Of a stretch of DNA of 64,000 nt, positions 1 through 64,000 are shown piece after piece. The stretch is from Limimaricola cinnabarinus. Lineage in GTDB: Bacteria; Pseudomonadota; Alphaproteobacteria; Rhodobacterales; Rhodobacteraceae. Where the stretch lies: contig NZ_KZ304954.1 of assembly GCF_002723615.1 (NCBI RefSeq), positions 124,001 to 188,000 on the forward strand, given 5' to 3'. Both the position numbers and the translations under genes were made by a program. The stretch's first letter is position 1, and the number at the start of each line of letters is the position of its first letter. The notes under the pieces were generated by a model, which was given only the letters and a program-made list of their open reading frames with translations, did no database searches and was not told where the DNA came from.

Positions 1-5
1 GAAAG

Positions 6-40
6 GGCGGCAGGCAGGGCGCGGTGGCGCGCCGCCTGCC
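6..40 (-). terminator. Candidate terminator of the membrane-protein gene at 41-874
   Basis: The stretch directly below the minus-strand stop at 41 can fold with GGCAGGC (9-15) against GCCTGCC (34-40) and a GC-rich inner stem. Read on the minus strand it ends in CCCTTTC. The hairpin is visible in sequence; its use as a terminator is inferred from position. Confidence 0.4.
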
Positions 41-874
41 TCACGCCGGGATCAGCCCGGCCTCGCGCGCGGAGGCGCGTTCGCGCTGGGCGCCGATCAT
101 CTCGGCCACGCGCTGCAGCGCGACGCCGCGCATCAGAAGGCTCGCCGGCAGGAAGGCCCAACAGGTCATGGTCCAGATCAGCGTATGCGGGTTCGACAGG
201 TCGAGCGGGCCGAGCAGCGGCGCGCCGAGCGACAGCAGCGCCGGGATCACGAAGGGCAGCAGGAAGCCCAGCACGAGGTTGAACTGCCCGTCGCGGCGCA
301 GGCGCCAGATCACGTCCGGCCCGGCGGTCGGGTCGAAGGTGGGCAGGTTGATCCAGACGTTGAAATGGCCCGAGCGCATCGGCCAGCCGCGATAGCGCAG
401 CAGCCCGGCAAAGGTCACCAGCGAGCCGAGCGAAAGCAGGTAGCTCAGCGCCGCGCTGGCGCGGACCTGTTCGGTCAGCGCGGCGGGCGCGCCGTCGGGC
501 AGGGTCAGCATGACGAGGCGCACGGGCGAATAGGGGATGTCGAGCAGCTGGCCCAACCCCGCGCCCAGCGTGGTGACCAGCGCCGCGATGGGCGCGGCTT
601 CGGCCCCGTCGCGCAGCAGCACCGACAGCAGGAACACCGACAGCGCCGCGGCCAGAAAGCGGATGCGGTTGAAGGGCGGCGCGTCGCGGAATTCGACGAG
701 GCTCGGCGAGAGCGAGGTGTATTCGACCACCGTGAAGAGCCCCGCGCCCAGCGCCACGAGAGCGACGATTTCCGGTGTGCCCGAACCGCCTGTCTGCAGC
801 AGCATGGAGGGGGTTGCGATCATCAACACCACCAGCGCCGCCCGCAGGAGTCCTCCTGTCAGTCGCGTGACCAT
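41..874 (-). CDS. Conserved hypothetical multi-pass membrane protein
   Basis: A 277-residue protein beginning MVTRLTGG. It has about six to eight hydrophobic segments, for example LRAALVVLMIATPSMLL near the N-terminus, RFLAAALSVFLLSVLL in the middle and FNLVLGFLLPFVIPALL towards the C-terminus, separated by short loops. No catalytic or transport motif is recognised. The reading frame stays open upstream to 1138, but that part is Arg/His-rich with no hydrophobic pattern, so I place the start at 874, just before the first membrane segment; no clear ribosome binding site marks it. It is transcribed alone, towards the window edge, with a 397-bp gap behind it. Function unknown. Confidence 0.75.
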   Translation of the reverse strand: MVTRLTGGLLRAALVVLMIATPSMLLQTGGSGTPEIVALVALGAGLFTVVEYTSLSPSLVEFRDAPPFNRIRFLAAALSVFLLSVLLRDGAEAAPIAALVTTLGAGLGQLLDIPYSPVRLVMLTLPDGAPAALTEQVRASAALSYLLSLGSLVTFAGLLRYRGWPMRSGHFNVWINLPTFDPTAGPDVIWRLRRDGQFNLVLGFLLPFVIPALLSLGAPLLGPLDLSNPHTLIWTMTCWAFLPASLLMRGVALQRVAEMIGAQRERASAREAGLIPA

Positions 875-1271
875 AGTTTGCCCATTTCTACGCCGAGCGG
901 CCACGTTTCGATGTCGCGGCTCTGTACCGACGTGCCTCGGTCCTCGCGGACCCGATTGCCTCAATCCTGCCACTATTTGTGCCCTTTCCCGATGAAGGCA
1001 GCAACGACTGTTTTCCAACAAGCCGTTGAACTGCGGCGCTTTTGCGACGGGTCGGGCACGGCAATGAAGCGATAATGCGGCAAATCCCCCAAGATCGCAG
1101 GTTTGTCGATCCTTCATGTGGTGGTGAATGAGGGCCAATCCACCATATGGGGGGACCTTGGGCTGACCCTACGGCACGATCCGGCCATATGGGGCCGGAT
1201 ATGCAAGAGGCGGCCCCGAAAGGCCGCCTCATTCCTGTCCGAATCCGGCGATGAGCCGGTGCCCGGAAAGC
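875..1271. other. 397-bp gene-free stretch with repeated CCATATGGGG motif
   Basis: No credible gene is seen here. The stretch should hold the promoter of the membrane-protein gene (875 upwards, minus strand) and the 3' end of the leuCD transcript. CCATATGGGG occurs twice, at 1143-1152 and 1185-1194, starting 42 bp apart. The second copy is the loop of an 8-bp hairpin (1179-1200, ATCCGGCC against GGCCGGAT). Confidence 0.5.
1207..1230 (-). terminator. leuCD terminator hairpin
   Basis: Perfect 9-bp stem GAGGCGGCC (1207-1215) and GGCCGCCTC (1222-1230) with a 6-nt loop, about 40 nt downstream of the leuD stop on the minus strand. The U-tract is weak (TTGC). A second hairpin follows at 1179-1200. 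Confidence 0.6.
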
Positions 1272-1877
1272 TCAGACCCAGGGGCGCGCCTGGCCCGCCT
1301 GCGCCTCGAAACTGTCGATCGCGCCGGCCTTCTCCATGGTCAGGCCGATATCGTCGAGCCCCTCGAGCAGGCAGTGCTTGCGGAAGGGATCGACCTCGAA
1401 GGAGAAGCTTTCGCCCTCGGAGGTGGTCACCGTCTGGTTTTCCAGATCGATGTCGAGCCGGGCGTTGGAGCCCTTCTCGGCATCCTTCATCAGCACGTCG
1501 ATCTGCTCTTGCGGCAGGGTGATCGGCAGGATGCCGTTCTTGAAGCAGTTGTTGAAGAAGATGTCCGCGAAGGAGGTCGAGATCACGCATTTGATCCCGA
1601 AATCCTTGATCGCCCAGGGCGCGTGCTCGCGCGAGGAGCCGCAGCCGAAATTGTCGCCCGCGACGATGATCTCGGCATTGCGGTAGGCCGGCTTGTTGAG
1701 CACGAAATCGGGGATCTCGTTGCCCGCGTCGTCATAGCGCATCTCGGCGAAGAGGTTCACCCCGAGCCCCGACCGCTTGATGGTCTTGAGGAACTGCTTG
1801 GGGATGATCATGTCCGTGTCGATGTTGACCAGCGGCATGGGGGCGGCGACGCCCGAGAAGCTTTCGAACTTGTCCAT
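1272..1877 (-). CDS. leuD: 3-isopropylmalate dehydratase small subunit
   Basis: LeuD is the swivelling small subunit of isopropylmalate isomerase, which converts 2-isopropylmalate to 3-isopropylmalate in leucine synthesis; it works as a LeuCD heterodimer in the cytoplasm. The protein has 201 residues, the usual size for bacterial LeuD. It shows the small-subunit signatures [17 protein letters not shown] near the N-terminus and [16 protein letters not shown] in the middle. The ATG overlaps the leuC TGA by one base (TGATG), so the two subunits are translationally coupled and probably made in equal amounts. A hairpin terminator follows about 40 nt downstream. Confidence 0.97.
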
Positions 1878-3280
1878 CACATGATCTCCCGCACGTCGGT
1901 CAAATGTCCGGTGATCGCGGCGGCCGCCGCCATCGCCGGGCTCATCAAATGGGTCCGCCCGCCGCGGCCCTGCCGGCCCTCGAAATTGCGGTTCGAGGTC
2001 GCGGCGCAGCGCTCGCCGGGGGCGAGCTGGTCGGGGTTCATGGCAAGGCACATCGAGCAGCCCGCGAGGCGCCACTCGAAGCCCGCCTCCTTGAAGATCT
2101 CGGCCAGGCCCTCTTCCTCGGCCTGTGCGCGCACGAGGCCCGAGCCGGGCACGACCATGGCGCGCATGCCGTCCTTGACCTTCTTGCCCTTGAGGATCGC
2201 GGCCGCGGCGCGCAGATCCTCGATCCGGCCATTGGTGCAGGAGCCGATGAAGACCGTGTCGATCTCGATCTCGCTGAGCTTCTGACCGGCCTTGAGCCCC
2301 ATGTAATCGAGCGCGCGCCGGGCGGCGTCGGCCTTGCCGCCCTTGAAGCTTTCGGGCGCGGGCACGACATCGGTGATCGGCAGCACGTCCTCGGGCGAGG
2401 TGCCCCAGGTGACCAGCGGCGCGATCTCCTCGCCGGGGATGGTGATGACCTTGTCCCAATGGGCGTCGTCGTCGGAATGGAGCGTCTTCCACCATTCCAT
2501 CGCCGCCTCCCACTGCGCGCCCTTGGGCGCGTGGGGCCGGCCCTTGACGTAGTCGAAGGTGGTCTGGTCGGGCGCGATCAGACCGGCGCGGGCGCCGCCC
2601 TCGATCGCCATGTTGCAGACCGTCATCCGGCCTTCCATCGACAGCGAGCGGATCGCCTCGCCGCAATATTCGATCACGTAACCGGTGCCGCCCGCCGTGC
2701 CGGTGCGGCCGATCACCGCCATGGTGATGTCCTTGGCGGTGACGCCCGGCGCGAGCCGGCCGGTGATCTCCACCTTCATGTTCTTGGACTTGGACTGGAT
2801 CAGCGTCTGGGTGGCGAGCACGTGCTCGACCTCCGAGGTGCCGATGCCATGCGCCAGCGCGCCGAAGGCGCCATGCGTCGCGGTGTGGCTGTCGCCGCAG
2901 ACCACGGTCATGCCCGGCAGGGTCCAGCCCTGCTCGGGGCCGACGATGTGGACGATGCCCTGGCGGATGTCGGAGACGGGATAGTAGTTGATGCCGAAAT
3001 CGCGCGCGTTCCTGTCGAGCGCCTCGACCTGGATGCGGCTGTCCTCGTTCTCGATGACCTTGTCGCGGCCTTCGGTGGTCGGCACGTTGTGGTCCGGCAC
3101 GGCGATGGTCTTTTCGGGCGCGCGCACCTGGCGGCCGGCCATGCGCAGCCCTTCGAAGGCCTGCGGGCTGGTGACCTCGTGCACGAGGTGGCGGTCGATG
3201 TAGAGCAGGCTGGAGCCGTCCTCGGCCTCGTGGACGAGATGCGCGTCCCAGATCTTGTCGTAGAGTGTCTTGCCGGTCAT
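1877..3280 (-). CDS. leuC: 3-isopropylmalate dehydratase large subunit
   Basis: LeuC is the aconitase-type large subunit of isopropylmalate isomerase and carries the catalytic [4Fe-4S] cluster. The 467-residue protein starts [16 protein letters not shown] and contains the aconitase motifs [14 protein letters not shown] and [13 protein letters not shown]. The cluster cysteines lie in that SCTN motif and in AGCSMC near the C-terminus. I chose the ATG at 3280 because family members start here; a purine-rich GAGGACA lies about 6 nt upstream. An in-frame start 36 nt further upstream would add an unconserved tail. It forms a two-gene unit with leuD, divergent from the mscS-type gene across a 289-bp gap. 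Confidence 0.97.
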
Positions 3281-3569
3281 GGGAGATGTCCTCTTGCGGC
3301 TGGATGATGGTGACAAGGCGCGATGGCGCGCCCGCAGGGGTCGATCGGGCGCGCGGTCGCGCCCCGCCGCGTCAAAGCCGCGCGAGGATCGTGCAGGTCG
3401 CGCCGAAGAACCGCCAGGGCAGCCGCGCGCGATCGTCCATGTCGAAGACCCGTGTCATGCGGCCGGGATACTCTTTCGGACCCTGCGGCACAAGAGCCTC
3501 GCGCGGCTGGACCGGGGCGGGGCGGCGCTACATGCTGCGAAGGCAGGCGGAGGCAGGACGGAGCGCGGA

Positions 3570-4997
3570 ATGGAGCCGGAAACGGGGGGCGAGGCGGCGG
3601 CGGAGACCGCCGAGGAGATCGCGGCGCAGGCGGCCGAGGCGCCGGAGGTGATCGCCGCCGCCGCCAGCGATTTCGGCGAGCGGCTCGTGAGCGATGCCGA
3701 GCGGGTGGCGCAGGGCGTGATGCAGCCCTGGAACGCCTGGCAGCTCCTGATCGTGCTGGCGGCCTTCGCCCTCGCGCATCTGGGCCGGGCCTGGCTCGCG
3801 CCGAAGCTGCATCGCTGGATGCGCGGGCGGGCGAACTGGCCGCGCTGGCGGATGCGCTACGCGGTGACGCTGCACCGGCGGCTGCGCGCGGTGCTCTTCG
3901 TGGCGCTGTTGTGGCTCATGGTCGCGGTGCTGCGGCAGCTCGACCCTTCGGGCGGGGCGGCGGTGCTGCGCATCGCGGCCAACCTCGCCACCGGCTGGCT
4001 CATCGTGGCGCTGGTGGCGCGGCTGATCTCCAACCCGCTGCTGCGCGGCATCGTGCGCTATGGCGCCTGGACCTGGATCACCCTGCGCATCCTCGACCTG
4101 ACGGAAGAGACGGCGCGGCTGCTCGACAGCCTTGCCATCCAGACCGGCGATCTGCGCCTTTCGGTGCTTCTGGCGCTCAAGGCGGCGCTGGTGCTGGGGG
4201 TGGCCTTCTTCGTGGCGCGGCTCCTGGCGCGCAGCTCGGCCCACCGGATCGAGAGCAACCGCGAGATCAGCCCCTCGATGCAGGTGCTGGCGGTCAAGCT
4301 CAGCCAGCTGCTCTTTTACGGCATCGCCGTCTTCGTCGGGCTGCGCGCGGTGGGGGTGGACCTGACCGGGCTTGCGGTGCTGTCGGGCGCGATCGGGGTG
4401 GGCTTGGGCTTCGGCCTGCAAAAGGTGGTGTCGAACCTCGTTTCGGGGCTGATCATCCTGATGGACAAGTCGATCAAGCCCGGCGACGTGATCTCGGTGG
4501 GCCAGACCTTCGGCTGGATCTCGACGCTGGGGGCGCGCTACGCCAGCGTCGTCACCCGCGACGGCAAGGAATACCTCATTCCGAACGAGGACCTGATCAC
4601 CACGCAGGTCGTCAACTGGACCCATTCCAACAACTCGGTGCGCATCGACATAGATTTCGGCACCTCCTATGGCGACGATCCGCATCTCGTCCGGCGGGTG
4701 GCGGTGCAGGCGGCGGCGGGTTGCGGCCGGGTGCTGGCGCAGCCCGTCCCGGTCTGCCATATCACCGCCTTCGGCGATTCGAGCGTGGACTACACCCTGC
4801 GCTTCTGGATCGACGACGCGAAGGCGGGGCTGGTCAATATCCGCGGCGACGTGTTCCTCGCCCTGTGGGACGCGTTCAAGGCCGAGGGCATCTCGATTCC
4901 CTTCCCGCAGCGCGAGGTGCGGATGCTCGACGGCTCGGCCCTGCGCGTCGCGCAAACCCCCGCCGAAGTGACGGCGCGAGAGGGGCGGGATCGTTGA
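3570..4997 (+). CDS. MscS-family mechanosensitive ion channel protein
   Basis: A 475-residue inner-membrane protein. An acidic, Ala/Glu-rich N-terminal stretch of about 45 residues comes first, then several membrane helices. The MscS core follows, with the pore helix GLAVLSGAIGVGLGFGLQKVVSNLVSGLIIL and the beta domain containing KPGDVISV and VVTRDGKEYLIPNEDLITTQVVNWTHS, both diagnostic of the family. Such channels gate on membrane tension and release solutes on osmotic downshock. It is larger than E. coli MscS (286 residues), as in the extended MscS-like subfamilies. The frame is open further upstream, but the ATG at 3570 follows GGAGGCAGGACGGAGC and begins the conserved-looking part. The rsfS promoter overlaps its 3' end. 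Confidence 0.9.
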   Translation: MEPETGGEAAAETAEEIAAQAAEAPEVIAAAASDFGERLVSDAERVAQGVMQPWNAWQLLIVLAAFALAHLGRAWLAPKLHRWMRGRANWPRWRMRYAVTLHRRLRAVLFVALLWLMVAVLRQLDPSGGAAVLRIAANLATGWLIVALVARLISNPLLRGIVRYGAWTWITLRILDLTEETARLLDSLAIQTGDLRLSVLLALKAALVLGVAFFVARLLARSSAHRIESNREISPSMQVLAVKLSQLLFYGIAVFVGLRAVGVDLTGLAVLSGAIGVGLGFGLQKVVSNLVSGLIILMDKSIKPGDVISVGQTFGWISTLGARYASVVTRDGKEYLIPNEDLITTQVVNWTHSNNSVRIDIDFGTSYGDDPHLVRRVAVQAAAGCGRVLAQPVPVCHITAFGDSSVDYTLRFWIDDAKAGLVNIRGDVFLALWDAFKAEGISIPFPQREVRMLDGSALRVAQTPAEVTAREGRDR

Positions 4998-5022
4998 AAA
5001 AGAGCCCTCCTCTTGCTACATT
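4994..5022 (+). promoter_or_regulatory. Sigma-70-type promoter for rsfS-rlmH
   Basis: TTGAAA (4994-4999), a 17-bp spacer and TACATT (5017-5022). The -35 box overlaps the TGA of the upstream channel gene. The predicted transcript start is near 5029, which argues against a TTG start for rsfS at 5013. Confidence 0.55.
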
Positions 5023-5057
5023 GGAACCATGCCCGGCGCCGGGGCAAAGTCGGCGGC

Positions 5058-5495
5058 GTGAAACCGGAGGATGATGACCTGTCCCTTTCCACCCAAGCGG
5101 CACAAGCCGCTCCCCAGGGCGCGGGCCTGATGGCCGGGGCGCCCTCCGCGACGAGCGAAAAGCTGCTGGCAGCGATCCTCGTCTCCCTCGATGACGACAA
5201 GGCCGAAGAGGTCGTGCAGATCGATCTGCGCGGGCGCTCCGAGATGGGCGATTACATGGTGATCGCCTCGGGCCGCTCCTCGCGCCAGGTCGCCGCCATC
5301 GCCGAACACCTGACCGACAAGCTCAAGCAGGAGTACGGCGTGCTCTCGAAGACCGAGGGCAAGGAGACCGGCGACTGGGTGCTGATCGACACCGGCGACG
5401 TGATCGTGCACGTGTTCCGTCCCGAGGTGCGCGAGTTCTACCAGCTGGAGAAGATGTGGGCGCCCCAGGGGGCGGCCGCCGACGCCTTCCGCTGA
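5058..5495 (+). CDS. rsfS: Ribosome silencing factor RsfS
   Basis: RsfS binds uL14 on the 50S subunit and blocks subunit joining when nutrients run out. The conserved core runs from KLLAAILVSLDDDKAEEVVQIDLRG through MGDYMVIASGRSSRQVAAIAEHL to GDVIVHVFRPEVREFYQLEKMW, all hallmarks of the RsfS/Iojap family. The start is uncertain. The GTG at 5058 gives 145 residues with a low-complexity N-terminal tail, and the ATG at 5130 gives 121 residues, closer to the core. Neither has a strong ribosome binding site. A TTG at 5013 lies before the predicted transcription start. The TGA overlaps the rlmH ATG by one base, so the two ribosome-related genes are coupled. Confidence 0.93.
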   Translation: MKPEDDDLSLSTQAAQAAPQGAGLMAGAPSATSEKLLAAILVSLDDDKAEEVVQIDLRGRSEMGDYMVIASGRSSRQVAAIAEHLTDKLKQEYGVLSKTEGKETGDWVLIDTGDVIVHVFRPEVREFYQLEKMWAPQGAAADAFR

Positions 5496-5965
5496 TGCGC
5501 GTCAGGATCTGCGCGGTGGGCCGGATGAAATCCGGCCCCGAACGCGCGCTGGTCGACGACTACACCACCCGGTTCGACCGGACCGGGCGGGCGCTGGGCC
5601 TCGGACCTCTCACCATCAGCGAAGTCGACGACCGCAAGGGCGGCGGCATGGCCGCCGAGGCCGCCCTGCTGGAGCGCGCCATCCCGAACGGGGCCGTGAT
5701 CTGCGCAATGGACGAGCGCGGCCGCGAGATGACCTCGCCCGATTTCGCGAAGATGCTGGCGGGCTGGCGCGATGCGGGCCGCTCCGATCTGGCCTTCGTG
5801 ATCGGCGGCGCCGACGGGATCGACCCCGCCCTGCGCGCCCGCGCCGACGCCATGCTCTCTTTCGGCCCGATGGTCTGGCCGCACATGCTGGTGCGCGCCA
5901 TGCTGACCGAACAGCTCTACCGCGCCGCCTCGATCCTTGCCGGATCGCCCTATCACCGGGTCTGA
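5495..5965 (+). CDS. rlmH: 23S rRNA pseudouridine-1915 N3-methyltransferase RlmH
   Basis: RlmH is a SPOUT-fold, SAM-dependent enzyme that methylates pseudouridine 1915 in helix 69 of 23S rRNA on the assembled 70S ribosome. The 156-residue length matches the family. SAM-knot motifs are present: AMDERGREMTS, VIGGADGI and the C-terminal LTEQLYRAASILAGSPYHR, which ends with the typical YHR tail. The ATG overlaps the rsfS stop (TGATG), an arrangement common in alphaproteobacteria that links two late-acting ribosome factors. Confidence 0.97.
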   Translation: MRVRICAVGRMKSGPERALVDDYTTRFDRTGRALGLGPLTISEVDDRKGGGMAAEAALLERAIPNGAVICAMDERGREMTSPDFAKMLAGWRDAGRSDLAFVIGGADGIDPALRARADAMLSFGPMVWPHMLVRAMLTEQLYRAASILAGSPYHRV

Positions 5966-6077
5966 GACGGTCTTCGAGACGGCCCGCGAGACTGGTCACA
6001 AGACGGGCCTTCGGTGGACAAGCGCGCCGCTTTGGCTCAGGACTGGGCCCGAGTTTTGAGCGAAGGGGCTTTTTCCG

Positions 6078-7592
6078 ATGGCGACACCCAAACCCGTGGT
6101 CCTGTGCATCCTCGACGGCTGGGGCCTGCGCGCCGAGCGGGAGGGCAACGCGCCCGCTCTGGCCCGGACCCCGGCCTTCGACCGGATCATGCAAGGCCCC
6201 AACGCGACGCTGACCACGCATGGACCGGATGTCGGCCTGCCCTCGGGCCAGATGGGCAATTCCGAGGTCGGCCACACCAATATCGGCGCGGGCCGCGTCG
6301 TCGCCATGGATCTCGGTCAGATCGACCTCGCGATCGAGGACGGCTCCTTCCACGACATGGAGGCGATCGAGAGCTTCGCGAAGACCTTGCAGGATTCGGG
6401 CGGCACGGCGCATCTCTTCGGCGTGGTCTCGGATGGCGGCGTGCATGGCCATCTCGATCATATCGTCGCGGCGGCGAAGGCGCTGCGCGACCGAAACGTG
6501 GCCGTGACCATCCACGCCATCACCGACGGGCGCGACGTCGCGCCCTCCTCGGCGGATGCCTATGTCGAGGATCTGCAGGAGAAGCTGCCCGAGGGCACCA
6601 GGATCGCCACCGTGATCGGGCGCTACTTCGCCATGGACCGCGACACCCGCTGGGACCGGGTGAAGACCGCCTATGACGCCATCGTCCGGGGCGAGGGGCC
6701 GACCGCCGCCGACCCGCTTTCGGCGGTGAAGGCCGCGTGGGAGGCGGGCAAGACCGACGAGTTCATCCCCGCCACGGTGATCGAGGGCTACGAGGGCATG
6801 CAGCCGCAGGACGGGCTGTTCTGCCTCAACTTCCGCGCCGACCGGGCGCGCGAGATCCTCGCCGCCATTGCGGACCCGGCCTTCGACGGCTTCGATCGCG
6901 GCGAAGCCCCGGCGCTGGCCGCGCGGCTCGGCATGGTGGAGTATTCCGACCGCCACGTGGACTGGTACGAGACGGTGTTTCCCAAGCGCGACATCGTCAA
7001 CACGCTGGGCGCATGGGTGGCTGCGAAGGGCCTCACGCAGTTCCGCCTCGCCGAGACCGAGAAATACCCGCATGTCACCTTCTTCCTCAATGGCGGCAAG
7101 GAGGAGCCCGAGGCGGGCGAGGACCGCTTCATGCCGAAATCGCCCAATGTCGCGACCTATGACATGCAGCCCGAGATGTCGGCGGGCGAGGTGACGGACG
7201 CCTTCGTCGGCGCGATCGAGAAGGGCTATGACCTGATCGTCACCAACTTCGCCAACCCCGACATGGTCGGCCATACCGGCGATCTCGACGCCGCGATCGC
7301 GGCCTGCGAGGCGGTGGATCGGGGGCTGGCCAAGGTCTGCGAGGCGCTGGAAAAGGCGGGCGGCGCGATGATCGTGACCGCCGATCACGGCAATTGCGAG
7401 ATGATGATCGACCCCGAGACGGGCGGCGCGCATACCTCGCACACGCTGAACCCGGTGCCGGTGGCGCTGTTCGGCGGGCCGGAGGGCGCGGCCTTGCGCG
7501 ACGGGCGGCTCGCCGATCTCGCACCGACGCTGCTCGATCTCATGGGGCTCGACCTGCCGCCCGAGATGACCGGGCGCAGCCTCATCGGATGA
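6078..7592 (+). CDS. gpmI: 2,3-bisphosphoglycerate-independent phosphoglycerate mutase
   Basis: GpmI interconverts 3-phosphoglycerate and 2-phosphoglycerate in glycolysis and gluconeogenesis with two Mn ions and a phosphoserine intermediate. The 504-residue length fits the family. The alkaline-phosphatase fold motifs are clear: LCILDGWG at the N-terminus, the nucleophile Ser62 in GQMGNSEVGHTNIGAGR, the substrate loop FNFRADR-like LNFRADRAREI, and C-terminal metal ligands in NPDMVGHTGD and TADHGNCE. An AAGGGG stretch lies about 9 nt upstream of the ATG. The last four bases overlap the next gene (ATGA), so it heads a unit with the EnvC-like gene. Confidence 0.97.
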   Translation: MATPKPVVLCILDGWGLRAEREGNAPALARTPAFDRIMQGPNATLTTHGPDVGLPSGQMGNSEVGHTNIGAGRVVAMDLGQIDLAIEDGSFHDMEAIESFAKTLQDSGGTAHLFGVVSDGGVHGHLDHIVAAAKALRDRNVAVTIHAITDGRDVAPSSADAYVEDLQEKLPEGTRIATVIGRYFAMDRDTRWDRVKTAYDAIVRGEGPTAADPLSAVKAAWEAGKTDEFIPATVIEGYEGMQPQDGLFCLNFRADRAREILAAIADPAFDGFDRGEAPALAARLGMVEYSDRHVDWYETVFPKRDIVNTLGAWVAAKGLTQFRLAETEKYPHVTFFLNGGKEEPEAGEDRFMPKSPNVATYDMQPEMSAGEVTDAFVGAIEKGYDLIVTNFANPDMVGHTGDLDAAIAACEAVDRGLAKVCEALEKAGGAMIVTADHGNCEMMIDPETGGAHTSHTLNPVPVALFGGPEGAALRDGRLADLAPTLLDLMGLDLPPEMTGRSLIG

Positions 7593-8707
7593 GGGCGGCG
7601 CTTTTCCTCGCGCTGGCGCTCTTCGCCGCGCCCGCCGCGGCGCAGGACACGGCCCGGGCGGCGGAGGCGGCCGCCGACCGGCTTGCCGCGGCGTCCGAGC
7701 AGCTTGCCGCGGCGCAGGCCTCGCGCGACCGGGTCGCCGCCCTCACGGAGACGGTGCGCGCCTATGAGGCGGGGCTCGCCTCCCTGCGCGACGGCCTGCG
7801 CCGCGCCGCGATCCGCGAGCGCAGCATCGCGGTCGAGCTCGAGGCCCGGCGCGACCGGATCGCCGCACTCCTCGCCGCGCTGCAATCGATCTCGCAGACG
7901 CCCGCGCCCGTCTTGATGCTGCATCCCGGCGGCGCGCTGGGCACGGCGCGTGCCGGTCTCATCGCCTCGGAGGTGACGCCCGCATTGCAGGCCGAGGCGC
8001 AGGCGCTGCGCGCCGATCTGCAGGAGGCCGCCGATCTTGCCGCCTTGCAGCAAAGCGCCATCGGCACGCTGGAGGAAGGGCTGGCGGGCGCGCAGACCGC
8101 GCGCAGCGCCCTGTCGAAGGCGATCTCGGACCGGACCGACCTGCCCAGGCGCTTTACCGAAAACCCGGTGGCGACGGCGTTGCTGCTGGCCTCGACCGAC
8201 ACGCTCGATGCCTTTGCCTCGGGGCTGGCGCGGACCATCGACGCGGAGCTGTCGGGCAGCGCGCCGGACGCCACCGCGCGCAAGGGGGAGATCCCGCTGC
8301 CGGTGCAGGGGCAGGTGCTGCGCGGCTTTGGCGCGGCCGATGCGGCGGGCGTCGCCCGGCCCGGCCTCGTCATCGCCACCGCGCCGCGCGGGCTGGTTTC
8401 CACCCCCGTCGCCGCGACCTTGCGGTTTCGCGGCGAGCTGCTCGATTACGGCAATGTCGCGATCCTCGAGCCCGCCGCCGGGGTGCTGGTGATTCTCGCC
8501 GGTCTGGCCGAGGTCTTCGGCGAGACGGGAGAGATCCTTCCCGAAGGCGCGGCGGTGGGGCTGATGGGCGGAGACCCGCCCGCTTCGCACGAAATCTTGA
8601 CCGAAACGGCGCAGGGCGGTGGCGCACCGCAGACGGAAACGCTTTATCTGGAAGTGCGGGAGGGGGATGTCCCCGTCGACCCCGCCACATGGTTCGCCAC
8701 CGGTTGA
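7589..8707 (+). CDS. EnvC-like murein hydrolase activator with degenerate LytM domain
   Basis: A 372-residue secreted protein. A signal peptide (MRAALFLALALFAAPAAAQ) is followed by a long Ala/Glu/Arg-rich coiled coil to about residue 210, and a C-terminal M23/LytM-like domain from about residue 235. The GYGN-type element appears as DYGNVAIL, but the zinc-binding HG and YxHL positions of active LytM enzymes read EPAAG and LAGLAEV. It should therefore not hydrolyse peptidoglycan itself. That matches EnvC, a periplasmic activator of the division amidases. It lies directly upstream of a CtpA-type protease, the order seen in many alphaproteobacteria, and overlaps gpmI by 4 nt. Confidence 0.85.
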   Translation: MRAALFLALALFAAPAAAQDTARAAEAAADRLAAASEQLAAAQASRDRVAALTETVRAYEAGLASLRDGLRRAAIRERSIAVELEARRDRIAALLAALQSISQTPAPVLMLHPGGALGTARAGLIASEVTPALQAEAQALRADLQEAADLAALQQSAIGTLEEGLAGAQTARSALSKAISDRTDLPRRFTENPVATALLLASTDTLDAFASGLARTIDAELSGSAPDATARKGEIPLPVQGQVLRGFGAADAAGVARPGLVIATAPRGLVSTPVAATLRFRGELLDYGNVAILEPAAGVLVILAGLAEVFGETGEILPEGAAVGLMGGDPPASHEILTETAQGGGAPQTETLYLEVREGDVPVDPATWFATG

Positions 8708-8770
8708 AGGTCGGTCGCGGAGCCGATGAAGGCCCGGCGCGGCGCGCCGGAAGCAGGAGAAAGGGCGCGC

Positions 8771-10153
8771 ATGAGGAAACTGGTATTGGCGGCATTGGGC
8801 GGAACCGCCCTCGGTCTTGCCGTCACGACGCAGGTCGCGGGGCCGCTGGTGGCCCAGGAGGCCGAGCGCAACGCCAGCGTCTACGAGCAGCTCGACCTGT
8901 TCGGCGACATCTTCGAGCGGATCCGCGCCGAATATGTCGAGGAGGTCGACGAGGGCGAGCTGGTCGAGGCCGCGATCAACGGCATGCTGACCTCGCTCGA
9001 TCCGCATTCGAGCTACCTGTCGCCCGAGGACGCCGCCGACATGCGCACCCAGACGCGCGGCGAGTTCGGCGGTCTCGGGATCGAGGTCACGCAGGAGGAC
9101 GGCGTCGTCAAGGTCGTCTCGCCGATGGACGGCACCCCGGCCGATGCCGCGGGCATCCTCGCGGGCGACTACATCACCGCCGTCGATGGCGAGAGCGTGC
9201 TCGGCCTGACGCTCGACGACGCGGTGGACCTGATGCGCGGGCCGGTCGGCTCGGAGATCATCATCACCGTGGTGCGCGAGGGCGAGGACGAGCCCTTCGA
9301 CGTCTCGATCATCCGCGACACGATCAAGCTCAACGCCGTGCGCGCCCGCACCGAGGGCGAGACCATCGTGATGCGCGTCACCACCTTCAACGACCAGACC
9401 TTCCCCGATCTGAAATCGGGGCTGGCCGAGGAGATCGAGAAGGCCGGCGGGCTCGATCAGGTCAATGGCGTGGTGCTCGACCTGCGCAACAACCCCGGCG
9501 GGCTGCTCAACCAGGCGATCTACGTCTCCGACGCCTTCCTCGAGGCGGGCGAGATCGTCTCGACCCGTGGCCGCGACGTGGTCCAGTCCGATCGCAACAA
9601 TGCCACCCCCGGCGACCTGATCGACGGCAAGCCGATGGTGGTGCTGATCAATGGCGGCTCGGCCTCGGCCTCCGAGATCGTCGCGGGCGCGCTGCAGGAT
9701 CACCGCCGCGCCATCGTCGTCGGCACCCAGAGCTTCGGCAAGGGCTCGGTCCAGACGGTGATGCCGCTTCGGGGCGAGGGCGCGATGCGGCTGACCACCG
9801 CGCGCTACTACACCCCCTCGGGCCGCTCGATCCAGGCGCTGGGCATCTCGCCCGACATCATCGTCGAGCAGCCGCGCCCCGAACCGGTCGACGAAAGCGC
9901 CGAGGAGGAGACGCCGCGCCTGCTGCGCTCCGAGGCCGATCTGCGCGGCAGCCTCGACAATGACAGCCTGAGCGAGGACGAGATCAAGCAGCTCGAGGAG
10001 GACCGCGAGCGGGCCGAGAAGGCCGCGGAGCTGCGCGAGCAGGATTACCAGCTCGCCTATGCGATCGACATCCTCAAGGGGCTCTCGGCGCTCGGCCCGC
10101 GCGCCTTGCCCGATCCCGAGCAACGCGCCGAGGCGGAGGACGCCCCCCAGTGA
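8771..10153 (+). CDS. ctpA: Carboxy-terminal processing protease, S41 family
   Basis: A 460-residue periplasmic serine protease with signal peptide ([21 protein letters not shown]). A PDZ domain around residues 90-180 includes [15 protein letters not shown] and [17 protein letters not shown]. The S41 catalytic core follows, with Ser in the SASAS element at 297-301 and the general-base Lys324 in [10 protein letters not shown]. The acidic, Glu-rich C-terminal tail probably forms a coiled coil. CtpA-type proteases trim or degrade envelope proteins, often cell-wall hydrolases. I chose the ATG at 8771, preceded by AGGAGA; an upstream in-frame ATG (8726) lacks a ribosome binding site. Its stop overlaps the rppH GTG by 4 nt. 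Confidence 0.95.
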
Positions 10154-10632
10154 GACCCGCCTCGATCGCCGCCCTGCCGTTTCGCCCCTGCGTCGGGGTG
10201 ATGCTCGTCAATGCCGAGGGGCAGGTCTTCGTCGGTCAGCGGATCGACCGCGACCGCGATGCCTGGCAGATGCCGCAGGGCGGCATCGACCCGGGCGAGA
10301 ACGTGACCACCGCCGCGCTGCGCGAGCTGGGCGAGGAGACCGGCGTGACGCCCGACAAGGTGATCATGGTGGCCCAGACCGAGGAGCCGCTGCATTACGA
10401 CCTGCCCGTCGACGTGGTGCCGCATATCTGGGGCGGCCGCTATCGCGGCCAGGCCCAGACATGGGTGCTGATGCGGTTCACGGGGCAGGATTCGGACATC
10501 GACATCGCCACCGACCACCCGGAGTTCAGCGCATGGAAATGGATCGACCCCGCCGAGCTGGTCTCGGCCATCGTGCCCTTCAAGCGGCGCGTCTACGAAC
10601 AGGTGCTGGAGCGGCTCGGGCCTTTGGTCTGA
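10150..10632 (+). CDS. rppH: RNA pyrophosphohydrolase (Nudix)
   Basis: RppH removes pyrophosphate from 5'-triphosphorylated mRNA and so starts 5'-end-dependent decay. The 160-residue protein has the Nudix box in [23 protein letters not shown] (residues about 40-62), preceded by WQMPQGG, and the typical RppH element [16 protein letters not shown]. It starts with GTG inside the ctpA stop (GTGA), so it should be translated by ribosomes finishing ctpA. Its own TGA appears to overlap the next gene in the same way. Confidence 0.95.
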
Positions 10633-11099
10633 GCCTTGCACTGAGCGCGGCGGCGGCGCAGCCCGCCGCCGCGCTGTCCTGCCTCGTGCCCGATCCCCTT
10701 CGCAGCTTTGCCGAGATCGACGCGGCACCCGAGACCTACCGCGCCTATATCGGCCGCTTTGCCTTCGACGCCTCGAAGCTGCCCCGAATGCAGGCCCCGG
10801 CCGATATCGACATGACCTCTGCGCCGATCCCGGCGGATTTCGAAGGCCACCAGCTCGGGCCGACCGGCTTCGACACGGTGATCGAGACGGCGATGATCCT
10901 GCAGCCCTCCTGCGCCGGGCCGTGGTGCGGCGCGCTCGTGCCCGGCGAGGAGGTGCTGGTCTTCGCGCGGGTCGAGGAAGGCGCGCTCATCGTCGATCTG
11001 GAGCCTTGCCCCGGCAAGGTGCAGGCCGCGCCGGATGCCGAAACCCGTGAAAAGCTGGCCGCCTGCATGCGCGGCGAGGATTGCGCCCCGGCCGAATGA
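10629..11099 (+). CDS. Small secreted Cys-containing protein of unknown function
   Basis: About 156 residues. The mature part starts [16 protein letters not shown] and contains paired cysteines ([24 protein letters not shown]) that suggest disulfides in the periplasm. A hydrophobic Ala-rich leader ([15 protein letters not shown]) looks like a signal peptide. No ATG, GTG or TTG opens the frame near it. The frame begins cleanly at a CTG that forms CTGA with the rppH stop, mimicking the ATGA/GTGA couplings upstream. The alternative is an in-frame ATG near 10541, which would overlap rppH by about 90 nt and add a basic leader. No family recognised. A strong hairpin follows the stop. Confidence 0.7.
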
Positions 11100-11102
11100 A
11101 AA

Positions 11103-11124
11103 GGGCCACCCCGCAGGGTGGCCC
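11103..11124 (-). terminator. Intrinsic terminator between convergent genes
   Basis: Perfect 9-bp stem GGGCCACCC / GGGTGGCCC with a CGCA loop. Read on the minus strand it is followed by TTTTC, so it best serves the lytic transglycosylase gene ending at 11130. It may also act on the plus-strand transcript ending at 11099. Confidence 0.75.
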
Positions 11125-11129
11125 ATCTC

Positions 11130-12395
11130 TCAGCGCAGCCGCTTCAGGAGATCCTCGGAGGCGAAGCCGTCCACCGGCAGCCCGTTGGCCTGCTGGTAGC
11201 GGCGGATCGCGGCGATGGAGTTCGGGCCGATGATGCCGTCGGCGCCGCCGGTGTCGTAGCCCAGCGCGGTCAGGCGGCGCTGCAGCTCGGCCTTCTCGGC
11301 CCGCTTGAGCGCCCGGCCCGTCATCATCTTGGTCCTGAGCGGCCCCGCCCCCGCGATCCGGTCGCCCAGATGGCCCACGCCGATCGCATAGGCGTCGGCG
11401 GCGTTGTAGCGCTTGATGACGTCGAAATTGCGGAAGGTCATGAAGGCCGCGCCCTGCGCGCCCTCTGGCACGAGGATCTCGGCGGCGCCGAAATCGCCGA
11501 TCTGCCCGCCTGTCGCCGCGCGCACGCCGAGCGCCTGCCATTCGGCGGCGCTCTTCTTCGTGCCGCCGGCGAGGCCGTAATTGAAGCCCGCGGGCAGCAC
11601 CACCTCCACGCCCCAGGGCTGGTTCTGCCGCCAGCCGAAATTCGACAGGTATTTCGCGGTCGAGGCGAGGCCGTCGGTCGGATCGTCCGACCAGATGTCG
11701 CGCCGACCGTCGCCGCGGAAATCGGCGGCATAGGCCTCGTAGCTCGTGGGAATGAACTGGGTATGGCCCATCGCCCCGGCCCAGCTTCCGGTCATCTCGG
11801 AGGGCGCCACGTCGCCGTTTTGCAGGATCTTCAGCGCCGAGGTGAGCTGCTGTTCGAAGAAGCGGCCGCGGCGGCCCTCATAGGCCAGCGTGGCGAGCGC
11901 CGAGACGACGGGGATCTCGCCCCTGCGCTTGCCGAAATTGCTCTCCATGCCCCAGACGGCGAGCACCGTCTCGCGGTCCACGCCGTAGCGCGCCTCGATC
12001 TCCGACAGCAGGGTCGAATATTGCGACAGCATGGCGCGGCCCGTCTCGACGCGGGTGTCGGAGGCGGCGGTGGAAAGATATTCGCCCAGCGTCTTGGTGA
12101 ACTCGGCCTGGTTGCGGTCCTTTTCGATCACGCCGGGGATGTAGCCCGCATCGGCGAAGGCGCGCTCGAAGGTCGCGCCGGAGACGCCCGCCGACAACGC
12201 GCGGGAGCGGTAGCCGCCGACCCAGTTGGAAAAGCCTGCATTGGGTCGGGGTCGCATCGAATCGTCCATCTGTTCCGCGCGCGCCGGTGGCCGGAGCGAA
12301 GTGTCGAGCGGGCCCGAGACCGCCCCGCAGGACGCCAGAGCCGCAAGTGCGAAGCCCAGAAGGCCCGCTCGTCCGAGAGTCGTCAAGTTCCGCAC
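11130..12395 (-). CDS. Lytic murein transglycosylase, MltB-like lipoprotein
   Basis: A 421-residue enzyme that cleaves the MurNAc-GlcNAc bond with formation of 1,6-anhydro-MurNAc. It starts at a GTG preceded by GGGGAG. The signal peptide ends in a lipobox (LASC, Cys23), so it is probably an outer-membrane lipoprotein. The SLT domain (about residues 45-340) has the catalytic Glu in WGMESNFGKRRG and the MltB-type GHTQFIPTSYEAYAADFRGDGRRDIW motif. A PGB_1 peptidoglycan-binding domain closes the protein (LQRRLTALGYDTGGADGIIGP). It is transcribed alone, with its own terminator. Confidence 0.93.
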   Translation of the reverse strand: MRNLTTLGRAGLLGFALAALASCGAVSGPLDTSLRPPARAEQMDDSMRPRPNAGFSNWVGGYRSRALSAGVSGATFERAFADAGYIPGVIEKDRNQAEFTKTLGEYLSTAASDTRVETGRAMLSQYSTLLSEIEARYGVDRETVLAVWGMESNFGKRRGEIPVVSALATLAYEGRRGRFFEQQLTSALKILQNGDVAPSEMTGSWAGAMGHTQFIPTSYEAYAADFRGDGRRDIWSDDPTDGLASTAKYLSNFGWRQNQPWGVEVVLPAGFNYGLAGGTKKSAAEWQALGVRAATGGQIGDFGAAEILVPEGAQGAAFMTFRNFDVIKRYNAADAYAIGVGHLGDRIAGAGPLRTKMMTGRALKRAEKAELQRRLTALGYDTGGADGIIGPNSIAAIRRYQQANGLPVDGFASEDLLKRLR

Positions 12396-12493
12396 GCTTT
12401 GCTCCCCTTGCAATTGTGGCAGCTCTACCGCGATCCGAAGCGGAGCGGCAGCGGGGGAGGCCGGGGTGCAGCAAAGATCCGCCGAGCCGCGCC

Positions 12494-14008
12494 TCATGCG
12501 GGAAGCGGCCCGCCCGCGCGGATCATCTCGGCATGGGCGCGGGCGATCTCGGCGTCGCGGCCCGCGCCCAAAAGCGCCATGACGCGGCCATCCTTGACGT
12601 AGCGGGCGACGAAATCGCCCGTGGCTTCGCCATCCATGCGGATCTCGTCCCAGCCCTCGGCATGGCCGAGATAGCGGTATTGCCGCCCCAGCGCGGTCCA
12701 GAAGAAGGGCACGTCGATCTCGCCCTCGGGCTTGCCCAGCATCGCCCGCGCCGCGCGTGCGCCATGCTGGCGCGCGACGCGCCAATGCTCGATCCGAACG
12801 GGGCCCCATGGCGTCGGCACACGCGCCACGTCGCCCGCCGCCCAGACGTCCTCCAGCCCCTCGACCGCGAGGTCGGGGCCGGTGCGCAGCCCGCCATCCT
12901 GCTGAGGCGAAAGCCCCGCGATGTCGGTGGCCGGGCGCACGCCGATGGCGAGCAGCGCGAGGTCGGCATCGAGCGTCTCGCCGTTCTCCAGCCGCACCGC
13001 GGAGACCTGCCCCTCGCCCTCGAAGCCCGCGACCTTCGCGCCGGTGACGAAGCGGACGCCCTTGGCCTCGTGCTCGGCCCGGATCGCGCGGCCGATCTCT
13101 TCGCCGACCACCTTGGCGAGCGGCACCTCCTCGCGCAGCGCGACGGTCACGTCGAGCCCGCGCTTGGCGAGGCTCAGCGCCGCTTCGAGCCCGATGAAGC
13201 CGCCGCCGATGAGGACGGCGCGGCTTGCCTTGCCCGCCGCCTTGGCGAGCAGCTCGCCCTGCTGGCGCGAGCGCAGGTGATGGAGACCGCCGAGATCCGC
13301 GCCGGGCAGGTCGAGCAGGTTGGCGGTGCCGCCGGTGGCGATCAGCAGTGAATCGTAGCCCTGCGTCGCGCCGGTGTCGGTGCGGATCTCGCGGGCGGCG
13401 GCGTCGATTTCGGCCACATGCCCCTCGACAAGGTCGATGTCGCGCTCGGCCAGCGCCTGCGGAGAGGTGATGGTGAGGTGGCGCGGCAGATCGCCCGTGG
13501 CCAGCACCCCCTTGCTCAGAAGCGTCCGGTCATAGGGCGACTGGCCTTCGGGCGAGATCATCGTGATCGCCCCCTCGAACCCTTCCTCGCGCAGCGTCAG
13601 CGCGCAGGCATCGGCGGCGGCACCCGTCCCTGCGATCACCACGCGGCGGCTCTTGTCGCCCGCGCGGACATGCGGCGGGGCGGGGTGCGGCTCGGCGTTC
13701 TCGGGCAGCTCGACGAGCACATGGCCGTCGCGGTGTTCGACTTCGTAGCGGCGCAGGTCGCCATGGCCCGGCGGCTGGGTCTGCCTGCCGGATGAGACGT
13801 CGAAACAGGCATGGTGGAAGGCGCAGATCAGCCGGTCGCCGTCGAGATGGCCCTTGGAAAGCGGCAGGCCGAAATGCGGGCAGGCATGGGCGAGGGCGGT
13901 GACCTCGTTCCCGCGCCGGATCACGAGGATCGCGGTGTCGCCGGCCATGACCTTGAGCGGGCGGTTCTCTTCGAGATCCGCAAGTGCGCCGATGTCGTGC
14001 TGTGCCAT
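12494..14008 (-). CDS. Rieske [2Fe-2S] / FAD-dependent NAD(P)H oxidoreductase
   Basis: A 504-residue cytoplasmic flavoprotein of the AIFM3/ferredoxin-reductase type. The N-terminal Rieske domain (about 1-105) binds a [2Fe-2S] cluster through Cys43/His45 and Cys62/His65. Two dinucleotide-binding motifs follow, VVIAGTGAAADACALTL for FAD and VLIGGGFIGLEAALSLAKRG for NAD(P)H, then the second FAD motif VWAAGDVA and a reductase C-terminal domain. Such fusions pass electrons from NAD(P)H to a monooxygenase or ferredoxin, but no partner is adjacent, so the substrate is unknown. A short hairpin region separates it from rnr. Confidence 0.88.
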   Translation of the reverse strand: MAQHDIGALADLEENRPLKVMAGDTAILVIRRGNEVTALAHACPHFGLPLSKGHLDGDRLICAFHHACFDVSSGRQTQPPGHGDLRRYEVEHRDGHVLVELPENAEPHPAPPHVRAGDKSRRVVIAGTGAAADACALTLREEGFEGAITMISPEGQSPYDRTLLSKGVLATGDLPRHLTITSPQALAERDIDLVEGHVAEIDAAAREIRTDTGATQGYDSLLIATGGTANLLDLPGADLGGLHHLRSRQQGELLAKAAGKASRAVLIGGGFIGLEAALSLAKRGLDVTVALREEVPLAKVVGEEIGRAIRAEHEAKGVRFVTGAKVAGFEGEGQVSAVRLENGETLDADLALLAIGVRPATDIAGLSPQQDGGLRTGPDLAVEGLEDVWAAGDVARVPTPWGPVRIEHWRVARQHGARAARAMLGKPEGEIDVPFFWTALGRQYRYLGHAEGWDEIRMDGEATGDFVARYVKDGRVMALLGAGRDAEIARAHAEMIRAGGPLPA

Positions 14009-14021
14009 TGCTTGCCCCTTC

Positions 14022-14047
14022 GCCGGTTGCCCATTGGGCGAACCGGC
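14022..14047 (-). terminator. Hairpin downstream of rnr
   Basis: GCCGGTT-GCCC pairs with GGGC-G-AACCGGC across an ATT loop, giving 11 pairs with one bulge. It lies 30 nt below the rnr stop and above the oxidoreductase start. There is no U-tract, so termination is only possible, not assured. Confidence 0.35.
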
Positions 14048-14077
14048 GAGGGGAGGGGGAGTTCCACGCGGGGCGGA

Positions 14078-16342
14078 TCAGCGGCGGCGCGTGACCTTGC
14101 GCTTTTCCTTCTTGGCCTTCGCCGCCGCCTTCTTCTTGGCGACGCCGGCCTTGCGGCGCGGCGGCTTGCCGGGGCGGCGCGAGGGGCCGCGTTCGAGCCC
14201 CGCGCCCTCGATCTCCACCAGCTCGGCGATCAGCCCGCCCGAGATCGGCGCCGCCTCGACCAGACGCGCCACGACGCGCTGGCCCAGCGCGACCACCCGG
14301 CCGCTATCCGAGCCCATGAGCGTCTGGTCCTCGGCGTCGTAATGGAAGAACTCCGCCCCCAGCGAGCGGATCGGCACCAGCGCGTCGGCGCCGGTCTCGT
14401 CGAGCTTCACGAAGACGCCGAAGCGGGCGATGCCACTGATCCGGCCCGAAAGCTCCGCGCCGATCCGGTCGGACATGAAGGCCGCGAGGTAGCGGTCGGT
14501 GGTGTCGCGCTCGGCCAGCATCGAGCGGCGCTCGGTGTCGGAGATGTGCTTGGCGGTCTCGTCGAGGCGTTCGAGGTCGTGGTCGCTCAGCCCGTCCTTG
14601 CCCCAACCATGCGCCGAGATCAGGCCGCGATGCACGATCAGGTCGGAGTAGCGCCGGATCGGCGAGGTGAAATGCGCGTAGTCCCTGAGCGCGAGGCCGA
14701 AATGGCCGAAATTCTCGGCGTTGTAATAGGCCTGCGTCATCGAGCGCAGCGTGGCGAGATTTATCAGCTCGTCCTGTTCGGTGCCCTCGGCCTGCGCCAG
14801 AAGCCGGTTGAGATGCGCGGTCTTGAGCACCTGCCCCTTGGCCAATGTGAGCCCCGATCCCTTCACCACCTCGCGCAGCGCGTCGAGCTTGTCGGGGTTG
14901 GGCTCCTCGTGGACGCGGAACAGGAGCGGCTGGCGCTTGGCGATCAGCGTCTCGGCGGCGCAGACATTGGCCAGCACCATGAATTCCTCGATCAGCCGAT
15001 GCGCGTCGAGCCGCTCCTTGAAGGAGATCGAGGCGACCTGTCCCATCTCGTTCAGCTCGATCCGCCGCTCGGGCAGGTCGAGCTCCAAGGGTTGGCGCCG
15101 CTCGCGCGCCTTCTTCAAAGCGGCGTAAGCGGCCCAGAGCGGGCGCAGCACCGGATCGAGCATGGTGGCGGCGCGGTCGGTCGGATTGCCGTCGATCGCG
15201 CTTTGCGCCTCCTCGTAGGACATCGAAGCCGCCGAGCGCATCAGCGCGCGTTCGAAGCGATGGCCGATCTTCTCGCCTTCGGCGTCGATGCGGATGCGCG
15301 CGACGATCACCGCGCGCGGCACGCCCTCGTGCAGGGAGCACAGGTCGCCCGAGAGCCGGTCGGGCAGCATCGGCACGACGCGGTCGGGGAAATAGGAGGA
15401 ATTGCCGCGCTTGCGCGCCTCGCGGTCCAGCTCGGAGCCGGGGGTGACGTAATGGGCCACGTCGGCGATGGCGACCCAGAGGATGTGTCCGCCCTCATTG
15501 TCGGGCGCGTCGTCCGGCTGGGCGAGGACGGCGTCGTCATGGTCGCGCGCATCCGACGGGTCGATGGTGATCAACGGCAGCTCGCGCAGGTCGGTGCGGC
15601 CCTTGAGGCCCGCGGGCTTCATGGCGTCGGCCTCGGCGAGGACCTGATCGGGGAAATGATCGGGAATGCCGTGCTGGTGGATCGCGATGAGCGAGACGGC
15701 GCGCGGCGCGGTCGGATCGCCCAGCCGCGACATGATCCGCGCCTTGGGGAGGCCCATCCTGCCCTTGGGGCCCGCCTGCTCGGCCTCTACCAGCTCGCCA
15801 TCCCTGGCGCCGTGCTCGGCCCCTTCGGGGACGATCCACTGCTTGTCCACGCCCTTGTCGACCGGCACGATGCGGCCGCCCTCCGAGCCCTTCTTGAAGA
15901 CGCCGAGGATGCGCAGCGGGTTGGTGCCGATCTTGCGGATGAGGCGGGCGGTGTAGTCCTGATCCTCGCCCGGCGTGGCGGTCAGCTTGGCGAGGATGCG
16001 GTCGCCCGCGCCGAGGCTCGCATCGCTCTCGCGCGGCAGGATCAGCACGCGCGGCTCCTCGCCCTCGCCGTGCCATTCGAGCGGGCGCGCCCAGAGATCG
16101 CCATCGGCGTCGGGCGGCAGCACCGAGAGGACCGAGACGGGGGGCAGGCGGTCCGGGTCGCGGTAGGACTTGCGCTTCTTCTGGAGGTGCCCCTCCTCCT
16201 CGAGTTCGCGCAGCATGCGCTTGAGGTCGATCCGCGCGGCGCCCTTGATGCCGAAGGCACGGGCGATGTCGCGTTTCGCGGTCTGGGTCGGGTTGTCGGA
16301 GATCCATTGCAGGATCTCCTCGCGGGAGGGCAATCTGTTCAT
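14078..16342 (-). CDS. rnr: Ribonuclease R
   Basis: RNase R is a processive 3'-5' exoribonuclease that degrades structured RNA and takes part in rRNA and tmRNA quality control. The 754-residue protein has an N-terminal winged-helix region (REEILQWISDNPTQTAKRDIARAFGI) and cold-shock domains. The RNB catalytic domain has the acidic metal site DPSDARDHDDAV and the HFTSPIRRYSDLIVHRGL motif. An S1 domain (ELSGRISGIARFGVFVKL) is followed by a Lys/Arg-rich tail (KKKAAAKAKKEKRKVTRRR) typical of RNase R, which binds RNA. No neighbour in the same operon is evident. Confidence 0.97.
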   Translation of the reverse strand: MNRLPSREEILQWISDNPTQTAKRDIARAFGIKGAARIDLKRMLRELEEEGHLQKKRKSYRDPDRLPPVSVLSVLPPDADGDLWARPLEWHGEGEEPRVLILPRESDASLGAGDRILAKLTATPGEDQDYTARLIRKIGTNPLRILGVFKKGSEGGRIVPVDKGVDKQWIVPEGAEHGARDGELVEAEQAGPKGRMGLPKARIMSRLGDPTAPRAVSLIAIHQHGIPDHFPDQVLAEADAMKPAGLKGRTDLRELPLITIDPSDARDHDDAVLAQPDDAPDNEGGHILWVAIADVAHYVTPGSELDREARKRGNSSYFPDRVVPMLPDRLSGDLCSLHEGVPRAVIVARIRIDAEGEKIGHRFERALMRSAASMSYEEAQSAIDGNPTDRAATMLDPVLRPLWAAYAALKKARERRQPLELDLPERRIELNEMGQVASISFKERLDAHRLIEEFMVLANVCAAETLIAKRQPLLFRVHEEPNPDKLDALREVVKGSGLTLAKGQVLKTAHLNRLLAQAEGTEQDELINLATLRSMTQAYYNAENFGHFGLALRDYAHFTSPIRRYSDLIVHRGLISAHGWGKDGLSDHDLERLDETAKHISDTERRSMLAERDTTDRYLAAFMSDRIGAELSGRISGIARFGVFVKLDETGADALVPIRSLGAEFFHYDAEDQTLMGSDSGRVVALGQRVVARLVEAAPISGGLIAELVEIEGAGLERGPSRRPGKPPRRKAGVAKKKAAAKAKKEKRKVTRRR

Positions 16343-16395
16343 GCGCAGCAGGTAGCACGCGCATGGGGGGTCGTCACGCGATCCCGGATGACGCC

Positions 16396-16824
16396 CTAGC
16401 GATCGAGCCGCTTTTCCATGTCGCGATGCGGGATGCCCGCGTCGTCATATTCGGGGCCATAGGCGCTGTAGCCGAGCTTTTCATAGAAGGGCAGGGCATG
16501 GGTCTGGGCCGAGAGATAGAGCCGGGTGATGCCCGGGCGCGAGCGCAGCGCCTCCTCGGCCTGCCGCATGATCGCGGCACCGAGGCCCGTGCCGCGATGC
16601 GTCCGCAGCACCGCGACGCGGCCGATCTTGCCGGTCTCGCCACGTACGAGCAGCCGCGCGGTGCCCACGGGCGCGCCGTCGCAGGTGGCGATGAGGTGGA
16701 TCGCTTCGGCGTCGAGCCCGTCCATCTCGTCTTCTTCGGAGACGTTCTGCTCCTCGATGAAGACGGTGCGGCGCAGCGCGTGGCAATGGGTAAGGTCGGT
16801 GGTCTCGGAAATCTCGTGTTTCAC
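16396..16824 (-). CDS. GNAT-family N-acetyltransferase
   Basis: A 142-residue acyltransferase. The acetyl-CoA pyrophosphate loop is seen in [17 protein letters not shown], and the family's C-terminal [35 protein letters not shown] is intact. The N-terminal [22 protein letters not shown] resembles ElaA-type GNAT proteins. The substrate cannot be read from sequence. It starts with GTG overlapping the dapE TGA (GTGA), so it is translationally coupled to dapE, although a role in lysine or peptidoglycan synthesis is only a guess from context. Confidence 0.9.
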
Positions 16825-17969
16825 GTGAAGTAGCTTTCGAGAATGCGGGTATAGACGGATTTCAGCCGATGGATCTGCTCGATCTCTACCCGCTCGTCGA
16901 CCTGGTGCATGGTCTGGCCGACAAGGCCGAACTCGACCACCGGGCAGTGATTTTTCACGAAGCGCGCATCCGAGGTGCCGCCCGTGGTCGAGAGCACGGG
17001 CTTGAGCCCCGTCTCGGCCTCGACCGCCCGCGATACCATCGCCGACAACTCGCCCGGCGGCGTCACGAAGGCCTCGCCCGAGACCTTCATGTCGATGCCG
17101 ATCTCGACCTCGAACTCCTCGGCGACCCAGCGCGCCTCGGCCCAGAGCCATTCCTTCAGGCTTTCGGCCGAATGCAGGTCGTTGAAGCGGATGTTGAGCG
17201 TGGCGCGGGTCTGGCGCGGGATCACGTTGGTCGCCGGGTTGCCGGTGTCCATGCTGACCACGGCCAGGGTCGAGGCGTCGAAATGATCGGTGCCCTGGTC
17301 GAGCGCATGGGTCGAGAGCCGGTCCACCAGCCGCGCCATGGCCGGGATCGGGTTGTTGGCGCGGTGCGGATAGGCGGCGTGGCCCTGCACGCCGGTCACC
17401 GTGACGAAGGCGTTGAGCGAGCCGCGCCGGCCGATCTTGATCATCTCGCCGAAGGTTTCGGGGCAGGTCGGCTCGCCGACGAGGCACATCCGCATCCGCT
17501 CGCCCGTCTCGTCCATCCAGTCGAGCAGCGCCGCCGTGCCGTCGATGCCGGGGCCTTCCTCGTCGCCGGTGATGGTCAGGATCACCGCGCCCTCGGGCGG
17601 GGTGGCCTGCACGAAATCGATGGCGGCGGCGACGAAGGCCGCGACGCCCGATTTCATGTCGCAGGCGCCGCGCCCGTAGAGCTGGCCGTCCTTTTCCTCG
17701 GCGCCGAAGGGATCGACCGACCAGTCGTCGCGGTTGCCCACCGGCACCACGTCGGTATGGCCGTTGAAGCCGAAGCTCTTCTCCGCGTCCTTCTCGCCCC
17801 AGCGGGCAAAGAGGTTCGACACGCCGCCGCGATCGACGCGGGTGCAGTCGAAACCGGCCCGCTCCAGCATCTCCTGCAGCAGCACCAGCGCGCCGCCCTC
17901 CTCCGGCGTGACCGAGGCGCAGCGGATCAGCCGCGCGGTCAGCTCTGCGGGGTCTGTGGTCTGTGGCAT
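16821..17969 (-). CDS. dapE: Succinyl-diaminopimelate desuccinylase
   Basis: DapE hydrolyses N-succinyl-LL-diaminopimelate to LL-diaminopimelate and succinate, a late step of lysine and peptidoglycan precursor synthesis, using two zinc ions. The 382-residue M20 peptidase-fold protein shows [12 protein letters not shown] (His ligand), [14 protein letters not shown] (bridging Asp), [12 protein letters not shown] (catalytic Glu and ligand) and a C-terminal GGTSDARF. dapD, which makes the succinylated substrate pool, lies 2 kb away on the same strand but in a separate transcript. Confidence 0.96.
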
Positions 17970-18034
17970 CCGCTCACTCCTTGGGGGCAGGGCAAGGCGT
18001 AGCGCGGGGGCGGGGCGGTTTCAATCGACCGCGT

Positions 18035-18400
18035 TCAATGAACCGTGTCGCCGCCGCCCTTGGCGTCTTCGAAGAAGGGCGTCATCTGCGCCACGATGAC
18101 CGAGTTTTCCTCGAGCGCGCGGCCCATGAGCGCGCGCTCCTCCTCGTCGATGTCGTGGCCTTCGGCGAGGCGCTCGTCGAGCGTGCCGTAGCCGGTGACG
18201 TCGAGCGGCGCGAGATCGGCCTGCTTGAGAATGGCGACGGTCTCGCGCACCGCCTCGGCCTCGTCCACGCCAGAGGCGTAGCACATCAGCGCGGCGCCGG
18301 TGGCGCCCTTTGGCAGCCCGTCGCCCGATCTGCGCCCGACCTCGACCAGCAGCGTGTAGACCTGCTGCACCCGCTTGGGCTTGTCCTGCTTATCGGCCAT
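18035..18400 (-). CDS. Small conserved-looking hypothetical protein
   Basis: A 121-residue soluble, mildly acidic protein starting MADKQDKPKRVQQVYTLLVEVGRRSGDGLP. Predicted helices carry EAVRETVAILKQADLAPLDVTGYGTL and DIDEEERALMGRALEENSVIVAQM. No domain is recognised and there is no signal peptide or metal motif. It lies 65 nt upstream of dapE on the same strand and may share its transcript. The upstream hairpin at 18457-18484 separates it from the membrane-protein gene. Codon use matches the neighbours, so it is likely a real gene of unknown function. Confidence 0.75.
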   Translation of the reverse strand: MADKQDKPKRVQQVYTLLVEVGRRSGDGLPKGATGAALMCYASGVDEAEAVRETVAILKQADLAPLDVTGYGTLDERLAEGHDIDEEERALMGRALEENSVIVAQMTPFFEDAKGGGDTVH

Positions 18401-18456
18401 GCGCCTCTCCCTCATCCGGTCCGCCCGCAGGTGGCACCCCGGACCCGGATGCGCAA

Positions 18457-18484
18457 GACCCCGCGCCATCCGGGGCGCGGGGTC
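18457..18484 (-). terminator. Terminator of the YmgE-like gene
   Basis: Perfect 11-bp stem GACCCCGCGCC (18457-18467) / GGCGCGGGGTC (18474-18484) with a 6-nt loop, 24 nt below the stop at 18509. The run after it on the minus strand is only TTGC, so strength is uncertain. Confidence 0.6.
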
Positions 18485-18508
18485 CTTGGCTCCGATCTCG
18501 CGGCGCGG

Positions 18509-18766
18509 TCAGCCGCGCTTGCCGCGCACCATCCGGGCGAGGAAGATCAGGATGCACGCGCCGATGAAGCCCGCGATGAGCGACCCCCAGAAGCCGACGA
18601 GGCCCTCGCCCATGACCAGGGCCAGCAGCCAGTTGAACAGCAGCGCGCCGAGGATGCCGATGATGATGTTCATCAACAGCCCCATATCCGCCTTCATCAC
18701 CTTCTCGGCCAGCCATCCGGCGATCGCGCCGATGATGATGGTCATGAACCAACCCACACCCGTCAT
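18509..18766 (-). CDS. GlsB/YeaQ/YmgE-family stress-response membrane protein
   Basis: An 85-residue inner-membrane protein with three hydrophobic segments: WFMTIIIGAIAGWLAEKVM, LLMNIIIGILGALLFNWLLALV and GFWGSLIAGFIGACILIFLARMV. It ends in a basic tail. The GxxAGWLAxKV and NIIIGxxGAxxxxxLL patterns are those of the transglycosylase-associated (YeaQ/YmgE) family, whose members are often induced by stress but lack a known biochemical activity. Single-gene unit with its own hairpin terminator. Confidence 0.9.
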   Translation of the reverse strand: MTGVGWFMTIIIGAIAGWLAEKVMKADMGLLMNIIIGILGALLFNWLLALVMGEGLVGFWGSLIAGFIGACILIFLARMVRGKRG

Positions 18767-18853
18767 GTCGTCACTCCGTACCTGTCGCCCGGTCCATCCG
18801 GGCTGTCGAAGCGGCAACGAACCGCTCACGAAATCGTTCCCACCCCCCGGGGC

Positions 18854-19882
<1,029 letters not shown>

Positions 19883-19928
19883 GGCGTCCCAAGCCCTCCG
19901 GCGGGGCGGGGGTTCCGCCGCCGACGCG

Positions 19929-19951
19929 AAAGGGGGCGCCGAAGCGCCCCC
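19929..19951 (-). terminator. dapD intrinsic terminator
   Basis: Perfect 8-bp stem GGGGGCGC (19932-19939) / GCGCCCCC (19944-19951) with a CGAA tetraloop (UUCG read on the minus strand), followed there by TTTCG. It lies 24 nt past the dapD stop. Confidence 0.75.
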
Positions 19952-19975
19952 TGCCCGTGTCGCATCTGCCGCGGC

Positions 19976-20809
<834 letters not shown>

Positions 20810-20899
20810 GGGTCGGGCTCCGGTTTGTGATGCGGCTCGGGGGCGGCTATAGACCGGATGCGGCAATCGGCGCAACGCGCCCCAGGGTAAGGGACAGGC

Positions 20900-21751
20900 A
20901 TGACCAAGGACAGACGACACCTGATGCGCGACAGCCAGGAGGACCAGCGCACGGCCGGGCAGGTGCCCCAGACGCCGCAGACCATGTCACCCTCCTATCG
21001 GCTGGCCTTCACCGACGAGGAATTCCTGCTGCGCGACGAGCTGCGCCCGGTGCGCTGGCAGCTGGAGCTGATGAAGCCCGAGCTCCTGATGAACGAGGCG
21101 GGGGTGAACTCGACCGTGGTGCTGTTCGGCGGCGCGCGCATCCCCGAGCCGGCGCAAAAGCATGCGGCGCGCACGCAGACGCTGGCCGACCTCTCGGCCT
21201 TCTACGAGGAGGCGCGCGCCTTCGCGCGGCGCGTCACCGAATGGTCGCTGAGCGAGGGTGGCACCGAGAACGTCATCGTCACGGGCGGCGGCCCCGGCGT
21301 GATGGAGGCGGGCAACCGCGGCGCCGAGGAGGCGGGCGGCCGCTCGGTGGGCCTCAACATCGTGCTGCCGCACGAGCAGGCGCCCAACGCCTATGTGACG
21401 CCGGAGCTCGCGTTCAACTTCCACTACTTCGCGATCCGCAAGATGCATTTCCTGATGCGCGCCAAGGCGGTCTGCGTGTTTCCCGGCGGCTTCGGCACGC
21501 TCGACGAGCTGTTCGAGACGCTGACGCTGATCCAGACGGGCCGGATGAAGCGCGTGCCCTTCCTGCTCTTCGGGCGCGCCTTCTGGGAGAAGATCGTGAA
21601 CTGGGAGGCGCTGGCCGAGGCGGGCACCATCGCCGACGAGGATCTTCAGCTCTTCAAGTTCGTGGAGACCGCCGACGAGGCCTTCGAAGCGATGCGCAGC
21701 TGGACCCATGCGGGCGAGCGGCGCGAGCATATTCCCGGCCGCAGGGAATGA
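20900..21751 (+). CDS. LOG-family protein (TIGR00730-type, lysine-decarboxylase-like fold)
   Basis: A 283-residue Rossmann-fold protein with the LOG signature [12 protein letters not shown] and the nucleotide-binding [19 protein letters not shown]. Family members are cytokinin-activating phosphoribohydrolases or nucleotide 5'-monophosphate nucleosidases; the old label lysine decarboxylase is wrong for this family. Compared with the short 190-residue LOGs it has a longer N-terminal region (about 75 residues, including [31 protein letters not shown]), as in the PpnN-like long group. It is monocistronic, and a palindromic repeat element follows its stop. Confidence 0.88.
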
Positions 21752-21768
21752 GCCCCGGCGTCGGGATT

Positions 21769-21856
21769 TGCGTATTTGAAGAAAGATGAAAGGGAAGGGG
21801 CGCGCATGGCATCGGGCCGGGCGCGCCCCTTTGGTTCATCTTTCCATAAATACGCA
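21769..21856. repeat. Palindromic intergenic repeat element, copy 1
   Basis: The left arm begins TGCGTATTTGAAGAAAGATG (to 21790) and the right arm (21835-21856) is its near inverse, starting TTCATCTTTCC and ending AAATACGCA. The 44-bp centre contains a second inverted repeat (GGGGCGCGC / GCGCGCCCC). Copies at 29447-29510 and 41432-41495 share both arms. It lies between the convergent ends of the LOG-family gene and the DUF2945 gene. Confidence 0.85.
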
Positions 21857-21885
21857 TGGCCCACCGCTGGCCATGGCCGCGCCGT

Positions 21886-22098
21886 TTAGGCCTTGGAGAG
21901 TTCCGAGCCGCTCTTGAGCACCTCGTCGCCATCCTCCTGCTCGATCAGATAGGCGGGCTCCTCCTCGCTGGCGTTGCGGGTGATCTCGGAGCCCTTGATC
22001 TTGCGGGTGATCTTCTGGGTGTAGACCTTGGTGACCTTGCCGGTCCCGGTGCCATTGGCCCAGTTCCACGACACCTTGTCGCCTGTCGAATAGCTCAT
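21886..22098 (-). CDS. DUF2945 / HVA1-family small protein
   Basis: A 70-residue protein: MSYSTGDKVSWNWANGTGTG leads into VTKVYTQKITRKIKGSEITR and an acidic C-terminus (EEEPAYLIEQEDGDEVLKSGSEL). The KVSWNWGxGxxxGKV opening is typical of the DUF2945 (hypervirulence-associated, TUDOR-like) family, which folds as a small beta-barrel of unknown function. It is intact and of normal length. The gene lies 55 nt below the unknown gene at 22154-22966 on the same strand and may share its transcript. Confidence 0.85.
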   Translation of the reverse strand: MSYSTGDKVSWNWANGTGTGKVTKVYTQKITRKIKGSEITRNASEEEPAYLIEQEDGDEVLKSGSELSKA

Positions 22099-22153
22099 GG
22101 CCGTGCGCCCCCTCTGGATGCACGGCCAACCCTTCGGCGCGGCCGGAGGTTCC

Positions 22154-22966
22154 TCAGGCGGTCGCGCGGGGCACCGGGCGCGCGGCGGGGCGGCCGGGCT
22201 GGGCGGCGCGGGCCTGCGTCGCCGATTGCGCCAGCATGCGCAGCTCGGCCTGGTTGCGCCCGATCCGCATGCGCAGCGCCTCGGGCAGCTCCTCGGCGGT
22301 CTTGCCCTGGGCCTGCGCCGCAAGCTCGCGGGTCTGCGCCATCAGCGCCGTCGCCCGCATCTCGCGATTCGCCTTCGACTGAGCAGGCACGAGGAACATC
22401 GGCGTCAGCGTCTTCAGCTCGGGCTTTTCGGCCATCAGCGCCTCGTGGCCCGCCCGGTCCACGATCTCGGTGATCTCGTGATGAAAGCCGACCTGACCGG
22501 GCACGAGGACATAGGCCTGCAGGTTGCGGCTGGCATTGCGCAGGCGCAGCACCGAATGCTCGACATGCATCTTCAGCGTGAAGGAGGCGACCGGCTTCAG
22601 CGGATCGAATGCCTTGGGCAGCACCTTTTGCGGCAGCCCCAGAAGCCGCGCCATCGCCTTGAGCACGTCGATCGAGGATTTCACGCCCAGCGCTTTGAGA
22701 AAGCGCTCGCCCGAGGTCTTCGAGGCGCTCTCGTTCTTTTCGAGCTGCGCACCTTTCGGCACGTAAAAGGAGATGCCGTTGGCGAGCGGGATGGCGCCGG
22801 CCTTGGTCACCGGGCCGGTGGGCTGGCCCTCCTGCGCGCGGCCGTCCCAGGCATAGACATCGCGCCACACCGCGCGCGCGACGATCGGATCGCCGAGGAT
22901 CGCCTCGCGCAGATCCCCCTCCACCGCCGTCACGTCGAACTCGATCCCGTTGAGCTTGATCTTCAC
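22154..22966 (-). CDS. Hypothetical protein of unknown family
   Basis: A 270-residue soluble protein starting MKIKLNGIEFDVTAVEGDLREAILGDPIVARAVWRDVYAWDGR. The first third is mostly beta strand. A Lys-rich central part (FLKALGVKSSIDVLKAMARLLGLPQKVLPKAFDPLKP) follows, then ASFTLKMHVEHSVLRLRN and a helical tail rich in Ala, Gln and Arg ending in a Pro/Ala/Arg-rich segment. No signal peptide, membrane segment or catalytic motif is recognised. The gene lies between rlmN and the DUF2945 gene on the same strand. Codon use is native, so it is probably a real gene without a recognised function. Confidence 0.75.
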   Translation of the reverse strand: MKIKLNGIEFDVTAVEGDLREAILGDPIVARAVWRDVYAWDGRAQEGQPTGPVTKAGAIPLANGISFYVPKGAQLEKNESASKTSGERFLKALGVKSSIDVLKAMARLLGLPQKVLPKAFDPLKPVASFTLKMHVEHSVLRLRNASRNLQAYVLVPGQVGFHHEITEIVDRAGHEALMAEKPELKTLTPMFLVPAQSKANREMRATALMAQTRELAAQAQGKTAEELPEALRMRIGRNQAELRMLAQSATQARAAQPGRPAARPVPRATA

Positions 22967-23007
22967 CGCTCTCTCCCCCTCGGTGGCGCCGGTTTGTCCC
23001 GCGCGCC

Positions 23008-24195
23008 TTATCCCTGAACTTCGGCCGCGATCTGCGCGCGGCTCTTGCGCTGGCGCTCGGTCGCGGATTTCAGCTGGCCGCAGGCGGCCATGATGTCCTC
23101 GCCGCGCGGCGTGCGGATCGGGCTGGCATAGCCCGCCTTGTAGATGATGTCGGCGAAGGCCCGGATCCGGTTGTTCGAGGACCGCTCATAGGGCGAGCCG
23201 GGCCATTCGTTGAAGGGGATCAGGTTGATCTTCGCCGGGATGCCCTCGATCAGCTTGACCAGGCGGCGCGCATCCTCGTCGCTGTCGTTCACGTCCTTCA
23301 GCATCACGTATTCGAAGGTGATCCGCTCGGAGTTCGACAGCCGCGGATAGGCTTTCAGCGCCTCCAGAAGCTTTTCGATGTTCCACTTCTTGTTGATCGG
23401 CACCAGCTTGTCGCGCACCTCGTCGGTGGTGGCATGGAAGCTCACCGCGAGCATGCAGCCGATCTCTTCCGCCGTGCGCGCGATCTCGGGCACGACGCCT
23501 GAGGTCGAAAGCGTGATCCGGCGGCGCGACAGGGCGATGCCCTCGCCATCCATGGCGATCTGCATCGCGTCGCGCACGCCCTCGAAATTGTAGAGCGGCT
23601 CGCCCATGCCCATCAGCACGATGTTCGACAGGAGCCTGCGCTCTTCCTTGGGCACGCCCGGGCGCGGCCATTCGGCGAGGTCGTCGCGCACGATCATCAC
23701 CTGGCCGATGATCTCGCCCGGCGTCAGGTTGCGCACCAGCTTCTGGGTGCCGGTGTGGCAAAAGGAGCAGGTCAGCGTGCAGCCGACCTGGGAGGAGATG
23801 CACAGCGTGCCGCGCTCATCCTCGGGGATGTAGACCGTCTCGACCTCGTGGCCGCCCGCGATGCGGACGAGATACTTGCGCGTGCCGTCGGTCGAGACCT
23901 GTTTGGAGACGATCTCGGGCAGCTCGATCACGAAATTCGCGGCCAGAAGCTCGCGATAGGGCTTGGCGAGGTTGGTCATCTCGTCGAAGCTGCGCACGCC
24001 CCAGTGGTAGATCCACTGCCAGAGCTGGTTCACCCGCATCTTGACCTGCTTTTCCGGCGTGCCGGCGGCGAGCAGCGCCTCGCGCAGCGCCGGCCGCGTC
24101 AGCCCGACGAGGTTGGGCAGGCCCTCGCGCGCCTTGCGCGGGATGGTCATCATGTCCTGGGTGATCGGTGCGGTCGGGGTGGCGGGGGCGGTCAT
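23008..24195 (-). CDS. rlmN: Dual-specificity 23S rRNA A2503 / tRNA A37 C2-methyltransferase RlmN
   Basis: RlmN is a radical-SAM enzyme that methylates C2 of adenosine 2503 in 23S rRNA and A37 of some tRNAs. The 395-residue protein binds its [4Fe-4S] cluster through the CTLTCSFC motif (CxxxCxxC). It has the [16 protein letters not shown] and [20 protein letters not shown] motifs and the catalytic Cys in DIMAACGQL close to the C-terminus. The start at 24195 is supported by a GAGGT motif about 7 nt upstream and by family length. A strong hairpin (24235-24275) separates it from ialB. Confidence 0.97.
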
Positions 24196-24234
24196 CGGAA
24201 ATACCTCGGGGCCGGGGGTGCCCGGCTCATATGG

Positions 24235-24275
24235 GAAAGCGGGCCCGGTCATCAAGGAAAACCGGCCCCGCTTTC
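24235..24275 (-). terminator. ialB terminator / rlmN leader hairpin
   Basis: A 15-bp stem with one mismatch: GAAAGCGGGCCCGGT (24235-24249) against ACCGGCCCCGCTTTC (24261-24275), loop 11 nt. It lies 34 nt past the ialB stop and 40 nt before the rlmN start. The U-run is short (UUUCCC). Confidence 0.65.
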
Positions 24276-24309
24276 GGTGCAACGTGCCGCGCCCGGCGGG
24301 CGCGTATCT

Positions 24310-24849
24310 TCAGCTGGCGCAGCGCTTGGAGGCCTCTTCCACCGCCGCGGTGAAGCCCAGAAGCGAGAAGGTGTCCTGGGTCTTGGTGCCGCGGCCCGAC
24401 ATGCCGGTCACGACCGCCTCGGCGCCGCGCTTCATCGCGGCGACGATCTCGGCGTCGTCCTGCGGCGTCGCGGGCCAGGCCCAGTCGCCCTCGGTGAAGA
24501 GCTGGTAGTCATTGCCGCCGACCTCGAGCGTCACGGTCGAGCCGGAGGCGAAGGGATAGCCGCCGGTGAAGGTCACCTGGCCGTTCACGCCCTGGGCGGG
24601 GCGGTAGAACACGAAGAGCAGCGTCTCGCCGCGGTTCACCGTGACCGGCTGGCCGCCCTTGGTGTTGAGCTGGCTCTTGGGGGCCGAGACGCCGAAGCAT
24701 TCGACCGGGTCGGTTTCCTGAAACACGCTCCAGTCGGTTTCCGCGGCGACGCGGTTCGACGCCTCCTGCGCGGCGGCGCTCGTGGCGGCGGCGGCGATCA
24801 CCGCGCCTGCCGACAGGGACCCGATCGCGCGGAATAGTCGTGACATCAT
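24310..24849 (-). CDS. Invasion-associated locus B (IalB) family protein
   Basis: A 179-residue exported protein with a clear signal peptide (FRAIGSLSAGAVIAAAATSAAAQ). The mature part has the IalB pattern DWSVFQETDPVECFGVSAP with a beta-rich core and an AMKRGAEAVVTG segment. It ends in a C-terminal Cys (KRCAS), which probably pairs with the Cys in VECFG. IalB was first linked to erythrocyte invasion in Bartonella, but the family is widespread in free-living Rhodobacterales, where its role is unknown. A GGAGG stands 7 nt from the ATG. The 245 bp upstream hold a cluster of palindromes. Confidence 0.88.
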   Translation of the reverse strand: MMSRLFRAIGSLSAGAVIAAAATSAAAQEASNRVAAETDWSVFQETDPVECFGVSAPKSQLNTKGGQPVTVNRGETLLFVFYRPAQGVNGQVTFTGGYPFASGSTVTLEVGGNDYQLFTEGDWAWPATPQDDAEIVAAMKRGAEAVVTGMSGRGTKTQDTFSLLGFTAAVEEASKRCAS

Positions 24850-24981
24850 GTAGCAGCCTCCAGCTGTCTGGCCTCTTTGGATGCCCCCGGCGCCTTTTCG
24901 ACTGGAAGGGGCGGGTTCAACTCGATGAACAGAGGCTTATCAAGATTCCCGCCCCGTGGGAAAGCCCCGCCCGGTCACATG

Positions 24982-25003
24982 TCTGCGCGGATATCCGCGC
25001 AGA
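24982..25003. promoter_or_regulatory. 22-bp perfect palindrome upstream of ialB
   Basis: TCTGCGCGGATATCCGCGCA plus GA is a perfect 22-bp palindrome, 133 bp upstream of the ialB start and 67 bp below the terminator hairpin of the YCII gene. It could be an operator for a dimeric regulator or an extra hairpin in the YCII-gene transcript; the sequence does not decide. Confidence 0.4.
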
Positions 25004-25069
25004 AAGAGGGCACGGCGCCCCGAAAGGGGAACCGTGCTCCATCCGCCACGCAGGCCCCGAGGGGCGCGG

Positions 25070-25089
25070 CCCGCCCCGATCGGGGCGGG
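25070..25089 (-). terminator. Terminator of the YCII gene
   Basis: A 20-bp perfect palindrome, CCCGCCCC-GATC-GGGGCGGG, 5 nt below the stop of the YCII-domain gene. The stem is strong, but no U-tract follows. Confidence 0.5.
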
Positions 25090-25094
25090 GGCGG

Positions 25095-25418
25095 TCACAT
25101 CTCGATGGCTTCGCAGACCTCGACGCGGCCGCCATCCTCGACCATCGGGCAGCCCTTGGCCATCTCGATCGCAGCGTCGATGTCGGGCGCGGTGACGATG
25201 GTGTAGCCATAGGCCGGGTCGGCGCCGCCATCCCCGGTCACGCCGTCCCGGCTCACGGTGTGGGATTTGCCCGCCGGCGCGCCCTCGTCGGCGATATTGT
25301 CGCGGATGCCGTCCATCCAGCCCTGCCAGCGCGCCATCGCCTCCCGGCCCGCCTCCTCGCCTTCGGGCATGGTCATGCCATTGCCGTGATAGATATACAT
25401 GAAACGCTTGTCGGCCAT
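25095..25418 (-). CDS. YCII-related domain protein
   Basis: A 107-residue protein of the YCII/DGPF family: KRFMYIYHGNGMTMPEGEEAGREAMARWQGWMDGI followed by AYGYTIVTAPDIDAAIEMAKGCPMVEDGGRVEVCEAIEM. The fold is a dimeric ferredoxin-like alpha/beta barrel with a conserved His/Asp pocket suggesting an enzymatic role that has not been defined. Length is normal. It lies in the same direction as serB, 73 bp below it, and ends in a palindromic terminator. Confidence 0.88.
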   Translation of the reverse strand: MADKRFMYIYHGNGMTMPEGEEAGREAMARWQGWMDGIRDNIADEGAPAGKSHTVSRDGVTGDGGADPAYGYTIVTAPDIDAAIEMAKGCPMVEDGGRVEVCEAIEM

Positions 25419-25491
25419 GTCGGTCTCCCCCGGATGACGGGGCGATGCTGCCCCTGCGTCAGTCTCGGTCAGATGGCCGATTCGAGCAAGA

Positions 25492-26364
25492 TCAAATAGT
25501 GAACATTTCCTTGCGGTAGCCCTGGATGTAGAGCAGCGCCGTCAGGTCGCCGTGGTTCACGCGGACCTCGCATTGCTCGGCCACCACGGGCTTGGCGTGC
25601 AGCGCCACGCCCGTCCCCGCGAGCCCCAGCATGCCCAGATCATTGGCGCCGTCGCCCACGGCGATGACGTCGTCGGGCGTGAGGCCGAGCCGGGCGGTGA
25701 TTTCGTGCAGCGCCTGCACCTTGGCCTCGCGCCCCAGAATCGGGCGCGCCACGTCGCCGGTGAGCCTGCCGCCCGAGGCCAGCAGCGTGTTGGCGCGGTG
25801 CTCGTCGAAGCCCAGCGCTTCGGCCACCTTTTCGGTAAAGGCGGTGAAGCCGCCCGAGACCAGCGCCGCGTGGCCGCCATTGGCCTTCATCGTCGCGATC
25901 AGTTCGCGCCCGCCGGACATGTGGGTGATCCGGCTTTCCAGAACGCGGGCGATCACCGTCTCGTCGAGATCCTCCAGGAGCCCGACCCGCTCGATCAGCG
26001 CGCCTTCGAAATCGAGCTCGCCATTCATCGCCCGCTTGGTGATCTCGGCCACGCGCTCGCCCACACCCGCCTCGGCGGCCAGCTCGTCGATGCATTCCTG
26101 CTCGATCATGGTGCTGTCCATGTCGGCGAGCAGCATCTTCTTGCGCCGGGTTTCGGTCTTCTGGATCACCAGATCGACGCCGCTCTTCTGCAGCTCGGCC
26201 CAGACATCCCAGCGGTTGGAGGGCACCTCGGGCATGCCGAACTCCACCGCCTCGCCGGGGGCGAGCCAGTCGAGCGGCGCGCCGCCCCATGCGCTGCGGA
26301 GATTCTCGGCAAGCTGCGGATCGAGCCGGGTGCCGGGGGCGGAGAGGAGAAGCGCGGTGAACAT
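25492..26364 (-). CDS. serB: Phosphoserine phosphatase
   Basis: SerB performs the last step of serine synthesis, hydrolysing phosphoserine. The 290-residue HAD-superfamily protein has the nucleophile motif with Asp81 and Asp83 (LLADMDSTMIEQECIDELA), then SGGF (motif II), and GREAKVQAL with VGDGANDLGML (motifs III and IV). About 75 N-terminal residues form the ACT-like region seen in many SerB proteins. It is divergent from serC-serA, so all three serine-pathway enzymes are controlled from one intergenic region (26365-26523). Confidence 0.96.
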   Translation of the reverse strand: MFTALLLSAPGTRLDPQLAENLRSAWGGAPLDWLAPGEAVEFGMPEVPSNRWDVWAELQKSGVDLVIQKTETRRKKMLLADMDSTMIEQECIDELAAEAGVGERVAEITKRAMNGELDFEGALIERVGLLEDLDETVIARVLESRITHMSGGRELIATMKANGGHAALVSGGFTAFTEKVAEALGFDEHRANTLLASGGRLTGDVARPILGREAKVQALHEITARLGLTPDDVIAVGDGANDLGMLGLAGTGVALHAKPVVAEQCEVRVNHGDLTALLYIQGYRKEMFTI

Positions 26365-26439
26365 GGGCGAAAGTTTCCGATAGTGGCGCGGGAATGCCCG
26401 CTTGCGACATTTGGCGCTGCCTTAGCGGCAATTTGCATG

Positions 26440-26468
26440 TTGTGAAAGCGCGGGGCAGGGCGTATCTG
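26440..26468 (+). promoter_or_regulatory. serC promoter
   Basis: TTGTGA (26440-26445), 17-bp spacer, TATCTG (26463-26468). The predicted start near 26475 gives a leader of about 50 nt. The same -10 hexamer is proposed for the cytochrome c and arfB promoters in this window. Confidence 0.5.
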
Positions 26469-26474
26469 CGGCGG

Positions 26475-26523
26475 CGGGACACCTCTCCCCAACGAGAGGC
26501 GCTTATCTGCAAGGATACCAGCA
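26475..26523 (+). ncRNA. Candidate serC leader RNA
   Basis: The leader before serC folds a CCTCTC / GAGAGG hairpin (26482-26499). It is followed by TATC-TGCAAG-GATA, in which the ribosome-binding AAGGA lies at the loop edge, directly before the ATG. A structured serC leader is described in alphaproteobacteria (the serC motif), and position and overall form agree, but I could not score it against the covariance model. Confidence 0.4.
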
Positions 26524-27678
26524 ATGGCAAACACGACTCCGGACACCCGTCCGGCCAATCCGCGTTTTTCCTCCGGCCCCTGCGCCAAACCCCCCCATTG
26601 GAGCCTCGACAAGCTCGCCGACGCGCCGCTTGGCCGCTCGCACCGCGCCGCCATCGGCAAGGGCAAGCTCGCCGCCGCGATCGACGAGACGCGCGAGATC
26701 CTCGGCGTGCCCGATGATTACCGCATCGGCATCGTGCCCGCCTCGGACACCGGCGCCGTCGAGATGGCGATGTGGTCGATGCTCGGCGCGCGCCCCGCGA
26801 CCATGGTCGCGTGGGAAAGCTTCGGCGCGGGCTGGGTCACGGATGTCGTGAAGCAGCTCAAGATCGAGGCCGAGGTGAAGACCGCCGAGTACGGCCAGAT
26901 CGTCGATTTCGCCGAGATCGACTTCGACACCGACGTCGTCTTCACCTGGAACGGCACCACCTCGGGCGTGCGCGTACCGAACGGCGACGCGATCCCCGAG
27001 GGCCGCGAAGGCCTGACCATCTGCGACGCCACCTCCGCCGCCTTCGCGCAGGACCTGCCCTGGGACAAGCTCGATGTCGTGACCTTCTCCTGGCAGAAGG
27101 TGATGGGCGGCGAGGCGGCGCATGGCATGCTGATCCTCTCCCCCCGCGCGGTCGAGCGGCTGGAAAGCTACACGCCCGCTTGGCCGCTGCCCAAGATCTT
27201 CCGTATGACCAAGAGCGGCAAGCTGATCGAAGGCATCTTCAAGGGCGAGACGATCAACACGCCCTCGATGCTCTGCGTCGAGGATTACCTCGTGGCGCTC
27301 GACTGGGCGCGCGAGGTGGGCGGTCTCGAAGGGCTTAAGGCCCGCGCGAATGCCAATGCGCAGGCCATCTGGGATTTCTGCGACGCGCGGCCCTGGATCG
27401 CCAACCTCGCCGAGGACGAGGCGACCCGCTCGAACACCTCCGTCTGCCTGAAGTTCACCGATGATCGCATCAAGGACGGCGCGGCGTTCGCCAAGGCGGT
27501 CGCCAAGCGGCTGGAGGGTGAGGGCATCGCCCTCGACATCGGCGCCTATCGCGACGCGCCCGCCGGCCTGCGCATCTGGTGCGGCGCCACGGTCGAGACG
27601 AGCGATATCGAGGCGATGCTGCCCTGGCTCGACTGGGCCTTCGAGGCCGAGATCGCGGCGCAGGCCGAAGCCGCCTGA
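26524..27678 (+). CDS. serC: Phosphoserine aminotransferase
   Basis: SerC converts 3-phosphohydroxypyruvate and glutamate to phosphoserine and 2-oxoglutarate with PLP. The 384-residue protein belongs to the longer alphaproteobacterial type: it opens with [23 protein letters not shown] and has the PLP lysine in [18 protein letters not shown]. Other features are [20 protein letters not shown] in the cofactor site and the C-terminal [23 protein letters not shown]. It is followed by serA on the same strand, with a hairpin in the 85-bp gap. Confidence 0.96.
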
Positions 27679-27688
27679 TCCCCTTACC

Positions 27689-27709
27689 GGGGCGCGCGAG
27701 ACGCGCCCC
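27689..27709 (+). terminator. Hairpin between serC and serA
   Basis: GGGGCGCG (27689-27696) / CGCGCCCC (27702-27709), loop CGAGA, no U-tract. It may reduce read-through or stabilise the serC 3' end rather than fully terminate, since no separate serA promoter is evident. Confidence 0.45.
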
Positions 27710-27763
27710 GCATCCCCCCCATTCCCCGGACGCATTCCGTCCGACCGCCACAGGAGCATCCAA

Positions 27764-29359
27764 ATGCCCAAGGTTCTCATTTCCGACGCCCTCTCCGACG
27801 CCGCCGTGCAGATCTTCCGCGATCGCGGCATCGAGGTCGACTTCCAGCCCAAGCTCGGCAAGGACAAGGAGAAGCTCGCCGAGATCATCGGCGATTACGA
27901 CGGCCTCGCCATCCGCTCGGCCACCAAGGCGACCGAGAAGCTGATCGAGCGCGCGGCCAACCTCAAGGTGATCGGCCGCGCCGGGATCGGCGTCGACAAT
28001 GTCGATATCCCGGCCGCGTCGAAGAAGGGCATCATCGTGATGAACACGCCCTTCGGCAACTCGATCACCACCGCCGAGCACGCCATCTCCATGCTGATGG
28101 CCGTGGCGCGCCAGATCCCCGAGGCCAACGCCTCGACCCATGCAGGCAAGTGGGAAAAGTCGCGCTTCATGGGCGTCGAGGTCACCGGCAAGACGCTCGG
28201 CGTGATCGGCGCGGGCAATATCGGCTCGATCGTGATCGACCGCGCGCATGGGCTCAAGATGAAGGTCGTGGCCTATGACCCCTTCCTGTCGGAAGAGCGC
28301 GCCGCGCAGATCGGCGTCGAGAAGGTCGAGCTCGACGAGCTTCTGGGCCGCGCGGATTTCATCACGCTGCACGTGCCGCTGACCGACCAGACGAAGAACA
28401 TCCTGTCCAAGGAGAACATCGCCAAGCTCAAGCCGGGCGTGCGCATCGTCAACTGCGCCCGCGGCGGGCTGGTGGACGAGGCGGCGCTTGCCGAGGCGAT
28501 CACCGAAGGCCGGGTCGCCGGTGCGGCCTTCGACGTCTTTGCCGAAGAGCCCGCGACCGCCTCGCCGCTGTTCAACCTGCCCAACGTCGTCGTCACGCCG
28601 CATCTGGGCGCCGCGACGAGCGAGGCGCAGGAGAACGTGGCGCTGCAGGTGGCCGAGCAGATGTCGGACTACCTGCTGACGGGGGCCGTGACCAACGCGA
28701 TCAACATGCCCTCGATCAGCGCCGAAGAGGCCAAGGTCATGGGGCCGTGGATCGGCCTGTCGGGCCATCTGGGCAACTTCATCGGCCAGATGACCGACGA
28801 GCCGGTCAAGTCGATCAACATCCTCTATGACGGCGTCGTCTCGGAGATGAACCTCGCCGCGCTGAACTCGGCGCTGGTCGCGGGGATCATGCGCAAGGTG
28901 AACCCGGACGTGAACATGGTCTCGGCCCCGGTGATCGCCAAGGAGCGCGGCATCCAGATCTCGACCACCAAGCAGGACCAGTCGGGCACCTTCGATGGCT
29001 ACGTCAAGGTGACCGTGACCACCGACAAGCGCGAGCGTTCGGTCGCGGGCACGGTGTTCTCGGACGGCAAGCCGCGCTTCATCCAGATCAAGGGCATCAA
29101 CATCGACGCCGAGATCGGCCGCCACATGGTCTATACCACCAACAAGGACGTGCCGGGCATCATCGGCGTGTTGGGCACCACCATGGGCGAGAGCGGCGTG
29201 AACATCGCCAACTTCACCCTGGGCCGCAACGACCGCGCCGGAGAGGCGATCGCCATCCTCTATGCCGACGAGGCGGTCCCGGAGGCAGTGCTGCAAAAGC
29301 TGCGCGACACCGGCAAGTTCCAGCAGGTCAAGACGCTGACCTTCGACGTCGAGGAGTGA
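27764..29359 (+). CDS. serA: D-3-phosphoglycerate dehydrogenase
   Basis: SerA oxidises 3-phosphoglycerate to 3-phosphohydroxypyruvate with NAD+, the first committed step of serine synthesis. The 531-residue protein is of the long type. The substrate and NAD domains have VIGRAGIGVDNVDIPAA, LGVIGAGNIGSIV and the catalytic His in PHLGAATSEAQENVA. An intervening ASB domain follows, and a C-terminal ACT domain (DVPGIIGVLGTTMGESGVNIANFTLGR) usually gives serine feedback control. The start is set at the ATG with AGGAG about 7 nt upstream. A strong terminator follows. Confidence 0.97.
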   Translation: MPKVLISDALSDAAVQIFRDRGIEVDFQPKLGKDKEKLAEIIGDYDGLAIRSATKATEKLIERAANLKVIGRAGIGVDNVDIPAASKKGIIVMNTPFGNSITTAEHAISMLMAVARQIPEANASTHAGKWEKSRFMGVEVTGKTLGVIGAGNIGSIVIDRAHGLKMKVVAYDPFLSEERAAQIGVEKVELDELLGRADFITLHVPLTDQTKNILSKENIAKLKPGVRIVNCARGGLVDEAALAEAITEGRVAGAAFDVFAEEPATASPLFNLPNVVVTPHLGAATSEAQENVALQVAEQMSDYLLTGAVTNAINMPSISAEEAKVMGPWIGLSGHLGNFIGQMTDEPVKSINILYDGVVSEMNLAALNSALVAGIMRKVNPDVNMVSAPVIAKERGIQISTTKQDQSGTFDGYVKVTVTTDKRERSVAGTVFSDGKPRFIQIKGINIDAEIGRHMVYTTNKDVPGIIGVLGTTMGESGVNIANFTLGRNDRAGEAIAILYADEAVPEAVLQKLRDTGKFQQVKTLTFDVEE

Positions 29360-29389
29360 TCCTTCCGAAAGTCACAGGACACGGGGCAG

Positions 29390-29416
29390 GGGGCCGCGGT
29401 TGCACGCCGCGGCCCC
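29390..29416 (+). terminator. serCA terminator
   Basis: Perfect 10-bp stem GGGGCCGCGG (29390-29399) / CCGCGGCCCC (29407-29416), 7-nt loop, followed by TTCGTCGTT, 30 nt past the serA stop. Confidence 0.7.
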
Positions 29417-29446
29417 TTCGTCGTTCCCGGCCCCGGCGCCGCGGCA

Positions 29447-29510
29447 TGCGTATTTGAAGAAAGATGAAAGGGGAGGCGCGCCCCTTGGTTCATCTTTCTC
29501 CAAATACGCA
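29447..29510. repeat. Palindromic intergenic repeat element, copy 2
   Basis: A 64-bp copy with arms TGCGTATTTGAAGAAAGATG and its near inverse ending CAAATACGCA, and a centre holding GGCGCGCC. It lies between the serA terminator and mnmH, two genes on the same strand. Confidence 0.85.
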
Positions 29511-29575
29511 GATCCCGCCCGCGCGGCCGGGCGCACCGCTTCCCGCGCTGGCGCCGGCGCTGTAGAGAGGCCCGC

Positions 29576-30628
29576 ATGAGCACCCGTTTCGACACCATCC
29601 CCGCCTTTCTCGACCACGGTTTCGACGACGTGATCGACGTGCGCAGCCCGGCCGAATTCGCCGAGGACCACGTGCCCGGCGCGATCAACCTGCCCGTCCT
29701 GTCGAATGCCGAGCGGGCCGAGGTCGGCACGATCTACAAGCAGGTCTCGCCCTTCGACGCGCGCAAGATCGGCGCGGCGATCGTCTCGCGCAACGCCGCC
29801 GACCACATCGCGGGGCCGCTGGCGGACCGCGAATATCGCTGGCGGCCCTTGGTCTATTGCTGGCGCGGCGGGCAGCGTTCGAATTCCTTCGCCTCGATCC
29901 TGAGCCAGATCGGCTGGCGCGCCGAGGTGGTCGAAGGCGGCTACCAGACATGGCGCCGCCTCGTGCATACGGCGCTCTATGACGCGGCGCTGCCGCACCG
30001 TTTCGTGCTGCTCGACGGCTTCACCGGCACCGCCAAGACCGCGCTTCTGCCGCTGGTGGAGGGGCGCGGCGGTCAGGTGCTCGATCTCGAAGGGCTGGCG
30101 GGTCATCGCGGCTCTCTCTTGGGCGGCGATCCCGCCGAGCAGCCCGCGCAGAAGGGCTTTGAGAGCCGGCTTGCCCAGCGCCTCGCGCGGCTCGATCCCG
30201 AACGCCCGATCCTTGTCGAGGCCGAAAGCTCCAAGATCGGCCGCATCACCCTGCCGCCCGCGCTCTGGGCGCTGATGACCCGCGCGCCGCGGATCGAGAT
30301 CACCGCGCCGATCGAGGCGCGCGCCCGTTTTCTCGCGCAGGCCTACGCGGATGTCAGCGCCGATCCCGCCCGGCTTTCGGGGCTGCTCGACCAGCTGCGT
30401 GCCCATCGCGGCCACGAGGTGGTGAATGGCTGGCAGAAGCTTCTGGCCGAGGGGCGCATGGTCGAGCTGTCGGCGGCGCTGATGGTTGAGCATTACGACC
30501 CGGCCTATGCCCGCTCGCGCGCCGCGCATGAGCCGGTCTTCTCGGCCCATGTGGCGGCCGACACGCTCGATGCGGCGGGGCTTGAGCGGGCGGCGGATGA
30601 GATCGTGGCGGCGATGCGCGGCATTTGA
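29576..30628 (+). CDS. mnmH: tRNA 2-selenouridine synthase
   Basis: MnmH (SelU) replaces sulfur with selenium at the 2-thiouridine of wobble U34 in tRNAs for Lys, Glu and Gln, passing through a geranylated intermediate and using selenophosphate from SelD. The 350-residue protein has an N-terminal rhodanese domain with Cys95 in YCWRGGQRSNS, and a C-terminal P-loop domain with Walker A at residues 148-155 (GFTGTAKT). Length is as expected. Its partner selD is present at 58.7 kb. A repeat element lies directly upstream; no clear operon partner except possibly pncA 54 bp downstream. Confidence 0.95.
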   Translation: MSTRFDTIPAFLDHGFDDVIDVRSPAEFAEDHVPGAINLPVLSNAERAEVGTIYKQVSPFDARKIGAAIVSRNAADHIAGPLADREYRWRPLVYCWRGGQRSNSFASILSQIGWRAEVVEGGYQTWRRLVHTALYDAALPHRFVLLDGFTGTAKTALLPLVEGRGGQVLDLEGLAGHRGSLLGGDPAEQPAQKGFESRLAQRLARLDPERPILVEAESSKIGRITLPPALWALMTRAPRIEITAPIEARARFLAQAYADVSADPARLSGLLDQLRAHRGHEVVNGWQKLLAEGRMVELSAALMVEHYDPAYARSRAAHEPVFSAHVAADTLDAAGLERAADEIVAAMRGI

Positions 30629-30682
30629 CGGCGCAGGGCGCATGGGCTTACCTCGGCCGGGCACGGACCAGAGGAGACGCCC

Positions 30683-31285
30683 ATGCGCCCGGCCAACGAG
30701 GCATTGATCGTCATCGACATGCAGAACGATTTCTGCCCCGGCGGCGCGCTGGCGGTGGCGGAGGGCGACGCGATCGTTCCCGGCATCAACGCGCTGATGG
30801 AGGAATTCCGCGCCGTGGTGCTGACGCAGGACTGGCACCCCGCCGATCATCTCTCCTTTGCCAGCCAGCACGCCGGCGCGGCACCGATGACGATGACGAC
30901 GATGCCTTACGGCCCGCAGGTGCTCTGGCCCGATCACTGCGTGCAGGGCAGCCCCGGCGCGGCGTTTCACCCCGATCTGCGCACTGACGCCGACCTCATC
31001 ATCCGCAAGGGGTTTCGCCGCGAGATCGACAGCTACTCGGCCTTCTTCGAGAACGACCACGAGACGCCCACAGGGCTGCATGGCTACCTTTCCGAGCGCG
31101 GCATCACCGCGATCACGCTCGTGGGGCTCGCCACCGATTTCTGCGTGAACTACTCGGCGCTCGACGGGGCCCGGCTCGGCTACGCGGTGACGGTCGATGA
31201 GCGCCTGTCGCGCGGCATCGATCTCGATGGCTCGCTCGATGCGGCGCGGCGGGCCATGGCGGGGGCGGGGGTGACGCTCGTCTGA
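30683..31285 (+). CDS. pncA: Nicotinamidase
   Basis: PncA hydrolyses nicotinamide to nicotinate in NAD salvage. The 200-residue isochorismatase-fold protein has the catalytic triad Asp12, Lys109 and Cys154 (ALIVIDMQNDF, IIRKGF, ATDFCVNYSA). Its metal site is Asp50, His52 and His85 (TQDWHP, WPDHC). A GGAG-containing stretch precedes the ATG. Its pathway partner pncB lies 2.7 kb downstream, separated by two unrelated genes on the same strand. Confidence 0.96.
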   Translation: MRPANEALIVIDMQNDFCPGGALAVAEGDAIVPGINALMEEFRAVVLTQDWHPADHLSFASQHAGAAPMTMTTMPYGPQVLWPDHCVQGSPGAAFHPDLRTDADLIIRKGFRREIDSYSAFFENDHETPTGLHGYLSERGITAITLVGLATDFCVNYSALDGARLGYAVTVDERLSRGIDLDGSLDAARRAMAGAGVTLV

Positions 31286-31381
31286 AGCCCCCGGGCCGGG
31301 CGGCGCGGCTTGCCAAGGCGCGGGGCGGTTGGTTTAACCGCCCCTGATGCGGCTCTGCGCATCGGTAGGGCGGAGCATGCC

Positions 31382-33123
<1,742 letters not shown>

Positions 33124-33127
<4 letters not shown>

Positions 33128-33996
33128 GCGGCATGTTCCTCAGCATCGATTTCGAGGATCTCGCGCATGACATGAAGCGCGATCTCGGGCTGTGGAAGAC
33201 CGGCCCGCTGCGCATCGACGGGCTCTGGCGGGGTTTCGAGGCGATCGAGGCCTTTCTTCAGGCGCAGGGCGGCGCGCGCGTCACCTTCTTCTGCACCGGC
33301 ATCATCGCCGAGCAGGCCCCCGATCTCATCGCCCATATCGCAAGCCGCGGCCATGAGATCGCCTGCCACGCGCATCACCACGAAACGCTCGACCAGCTGG
33401 AGACGGCGGAGGTCGACCGGGTGCTGGGCCGCGCCAAGACGCTGCTGGAGGCGGCGGCCAACCGCGAGGTCACCGGCTTTCGCGCGCCGAGGTTCCGGAT
33501 CGACAGGACCGGCCCCGCGCAATACCGCCTCGTCGAGCGCCGCTTTGCCTATGACAGCTCGCTCAATGCGGGGTCGGTGGCGCAGGTGGCGGCGTTTCGC
33601 GCGGCGATGGGGCTTTCGACGCTGCGGCTGCTGCCGATCTTTCGCGCCCCTGCCGTGCCGGGCCTGCCGCCGCTCAATCTCGGTGGCAGCTACTTCAAGC
33701 TCTTTCCCGCCCGCGTGGCCGAGCGGCTGGTGGCCGGGGCGCAGGCCGCGGGCTTCACGCCGCATGTCTACCTGCACCCTTTCGAGTTTCTCAGCTCCGG
33801 CGCCTTCGAACTGAGGCTGGCCGAGCTTGCCCCCCTGGGCCGCCGCAGGCAGCTCTACTGGCGCGCGCGACAGGCGCAATGGCACCGCATCGGCAATGCC
33901 GGCCTGCCTGCAAAGCTTGGCCGCTTCGTCTCCACCCTCGGCCTCGGGGGGCGTTTGTGCGACAATCTCGACGCCGCCGATCCGCTGGCCGCCTGA
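33124..33996 (+). CDS. Polysaccharide deacetylase (NodB-like, CE4 fold)
   Basis: A 290-residue protein opening FLSIDFEDL (catalytic/metal Asp) with [39 protein letters not shown] (the His metal site), [11 protein letters not shown] and a YDSSLN motif near residue 140. This order matches deacetylases of exopolysaccharide clusters (the DUF3473-like subgroup). It probably removes acetyl groups from GlcNAc-type residues; there is no obvious signal peptide, so the substrate may be a lipid-linked or cytoplasmic precursor. It starts with GTG inside the carbamoyltransferase stop, and pncB follows after 10 nt. Confidence 0.88.
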
Positions 33997-34006
33997 AGGA
34001 AGATCC

Positions 34007-35296
34007 ATGGTCGACATCGCCACCCGCGTCTGGAACCACAAGTGGAAGATCGACCCGATCGTCCGCTCCCTGATCGACACCGATTTCTACAAGCTGCTGA
34101 TGTGCCAATCGGTGTTTCGCAATCACCGCGACACGAATGTCACCTTTTCGCTCATCAACCGCACCAGATCCATCCGCCTCGCCGAGCTGATCGACGAGGG
34201 CGAGCTGCGCGAGCAGCTCGACCATATCCGCTCGCTTTCGCTCAGCCGCGGCGAAAGCACATGGCTGCGCGGCAACACCTTCTATGGCAAGCGGCAGATG
34301 TTCACGCCCGAATTCATGGAGTGGTTCGAGAACCTCCGCCTGCCGCCCTACCATCTCGAAAAGCGCGACGGGCAATACGAGCTGACCTTCGAGGGCAAAT
34401 GGCCCGAGGTCATGCTGTGGGAGATCCCGGCGCTGGCGGTGCTGATGGAGATGCGCTCGCGCGCCGTGCTCGACGACATGGGCCGGTTCGAGCTTCAGGT
34501 GCTCTATGCCCGCGCCATGACCCGCACATGGGAAAAGGTCGAGCGGCTGCGCGGCACGCCCGGCCTGCGCATCGCCGATTTCGGCACCCGGCGGCGGCAC
34601 AGCTTTCTCTGGCAGGACTGGTGCGTGCAGGCGATGCTCGAAGGCATGGGCCCGGCCTTCACCGGCACCTCGAACTGCCTGATCGCCAAGAACCGCGATC
34701 TGGAGGCCATCGGCACCAATGCCCATGAGCTGCCCATGGTCTATGCAGCACTTGCCGAGACCGACGCCGCGCTGGCCGAGGCGCCCTACAAGGTGCTGGC
34801 CGACTGGCACGACGAGCACGAGGGCAACCTGCGCGTCATCCTGCCCGACACCTACGGCACCGAGGGCTTCCTGAGCCGCGCACCCGACTGGCTCGCCGGC
34901 TGGACCGGCATCCGCATCGATTCGGGCGATCCGGCGACCGGTGCCGAAACGGCGATCCGCTGGTGGCAGGAGCGCGGCGAGGACCCGCGCGACAAGCTGG
35001 TGATCTTTTCCGACGGGCTCGACGCCGACAAGATCCTCGATCTGCATGCGCGCTTTTCGGGCCGGGTGCGGGTCAGCTTCGGCTGGGGCACCATGCTGAC
35101 CAACGATTTCAAGGGGCTGGCGGGCGACGCGCTCGCGCCCTTCTCTCTGGTCTGCAAGGCCATCGCCGCCGAGGGGCGGCCCACCGTGAAGCTTTCGGAC
35201 AACCCCGAAAAGGCGATGGGGCCGCCCTCCGAGATCGCCCGCTACAAGCGCGTCTTCGGCGTCGGCCCGCAGGACGCCATTCCCGTCACCGTCTGA
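34007..35296 (+). CDS. pncB: Nicotinate phosphoribosyltransferase
   Basis: PncB joins nicotinate to PRPP with ATP hydrolysis to give nicotinate mononucleotide. The 429-residue protein shows [16 protein letters not shown] at the N-terminus, [31 protein letters not shown] and a [13 protein letters not shown] phosphate-binding stretch typical of bacterial PncB. It has an AAGGAAG ribosome binding site and lies 10 nt below the deacetylase. Together with pncA it completes nicotinamide salvage. Confidence 0.96.
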
Positions 35297-35318
35297 CCCC
35301 CATCGAAAGGGCTTTCCC

Positions 35319-35558
35319 ATGTCGCTTCCGCTCTTCGTCCAGATCCGCTGCACCCCCGGCACCACCTACAAGGTGGCCGACGCCATCGCCCTGAAGGAAA
35401 TCCACTCCGAGCTCTACTCGACCTCGGGCGCGTTTGATCTTCTGGTGAAAATTTATGTGCCGGAGGGCGAGGATATCGGGATGTATCTCAACGAGCATCT
35501 GATGGGCATCGAGGGGATCGAGCGGACGCTGACGACGCAGACGTTTCGGGTGTTTTGA
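35319..35558 (+). CDS. Stand-alone Lrp/AsnC ligand-binding (RAM) domain protein
   Basis: A 79-residue protein consisting of one RAM domain (LFVQIRCTPGTTYKVADAIALKEIHSELYSTSGAFDLLVKIYV, then GIEGIERTLTTQTFRVF). It lacks the helix-turn-helix half of Lrp/AsnC regulators. Such stand-alone RAM proteins form dimers or higher rings and may bind amino acids; a role as an Lrp partner is possible. The gene follows pncB by 22 nt and is the last native gene before the AT-rich island. Confidence 0.88.
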   Translation: MSLPLFVQIRCTPGTTYKVADAIALKEIHSELYSTSGAFDLLVKIYVPEGEDIGMYLNEHLMGIEGIERTLTTQTFRVF

Positions 35559-35617
35559 GTCTTTCATAGTGGCGGGTTCAGCACACCCTTTGGTTGTTTC
35601 GTTTTTGTTTCAGCCTT

Positions 35618-35645
35618 TTGTCGATAAAGTCATAGATATTAGATA
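35618..35645 (+). promoter_or_regulatory. Promoter of the OLD-family nuclease gene
   Basis: TTGTCG (35618-35623), 16-bp spacer, TAGATA (35640-35645). A CCTCG / CGAGG hairpin at 35649-35665 follows, and its 3' arm includes part of the ribosome binding site GAGGTGA, 5 nt before the GTG start. This is a possible brake on translation. Confidence 0.45.
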
Positions 35646-35673
35646 AGTCCTCGAAAAAATCGAGGTGATCTAA

Positions 35674-37355
35674 GTGAAGATATCAGCAATCAAGGTTAAA
35701 GGATACCGCACTGTTAAGGATGAGTTGGAGCTCCCGTGCCAATCCTCCTTAACACTAGTAGGGCCAAATAACTCTGGAAAGACTAATACTCTGAGGGCTA
35801 TACGTAGTTTCTTCACTGGATACGAGAACGAGCTTGGATATAACTACGAGCGCGATCTATGTAAGGGCAGCAGGCCAAACAGAAGACCAACATTCAACTC
35901 GGCATTTCTGATATAGATGAAGTGGAAGACGCTGAAGTTTTAGAAGCTGTACGCCAAGTTCGAGATCGCTTGGGCGTAACTTCCGGATCGGATAGGGAGA
36001 TAACACTCTATCTAAGTTTTTCGGAAAGGTCCAATCCGTCTTATAGGGTTTTTCAGAATACGAAGCGCCCCAAGGGGGCGGAAGGAACGGCTTACTCAAG
36101 GGCCGAGCGCCAACTGTTCAACTTGGTGCTGTCCAAAATATCTGTTCATTATATACCATCTGAGAAAAGTGTTCAGCAGCTCTATAAAGATTTGGTGCAG
36201 CCGTTTTTGTTTGACACTGCATTCGAGGTGGTGAGGCCGCATCTGGACCAGATTGAACGCCGTCTTTCCGAAGTTTCGGACGAAGTAAATGAAAGTTTGC
36301 GCTGCGTAGGATTAGAGAAATATACTACATCATTCCACGTCCCGTCGGCAGCTCGAGATTTTATGAGGGCTGTAAGGTTTAATATTGCAGATGATAATAA
36401 GACGGAGATTTTTGATAAAGGGATGGGAGTACAGTCAGTGGCGCTGCTCAGTGCCTTCTGTTGGATTTCGAGGAAGGAGAAAGAAGCCGGAAAGACGGTG
36501 CTATGGTTGATGGAGGAGCCGGAGTCCTACCTGCATCCTGAGCTTGTTGGGCAAAGTGAAGGTTTGATGAGAAGGCTAAGTGAAAACTCCCAAGTTATTC
36601 TTACTACCCATTCTCTCGGCTTTGTTCCTCAGGATCCTTCCCGCGTATTAGGGTTGGACCTAAAATCCGGTTGGACAACCTCTACTAAATTTCGAACTTA
36701 TCACGAAGCTACAGCACATATTCGAAGATCTCTTGGTGTAAGGTTCTCAGACTATTACAATCTTTCGAGGTACAACCTTCTAGTCGAAGGGGAAACTGAT
36801 AGGGGCTACATAGATCACGTTCTGAAGTGCTTGCAGGAGATTCCAGAATACTCCGAGAGATACTCAGTCGTGTTTTCTAGTGATTTTTCGATGCAAGACT
36901 TTGGTGGGGTTCGCGGGGTCGAGGGGTTCTTGAGATCCACGTTTTCATTCATTCGTTCGGAGCGTGCGGTTGTCGCTTTGTTTGATGGAGATGAAGCTGG
37001 TCAAAAGGCCTATCGTGCTCTTCAAGGCTACTTCGGGAAGAAGCAAGTGCCGTTTGAGTCGAATAGAAACTTCGTTGTTGTGCGAGATCGGTTTGATATT
37101 GAAGGTTTGCTGCCAGACTCTTGGGTCGCGAGGGTTCATAAAGACCACCCGACTTGGTTTGAAAGCTATTCTTTAGATGCGCAGGGTTTGCTACTGCCAT
37201 TTAAGGTGGCTGACAGTAGGAAAAATAGCTTTTTGAATGTGTTTAAGGAAATGGCGACGTCGAGCAACTTGGACGACTGGGTCGAGAGATGGTTGCCTGT
37301 TTTGGATGCCATTGAGCGCGCTTTGGTGGCCGAGCATGAACGGTTGAAGGCCTGA
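35674..37355 (+). pseudogene. OLD-family ATPase/TOPRIM nuclease, frameshifted
   Basis: The first frame (35674-35916, GTG start) gives an ABC-type ATPase N-terminus, KISAIKVKGYRTVKDELEL with Walker A GPNNSGKTN. It stops shortly after. The rest continues in the -1 frame to 37355: a GMGVQSVALLSAF signature-like element, Walker B LWLMEEPESYLHP, the H-loop ILTTHSLG, then a TOPRIM domain (LLVEGETDRGYIDHVL and VVALFDGDEAGQKAYRAL). The combined length of 1,682 nt is one base short of a multiple of three. Restoring one base near 35880-35890 gives a smooth join ahead of TNIQLGISDIDEVED. OLD proteins are DNA nucleases, many of them phage-defence factors. No GajB-like helicase or other partner is present. 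Confidence 0.8.
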
Positions 37356-37369
37356 TTGAGTGTTCTTCT

Positions 37370-37393
37370 AAAGCTTAGATCAAACAAAGCTTT
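37370..37393 (+). terminator. Hairpin downstream of the nuclease gene
   Basis: AAAGCTT (37370-37376) / AAGCTTT (37387-37393) with a 10-nt loop, followed by CCTATATTCAATTTTT. A weak stem, but well placed to end the island transcript before arfB. Confidence 0.4.
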
Positions 37394-37400
37394 CCTATAT

Positions 37401-37826
37401 TCAATTTTTCGGACTAGTAGGCCCTTTCCGCAACGCCTTCACCTCCCCCCGCTGCTTCTTCGCCTCCAGCCGCCGACGCACCGAACCCTTGGTGGGCTTC
37501 GTCGGCACTCGTCGCTTCGGCACATGCACTGCCGCACGGATCAATTCGGCCAGCCGCTCGCGGGCGATCTCGCGGTTGCGGGGCTGGTGGCGGGTGTCCT
37601 GGACGAAGATCACCACCGCGCCGTCATTGGTCCAGCGCCGCCCGGCGAGCCGTCTGAGCCTCCGCTTGACCGGATCGGGCAGGTTGGGCGAGCGCTCCGC
37701 CTCGAAGCGCAGCTCCACGGCCGTGCTGACCTTGTTGACGTTCTGCCCGCCGGGGCCGGAGGCGCGGGTGAACTGCTCGGTCAGCTCCCAATCCTCGATC
37801 GTGATGCGGTCGTCGATCCTCAGCAT
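37401..37826 (-). CDS. arfB: Alternative ribosome-rescue factor, peptidyl-tRNA hydrolase
   Basis: ArfB (YaeJ) binds stalled 70S ribosomes with an empty mRNA channel and hydrolyses the peptidyl-tRNA. The 141-residue protein has the catalytic Gly26-Gly27-Gln28 in ASGPGGQNVNKVSTAVELRF and the basic C-terminal tail (VPKRRVPTKPTKGSVRRRLEAKKQRGEVKALRK) that enters the mRNA channel. A GGGAGG precedes the ATG. The last eight or so codons (GPTSPKN) and the stop lie in AT-rich island DNA, so the original C-terminus has probably been replaced. It is convergent with the nuclease gene. Confidence 0.93.
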   Translation of the reverse strand: MLRIDDRITIEDWELTEQFTRASGPGGQNVNKVSTAVELRFEAERSPNLPDPVKRRLRRLAGRRWTNDGAVVIFVQDTRHQPRNREIARERLAELIRAAVHVPKRRVPTKPTKGSVRRRLEAKKQRGEVKALRKGPTSPKN

Positions 37827-37850
37827 GCGTCCCTCCCGGCCTTCGCCCCA

Positions 37851-37879
37851 CAGATAGCGCGGGGCCGCGCGACATACAA
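37851..37879 (-). promoter_or_regulatory. Candidate arfB promoter
   Basis: On the minus strand, TTGTAT (37879-37874), 17-bp spacer, TATCTG (37856-37851). The -35 box starts within the U-tract of the preceding terminator. The predicted start is about 20 nt before the arfB ATG. If real, arfB is independent of the small unit upstream. Confidence 0.4.
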
Positions 37880-37911
37880 AAAGGGCCGTTCCCGGCGATG
37901 GGGAACGACCC
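37878..37911 (-). terminator. Strong intrinsic terminator upstream of arfB
   Basis: On the minus strand GGGUCGUUCCC (37911-37901) pairs fully with GGGAACGGCCC (37893-37883), counting one G-U pair, and is followed directly by UUUUUG. On the plus strand the same position is a C-A mismatch, so the element is oriented to stop minus-strand transcription. Confidence 0.85.
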
Positions 37912-37979
37912 TTCGAAGTTCAGGAGGTGGGTCGGTTAGACCGAGATCCACCTGGGGTCACCAGCGGCCAAGGGCTGCC

Positions 37980-38036
37980 TCAGCCACGCACTCCCCAAGC
38001 TGTCCCGACACATTTCTCCAATACCCTTCTCGACAC
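37980..38036 (-). CDS. 18-codon leader-type reading frame
   Basis: A GTG start stands 7 nt from the GGAGG of the hyper-extended Shine-Dalgarno sequence. The peptide would be MSRRVLEKCVGTAWGVRG. Codons 3 and 4 are AGA-AGG, and GTA, TTG, ACA and TGT also occur; these are uncommon in the GC-rich genes around it. The spacing is ideal, so translation initiation looks strong, but a peptide this short could be a regulatory leader rather than a product. No similar peptide is known to me. Confidence 0.4.
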   Translation of the reverse strand: MSRRVLEKCVGTAWGVRG

Positions 38037-38169
38037 TGGATCACCTCCTTTCAGTTGGTTTCGCCTGTTCCAAAGCTGGCACGGAAGCGCGCGTCGTCAA
38101 ACAGAAATTCACGAGAGGTGACGCTTGGGAAACCGGGGTGTGGCGCAGGGGCCGACAGCCCGACCCGGA

Positions 38170-39024
38170 TCAATCCTCCACCGCGTATTCGACGAGCTCC
38201 GTGGTCTGGAAGAAGCGGAAATTGTCATCCGAGATCATGGTGAGCCGGATCCGGCCCAGATCGTCGCGCCAGACCGAGAGACCTTCGAGATTGTCATGCA
38301 CGCCGAGACCGGTCTCCAGAAGCACCTCCTCGCCCGTGCCGTCGGGGGCGAAGCGGCGCACCCGGCTGCGAAAGCCGATGCCGGCGAAATCGCGCTCCAG
38401 CACGTAGAGATTGCCGTCGGGGCCGAAATCGGCCCCGGTGACGAGAAAGGCACCGCGGCGCGGGATGGAGAAGGGGATCGTCCATTGCCCGTCCTTCCAG
38501 CGATAGACCGGAAAGGGCCGGTCGAGCCGGCCCGAGCGTTCGGGCATGGTATAGAGCGCGCCCTCCGCGTCGATCGCCAGCGCCTCAAGCGCGCTGTTGA
38601 ACTGCATCTGCGGAAAGGCCTGGGGACGGGGCAGGACTTCCGGGCCGCGGGGCCCGGTTTCCGAACGCACCCGCGCCTTGCCCTCGAACGAGATCCAGCG
38701 CCGCCCATCCGCGCCGATCGCCAGCCCCTCGCTGTCGGCGAGATGGCCGGTCATGATCCCCTCGCGCCCCGAGCGCAGCGGCTCGGAGCGCAGGATCTCG
38801 ACCCCGGTGATGCGGCCCGCCTCGTCGCGGAGGAGGCGCCCGTCGACGATCCGCGCGCGGTCGCTGATGGTGACGAAGCCGCGCCCGTCCTCGTCGATCT
38901 CGAGCGCGGAAAACCCGCCCGAGCCGTGCGCTTCCTCGGGCCAGACATGGCTGCCGATGTAGTCGGCGCTTTGCTGCGAGGGCGCCCCGCCCGAGAGCAG
39001 GGCCGCCAGAACCATGGCTTTCAT
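38170..39024 (-). CDS. Esterase-like activity of phytase family protein
   Basis: A 284-residue exported protein with a short signal peptide ([17 protein letters not shown]). It is built from repeated beta-propeller blades with DGR/DGxxY motifs ([81 protein letters not shown]). The DNxEGL and SDDN elements are typical of the phytase-like esterase family (PF13449). The natural substrate is unknown. It starts 5 nt below mepA, so the mfs-mepA-esterase genes probably form one transcript. Confidence 0.87.
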
Positions 39025-39028
39025 GCGC

Positions 39029-39937
39029 TCACTCGCTCGCCAACACGGAGGCGCATTGGCCGGGCAGGTCGGCCATGGTGATCTCGCGCTTGGGCTTGGG
39101 TGGGGGCGCGTCCGGGTCGGGGGCGGGCGGGTTCAGGATGTTGGCCTGCCATTCGCGCGCCTGATCGCAGCCATCGCCCGGCGGCGGCGGCTCCTGCGGC
39201 TCGCAGCTCGCATCGCCGGGCAGGCAGTTCAGCCGCACGTGGAAATGCGTGTTGTGCCCGTACCAGGGGCGGACCTTCCTGAGCCAGTCGCGGTTGCCGG
39301 TCTCGGCGTCGCACATCGCCACCTTGGCGCCCGGAAAGATGAAGATCCGCGCCGTGCGCGGGTCCGAGGCCGCGGCCTTCACGAGCGCCATGTGCTGCGG
39401 GGTCCAGCTGTCGTTGGCATAGGCGCCGCCGCGGGCCTGCATGTTGGTCGAGGATATCGCCTCGCGCTCGGCCCGGCTCAGATCGAGCCGGTCGGTGCGG
39501 CGCAGCCAGATGTCGGCGTCGATGCCGGTCTGGTGGCTGGCATGGCCGGTCAGCATCGGGCCGCCGCGCGGCTGGCTCAGATCGCCCACATAGATGCCGT
39601 TCCAGCCGGGCAGCTTCGCGGCTTCGCGCGACAGGTCCTGCAGGAAGTCGATCGTCTCGGGCTGGGCCCAGTTGCGGTTGCGCGACAGGCGCATCGCCTG
39701 CCATGTCGGCCCGGTTTCGGGCAGCTGCACGGCACCGGCCTGACAGCCCTTGGAATAGAAGCCGATCGATTCGGGGCGCTGGGACGAGCCGGTCGGGACA
39801 TGGCCGAAGAGCTTCTTGGCGATGCGGCTGTCATCCGCGTTCTGCGAGGATATGACGGCGCGCGGCGCGGGCGGCTCGCTGTCGCAGGCGGCGAGAAGGC
39901 CGAAGCCCAGCAGGGCGGCGGCAAGGGGGCGGATCAT
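39029..39937 (-). CDS. mepA: Penicillin-insensitive murein endopeptidase, MepA-type (M74)
   Basis: MepA cleaves DD- and LD-crosslinks in peptidoglycan in the periplasm. The 302-residue protein has a lipoprotein signal with lipobox LLAAC (Cys18), whereas E. coli MepA is soluble and periplasmic. The LAS-type zinc site is present: His residues and Asp in [19 protein letters not shown], and His in [11 protein letters not shown]. Paired cysteines ([27 protein letters not shown]) suggest disulfides. Its ATG overlaps the stop of the MFS gene (ATGA). Confidence 0.93.
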
Positions 39938-41294
39938 GCTGCTCGGTCTCCGTTCTTGTTGACCCACCCTAGCAGAAACAGCGCCAATGCGAACAGGGCG
40001 ATCACCGGGACCAGCCCGGCGCGCACCGATCCGCTCATCCACGTGGCGAAGGTGATCGCCATCGGCGCGAGAAAGGCGGTGGCCCGCCCCGACAGCGCGA
40101 AAAGCCCGAAGGCTTCGGTCGCGCGGGCCGGGTCGGCATGGCGGACCATCAGGCTGCGCGAGGCGGCATAGAGCGCGCCGCCCGCGCCGCCGATCAGCGC
40201 GCCGCAGACATAGAACAGGATGTCGGGCAGCTTCGAGCCGGGCGCGAGCGCGACGCCGAACAGGCTGTCGCGGTTCATCGAGACGACCAGCACCGAGACC
40301 GCGATCAGCACCCAGACCGAGGCGCGGATCACCGGCTTGGGGCCTGTCCGCGCATCCGCCAGCCCGCCCGCCCATGTCAGCACCGCCGCCGCCACCGCGC
40401 CGATGATGCCGAACACGCCGATCTCGATCACCGACCAGCCGAGCACCAGCGTGGCATAGAGCCCGCCGAAGGCGTAGATCGCGGCGAGCGCGTCGCGGTA
40501 GAGCATCGAAGCCGCGAGAAAGGCGGCAAGGCTCGGGCGGCGCATCACGTCGCGCAGCGTTTCGGCCAGCCGGGCGGCGATCAGGCGCGGCGTCACCCGC
40601 GCCCGCGCCACCGGCCCCGCATCGCGCACCCAGGCGAAGAAGGGGATGATGAAGACCGCGTACCACGCCGCGATGATCGGCCCCGTGGCCCGCGTGCCCT
40701 CGCGCATCTCCGGGTCGAGCCCGAGCGCGGGCGGGTGGCCAAGGAGTGTCACGCCCGCCGCGTTCTCGGCGAACAGCAGCAGCACGAGGATCAGCGACAT
40801 CACCCCGCCCCAATAGCCCACGCCGCGCCCGAGCCGGAGATCCGTCCGATCATCGGCCCGGTGGCGAGCGAGGGCAGCAGCGCGTTGTTGACGTTGGTCG
40901 CCGATTCGGCGGCGACGAAGCCCGCGAAGAACAGCACCAGCGCCGGGATCAGCATCGCCCCGTCGGGCTCCAGCACCCAAAGCGACGCGGCGCAGATCAC
41001 GGCGATGACCGAAAACCCCGCGATCCACGGCATCCGCCGCCCCGAGGCATCGGCCAGCGCACCCAGCACCGGCGCGGTAAAGGCGATGACGAGCCCGGCC
41101 ACGGTCTGCCCCGTGCCCCACAGCGATTGCGCCGCCGCATCGGCCTCGGCCGGGGAAAGCCCTTCGCGGGCAAAGCGCGCCGTGGCCACGGCGGCGAAAT
41201 AGGGGCCGAAGATGAAGGTCAGGCCGAGCGTGGCATAGGGCTGCTGCGCCAGATCGAAGATCATCCAGCCCCAGATCCGTTTCCTGCCCGCCAT
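39934..41294 (-). pseudogene. UMF1-family MFS transporter, frameshifted
   Basis: The N-terminal half (41294 down to 40800) reads MAGRKRIWGWMIFDLAQQPYATLGLTFIFGPYFAAV, through SATNVNNALLPSLATGPMIGRISGSGAAW, then shifts to AIGAG and stops. The C-terminal half continues in another frame from GYWGGVMSLILVLLLFAENAAG to the stop at 39934. Adding one G to the three-base run at 40817-40819 restores GRISGSGAAW-GYWGG, the expected family junction, and a 453-residue protein with about 12 helices. This is a one-base deletion in a homopolymer: decay or sequencing error. UMF1 (Atg22-like) transporters are of unknown substrate. Confidence 0.85.
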
Positions 41295-41431
41295 CGCCGA
41301 TCCCCGTCCTGTTCGGGCGGATCAGACAGCGGCGCGGCGGAACTGTCCACGCCCCGGCGCGGATTTCGGCCCGGCTGCGTCCGGCTTGCGCGCCATTGCC
41401 GGGGATGGCGCCCGCCATCGGCCTCGGGATT

Positions 41432-41495
41432 TGCGTATTTGAAGAAAGATGAAAGGGAAGGCGCGCCCCCTGGTTCATCTTTCTCCAAATACGCA
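41432..41495. repeat. Palindromic intergenic repeat element, copy 3
   Basis: A 64-bp copy almost identical to the one at 29447-29510, with arms TGCGTATTTGAAGAAAGATG and its near inverse ending CAAATACGCA, and a GGCGCGCC centre. It lies between the thioesterase stop (41557) and the MFS start (41294), both minus strand. Confidence 0.85.
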
Positions 41496-41556
41496 TGGCG
41501 AAGCATCGGCCCCGGAGCGCCCCTTCGGGTCGAAGGCGCGCGGGCGGCAGACGACC

Positions 41557-42126
41557 CTATTCCGCCGCCATCGCCTCCGCGCTCGCATCCGCCATGGGTG
41601 GCCAGGGGCGCTCGGCCTCGGCCCGGACCCAATCGGCGATCCAGTCGGGCATGGGGGGCGAGGCCGGGTTCTGCCCCAGCGCCTCCATCAGCCGCGCCGG
41701 GTTCACCACGCCGCCCTTCTTGCGGTCGGTGATGGCGAGCCGCACCAGCGCGTGGCTGGTGCATTCGCCGTCGGCGCGAAACATGCCCTGCTCGGTATAG
41801 ACATAGCGGTCGTCCCAGCAAATGGCGCGGCTGCGCATGGTCAGCCGGGCAAAGCCCTGCACCCGGCGGCGATAGCGCACCGAAACGCCCGCCACCGCCA
41901 TGCCCCAGCCGTTCCGACGCAGCCCGCCGATCACGCCGATCCGCTGCGACAGCGGCATCCGGCCAAGGTCGAACAGCGTCAGCGTCCGGCCGTTGTTCAG
42001 CTCGTTCCAGAAGTCGAGATCCCAGGGCATCACGACATGCCGGCTCTCATGCGTGCCGGTGATGGGCAGGGGGGCGTCCTTGCGGTGGCGCCTGAACTGC
42101 CAGAACATGCGGATGAAGGGATACAT
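41557..42126 (-). CDS. Thioesterase-like hotdog-fold protein
   Basis: A 189-residue protein starting MYPFIRMFWQFRRHRKDAPLP. It has the hotdog acyl-CoA thioesterase pattern of the THEM6/4HBT-like group: ESRHVVMPWDLDFWNELNNGRTLTLFDLGRM, GWGMAVAGVSVRYRRRVQGFARLTMRSRAICWDDRYVYTEQGM and a CTSHALVRLAI strand. Members hydrolyse acyl-CoA thioesters, but the substrate is not readable. The start is supported by CGGAG upstream; the frame extends further upstream with poor coding character. A repeat element lies just below its stop. Confidence 0.85.
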   Translation of the reverse strand: MYPFIRMFWQFRRHRKDAPLPITGTHESRHVVMPWDLDFWNELNNGRTLTLFDLGRMPLSQRIGVIGGLRRNGWGMAVAGVSVRYRRRVQGFARLTMRSRAICWDDRYVYTEQGMFRADGECTSHALVRLAITDRKKGGVVNPARLMEALGQNPASPPMPDWIADWVRAEAERPWPPMADASAEAMAAE

Positions 42127-42295
42127 CGAGAACTCCGAGGGCGAGGATTGCCGCGCAAGTTGCGCGAGGGTGACGGGCGCGTCAACGGGTGACGCGAAAG
42201 CACCCATGGTCGCAAGGCGGGCCTTCGGGATTGCTCTTGGGGGTCTGGCTCCTTACCTGTCATGCGACCCAAAGAAGCCCCGGACGGACCGCCCC

Positions 42296-42583
42296 ATGAC
42301 CTCGCTCTTCCAGATCCTGATGCTCATCCTCGACATCGCGACCTTCTTCATCTTCGCGCATTTCATCATGAGCTGGCTGATCAGCTTCCAGGTGCTGAAC
42401 CTGCGCCAGCCGCTGGTGGCGCAGATCTGGGACGGTCTGACCCGCCTTTTGGAGCCGCTCTACGCGCCGGTGCGCCGCATCCTGCCGCAGATGGGCGGGC
42501 TCGACCTCGCGCCGCTGGTGGTGCTCGTGGGCATCTACGCGCTCGAGATCATCCTGAGAAACAACGCCGCCGCGTTCTACTGA
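42296..42583 (+). CDS. YggT-family membrane protein
   Basis: A 95-residue inner-membrane protein with two hydrophobic stretches, LFQILMLILDIATFFIFAHFIMSWLISF and LDLAPLVVLVGIYALEII. Between them lies the YggT signature DGLTRLLEPLYAPVRRILPQMGGLDLAP. This is a single YggT unit; other bacteria have two in tandem. The family has been tied to osmotic tolerance and to membrane or division proteins, with no defined activity. It lies upstream of recQ with a 107-bp gap. Confidence 0.92.
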   Translation: MTSLFQILMLILDIATFFIFAHFIMSWLISFQVLNLRQPLVAQIWDGLTRLLEPLYAPVRRILPQMGGLDLAPLVVLVGIYALEIILRNNAAAFY

Positions 42584-42690
42584 GGCGCGGCCCCGGCCTC
42601 CGCGCCGGGATGCCGCCCATGGCAGGACCGAAGCACACCCGCGCCGCGCCCTCCGGGGCACGGCGCTGACCCATCCGAAGCGAGACCCCG

Positions 42691-44739
<2,049 letters not shown>

Positions 44740-44824
44740 CCAGACCGCGCAGACGCCGCGCGATCGTGGACAGCATGGCGAAGCCCGTGCCAACATCCTG
44801 CAACCCCAGCAGGAGAGTTCCGCG

Positions 44825-45388
44825 ATGACCGGCACCACCGTCGCCAGCGTGATCTGGCACAGGCTCGACCGCGACGGCACCGATCGCTGCCGCCTTGCCC
44901 GGCTCGACGAGGGCTGGCTGATCGTCGGCCATGCGCGCTGGGACGAGGCGGGCGAGACGGCGGCGCTCGATTACGCGCTGCGCTGCGATGCGGGTTGGCG
45001 CTGCCTTTCGGCGGATGTGACCGGGCTGCACGGCGCGCGGCCCATCGCCTGCCGGATCGTCCGGCAGGAGGAGGGCTTCGCGATCGAGGGGCAGGCACCG
45101 GTGCCCGGCACCGATCTCGATCTCGGCTTCACCCCGGCCTGGATGCTGGTGCCGCTGAACCGGCTCGACCTGCCGCAGGCGCGCCCTTTCGAAATCAAGA
45201 CCGCGCGGCTGCGCGCCACGGATGGCGGGCGGCTGGAGCCGCTGGGGCACAGCTTCGCCCGTGTCCGGGAGGGCATGGATCACGCGATCCCGGCGCTGGG
45301 CCGGGATGCGCGGCTGCGGCTGCATGAGAGCGGCTTTCTCATCGAGGACCCGGGCCTGTGGCGCGGCGCGGTGACGCCGGAAGGGTGA
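44825..45388 (+). CDS. Putative glycolipid-binding protein (DUF1089-type)
   Basis: A 187-residue soluble protein. The sequence SVIWHRLDRDGTDRCRLARLDEGWLIVGHARW, then LDYALRCDAGWRCLSADVTG and LDLGFTPAWMLVPLNRLDL, fits the PF06475 glycolipid-binding family (a spiralling beta roll, related to LolA/SRPBCC-like folds). The name comes from structure-based annotation of one member and should be held lightly. The ATG has AGGAG about 9 nt upstream. It is a single gene between recQ and paoABC. Confidence 0.8.
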   Translation: MTGTTVASVIWHRLDRDGTDRCRLARLDEGWLIVGHARWDEAGETAALDYALRCDAGWRCLSADVTGLHGARPIACRIVRQEEGFAIEGQAPVPGTDLDLGFTPAWMLVPLNRLDLPQARPFEIKTARLRATDGGRLEPLGHSFARVREGMDHAIPALGRDARLRLHESGFLIEDPGLWRGAVTPEG

Positions 45389-45461
45389 GGCGGGCGGGGG
45401 AACCCCGGCTTGCCGGCGTCGGTTGAGCCGGGATTGTCCGAGCGTCCGAAGGATCCCCCCG

Positions 45462-45974
45462 ATGCAACTCCAACTCGACGTCAATGGCGAGCGCCATGCG
45501 CTCGACCTCGATCCGCGCACCTCGCTGCTCGACGCGCTGCGCGATCACCTCGGCCTCACTGGCTCCAAGAAGGGCTGCGATCACGGCCAGTGCGGCGCCT
45601 GCACCGTCATCGTCGAGGGGCGGCGCATCAATTCCTGCCTGACGCTGGCCTGCATGCATGAGGGCGACGAGATCACCACCGTCGAGGGGCTGGGCGCGCC
45701 GGACGATCTTTCGCCGCTGCAGCGCGCCTTCGTCGAGCATGACGGCTATCAATGCGGCTACTGCACCCCGGGGCAGATCTGCTCGGCCACCGCCATGCTG
45801 GGCGAGATCGAGAAGGGCTGGCCCAGCAATGTCACCGAGGATCTGGAGGCGCAGGTCGAGGCCTCGATCGAGGAGATCTCCGAGCGGATGAGCGGCAATC
45901 TGTGCCGCTGCTCCTGCTACCCGGGCATCGTCGATGCGATCCGGCAGGTCGCGAAAGAGGAGGCAGGGGCATGA
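45462..45974 (+). CDS. paoA: Aldehyde oxidoreductase iron-sulfur subunit
   Basis: The 170-residue small subunit of a PaoABC-type molybdenum aldehyde oxidoreductase. It carries two [2Fe-2S] clusters, one through [11 protein letters not shown] and a later Cys (INSCLTLAC), the other through [11 protein letters not shown] and [10 protein letters not shown]. coli PaoA is about 230 residues with a Tat leader; this one starts directly at the ferredoxin domain ([16 protein letters not shown]). The enzyme therefore looks cytoplasmic. Its stop overlaps paoB by 4 nt. Confidence 0.93.
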
Positions 45975-46954
45975 GGGCCTTCGATTACATCCGCGCGGGC
46001 GACACGGCGCAGGCGGTCCGCGAAGGGGCGGGGCAGGAGACGCGCTTCATCGCCGGGGGCACCAATCTTCTCGATCTTATGAAGCTGGAGGTGATGGCGC
46101 CCGAGCGGATCGTCGACATCACCCGGCTCGATCTCGGCGGGATCGAGGAGACGCAGGATGGCGGGCTTAGGATCGGCGCGCTGGTCACCAATTCCGACCT
46201 CGCCGCCGATGCGCGCGTGCGCCGCGGCTGGCCGGTGCTGAGCCGGGCGCTGCTGGCGGGCGCGAGCGGCCAGCTCAGGAACAAGGCGACCACGGGCGGC
46301 AACCTGCTGCAGCGCACGCGCTGCTATTACTTCTACGACCGGGGCGAGCCCTGCAACAAGCGCGAGCCGGGATCGGGCTGCGCCGCGATGGGCGGCACGA
46401 ACCGCATCCTTGCGATCCTGGGCACCTCGGAGCATTGCATCGCCACCCATCCCTCGGACATGGCCGTCGCCATGCGGGCCTTGGGCGCGCGGGTCGAGGT
46501 CGAGGGGCAGGACGGCACGCGCGAGATCGCGCTCGATGCGTTCTACCGCCTCCCGGCCGACACGCCGCATATCGAGACGGTGCTGGCGCCGGGCGAGCTG
46601 ATCACCGCCGTGATCCTGCCCGCGCCTGCCGGTGGCCGGCAGATCTACCGCAAGGTGCGCGATCGCTCCTCCTATGCCTTCGCGCTCGTCTCCGTCGCCG
46701 CGGTGGTGGAGGTCGAGAATGGCCGGATCGCCAAGGCGCAGCTCGCCTTCGGGGGCTTGGGCCCGATGCCGTGGCGCGATGCAAAGGTGGAAAAGGCGCT
46801 CGTCGGAGAGGCCCCGTCGCCCGCGCTGTTCGACCGCGCCGCCGACATCCTGCTCGCCGAGGCCAGGGGCCATGGCGGCAATGATTTCAAGATCCCCCTG
46901 ACGCGGCGCACCCTCGCCGCCGTCCTGAGCCAGGCGACGGAGGCCGCAGCATGA
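45971..46954 (+). CDS. paoB: Aldehyde oxidoreductase FAD / [4Fe-4S] subunit
   Basis: The 327-residue FAD-binding subunit. The FAD-binding site is marked by [13 protein letters not shown] and [22 protein letters not shown]. The four cysteines that bind the extra [4Fe-4S] cluster in PaoB are all present in [20 protein letters not shown] and the downstream SEHC. This distinguishes the protein from ordinary CoxM/XdhB-type subunits and supports the PaoB name. Both ends overlap neighbours by 4 nt (ATGA), consistent with assembly of an ABC heterotrimer. Confidence 0.94.
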
Positions 46955-49164
46955 GTTTGGAAACCACGCGCCAGCTGAAGCACGACACCCCCGACCATGA
47001 CCGCCGCCTCGACGGCATGGCCCAGGGCGTGCTCGGCACCGACATGGACCGTCCCGAAGGCCCGCTCAAGGTCTCGGGCCGCGCCACCTATGCTGCCGAG
47101 AGTCGCCCCGAGGGCATGGCCCATGGCTATCTCGTGCGCGCCGCCACGATCGGGCGGATCACCGGCTCGAACGCCGAGGCCATCCGCGCCATGCCCGGCG
47201 TGCTGCATGTGCTCGAGGACGAGCGGATGATCCGCAACGCGGCGCAGGGCATGGCCGGACAATCCCCGGTGCAAAAGCAGGGGCAGTCCTGGTATGTCGG
47301 CCAGCCCGTGGCCTGCGTCGTGGCCGAGACATTCGAGCAGGCGCGCCACGCCGCGCAGGCGATGATGGTGACGATCGAGCCCGACGGCACCCATGTCTTC
47401 GACGCCGAGGCCGAAGGGGCCGAGATCGACACGCCGGAAAAGAAGCAGGTCTCGCAGGGCGATCTCGACAGCGCCATGGCCCAAGCCGCCTTCTCGATCG
47501 ACCATGATTACCACACGCCCTCGATGTCGAGCGCCGCGATGGAGCCGCATGCCTCGATCGCCCAGTGGGACGATGAGGGCCGGGTGACGCTGCGCGGCTC
47601 CTACCAGCTCTTGCGCTTCAACAAGAATGAGCTTGCCGACGTGCTGGGCGTTGCGCCCGACAAGGTGCGCATCCTGTCGCCCTATGTCGGCGGCGGCTTC
47701 GGCTCCAAGCTCGGCCTTGCGCCCGAGGCGGTGGCCGCGGCGCTGGCCGCGCAGGCGCTGGGCCGGCCCGTGCGGGTGGTGCTGCACCGTCGGCAGGTGT
47801 TCGAGACGGTCACGCGCCGCTCGGAGACGAAGCAGCGCATCCGGCTCGCCTGCGACGCGGATGGCAAGCTGACCGGGATCGGGCACGAGAACCTCGTGAG
47901 CCAGCTTCCGGGTGAGGTGTTTTCCGAGCCGGTGGCGCAGGGCACGCATTTCCAATACGCGGCCCCCAACCGGGTCGTGGGCCACAACATCGCCCGCATC
48001 CGCCGCTCCGCCGCCGGATCGGTGCGCGCGCCGGGCGAGGCGGTGGGCGTCACCGCCTTCGAGATCGCGGTGGACGAACTGGCCAAATCCGCGGGCATCG
48101 ACCCGCTGGAGTTCCGGCTCAGGAACGTGCCCGACAAGCACCCCGAGAACGGCAAGCCGTTTTCCTCCTCGACCATGGAGGCGACGCTGCGCGAGGGGGC
48201 GAGGCGCTTTGGCTGGCAGCACAGCCAGCCGCGCCAGCGGCGCGAGGGCGAATGGTGGATCGGCACCGGCATGGCGGGCGCGGTGCGGGTCAACATGATG
48301 ATCGAGGCGCATGCGCGGGTGGTGCTGACCGGCACCGGCGCGCGGGTCGAATGCGACATGACCGACATCGGCACCGGCTCCTACGCGATCCTGACGCAGG
48401 TCGCGGCCGAGATGCTGGGCTTCGCGCCCGCGCAGGTCGAGACGGTGCTGGGCGACACCGACCTGCCGCCCGCCTCGGGCTCCGGCGGCAGCTTCGGCGC
48501 GGCTTCGACCTCCACCGCCGTCTATCTCGCCTGCATGGAGCTGCGCGAGCGGCTGGCGGCGAAGATCGGCGTCAAGGAGACCGAGCTGACGCTGAAGGAC
48601 GGGGTGGCGACCCATGAGAACCGCCAGACGCCTCTGGCGGAGGTGTTGGGCGATGAGGAATGGCGCGCGCTGGGCCACCTCAAGCCCGGCCGCGCCGGGC
48701 GGGAGGTGCGGCAGGCGACATGGGGCGCGATCTTCGCCGAGGTGGCGGTGAGCGACGTGACCGGCGAGACGCGGGTGCGCCGCATGGACGGCACCTTCGC
48801 CGCGGGCCGCATCCTCAATCTCAAGACCGCGCGCTCGCAATGCCATGGCGGCATGATCTGGGGCATCGGCCTCGCGCTGACCGAGGCGCTGGAGCACGAT
48901 CCGCGCGACGGCCACATGGTCAACCGCGATCTGGCCGAATACCACCTGCCGGTGAATCTCGACGTGCCGCAGCTCGGCGTGCATTTCATCGAGGAGCGCG
49001 ACGACTGGGCCAACCCGCTTCAGGCCAAGGGCATCGGCGAGCTGTCGATCTGCGGCGCGGGCGCGGCGGTGGTCAATGCCATCGAGAACGCTTGCGGCGT
49101 GCGGGTGCGCCGCCTGCCCGCGACGCTCGATCAGGTGATGGAGGGGTTGATCGCGCAGGGCTGA
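46951..49164 (+). CDS. paoC: Aldehyde oxidoreductase molybdenum-binding subunit
   Basis: The 737-residue catalytic subunit binds the molybdenum cofactor (MCD or MPT form) and oxidises aldehydes to acids. Family features include [26 protein letters not shown] at the N-terminus, [14 protein letters not shown] in the cofactor cradle, GSVRAPGEA and the active-site-proximal [19 protein letters not shown] near the C-terminus. It closes a tight three-gene operon; the expected maturation protein PaoD/XdhC is not encoded in the window. A long hairpin follows 27 nt downstream. Confidence 0.95.
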
Positions 49165-49190
49165 GTCCCGGTTTTGCAAGGCGAAAATCG

Positions 49191-49224
49191 CCCCGTTCCG
49201 ACACGATGACGTGTCGGGACGGGG
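49191..49224 (+). terminator. paoABC terminator hairpin
   Basis: CCCCGTTCCGACAC (49191-49204) / GTGTCGGGACGGGG (49211-49224): 14 pairs including one G-T, loop GATGAC. No U-tract follows, so it may be Rho-assisted. Confidence 0.55.
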
Positions 49225-49225
49225 A

Positions 49226-49254
49226 TTGGATGCCCCGCTCCGGCCATATATCTG
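49226..49254 (+). promoter_or_regulatory. Promoter of the cytochrome c gene
   Basis: TTGGAT (49226-49231), 17-bp spacer, TATCTG (49249-49254), giving a leader of about 40 nt before the ATG. It lies directly after the paoABC hairpin. Confidence 0.45.
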
Positions 49255-49301
49255 CTAGGATGATCGGAGCATCGGTCGCTTACGGGTTCAGGGGGATCTC
49301 G

Positions 49302-49757
49302 ATGAATTGGCTGGCGCGAAGCATGGCGGTGATGGCGGGGCTGGGGCTCTGGACGATCCCGGCGCAGGCGCAGGACGCGGCCGAGGGCGAACGGCAGTTC
49401 GGCCGGCAATGCGTCTCCTGCCACGTGGTACGCACACCGGAGGGCGAGGTTCTGGCCGGGCGCAACGCGCGCACCGGCCCCAACCTGCATGGCATCGAAG
49501 GCCGGGTGATCGGATCGGTCGAGGATTTCCGCTACGGCGATGCGATGGACCGGATGCGCGAGCGGGGCGTCACCTGGACCGAAGAGCGCTTCACGGCCTA
49601 TGTGCAGGACCCGACCGCCTGGCTGCGCGCGGCGCTCGACGACCGGCGCGCGCGCGGCAAGATGGCCTTCCGGGTCCGCGATCCGCAGGCCGCCGCCGAC
49701 ATCTATGCCTATCTCGAAACCCTCGCCTCCCGGCAGCAGGCCGAGAGGGGCGATTGA
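49302..49757 (+). CDS. Periplasmic c-type cytochrome (class I)
   Basis: A 151-residue protein with a signal peptide (WLARSMAVMAGLGLWTIPAQAQ) and one heme-attachment motif, CVSCH. The likely distal Met ligand is in GKMAFRV. It resembles cytochrome c2/c550-like electron carriers, with GRNARTGPNLHGIEGRVIGS after the heme site. It has its own promoter behind paoABC; a link to PaoABC as electron acceptor is possible only if the enzyme were exported, which the missing leader speaks against. Confidence 0.9.
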   Translation: MNWLARSMAVMAGLGLWTIPAQAQDAAEGERQFGRQCVSCHVVRTPEGEVLAGRNARTGPNLHGIEGRVIGSVEDFRYGDAMDRMRERGVTWTEERFTAYVQDPTAWLRAALDDRRARGKMAFRVRDPQAAADIYAYLETLASRQQAERGD

Positions 49758-49764
49758 GCCGCGC

Positions 49765-50289
49765 TCACAGCGCGAGGCGGTGCTCGGCGAGATAGATCGC
49801 AAGCCAGGGCGTGTAGCGTTCGGGCCGCGCCGCGACATCGGCGCGCAGCGCCTCGAACGTCATCCAGGCGGTGCGCTGGACCTCGGCCGGATCGGGGGCG
49901 GGGCGGGGTTCCTCCGCAAGCTCGGCCACGAAGACCTCGACCAGCTCGTGCTCGATCAGCTCCGTGCCCACCGGGGCGCGGTATTCGATCTGCCCCAAGG
50001 GCCGCAGCGGCAGCCCCCGCAGCCCCAGCTCCTCGCCCAGGCGGCGGCTTGCGCAGTCCTGCGCGGCCTCGCCCCAGCGCGGATGGGTGCAGCAGCTGTT
50101 GGTCCACAGCCCCGGCGTGTGATACTTGCCCGCCGCGCGCTGCTGGAGCAGCGTGCGCCCGTTCCAGTTCACGAAGACGCTGATCGCCGGGTGCCGCAAC
50201 CCGCGCCGATGCACCTCGATCTTGTCGACCGGCACCAGCCGGTCGCCCTCCCAGGCCGGGATCTCGATCTCGTCGCGCGGGTCGGTCAT
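49765..50289 (-). CDS. idi: Isopentenyl-diphosphate delta-isomerase, type 1
   Basis: Idi interconverts isopentenyl and dimethylallyl diphosphate. The 174-residue Nudix-fold protein has the catalytic Cys in WTNSCCTHPRWGE, the substrate lysine region QRAAGKYHTPGLW, the Nudix-like ASRRLGEELGL and the catalytic Glu in LIEHELVEVFVAE. Many Rhodobacterales keep idi near photosynthesis or carotenoid genes; here it stands with a lipoprotein and the bacteriophytochrome pair on the same strand, without other isoprenoid genes. Confidence 0.96.
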   Translation of the reverse strand: MTDPRDEIEIPAWEGDRLVPVDKIEVHRRGLRHPAISVFVNWNGRTLLQQRAAGKYHTPGLWTNSCCTHPRWGEAAQDCASRRLGEELGLRGLPLRPLGQIEYRAPVGTELIEHELVEVFVAELAEEPRPAPDPAEVQRTAWMTFEALRADVAARPERYTPWLAIYLAEHRLAL

Positions 50290-50319
50290 CCGGGGTCTCC
50301 TACGGGGCAGGTGATGCGA

Positions 50320-50631
50320 TCAGAAGACCGGGGCGGTCTCGACCGGGGCGGGGCGCGTCTGCACCACCATCCGCGCAGCGGTGGCGTCGCAGGAGACGGT
50401 GACGAAATCGCCCTCGTCGCGAAAGCGCACGATCCGGCTGTCGGAGGTCTCGGCCAGCACCGCGGGCGTCTGGCCGATCCGCGCGGCGGTCTCGTCGATC
50501 CGCGACAGGCATTCGGAAAAGCCCATCGGCACCGTCTGGTCCGCCGGCGGGGGCACGAGCCTGCCTTCGCAGGCCGCCAGCACCGCCAATGCCGCAAGCC
50601 CGGCCATGCCGCGCGCCTTCGATCCGATCAT
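50320..50631 (-). CDS. Small lipoprotein of unknown function
   Basis: A 103-residue protein with a lipoprotein signal peptide ending in LAAC (Cys21). The mature part, ECLSRIDETAARIGQTPAVLAETSDSRIVRFRDEGDFVTVSCDATAARMVV, has two further cysteines (SEC, VSC) that could form a disulfide. No family recognised. It lies 30 bp upstream of idi on the same strand and may be cotranscribed with it. Confidence 0.75.
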   Translation of the reverse strand: MIGSKARGMAGLAALAVLAACEGRLVPPPADQTVPMGFSECLSRIDETAARIGQTPAVLAETSDSRIVRFRDEGDFVTVSCDATAARMVVQTRPAPVETAPVF

Positions 50632-50721
50632 GCCTCGTCTCCCTCGGGTGATACCGGCGGCAGACTGCCCCGGCTTCGCTGCGAGGTCCAGACCGGTTCG
50701 CCCAGCCCCCGCCGGGCGCGG

Positions 50722-53295
50722 TCAGCCCGCCGCCCCCTCGCGCAGCAGCGCCGCGAAGCTCGCCTGCACCGTGCGCTTGGTGAAGGGCTTCTTCAGGATG
50801 ACCGCGCCGGGATAGGCCTCGGATATCCCGGCCGTCTCGCCATAGCCCGTCGCCAGAAGGAACGGCACGCCGCGCGCCTGCAGCGCCTCGGCCACCGGGA
50901 CCGAGGTCTCGTGACCGAGATTGACGTCGAGCAGGGCGATGTCGAAGGCCCCGTCCTCGATCAGCCGCAACGCCTCGCCCACGCCGCTCGCCGTGGCCAC
51001 GTCGTCGCAGCCCAACTCGGTCAGGATGTCGGCGCCATCCATGGCGATGATCATGTTGTCCTCGACGATCAGCGCCCGCCCGGAGAGCCGGATCGGCAGC
51101 TCTTCGGGCGCGGCCCGCTCGGTCGCCCCGGCGGCGGGCGCGGCCCGTTCGGGCGCGCTCGTCACGAAGCGGGCCGGCACCTTGAAGCTGGCCTCCGTCC
51201 CGGCCAGCGCGAAGCGCAGCTCCGCCGCCCCGCCCAGCTCGAAGGGGATCGCGCGCTCGATCACGGTGGTGCCGAAGCCGCGCCCCTTGGGCGCCTTCAC
51301 CGCCGCACCGCCGCGCTCGCGCCATTCGATCCCGAGCGCGCCGTCTTCGTGCCGCGACAGCATCACCTCCACCCGCCCATGCGGCTGCTTGAGCGCGCCG
51401 TATTTCGCGGCGTTGGTGACCATCTCGTGCATCACCAGCGCGAGGGTCGAGAAGGCCTCGGGCGAGAGCAGCACATCCGCGCCTTTGATGCGCACCCGGT
51501 CGGCCCCGGTGGCGACGAAGGCGGTCGCCTCCGTCTCGATCAGCTCGCGCAGCGAGGCGGCCTGCCATTCCGTGCCGGTCAGCTGGTCATGCGCCCGCGC
51601 CAGCGCGTCGATGCGCCCGTCGAGGATGCGGCCGTAATCCTCGACCGAGGTGACGTTGGAGCCGCTTTGCGACACCAGGCCGCGCACGAGGTTGAGGATG
51701 TTGCGCACCCGGTGGTTCAGCTCGGCGATCAGCAGCTCCTGTCGTTCCTGCGCCCGCTTGCGCTCGGCGATCGAATCATCGGCGATCTTGAGCACCACTT
51801 CGAGCAGCGTGATGCGGATCGTCTCGGCGGCGGCGATCTCGCTGTCGCTCCATGGCACGCTCTGGTTGCGCACCGTCTCGGTCCAGGCGGCAAAGCTCTT
51901 GCGCGGGGTGAGCCTGAGCCCGTTCGGCCCCGGCTGCGCGGGCTTGTTGGGATCGCCCGCCCAGGTCACCTGCTGCACCTGTTCGCGGCGAAACAGCACG
52001 ATGTAGTCGCGCGGGCCGCGGCTGATCGGCAAGGAGAGCAGCCCCGCCGCGCGCTCGACGAAGCCGTCGGCCTCGGGGTAGCTGTCGATCAGCCGGTCGG
52101 TTTCGTGCACCCGCCCCGCCGCCACGCCGTGCAGGTGGCGCAAGAGCCCCATGAACTCCTCATAGGTGGGGGTCGAGCCCTGGGCGTGGAAGCGGTCGCC
52201 GATCCAGATGGCGATGCCGTCGAAGGGGATCACCTCGCCGATCGCTTGGGCGATGGCGTCGAAATTGCGCGAGATGGCGACGGGGTCGGCCATCTGCTCG
52301 ACCAGCCCGGCATGCAGCTGGCGCGCCTGCAGGGTCTGGCGGCGCTCGGTCTCGGTCTCGACGGCGGCGATCTCGTAGGCGAAGAGCTGGGTGAACAGCT
52401 CCACCGCCGAACGCTTTTCGTAATCGATGTAATGCGGCGTGTTGTTGTGGCAGGCGATCAGCCCCCACAGCTTGCCCTCGCGCAGGATCGAGACCGACAT
52501 CGAGGCGGCCACGCCCATGTTGCGCAGATATTCGAGATGGATGGGCGAGACCGCCCGCGTCACCGAAAGCGACAGGTCGAGCGGCGCGCCCTCCGGGGTC
52601 TGCGGCGGCAGGATCGGCTGCGGCTCCGCATCCACGTCCTTGATCAGCCGGATCGGGTTGCGCAGGTAGAGCGCGCGCGCCTGCCGGGGGATGTCGCTGG
52701 CCGGAAAGCGCAGGTCGAGAAACGGCGTCATGCCCGGCGCGGCGGCCTCGGCGATCACCCGGCCGCTGTCATCGGGCTGGAACTGGTAGATCATGACCCG
52801 GTCGAAGCCGGTCATCGCCCGCATCGCGCGCGCCGCCTCGCGCGCCATGGCGGGGATCTCGCGGCGGCGGCGCACCCGCGCCAGCAGCGGCTGCACCAGC
52901 GACATCTCGTCATGCATCGCCCGCGTCGATTTGGGCTCGAACTCGAACAGGTAGCCCGGCCCCGACATGTGCACCGAAAGATCGAACAGCCGCCCGTCCT
53001 CGAACAGGTCGAGCCCGTAGATCCGCGCCGCCCCGGTGTCCTGACCCAGCATCTGGATCCGGCCGCGCAGGTAATGCACCACCTCGCGCGGGAACAGTTC
53101 GGGAAAGCGCGCGCCGATCGTGGCCTCGACATCGAGCCCGAGCATCTCGCCGATATTGGCCGAGACATGCCCGACGCTCCAGTCTTCGCCCACGGCGATC
53201 AGGCAGCCATAGGGCTGCACATGGCCGAGAAACTGGATCTGCTCGCGATCGCAATTGCTCAGTTCCACCGTCTCGACGGGCGCGGTCTCGGGCAT
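50722..53295 (-). CDS. bphP: Bacteriophytochrome HWE-type histidine kinase with C-terminal receiver
   Basis: An 857-residue cytoplasmic photoreceptor. The biliverdin-attaching Cys15 lies N-terminal to the PAS domain (CDREQIQFLGHVQPYG). The GAF domain has PASDIPRQAR (198-207), and the PHY tongue has PRKSF (464-468). A HisKA_2/HWE kinase follows, with His528 in LNHRVRNILNLVRGL and MHEMVTNAAKYGAL as the N-box. A receiver domain fused at about residue 735 has its phospho-Asp in IALLDVNLG. It should sense red/far-red light and may pass phosphate inwards to its own receiver. It lies immediately after bphO (TGA-ATG adjacent). Confidence 0.95.
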   Translation of the reverse strand: MPETAPVETVELSNCDREQIQFLGHVQPYGCLIAVGEDWSVGHVSANIGEMLGLDVEATIGARFPELFPREVVHYLRGRIQMLGQDTGAARIYGLDLFEDGRLFDLSVHMSGPGYLFEFEPKSTRAMHDEMSLVQPLLARVRRRREIPAMAREAARAMRAMTGFDRVMIYQFQPDDSGRVIAEAAAPGMTPFLDLRFPASDIPRQARALYLRNPIRLIKDVDAEPQPILPPQTPEGAPLDLSLSVTRAVSPIHLEYLRNMGVAASMSVSILREGKLWGLIACHNNTPHYIDYEKRSAVELFTQLFAYEIAAVETETERRQTLQARQLHAGLVEQMADPVAISRNFDAIAQAIGEVIPFDGIAIWIGDRFHAQGSTPTYEEFMGLLRHLHGVAAGRVHETDRLIDSYPEADGFVERAAGLLSLPISRGPRDYIVLFRREQVQQVTWAGDPNKPAQPGPNGLRLTPRKSFAAWTETVRNQSVPWSDSEIAAAETIRITLLEVVLKIADDSIAERKRAQERQELLIAELNHRVRNILNLVRGLVSQSGSNVTSVEDYGRILDGRIDALARAHDQLTGTEWQAASLRELIETEATAFVATGADRVRIKGADVLLSPEAFSTLALVMHEMVTNAAKYGALKQPHGRVEVMLSRHEDGALGIEWRERGGAAVKAPKGRGFGTTVIERAIPFELGGAAELRFALAGTEASFKVPARFVTSAPERAAPAAGATERAAPEELPIRLSGRALIVEDNMIIAMDGADILTELGCDDVATASGVGEALRLIEDGAFDIALLDVNLGHETSVPVAEALQARGVPFLLATGYGETAGISEAYPGAVILKKPFTKRTVQASFAALLREGAAG

Positions 53296-53898
53296 TCAGG
53301 CTATCCGTTCGTTTTGGGGGGCGGGGGCGGGAGTAAGGGCAGGGGCGCTGCGCCGGGCCGCATGGCCCGCCGACAGGAAGAGTTCAAACAGCCGTCCGGC
53401 CTCGGCCAGATCGGCATCCGCCTCCGCGCCCCGGGCCGGGCGCGCCCCGGCCTCGTCGCAAAAGCCGCGCCACTGATCGGTGAGCGGCGGCAGCGACAGG
53501 TAGGCCCCAGCCGCCCGCAGGCAAGGATCGGTCGCGGCCTGCCACCTGCGGCGCAACAGCTGGCTGCCCAGCCGCGAGCCGAGCAGCACGTAGTCCTGCG
53601 CGCCGGGGCGATGCAGCACCAGCGGCGGCAGCCGCGGCGGGGCCGGGGCGTCGAGCCGGGCGAGATCCGCGTCGATCGCCGCGATCATCCGGTCGAGCAG
53701 GGGCCGGCCCGTGCGCCCGCCCGGCGCGGGACGGATCGCCGCGAAGGCGGCGCGGTGCGCCCGCAGAAACAGGCTCAGCCCGGGCCGGGACGATACATCG
53801 AGATCCGAAAAGAACCGGTCGAGCCGTTCATGGGAGGGGGCGAGATCCGCGCGCAGGCGCTGTCGCAAGCTTCGATCCGGGGTCAATTCGGTCTGCAT
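53296..53898 (-). CDS. bphO: Heme oxygenase, biliverdin-producing (BphO-like)
   Basis: A 200-residue protein with the heme-oxygenase opening LRQRLRADLAPSHERLDRFFSDLD, in which the His is the probable proximal heme ligand. The central region includes YVLLGSRLGSQLLRRRW, matching the bacterial HO distal helix with its Gly-rich kink, and a WRGFCDEAG segment. It breaks heme into biliverdin, the chromophore of the adjacent phytochrome. The start at 53898 is chosen by family length. The TGA is directly followed by the bphP ATG. Confidence 0.9.
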   Translation of the reverse strand: MQTELTPDRSLRQRLRADLAPSHERLDRFFSDLDVSSRPGLSLFLRAHRAAFAAIRPAPGGRTGRPLLDRMIAAIDADLARLDAPAPPRLPPLVLHRPGAQDYVLLGSRLGSQLLRRRWQAATDPCLRAAGAYLSLPPLTDQWRGFCDEAGARPARGAEADADLAEAGRLFELFLSAGHAARRSAPALTPAPAPQNERIA

Positions 53899-54055
53899 CC
53901 TCGTCGTTTCGCCCCCCTTTGCGGGGGCATCCATGTGGATCTGGCCCGGCGGCCGCCTCATCACAAGGGCCTCCCGCCCCGCCTTCCGGGCGGGAAGCGG
54001 CGCTCGCGGCATCGCCGCTGTTTCCCGCCGCCCCGATCGGCCTAGCTAGGCCAGC

Positions 54056-54712
54056 ATGCTGCTCGAACTGCGCGACATCAAGAAAAGCTTCACCGGCGCC
54101 GAGGGGCCGGTGCCGGTGCTGCGCGGCGTCGATCTCGCGCTCGGCGCGGGCGAAAGCCTCGCGCTGACGGGCGAGAGCGGCTCGGGCAAATCGACGCTGC
54201 TGCATCTCGTGGGCGGGCTTGATCGGCCCGATTCCGGGCGCATCACCGTCGCAGGCGAGGATGTCACCGCGCTCGATGACCGGGGCCGGGCGGCGCTCCG
54301 GCGCGGCACGGTGGGGGTGGTGTTCCAGCAGTTCAACCTCATCCCCTCGCTCGACATCGCCGCCAACATCGCCTTTCAGGCGCGGCTCGCCGGGCGGCAC
54401 GATGCCGCCTTGGCGCAGGATCTGGCCGAGCGGCTGGGGCTGGCCGCGCATCTGTCGAAATATCCCGAGCAGCTCTCGGGCGGCCAGCAGCAGCGCACCG
54501 CCATCGCCCGCGCGCTTGCCGCGCGGCCGCGCCTCGTTCTGGCCGACGAGCCGACCGGCAATCTCGACGAGGCCACCGCCGAAGCGGTGCTGGGCGCGAT
54601 GCTCGAGCTTGTGGCCGAGACGGGCGCGGCGCTTCTGATGGTGACCCATTCGGCCCATCACGCGGCGCGGATGGGGCGGCGGCTGCATCTGCGGGCGGGG
54701 CGCATCGCGTGA
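54056..54712 (+). CDS. ABC transporter ATPase, LolD/MacB type
   Basis: A 218-residue ATPase with Walker A (GESGSGKST), Q-loop (FQQFNLIPSLDI), signature LSGGQQQR, Walker B VLADEPTGNLD and the H-loop (VTHSAHHAARM). The sequence type is that of the LolD/MacB/FtsE mechanotransmission group. It is coupled by 4 nt to a large FtsX-like permease and then to an AttH-like lipocalin, the order of the AttEFGH-like systems. Substrate unknown. A 14-bp palindrome GGCCTAGCTAGGCC (54039-54052) stands just before the ATG, where a ribosome binding site would be expected. Confidence 0.93.
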   Translation: MLLELRDIKKSFTGAEGPVPVLRGVDLALGAGESLALTGESGSGKSTLLHLVGGLDRPDSGRITVAGEDVTALDDRGRAALRRGTVGVVFQQFNLIPSLDIAANIAFQARLAGRHDAALAQDLAERLGLAAHLSKYPEQLSGGQQQRTAIARALAARPRLVLADEPTGNLDEATAEAVLGAMLELVAETGAALLMVTHSAHHAARMGRRLHLRAGRIA

Positions 54713-57090
54713 ACCGGGCCGTGCTTCTCGCGCTGCTGTCGCATTGGCGCCGCGCGCCGTTGCAGCTTTTCACGCTGATCGCGGGGCTGGCGCTGGCGAC
54801 GGGGCTGTGGTCGGGGGTGCAGGCGATCAATGCCGAGGCGCGCGCCAGCTACGACGCCGCGGCCGCGACGCTGGGCGAGGGGCGCTTTGCCCGGATCGAG
54901 GCGGCGGCGGGCGGGGAGATCCCGCGCGCGCGCTACGTCGCGCTGCGCCGGGCGGGCTGGCAGGTCAGCCCGGTGGTGCAGGGGCGGCTCGGGCCGCTGC
55001 GGCTGGTCGGGATCGACCCCTTGACCGCCCCGGGCGAAATCGCGCCGGTATCCGAAGGGGCCGACATCTCGGCCTTCCTGACCGGCGGCGGGCAGGTCTT
55101 CGGCCGGGCGGAGGCGCTGGAGATGCTGCCCGAAATCGACGCCGTGCCGGTGGTGGCGCCCGAGGTCGCGCCGAACACGGTGATCACCGACATCTCGGTG
55201 GCGCTGCGGCTGCTCGACCGGGAGGGGATCGACGCGCTGCTGGTGGACCCCGAGCAGCCGCAAGGCCGCCCCGCGCTGGAGGAGGTCGCCCCCGGTCTCA
55301 GCCTGCGCGCCCCGCAGGCGGGCTCCGAGGTCGGGCGGCTGACCGACAGCTTCCATCTCAACCTCACGGCCTTCGGCCTTCTGTGCTTCGCCGTCGGCAT
55401 CTTCATCGTGCATGGCGCGGTGGGCCTCGCCTTCGAGCAGCGCCGCCCGGTGCTGCGCACCATGCGGGCGCTGGGCGTGCCCTTGGGCCGGCTGGTGGGG
55501 CTGATGCTGGCCGAGATGGCGGCGCTGGCGCTGATCGCGGGCAGCCTCGGCGTGGGCTTGGGCTGGCTTCTGGCCTCACAGCTGCTGCCGGACGTGGCGG
55601 CGACGCTGCGCGGGCTCTACGGGGCGGAGGTGGCGGGCGGGCTGACGCTGCGCCCCTCATGGTGGCTCTCTGGTCTCGGTCTGGCGCTGGCCGGAACCGG
55701 GCTCGCCGCCGGGGCGGCGCTGTGGCGCATCGCGACCATGCCGCTTCTGGCGGCGGGCGGGCGGCGCGCCTGGGCCATGGCCGAGGCGCGCGGCGCGCTC
55801 TGGCAGGGGGCGGCGGCGCTGGCGCTCTTCGCTCTGGCCACCGGGCTGGCGCTGTGGGGCGAGGGGCTGGTGGCGGGCTTCGCGCTTCTGGGCGCGGGGC
55901 TGGTGGCCGCTGCGCTGGCTTTGCCTCTGGTGCTGGGCGCGGTGCTGGCGGGCGCGGCGCGGCTGGCGCGCGGCGCGCTCGCGCAATGGTTCTGGGCCGA
56001 CACGCGCCAGCAGCTGCCGGGGCTGTCGCTGGCGCTGATGGCGCTCTTGCTGGCGATGGCGGCGAATATCGGCGTCTCGACCATGGTGGGCTCGTTCCGC
56101 CAGACCTTCACCGGCTTTCTCGACCAGCGCCTTGCGCCCGAGCTTTATGTCGAGACCGCCGATGACGCGGAGGCCCGCGCCATCGCCGCATTCCTCGCGC
56201 CGAGGGTCCGCTCGGTGCTGCCATTGGCCTCGGTCGAGACCGAGATCGCCGGTCAGCCCGCCGAGATGAACCTCGCGCGGCCCGATCCGACCTATCCCGA
56301 GAACTGGCGCTTCCTGCAATCGGTCGAGCGGCCATGGCAGCGGCTGGCGGCGCGCGAGGGCGCGCTGATCAACGAGCAGCTCGCCCGCCGCGCGGGGCTG
56401 GGACTTGGCGATCCGCTCCGCCTCGGCCCCGACACCACGCTGCCGGTGCTGGGCATCTATGGCGATTACGGCAACCCGGTGGGGCAGGTGATCGTGACCG
56501 AGGCGCTGTTCGCCGAACTGCATCCCGGGATCGTGCCGCGCCGCTTCGGCCTGCGCCTCGATCCCGACCGCGTGCCCGAGATCCGCGCGGCGCTTGAGGG
56601 CCGGGGCCTGCCGCCCGGCGCGATCACCGATCAGGCGGCGCTCAAGCGGTTCTCGCTGCAGGTCTTCGAGCGCACCTTCGCGGTCACGGCGGCGCTCAAC
56701 GTGCTGACGCTGGCCGTCGCGGGCTTTGCGATCCTGATGTCGCTGCTGACGCTGGCGGCGTTGCGGCTGCCGCAGCTCGCGCCGGTCTGGGCGCTGGGGC
56801 TGACCCGCCGCCGCCTCGCCGCGCTGGAGATGGCGCGCGCGGTGCTGCTGGCGGCGCTGACCGCGCTTCTGGCGCTGCCCTTGGGGCTGGCGCTGGCCTG
56901 GGTGCTGCTCTCGGTCGTCAATGTCGCGGCCTTTGGCTGGCGGCTGCCGATGTTCGTCTTCCCGGCGGCCTATGGCTGGCTGGGGCTTTTCGCGCTTCTG
57001 GCCGCCGCGGCCGCGGCGCTTTGGCCCGCCATCCGGCTGGCGCGCACGCCGCCGGCCGTGCTCCTGGGGGTGTTTGCCAGTGAACGCTAG
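54709..57090 (+). CDS. FtsX-like ABC transporter permease (two-unit)
   Basis: A 793-residue inner-membrane protein starting with GTG inside the ATPase stop. One N-terminal helix (FTLIAGLALATGLWSG) is followed by a periplasmic domain. A block of helices comes next (FGLLCFAVGIFIVHGAVGL; MAALALIAGSLGVGLGWLLAS; LALFALATGLALWGEGLVAGFALLGAGLVAAALALPLVLGAVL). A second MacB-like core and periplasmic region follow, with final helices VLTLAVAGFAILMSLLTLAAL to WLGLFALLAAAAAALWPAI. It has no substrate-binding partner, so it is probably an extractor or a mechanotransmission system rather than an importer. Confidence 0.92.
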   Translation: MNRAVLLALLSHWRRAPLQLFTLIAGLALATGLWSGVQAINAEARASYDAAAATLGEGRFARIEAAAGGEIPRARYVALRRAGWQVSPVVQGRLGPLRLVGIDPLTAPGEIAPVSEGADISAFLTGGGQVFGRAEALEMLPEIDAVPVVAPEVAPNTVITDISVALRLLDREGIDALLVDPEQPQGRPALEEVAPGLSLRAPQAGSEVGRLTDSFHLNLTAFGLLCFAVGIFIVHGAVGLAFEQRRPVLRTMRALGVPLGRLVGLMLAEMAALALIAGSLGVGLGWLLASQLLPDVAATLRGLYGAEVAGGLTLRPSWWLSGLGLALAGTGLAAGAALWRIATMPLLAAGGRRAWAMAEARGALWQGAAALALFALATGLALWGEGLVAGFALLGAGLVAAALALPLVLGAVLAGAARLARGALAQWFWADTRQQLPGLSLALMALLLAMAANIGVSTMVGSFRQTFTGFLDQRLAPELYVETADDAEARAIAAFLAPRVRSVLPLASVETEIAGQPAEMNLARPDPTYPENWRFLQSVERPWQRLAAREGALINEQLARRAGLGLGDPLRLGPDTTLPVLGIYGDYGNPVGQVIVTEALFAELHPGIVPRRFGLRLDPDRVPEIRAALEGRGLPPGAITDQAALKRFSLQVFERTFAVTAALNVLTLAVAGFAILMSLLTLAALRLPQLAPVWALGLTRRRLAALEMARAVLLAALTALLALPLGLALAWVLLSVVNVAAFGWRLPMFVFPAAYGWLGLFALLAAAAAALWPAIRLARTPPAVLLGVFASER

Positions 57091-58114
57091 GATCCTGCTT
57101 CTGCTGTGCCTGCCCGCCGCCGCGCAGGCGCAGGGCTTTGCCGGGCTGGGCGGCGCGGCGGAGGGCTTTGCCCTGCCCGAGCGGGGCCGCGCGCTGTCCT
57201 TTCCCGCCGATCACGGCGCGCATCCCGCGTTCCGGATCGAATGGTGGTACGTCACCGCCAATCTCGAAACCCCCGACGGCACCCCCTACGGGCTGCAATG
57301 GACGCTGTTCCGCTCCGCCCTCGCGCCGCGCGACACCCGAGGCTGGGACAGCCCGCAGCTCTGGCTCGGCCATGCGGCGGTCACCTCCGCCGAGACGCAC
57401 CACTATACCCAGCGCCTCGCGCGCGGCGGCATCGGGCAGGCCGGGGTCGAACCCGCGCCCTTCGAGGCCTGGATCGACGATTGGCGCATGGCGGGGCCGG
57501 ATTTTGACGATCTCACCCTCTCGGCCTCGGGCCCGGAATTCTCCTACGAGGTGACGCTCGACGCGCAGGGGCCGTTGGTGCGGCATGGCGAGGCGGGGTT
57601 CTCGGTCAAATCGGCCGAGGGGCAGGCGAGTCACTATTATTCGCAGCCTTTCTTCACGGCCCGGGGCACGCTGCACCTGCCCGAAGGGCCGGTCGAGGTG
57701 AGCGGCAGCGCCTGGTTCGACCATGAATGGTCCTCTCAGCCGCTGTCGGACCGACAGACCGGCTGGGACTGGTTTTCGCTGTCTTTCGAGAGCGGCGCCA
57801 AGCTCATGGGGTTTCAGCTTCGCGAGGCGGAGGCGGCGGGTTACAGTTATGCCAGCTGGATCGCGCCGGACGGGGCGCTGACCCCCTATGTCGAAGCCTT
57901 CGAGGCCGAACCGCTGGAGACGGTCGATCTCGACGGGATCGAGGTGCCGGTGCGCTGGGCGGTGCGGCTGCCGCAGGAGGGCGTCGCGGTCGAGGTGGAG
58001 GCGCTGAACGCGGGCGCCTGGAACGCGCTGTCGCCGCCCTATTGGGAGGGGCCGGTGACGGTTTCGGGGAGTCATGTGGGCGAAGGGTATCTGGAGATGA
58101 CGGGCTATGAGTGA
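57080..58114 (+). CDS. AttH-like lipocalin-domain secreted hydrolase family protein
   Basis: A 344-residue exported protein with signal peptide (RILLLLCLPAAAQAQG). It has the characteristic FRIEWWYVTANLETPDGTPYGLQWTLFRSAL, LGHAAVTSAETHHYTQRLARGG, SHYYSQPFFTARGTL and WFDHEWSSQPLSDRQTGWDWFSLSF. These place it in COG5621 (AttH, related in fold to CrtC carotenoid hydratase). The name carotenoid 1,2-hydratase is not warranted, as no carotenoid genes are near. It starts with GTG, overlapping the permease by 11 nt, so it is part of the ABC system. Confidence 0.88.
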   Translation: MNARILLLLCLPAAAQAQGFAGLGGAAEGFALPERGRALSFPADHGAHPAFRIEWWYVTANLETPDGTPYGLQWTLFRSALAPRDTRGWDSPQLWLGHAAVTSAETHHYTQRLARGGIGQAGVEPAPFEAWIDDWRMAGPDFDDLTLSASGPEFSYEVTLDAQGPLVRHGEAGFSVKSAEGQASHYYSQPFFTARGTLHLPEGPVEVSGSAWFDHEWSSQPLSDRQTGWDWFSLSFESGAKLMGFQLREAEAAGYSYASWIAPDGALTPYVEAFEAEPLETVDLDGIEVPVRWAVRLPQEGVAVEVEALNAGAWNALSPPYWEGPVTVSGSHVGEGYLEMTGYE

Positions 58115-58661
58115 CATCACGACGCTGGCGGGGCTTCTCGGCCTCGCGCGCGAGCGCATCACCGCCGGTCTGGGCGACCGCGACGCCGCCGCCCGCCTGC
58201 CGGTGCTGGCCACCCGCGACGCGCAGGGCTGGCCCTCGGCCCGGACCATGGTGCTCAGGGGCTTCGACGCGCGGGACTGGACGCTCGACATCCATTCGGA
58301 TGCCGACGCGGCCAAGGTGCTGCAGCTCACCGACGGGCCGCGCGCCGCGATCCATGTCTGGGACGCGGAGGCGAGCCTGCAGATCCGCATGCGCGCCCAT
58401 GTCGTGCGGTTGCCGCATGATGAGGAGAAGGGGCTCTGGGAGGAGGTGCCCGAGCCCGCGCGCGCGCAATATGGCGCGGTGCCGCCGCCCGGCACCCCCA
58501 TCGCCGCCGCCGATGCCTGGCATCCCAACCCGCGCCCCGCGCGTTTCGCGGTGCTGCGCGCGCGGGTGCTGCGGGTCGAGCTTCTGCATGTCGGCGAGAT
58601 CCACCGCCGTGCGCGATACGAGCGCGAGGAGGGCTGGCAGGGCAGCTGGCTGGTGCCGTGA
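58107..58661 (+). CDS. Pyridoxamine 5'-phosphate oxidase-like flavoprotein
   Basis: A 184-residue split-barrel protein. ARLPVLATRDAQGWPSARTMVLRGFDARDWTLDIHSDADAAKVLQL gives the FMN-binding strand order of the PNPOx family, and AHVVRLPHDEEKGLWEEVP matches the usual second half. The C-terminal RARVLRVELLHVGEIHRRARYE segment is typical of the family. Whether it uses FMN, F420 or heme cannot be told. It overlaps the AttH gene by 8 nt, so it belongs to the same transcript, perhaps by chance of packing. Confidence 0.85.
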   Translation: MSDITTLAGLLGLARERITAGLGDRDAAARLPVLATRDAQGWPSARTMVLRGFDARDWTLDIHSDADAAKVLQLTDGPRAAIHVWDAEASLQIRMRAHVVRLPHDEEKGLWEEVPEPARAQYGAVPPPGTPIAAADAWHPNPRPARFAVLRARVLRVELLHVGEIHRRARYEREEGWQGSWLVP

Positions 58662-58710
58662 CCATGCGCCGCTCTGGCATGGCCCGGCGCGGCGGGGTAG
58701 AGCGCCGCGC

Positions 58711-60864
58711 ATGATGCCTCTCCTCCCCCTGACCCGAGACCTCGTGCTGATCGGCGGCGGTCATACCCATGCGCTGCTGCTGCGCCGCTGGGGCATGGAC
58801 CCGCTGCCCGGCGTGCGGCTGACGCTGGTCGATCCCGGCCCGCTCACCGCCTATTCGGGCATGCTGCCGGGCTATATCGCCGGGCATTACGACGCCGACG
58901 CCCCGCAGATCGATCTCGTCCGGCTGGCGCGCTTCGCCGGGGCGCGGCTGGTGATCGGCCGGGCCGAGGGGCTCGATCTTTCGGCGCGCGAGGTGGTGGT
59001 GGGCGATCGGCGGATCGGCTTCGACGTGGCCTCGCTCGACATCGGCGTGACCAGCCGGATGCCGCAGGTCGAGGGTTTTGCCGCGCATGGCGTCCCGGCC
59101 AAGCCGCTGGGGCGGCTCGCGCGCGCCTGGGAAGGTTTTCGCGCGGGCGAGGGCCGGGCTCATGTCGCGGTGATCGGCGGCGGCATCGCGGGGGCGGAGC
59201 TTGCCATGGCGGCGGCGCATGGGCTGCGCCATCGCGGCGCGCGCGTGACGGTGATCGAGCGCGACCGGCTTCTGCCCGAGGCCAGCGACGGCGCGCGCCG
59301 CCTCGTGCGCAACCGGATGAGCGAACTGGGCGTCACGGTGATCGAGGGGGCCGAGGCGGCGCGCATCGAGGCCGACCGGGTATGCCTCGATGACGGGCGC
59401 GAGATGGCCTCGAACTTCACCATCGGCGCGGCGGGGGCGCGGCCGCAGGGCTGGCTCGCGCAGACGGGGCTGTCGCTCACCGATGGCTTCGTCGATGTCG
59501 GACCGACCCTGCAAAGCAGCGCGGCGCGCGTCTTCGCGGCGGGCGATTGCGCGCATATGACCCATGATCCGCGCCCCAAGGCCGGGGTCTACGCGGTGCG
59601 GCAGGCGCCGGTGCTGTTCAACAATCTGCGCGCCGCGCTTTCGGGCGGGGCCATGCGCGATTACCGCCCGCAAGGGGACTATCTCAAGCTCGTCTCGCTG
59701 GGCGGCAAGTCGGCCATGGCCGAGAAATGGGGCCGCGCCGTGGCCCACCCGACGCTCTGGGCCTGGAAGGACCGGATCGACCGCAAGTTCATGAAGAAGC
59801 TCTCGGACCTGCCCGAGATGGCCGCGCCGAAGCTGCCCCATCCGGTGGCCGAGGGCGTGGTCGAGGCGCTGGGCGACAAGCCGATGTGCGGCGGTTGCGG
59901 CGCCAAGGTCGGGCGCGGCGCGCTGCGCGAGGTGCTGGCGGGGCTGCCCGCGCGCACCCGCGCCGACGTGCGGCCGCTGCCGGGCGACGATGCCGGGCTG
60001 ATCCTCACCGGCGGGGCGCGGCAGGTGATCTCGACCGACCACCTGCGCGCCTTTGTCGAGGACCCGCAGCTGATGACCCGGATCGCGGCGATCCACGCGC
60101 TGGGCGATGTCTGGGCGATGGGCGCGAAACCGCAGGCCGCGACGGTCAGCCTAATCCTGCCGCGCATGAGCGCCGAGATGCAGCGCCGCAGCATGGCCGA
60201 GATCATGGCGGCGGCGCGCAAGGTGATGGACGCCGCGGGGGCGCATATCCTCGGCGGGCACAGCTCGCTCGGCTCGGAGCTGACGGTGGGCTTCACCGTC
60301 ACCGGCCTTTGCGAGAACGAGCCGGTGACGCTGGCGGGCGCGCGCCCCGGTGCCGTGCTGATCCTGACCAAGCCGATCGGCTCGGGCACGATCCTCGCCG
60401 CCGAGATGGCGCGCGCCGCACCGGGCCGGGCAGTGGCGCGGGCCTGGGAGACGATGGTGCAGGGGCAGGCGCGCGCCTCCGAGATCCTGAAGCGCGCGCA
60501 GGCGATGACCGACGTGACCGGCTTCGGCCTTGCCGGGCACCTCTCGGGGATCTGCGAGGCCTCGGGCTGCGGCGCGGAGCTGCGGGTCGCGGATGTGCCG
60601 CTGATGGAGGGCGCGCTGGAGCTGGCCGAGGCCGGCATCCGCTCCACGCTTTTCGCCGACAACATGTCGGGCGCAGGCGCGGTGATCATGGGAGCGGGCG
60701 GCGCGCGGGCCGATCTGATGTTCGACCCGCAGACCGCGGGCGGGCTCCTTGCCGCCGTGGAGCCCGACCGGGCCGGGGAGCTGCTGGCCGAGCTGCGCGC
60801 GGCGGGCTACCCGGCGGCGCGGATCGGGCGGATGGTCGAGGGGGCGGGGCTGAAGCTGGTGTGA
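58711..60864 (+). CDS. selD: Selenide, water dikinase fused to NADH-dehydrogenase-like oxidoreductase
   Basis: A 717-residue two-domain protein. Residues 1-370 form a pyridine-nucleotide-disulfide-type flavoprotein with LVLIGGGHTHALLLRRWG (FAD), AVIGGGIAGAELAMAAAHGLRHRG (NAD(P)H) and VFAAGDCAHM. Residues from about 385 are SelD, which makes selenophosphate from selenide and ATP. Its catalytic Cys396 and Lys399 lie in MCGGCGAKVG, with PGDDAGLI, HALGDVWAMGAKP and DVTGFGLAGHL behind. The flavoprotein half might reduce a selenium donor for the SelD half; this is inferred. The product supplies MnmH. Confidence 0.95.
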   Translation: MMPLLPLTRDLVLIGGGHTHALLLRRWGMDPLPGVRLTLVDPGPLTAYSGMLPGYIAGHYDADAPQIDLVRLARFAGARLVIGRAEGLDLSAREVVVGDRRIGFDVASLDIGVTSRMPQVEGFAAHGVPAKPLGRLARAWEGFRAGEGRAHVAVIGGGIAGAELAMAAAHGLRHRGARVTVIERDRLLPEASDGARRLVRNRMSELGVTVIEGAEAARIEADRVCLDDGREMASNFTIGAAGARPQGWLAQTGLSLTDGFVDVGPTLQSSAARVFAAGDCAHMTHDPRPKAGVYAVRQAPVLFNNLRAALSGGAMRDYRPQGDYLKLVSLGGKSAMAEKWGRAVAHPTLWAWKDRIDRKFMKKLSDLPEMAAPKLPHPVAEGVVEALGDKPMCGGCGAKVGRGALREVLAGLPARTRADVRPLPGDDAGLILTGGARQVISTDHLRAFVEDPQLMTRIAAIHALGDVWAMGAKPQAATVSLILPRMSAEMQRRSMAEIMAAARKVMDAAGAHILGGHSSLGSELTVGFTVTGLCENEPVTLAGARPGAVLILTKPIGSGTILAAEMARAAPGRAVARAWETMVQGQARASEILKRAQAMTDVTGFGLAGHLSGICEASGCGAELRVADVPLMEGALELAEAGIRSTLFADNMSGAGAVIMGAGGARADLMFDPQTAGGLLAAVEPDRAGELLAELRAAGYPAARIGRMVEGAGLKLV

Positions 60865-60912
60865 GCGGCCCGGCCTTGCGCCGCGCCGCGCGCGGGCCTA
60901 AGCCCTCGCGCC

Positions 60913-61785
60913 ATGTTCACCGTCGCCGCCCTCTATCATTTCGCCCCGCTGCCCGACGCCCCCGCGCGCCGCGAGGCGCTGCTCGAATTCTGCGCCGCGC
61001 GCGGGCTGCTCGGCACGCTGATCCTCGCCCATGAGGGGATCAACGGCACCGTCGCCGCGCCCGAGCGCGCCGCGATCCTCGATCTCGTCGCGCAACTGCG
61101 CGGCTGGCCGGGCTTCGAAGGGCTCGAATGGAAGGAAAGCGCCGCCGAGACCGCGCCCTTCCGCCGTCTCAAGATCCGGCTCAAGCGCGAGATCGTCACC
61201 ATGGGCCAGCCCGGCGTCGACCCGCTGGGGCAGGTCGGTGCTCATGTCGATCCCGCCGAATGGAACGCGCTGATCGCGGCACCCGACGTCGCGGTGATCG
61301 ACACGCGCAATGGCTACGAGGTCGCGGTCGGCAGCTTCGAGGGCGCGGTCGATCCGGGCACGCGGAGCTTCCGCGAGTTTCCCGACTGGTGGGAGGCCAA
61401 CCGCGAAGCGCTCGCCGGCAAGCGCATCGCCATGTTCTGCACGGGCGGCATCCGCTGCGAGAAATCGACCTCCTTTCTCAAGGCGCAGGGCGTCGAGGAG
61501 GTCTATCACCTCAAGGGCGGCGTGCTGAAATACCTCGAGGAGGTGCCGCCCGAAGAGAGCCTGTGGCGCGGCGAATGCTTCGTCTTCGACGAGCGCGTCG
61601 CGGTGGGCCACGGGCTCGCCCCCGGCTCCCACCTGCTGTGCCGGGCCTGCCGGATGCCGGTCTCGCCCGAGGCCACGCGCGATCCGGCCTATGTCGAGGG
61701 CATCTCCTGCCCCGGCTGCATCGAGACGCGCTCGGACGCCGACCGCGCCCGCTATGCCGAGCGGCAGCGGCAGATGGGCGGCTGA
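60913..61785 (+). CDS. trhO: tRNA uridine(34) hydroxylase TrhO
   Basis: TrhO uses molecular oxygen to hydroxylate wobble U34, the first step towards carboxymethoxyuridine. The 290-residue protein has an N-terminal acylphosphatase-like domain ([22 protein letters not shown]) and a rhodanese domain with the active Cys176 and Cys182 in [16 protein letters not shown]. Its C-terminal zinc-type cysteines ([20 protein letters not shown]) match the YbfQ/YceA type. It lies 48 bp downstream of selD, which also feeds a U34 modification. Confidence 0.93.
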
Positions 61786-61826
61786 CCCCCCTACACCTTG
61801 GCCCGGCGGACCGCTAAGCAGGCGGT

Positions 61827-62924
61827 ATGGATGATGTCGTCATGTATCTGCGCGGCCTCGTGCCGGGCCGCCGCGCCGTGCTCGCCCTGGCCATCGGCGC
61901 GGTCTCGGGCTGGCTCGCGGCGCTGGCGGGCATGCCGCTGCCCTGGATGCTGGGTCCGATGATCGGCAACACGCTGGCGGCGATCCTGTCGCTGCCCATT
62001 CGCGGGCCGGACCGGCTGCGGCCGCTGGTGATCCCGGTGATCGGGGTGATGCTCGGCTCGGCCATGACGCCCGAGATGTTCGACGCCGCCGGGCGATATG
62101 CCACGAGCTTCGCGCTGCTTCTGCCGTTCCTCGGCGTGACGGCCTTCGTCTCCTACGCGATCTACCGCCGGGTGGGGCGCTACGATCCGGTCACCGCCTT
62201 CTTCTCGGCCATGCCGGGCGGGCTCAACGACATGCTGATCCTCGGCGGTGCCGCGGGCGGCAACGAAAAGCGCATCGCGCTGGCCCATGCGGCGCGGGTG
62301 CTGCTCGTCATCCTCTTCGTGGTGCTGTTTTACGGCTACGCGCTCGACGTCAGCTCGACCGAGGTGGCGCGCGGCACCGCCGCCTCGGCGCTCACGCCGC
62401 TCGACTGGGCGCTTCTGGCGGGTGCGGCCATCGCCGGCGTGCCGCTGGGCCGGGCCTTGCGCCTGCCCGCGCCGCAGATCACCGGGCCGATGGCGCTCAG
62501 CGGCGCGCTGCATCTCGCAGGGCTCGTCACCGTGGCGCCGCCGGGCTTTCTCATCGTGATCGCGCAGGTGGTGATCGGCACGGTGATCGGCTGCCGCTTC
62601 ATCGGGGTGAGTGCCAGGCAGATCGGGCGCGACCTGTCGCTGGGCGCGCTGTCCTCGGTGGCGATGATCGCGGTGGCGGTGGGGTTCGCCGCGCTGCTCA
62701 CCGCGATCACCGGCCTGCCGCTGTCCCTGAGTTTCCTGGGCTATTCGCCGGGCGGGCTCACCGAGATGAGCCTGCTCGCGCTCGCCATGGGGCAGGACGT
62801 GGCCTATGTCTCCGTCCTGCACCTCGTGCGGATCATGCTGGTGATCTTCGCCGCGCAGCCGGTGTTCAAGGCCACGCGGCGCAAGGATCAGAGCGGGACG
62901 AAGGCGCCGCGCTCGGGGTCGTAG
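61827..62924 (+). CDS. AbrB-family membrane protein
   Basis: A 365-residue integral membrane protein of the DUF/AbrB duplication family (COG3180), often mislabelled ammonia monooxygenase. Two copies of the domain are seen. The first has LAGMPLPWMLGPMIGNTLAAIL and FFSAMPGGLNDMLILGG, and the second has LRLPAPQITGPMALSGALHLAGL and FLGYSPGGLTEMSLLALAMGQDVAYVSVLHLVRI. About ten helices are expected. E. coli AbrB has been linked to regulation of aidB, but the transport or regulatory role is not known. Its 3' end overlaps the carbonic anhydrase gene (convergent). Confidence 0.88.
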   Translation: MDDVVMYLRGLVPGRRAVLALAIGAVSGWLAALAGMPLPWMLGPMIGNTLAAILSLPIRGPDRLRPLVIPVIGVMLGSAMTPEMFDAAGRYATSFALLLPFLGVTAFVSYAIYRRVGRYDPVTAFFSAMPGGLNDMLILGGAAGGNEKRIALAHAARVLLVILFVVLFYGYALDVSSTEVARGTAASALTPLDWALLAGAAIAGVPLGRALRLPAPQITGPMALSGALHLAGLVTVAPPGFLIVIAQVVIGTVIGCRFIGVSARQIGRDLSLGALSSVAMIAVAVGFAALLTAITGLPLSLSFLGYSPGGLTEMSLLALAMGQDVAYVSVLHLVRIMLVIFAAQPVFKATRRKDQSGTKAPRSGS

Positions 62925-63535
62925 CTTTCGAGCCCGCCCGCGCCGATATCGGTCCACAGCCCGTGCAGGGTGAGCTTGCCGCTCTCGACCGCTTCCTTCA
63001 CGAAGGGAAAGGTCATCAGGTTCTCGAGCGAGACCAGCACGCCCTCCTTTTCGAGCGCGGCCACGCGCTCGGCCTCCGTGCCTTCGGGCAGGCGGGCATG
63101 GCCGGGGCGCAAGAGGTCCATCCAGCGGCCCACGAAGCTGGTCTTCTCGTCGAGCGCGGGGGCCTTGCCCTCGCACATGTCGTAGCAGCCCTTCACGCCG
63201 CCGCAGCTCGAATGGCCGATCACGATCAGATGCGGCACCTTGAGCGCGGTCACCGCGTATTCGATCGCCGCCGAGGTGCCGTGCTGGTTGCCGTCGGGGG
63301 CATAGGGCGGCACGAGGTTGGCGATGTTGCGATGCAGGAAGAACTCGCCCGGATCGGCGCCGAAGATCGCGGTTACATGCACCCGGCTGTCGCAGCAGGA
63401 GATGACCATGGCGCGCGGGTGCTGGCCCTCATCGGCCAGCTTGCGAAACCAGGCGCTGTTCTCGGAATAGGCGGTCGCCTTCCAGCCATGATAACGCTTC
63501 ACGAGGTAGTCGGGGAGGGGTCTGGCGATGGTCAT
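62888..63535 (-). CDS. Beta-class carbonic anhydrase
   Basis: Reversible hydration of CO2 to bicarbonate with one zinc ion. The 215-residue protein has zinc ligands Cys47, His108 and Cys111 (ISCCDSRV, GHSSCGG) and the Asp49-Arg51 dyad, together with the family motifs FLHRNIANLVPPY and IEYAVTALKVPHLIVIG. It starts at the ATG (63535) with GGAGA upstream rather than the in-frame ATG 12 nt earlier. The stop lies inside the AbrB gene: the two genes run convergently and overlap by 37 bp, so they would compete or pair as antisense RNA. Confidence 0.95.
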   Translation of the reverse strand: MTIARPLPDYLVKRYHGWKATAYSENSAWFRKLADEGQHPRAMVISCCDSRVHVTAIFGADPGEFFLHRNIANLVPPYAPDGNQHGTSAAIEYAVTALKVPHLIVIGHSSCGGVKGCYDMCEGKAPALDEKTSFVGRWMDLLRPGHARLPEGTEAERVAALEKEGVLVSLENLMTFPFVKEAVESGKLTLHGLWTDIGAGGLESYDPERGAFVPL

Positions 63536-63648
63536 GTCGGTCTCCATGCGTCGTCATGTCGCGAATAAGCGCAATTGCAATGAGATTCGAGACATATCTC
63601 GCCCCGCGCGCAACGATTTCGGAACGGATGGCTGCCTAGGATCGGGGC

Positions 63649-64000
63649 ATGAGCTGTCCTGACACACGCCCCGCCCCGCATGCGCTCGTGCCGCTGATGC
63701 CGCTGCCCGAGCCTTCGCCACAGGCGCTGCTGCGCGCCCGATTGCTGGCCGCGCTTGGCGGCGGGGCCCGGCGCGGCCCGCCACCCTCGGTCGAATTGCG
63801 CACCCGGATGATGCGGCTCGAGGCGCATCTCGCGGCCTGCGCCTTCGGCAGGCTGCGCGCCGATGCGCGGGGGCTGCGCCGCCTCGCCCTGCGGCTTGGC
63901 CTGTCGGAGATGGCGCGGGTCGCGGCCAGCGTCGAGGAGTGCGCGGCGCGGGGCGATGCCGCCGCATTGGGCGCCACGGTGGCACGGCTCGGCGCTGCGG
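63649..64000 (+). CDS. Partial gene, possibly Hpt-like protein (cut by the window end)
   Basis: An open frame from ATG 63649 runs to the window edge without a stop, coding at least 117 residues. The visible part starts MSCPDTRPAPHALVPLM and becomes helical (LRTRMMRLEAHLAACAFGRLRADARGLRRLALRLGLSEMARVAASVEECAARGDAAALGATVARL). The last 40 residues recall the end of histidine-phosphotransfer (Hpt) domains, but no clear Hpt histidine motif is seen, so this is a weak hint. Codon use is native. It is divergent from the carbonic anhydrase gene. Confidence 0.6.
   Translation, partial: MSCPDTRPAPHALVPLMPLPEPSPQALLRARLLAALGGGARRGPPPSVELRTRMMRLEAHLAACAFGRLRADARGLRRLALRLGLSEMARVAASVEECAARGDAAALGATVARLGAA

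Follow-up and report, generated by a model that had tools for sequence, protein, structure and literature searches.

The 64,000-nt stretch of Limimaricola cinnabarinus DNA analyzed here (the window) carries on its minus strand a minigene that stands alone: it spans about 190 nt, ends in a terminator of its own, and is not a leader of arfB. The gene is very probably the rreR already described, the variant with 18 codons that the small mRNA of Hahn et al. 2017 takes in the Rhodobacter/Roseobacter lineage. We consider it moderately probable that its product is a ribosome-gated small RNA, for which translation matters more than the peptide made.

The approximate transcript of this rreR/CC2171-like small RNA gene (37878-38070, minus strand) was delimited by a match to Rfam family RF01867, by the terminator end, and by alignment with 44 relatives, the 5' end being a deduced one. 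A consensus promoter scan of the minigene returned no promoter and no consensus -10 element. A weak putative -35 element, TTTGACG, was read from the sequence at 38095-38101 (minus strand), and a similar TTGAC is found in many relatives. The A/C-rich leader is followed by the extended Shine-Dalgarno (SD) sequence GAAAGGAGGTGATCCAG at 38036-38052 (minus strand), which is complementary to the 3' tail of alphaproteobacterial 16S rRNA and recurs in the class. The 17-nt match of which the preliminary description had spoken, at 38052-38036, is present, and its 17th base coincides with the first letter of the GTG start codon. Even with three mismatches allowed, GAAAGGAGGTGATCCAG has no other match in the window, and dinucleotide shuffles average 0.12 matches. 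The GTG at 38036 opens, as had also been stated, a frame of 18 codons plus TGA that ends at 37980 (37980-38036, minus strand; peptide VSRRVLEKCVGTAWGVRG, then stop). The intrinsic terminator (37880-37914, minus strand) was recognized by a terminator call and by folding; its 14-bp stem covaries in relatives (helix 5).

The plus strand at this place resembles the 16S tail. A 16S fragment was nevertheless rejected as an explanation, as Rfam found no rRNA in the window and the start and frame on the minus strand are conserved. A search for 16S rRNA gave no match in the assembly or in two relatives (G000, G006, and G010), and 9 of 14 control genomes matched.

Comparison of genomes shows the gene in various orders of the Alphaproteobacteria, usually as a single copy. 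A blastn search with 271 bases found the minigene in 31 of 61 genomes, including 28 of 37 from the same family. Five of the nine family genomes that lacked a blastn match did match RF01867, with E values no higher than 1.5e-4, so that the two methods together give a candidate in 33 of 37. The pattern AAAGGAGGTGATCCAGTG, which spans the SD and start codon, matched with at most one mismatch in 52 of 385 class genomes and never more than once per genome; the reversed pattern had 0 matches in the same 385. An exact pattern scan of named genomes returned at least 120 stretches. Among the 80 titles listed, all taxon names below phylum were alphaproteobacterial, and four titles said Proteobacteria or Pseudomonadota only. 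This recurrence of SD and frame in relatives, the check that the preliminary description had proposed, places the element beyond chance: it is a genuine and conserved gene, whose ribosome-binding site is exceptional and whose frame is fixed at 18 codons. Merging of loci that share their first 60 nt left 167, and the 133 with a terminator call were folded; 45 of these form the family group A1. Two loci (L013 and L014) have an SD reduced to 11 nt and have kept the frame and the anti-SD sequence described below.

An Rfam scan at gathering thresholds gave no match at the place of the minigene. At relaxed thresholds RF01867, the Caulobacter small RNA CC2171, matched 38060-37883 (minus strand) over the full model (positions 1-159) with 38.0 bits, against a gathering score of 75, and an E value of 7.2e-7 in 251 bases. 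In the whole genome from which the window comes this was the single match at E 0.001 (E 2.6e-6). At the same threshold 26 of 142 class genomes matched, 5 of them over the cut-off, which suggests that the RF01867 cut-off probably leaves many members out. Caulobacter alone matched among 14 control genomes at E 0.001; at the looser E 0.1, 5 of the 14 matched, with 1 over the cut-off. Two class genomes had two matches each at E 0.001 (L068 and L087 in G048, L066 and L088 in G075) and the other 24 had one. The sole Rfam match over its cut-off in the window is a serC leader RNA (RF00517, 26472-26523, plus strand, 71.1 bits).

The frame is clearly under selection for its start, its length, and its stop. 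Of 46 distinct loci that blastn or the RNA model detected, 29 have GTG as start triplet, 15 ATG, 2 TTG, and none CTG; 15 loci without the SD pattern were left out of this count. Single changes at the start base in matches to AAAGGAGGTGATCCAGTG gave ATG 13 times, TTG 3 times, and CTG 0 times. A pattern search in which codon 19 was left free matched in 161 of 295 family genomes. In 145 of the 150 family sequences among the matches listed, all with distinct tails, the first stop falls at codon 19 (TGA 63, TAG 54, TAA 28); the five exceptions stop at codon 18, 20, or 13 or, in two cases, have no stop within the piece. That all three kinds of stop are in use among some 150 genera argues for repeated selection. 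TGG occurs at codon 19 in none of these 150, against 23.5 expected under drift between stops; the corresponding Fisher value of 3e-19 is too strong because the sequences are related. Eight divergent members were found with the RNA model, three of them also by blastn; their frames have 18 codons in seven and 31 in one. Four loci, three of Azospirillum and one other (L034, L128, L152, and L161), have the leader, SD, and start followed by a frame of 56-59 amino acids whose N terminus resembles a secretion signal.

A conserved start and stop would also be expected of a small-protein gene whose 18-amino acid peptide acts in the cell, and members of the family seem to share a conserved pattern VSR..LE..VGT. 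Across the 45-sequence alignment, the three codon positions are equally variable (0.77, 0.77, and 0.76 bits). Between nearest neighbors, synonymous changes make up a fraction of 0.297, against a neutral expectation of 0.299 with transitions weighted 4:1. A second test used 74 stretches chosen regardless of their stop. The synonymous fraction over codons 2-17 was 0.34 against 0.25 in shifted frames, which is coding-like, as is the third position being the most variable over codons 8-12 (0.71 versus 0.43 bits). Over codons 8-18 the fraction was 0.299, shifted frames giving 0.254 and 0.285, and over codons 13-17 there was no clear excess (0.304 versus 0.302 and 0.242). Codon-position variability and synonymous fraction thus gave no overall support for a coding peptide, codons 8-12 and 2-17 being coding-like, and some constraint on the peptide may act mid-frame. 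Against a functional peptide, moreover, the peptides look unrelated between lineages, and the conserved residues coincide with arms of RNA helices: LE is encoded by UUGGA, which pairs with UCCAG; TW of the Rhizobiales/Caulobacterales type by a CUGGA arm; and HL of Bradyrhizobium by CACCUC. We regard a small-protein gene as a rather unlikely explanation. The length of the frame seems to be more tightly conserved than the peptide. With start, length, and stop selected and the peptide mostly drifting, the function would seem to lie in translation itself.

The RNA is predicted to mask its own ribosome-binding site. The window RNA fold has a free energy of -92.7 kcal/mol (z -2.3; 4 of 200 shuffles were as good) and places the start codon in the second hairpin and the stop codon in the third. 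In the start-codon hairpin, a 9-bp helix joins the 5' arm TCCAGTGTC (RNA UCCAGUGUC; 38032-38040, minus strand), which holds the start codon, to the 3' arm GGTATTGGA (RNA GGUAUUGGA; 38017-38025, minus strand) in codons 4-7; 98.1% of the cells of this hairpin are paired in relatives. The stop-codon hairpin (37964-37987, minus strand; helix 4) has a loop CAGC and a 10-bp helix in the window fold. The part kept in relatives is a 3-bp stem whose first base is the final one of the stop codon, and 87.4% of its cells are paired. The SD itself is predicted to pair, through GGAGGTG, with a conserved anti-SD sequence C[AG][CT]CTCC located before the terminator. In the window this internal anti-SD is CACCTCCT (RNA CACCUCCU; 37922-37929, minus strand), which forms an 8-bp helix with the SD part AGGAGGTG (RNA AGGAGGUG) at 38042-38049.

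The anti-SD motif occurs between the stop and the terminator in 44 of the 45 aligned sequences, against 2.2 expected from shuffles, and in 44 of 45 family sequences pairing between the SD and the last 45 nt ahead of the terminator exceeds a probability of 0.5. A second set, of 30 loci fetched from the search with codon 19 free, included two without a terminator call and two that repeat A1 members (L215 and L237). The motif was present in 24 of 28 loci of this set, against 1.5 expected, and in 23 of 28 loci outside the A1 alignment. Pairing of the SD with the anti-SD stretch had a probability of 0.97 in the aligned sequences and 0.92 in the second set; shuffling of the stretch brought it down to 0.37. 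In the consensus structure 94.8% of cells are paired, compared with 42-57% when the sequences are slid, and 15 of 35 pairs have two-sided changes. The SD:anti-SD helix contains no two-sided change because its SD side is invariant; the support for it comes from wobble-compatible one-sided changes and from folding. Among the eight divergent members the motif is absent in three (L248, L252, and L253). By eye, codons 2-4 also seemed able to pair with the pre-terminator region in Rhodobacteraceae; folding gave this helix in 0 of 45 sequences, and it was discarded.

A heptamer located before the anti-SD, CTAAC[CT]G (37933-37939; A1 columns 150-156), is nearly invariant in the 45 family sequences and possibly serves as a binding site in trans. 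It bears on the alternative of a base-pairing small RNA or sponge, in which the G/A-rich SD or a released CCUCC arm would pair in trans, for example with alphaR8 (SisA-like) anti-SD small RNAs, the frame being incidental. The heptamer is unpaired in the consensus fold, as such an RNA would have it, but CTAACCG lies inside a small local hairpin in the window fold. Caulobacter CrfA, which according to PMC12559287 sponges anti-SD small RNAs via a G/A-rich loop, is a precedent. Nevertheless, an incidental frame would have no need of the conserved start triplets and codon-19 stop seen here, and the position of the anti-SD differs between lineages. We judge a sponge unlikely, if less so than a functional peptide.

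The start region appears to be masked by different helices in different lineages, as judged from predicted folds. Alignment A2 comprised 30 of 52 SH sequences, hand-chosen as alignable. In the hand-picked Rhizobiales/Caulobacterales-type set (n = 30), UCCAG pairs with an in-frame CUGGA, which accounts for the conserved TW, and GGUG pairs with bases just past the frame; 95.4% of cells pair in the consensus, against 37-57% when slid. In the Bradyrhizobium type (n = 7) the SD is unpaired at 0.11, and CHLAG holds CACCUC (CACCTC in DNA), an anti-SD inside the frame. The seven frames of this type have 14 codons and read VSxxKRCHLAGIAR (L109, L115, L119, L120, L132, L143, and L156). The SD is more open in the SH and MSS/MSK groups, at 0.30 and 0.37 unpaired.

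The gene downstream of the minigene is arfB (37401-37826, minus strand; NF006718, 186.6 bits against a cut-off of 100), a neighbor that lies outside the element. The preliminary description had proposed a minigene that stalls or titrates ribosomes, in a putative link with arfB; a strong SD and a short frame would lead the ribosome into tandem AGA-AGG codons. Both codons are indeed uncommon in the window, at 0.23% (AGA) and 0.54% (AGG) of the 18848 codons in 41 long open reading frames. AGA is kept at codon 3 in 43 of 45 aligned relatives, but AGG is found at codon 4 in only 4 of 45, and stalling at the tandem was not borne out. The tie to arfB held within the family: arfB lies within 1.5 kb of the minigene in 20 of 24 motif-bearing family loci (L013 and L014, with their diverged SD, left out) and, at 25 of 32 named 18-codon loci among the matches listed, follows it downstream in the same orientation. 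It is also found within about 1.3 kb, upstream and on the opposite strand, at two Hyphomonadaceae loci with a 26-codon frame (L113 and L154). The tie did not extend further, as arfB is near none of the 34 loci L027-L060 (31 distinct places, L027 being of the same family) and is not near 86 of the 88 named loci with other frame lengths among the matches listed, the remaining 2 having it nearby. Furthermore, the terminator at 37914-37880, a strong one, precedes arfB, whose start is at 37826. Synteny, with arfB absent near most non-family loci, and the intervening terminator likewise disfavor a cis-acting leader or attenuator of arfB. We consider a stalling or titrating minigene that works on arfB or together with it to be very improbable; arfB seems to be mainly a neighbor within the family. 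Titration of ribosomes by the minigene is possible, but its site is predicted to be masked by the fold of the RNA itself.

Other neighbors of the minigene, identified by simple open reading frame calling, differ between orders, and this variation together with the gene having its own terminator indicates a stand-alone gene. A Vut_1 transporter gene (Pfam, from one piece) is often found upstream in Rhodobacterales, its cluster comprising 29 loci. Convergent with arfB in the window is a gene for an AAA_15-type ATPase, presumably OLD-like (35674-37355, plus strand), which is split over two frames (35674-35916 and 35922-37355). Its GC content is 46.8%, compared with 68.9% for the window, and it looks like an acquired, possibly broken gene.

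The ribosome-gated reading that we favor would work as follows. In the completed rreR RNA the SD would be held by the anti-SD near the 3' end and the start codon by its hairpin. The masking helices could then be displaced by a free 30S subunit, with a 16S tail that is complementary to the SD over its full length. Ribosome loading and release over a frame of fixed length would be what is mainly kept, with the peptide largely a by-product. Binding of the ribosome would set the fate of the RNA, either through its stability or through the strand that becomes exposed. For the putative gating by 30S subunits and change in fate we lean on what Hahn et al. reportedly found, and any target is likewise conjectural. 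In a bolder form, which we hold to be doubtful, the RNA would sense free 30S subunits throughout the class: spare 30S would open the masked SD by strand displacement with the 16S tail, exposing a mimic of that tail (CC[AG][CT]CUCC in Rhodobacterales) or altering RNA stability, so that the RNA would report ribosome supply, with its 18-codon frame translated only to reset the switch.

Among known systems, CrfA and the alphaR8/SisA-D small RNAs resemble the minigene in carrying SD-like and anti-SD sequences in small RNAs; they differ in that no conserved frame is reported for them in the accessible part of PMC12559287, a comparison made by description only. RF01867 is closer. An RNA of this family has been predicted in Mesorhizobium, according to PMC5596092. 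The minigene shares with CC2171 a full-length match (1-159), the 5' block, the terminator, and a 21-nt stretch, GAAAGGAGGUGAUCCAGUGUC, identical to the consensus, although its 38 bits fall under the cut-off of 75. The RF01867 model pairs codons 2-5 with the pre-terminator region, whereas the minigene family pairs the SD with the anti-SD instead; at least 4 expected pairs of the model helix were found in 0 of 45 family sequences and in 32 of 52 of the SH group.

The closest likeness is to rreB and rreR. The Bradyrhizobium mRNA rreB of Hahn et al. 2017 reportedly has 165 nt, 14 codons, and a 17-nt SD and is said to cosediment with 30S subunits. Its translation is reportedly weak, impeded by the SD and GTG, and changing the start to a stop codon is said to stabilize the RNA. 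The form reported from the Rhodobacter/Roseobacter lineage, rreR, is said to have 18 codons. The minigene shares with both an SD of about 17 nt, a GTG start, a short frame, and occurrence in Alphaproteobacteria, and frame lengths of 14 codons (Bradyrhizobium) and 18 codons were found here independently. Where complementarity to 16S rRNA of at least 16 nt is said to define these RNAs, the minigene has 17 nt at 38052-38036, taking the 16S sequence from general knowledge, and it has the 18-codon frame said to mark the Rhodobacter/Roseobacter lineage. To our knowledge the rreB/rreR class has a published name and no established role. The link to RF01867, the predicted masking by a 3' anti-SD, and a stop kept despite a largely drifting peptide are not known to us from Hahn et al. 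2017, although some of this may be reported there. A literature search on the minigene found no dedicated paper beyond Hahn et al. as a cited reference, which proves little; the reference list of PMC7298713 cites Hahn et al. for a small mRNA with an extended Shine-Dalgarno sequence. In the minigene two apparently separate records, the Rfam small RNA CC2171 and the small mRNA rreB/rreR, are joined.
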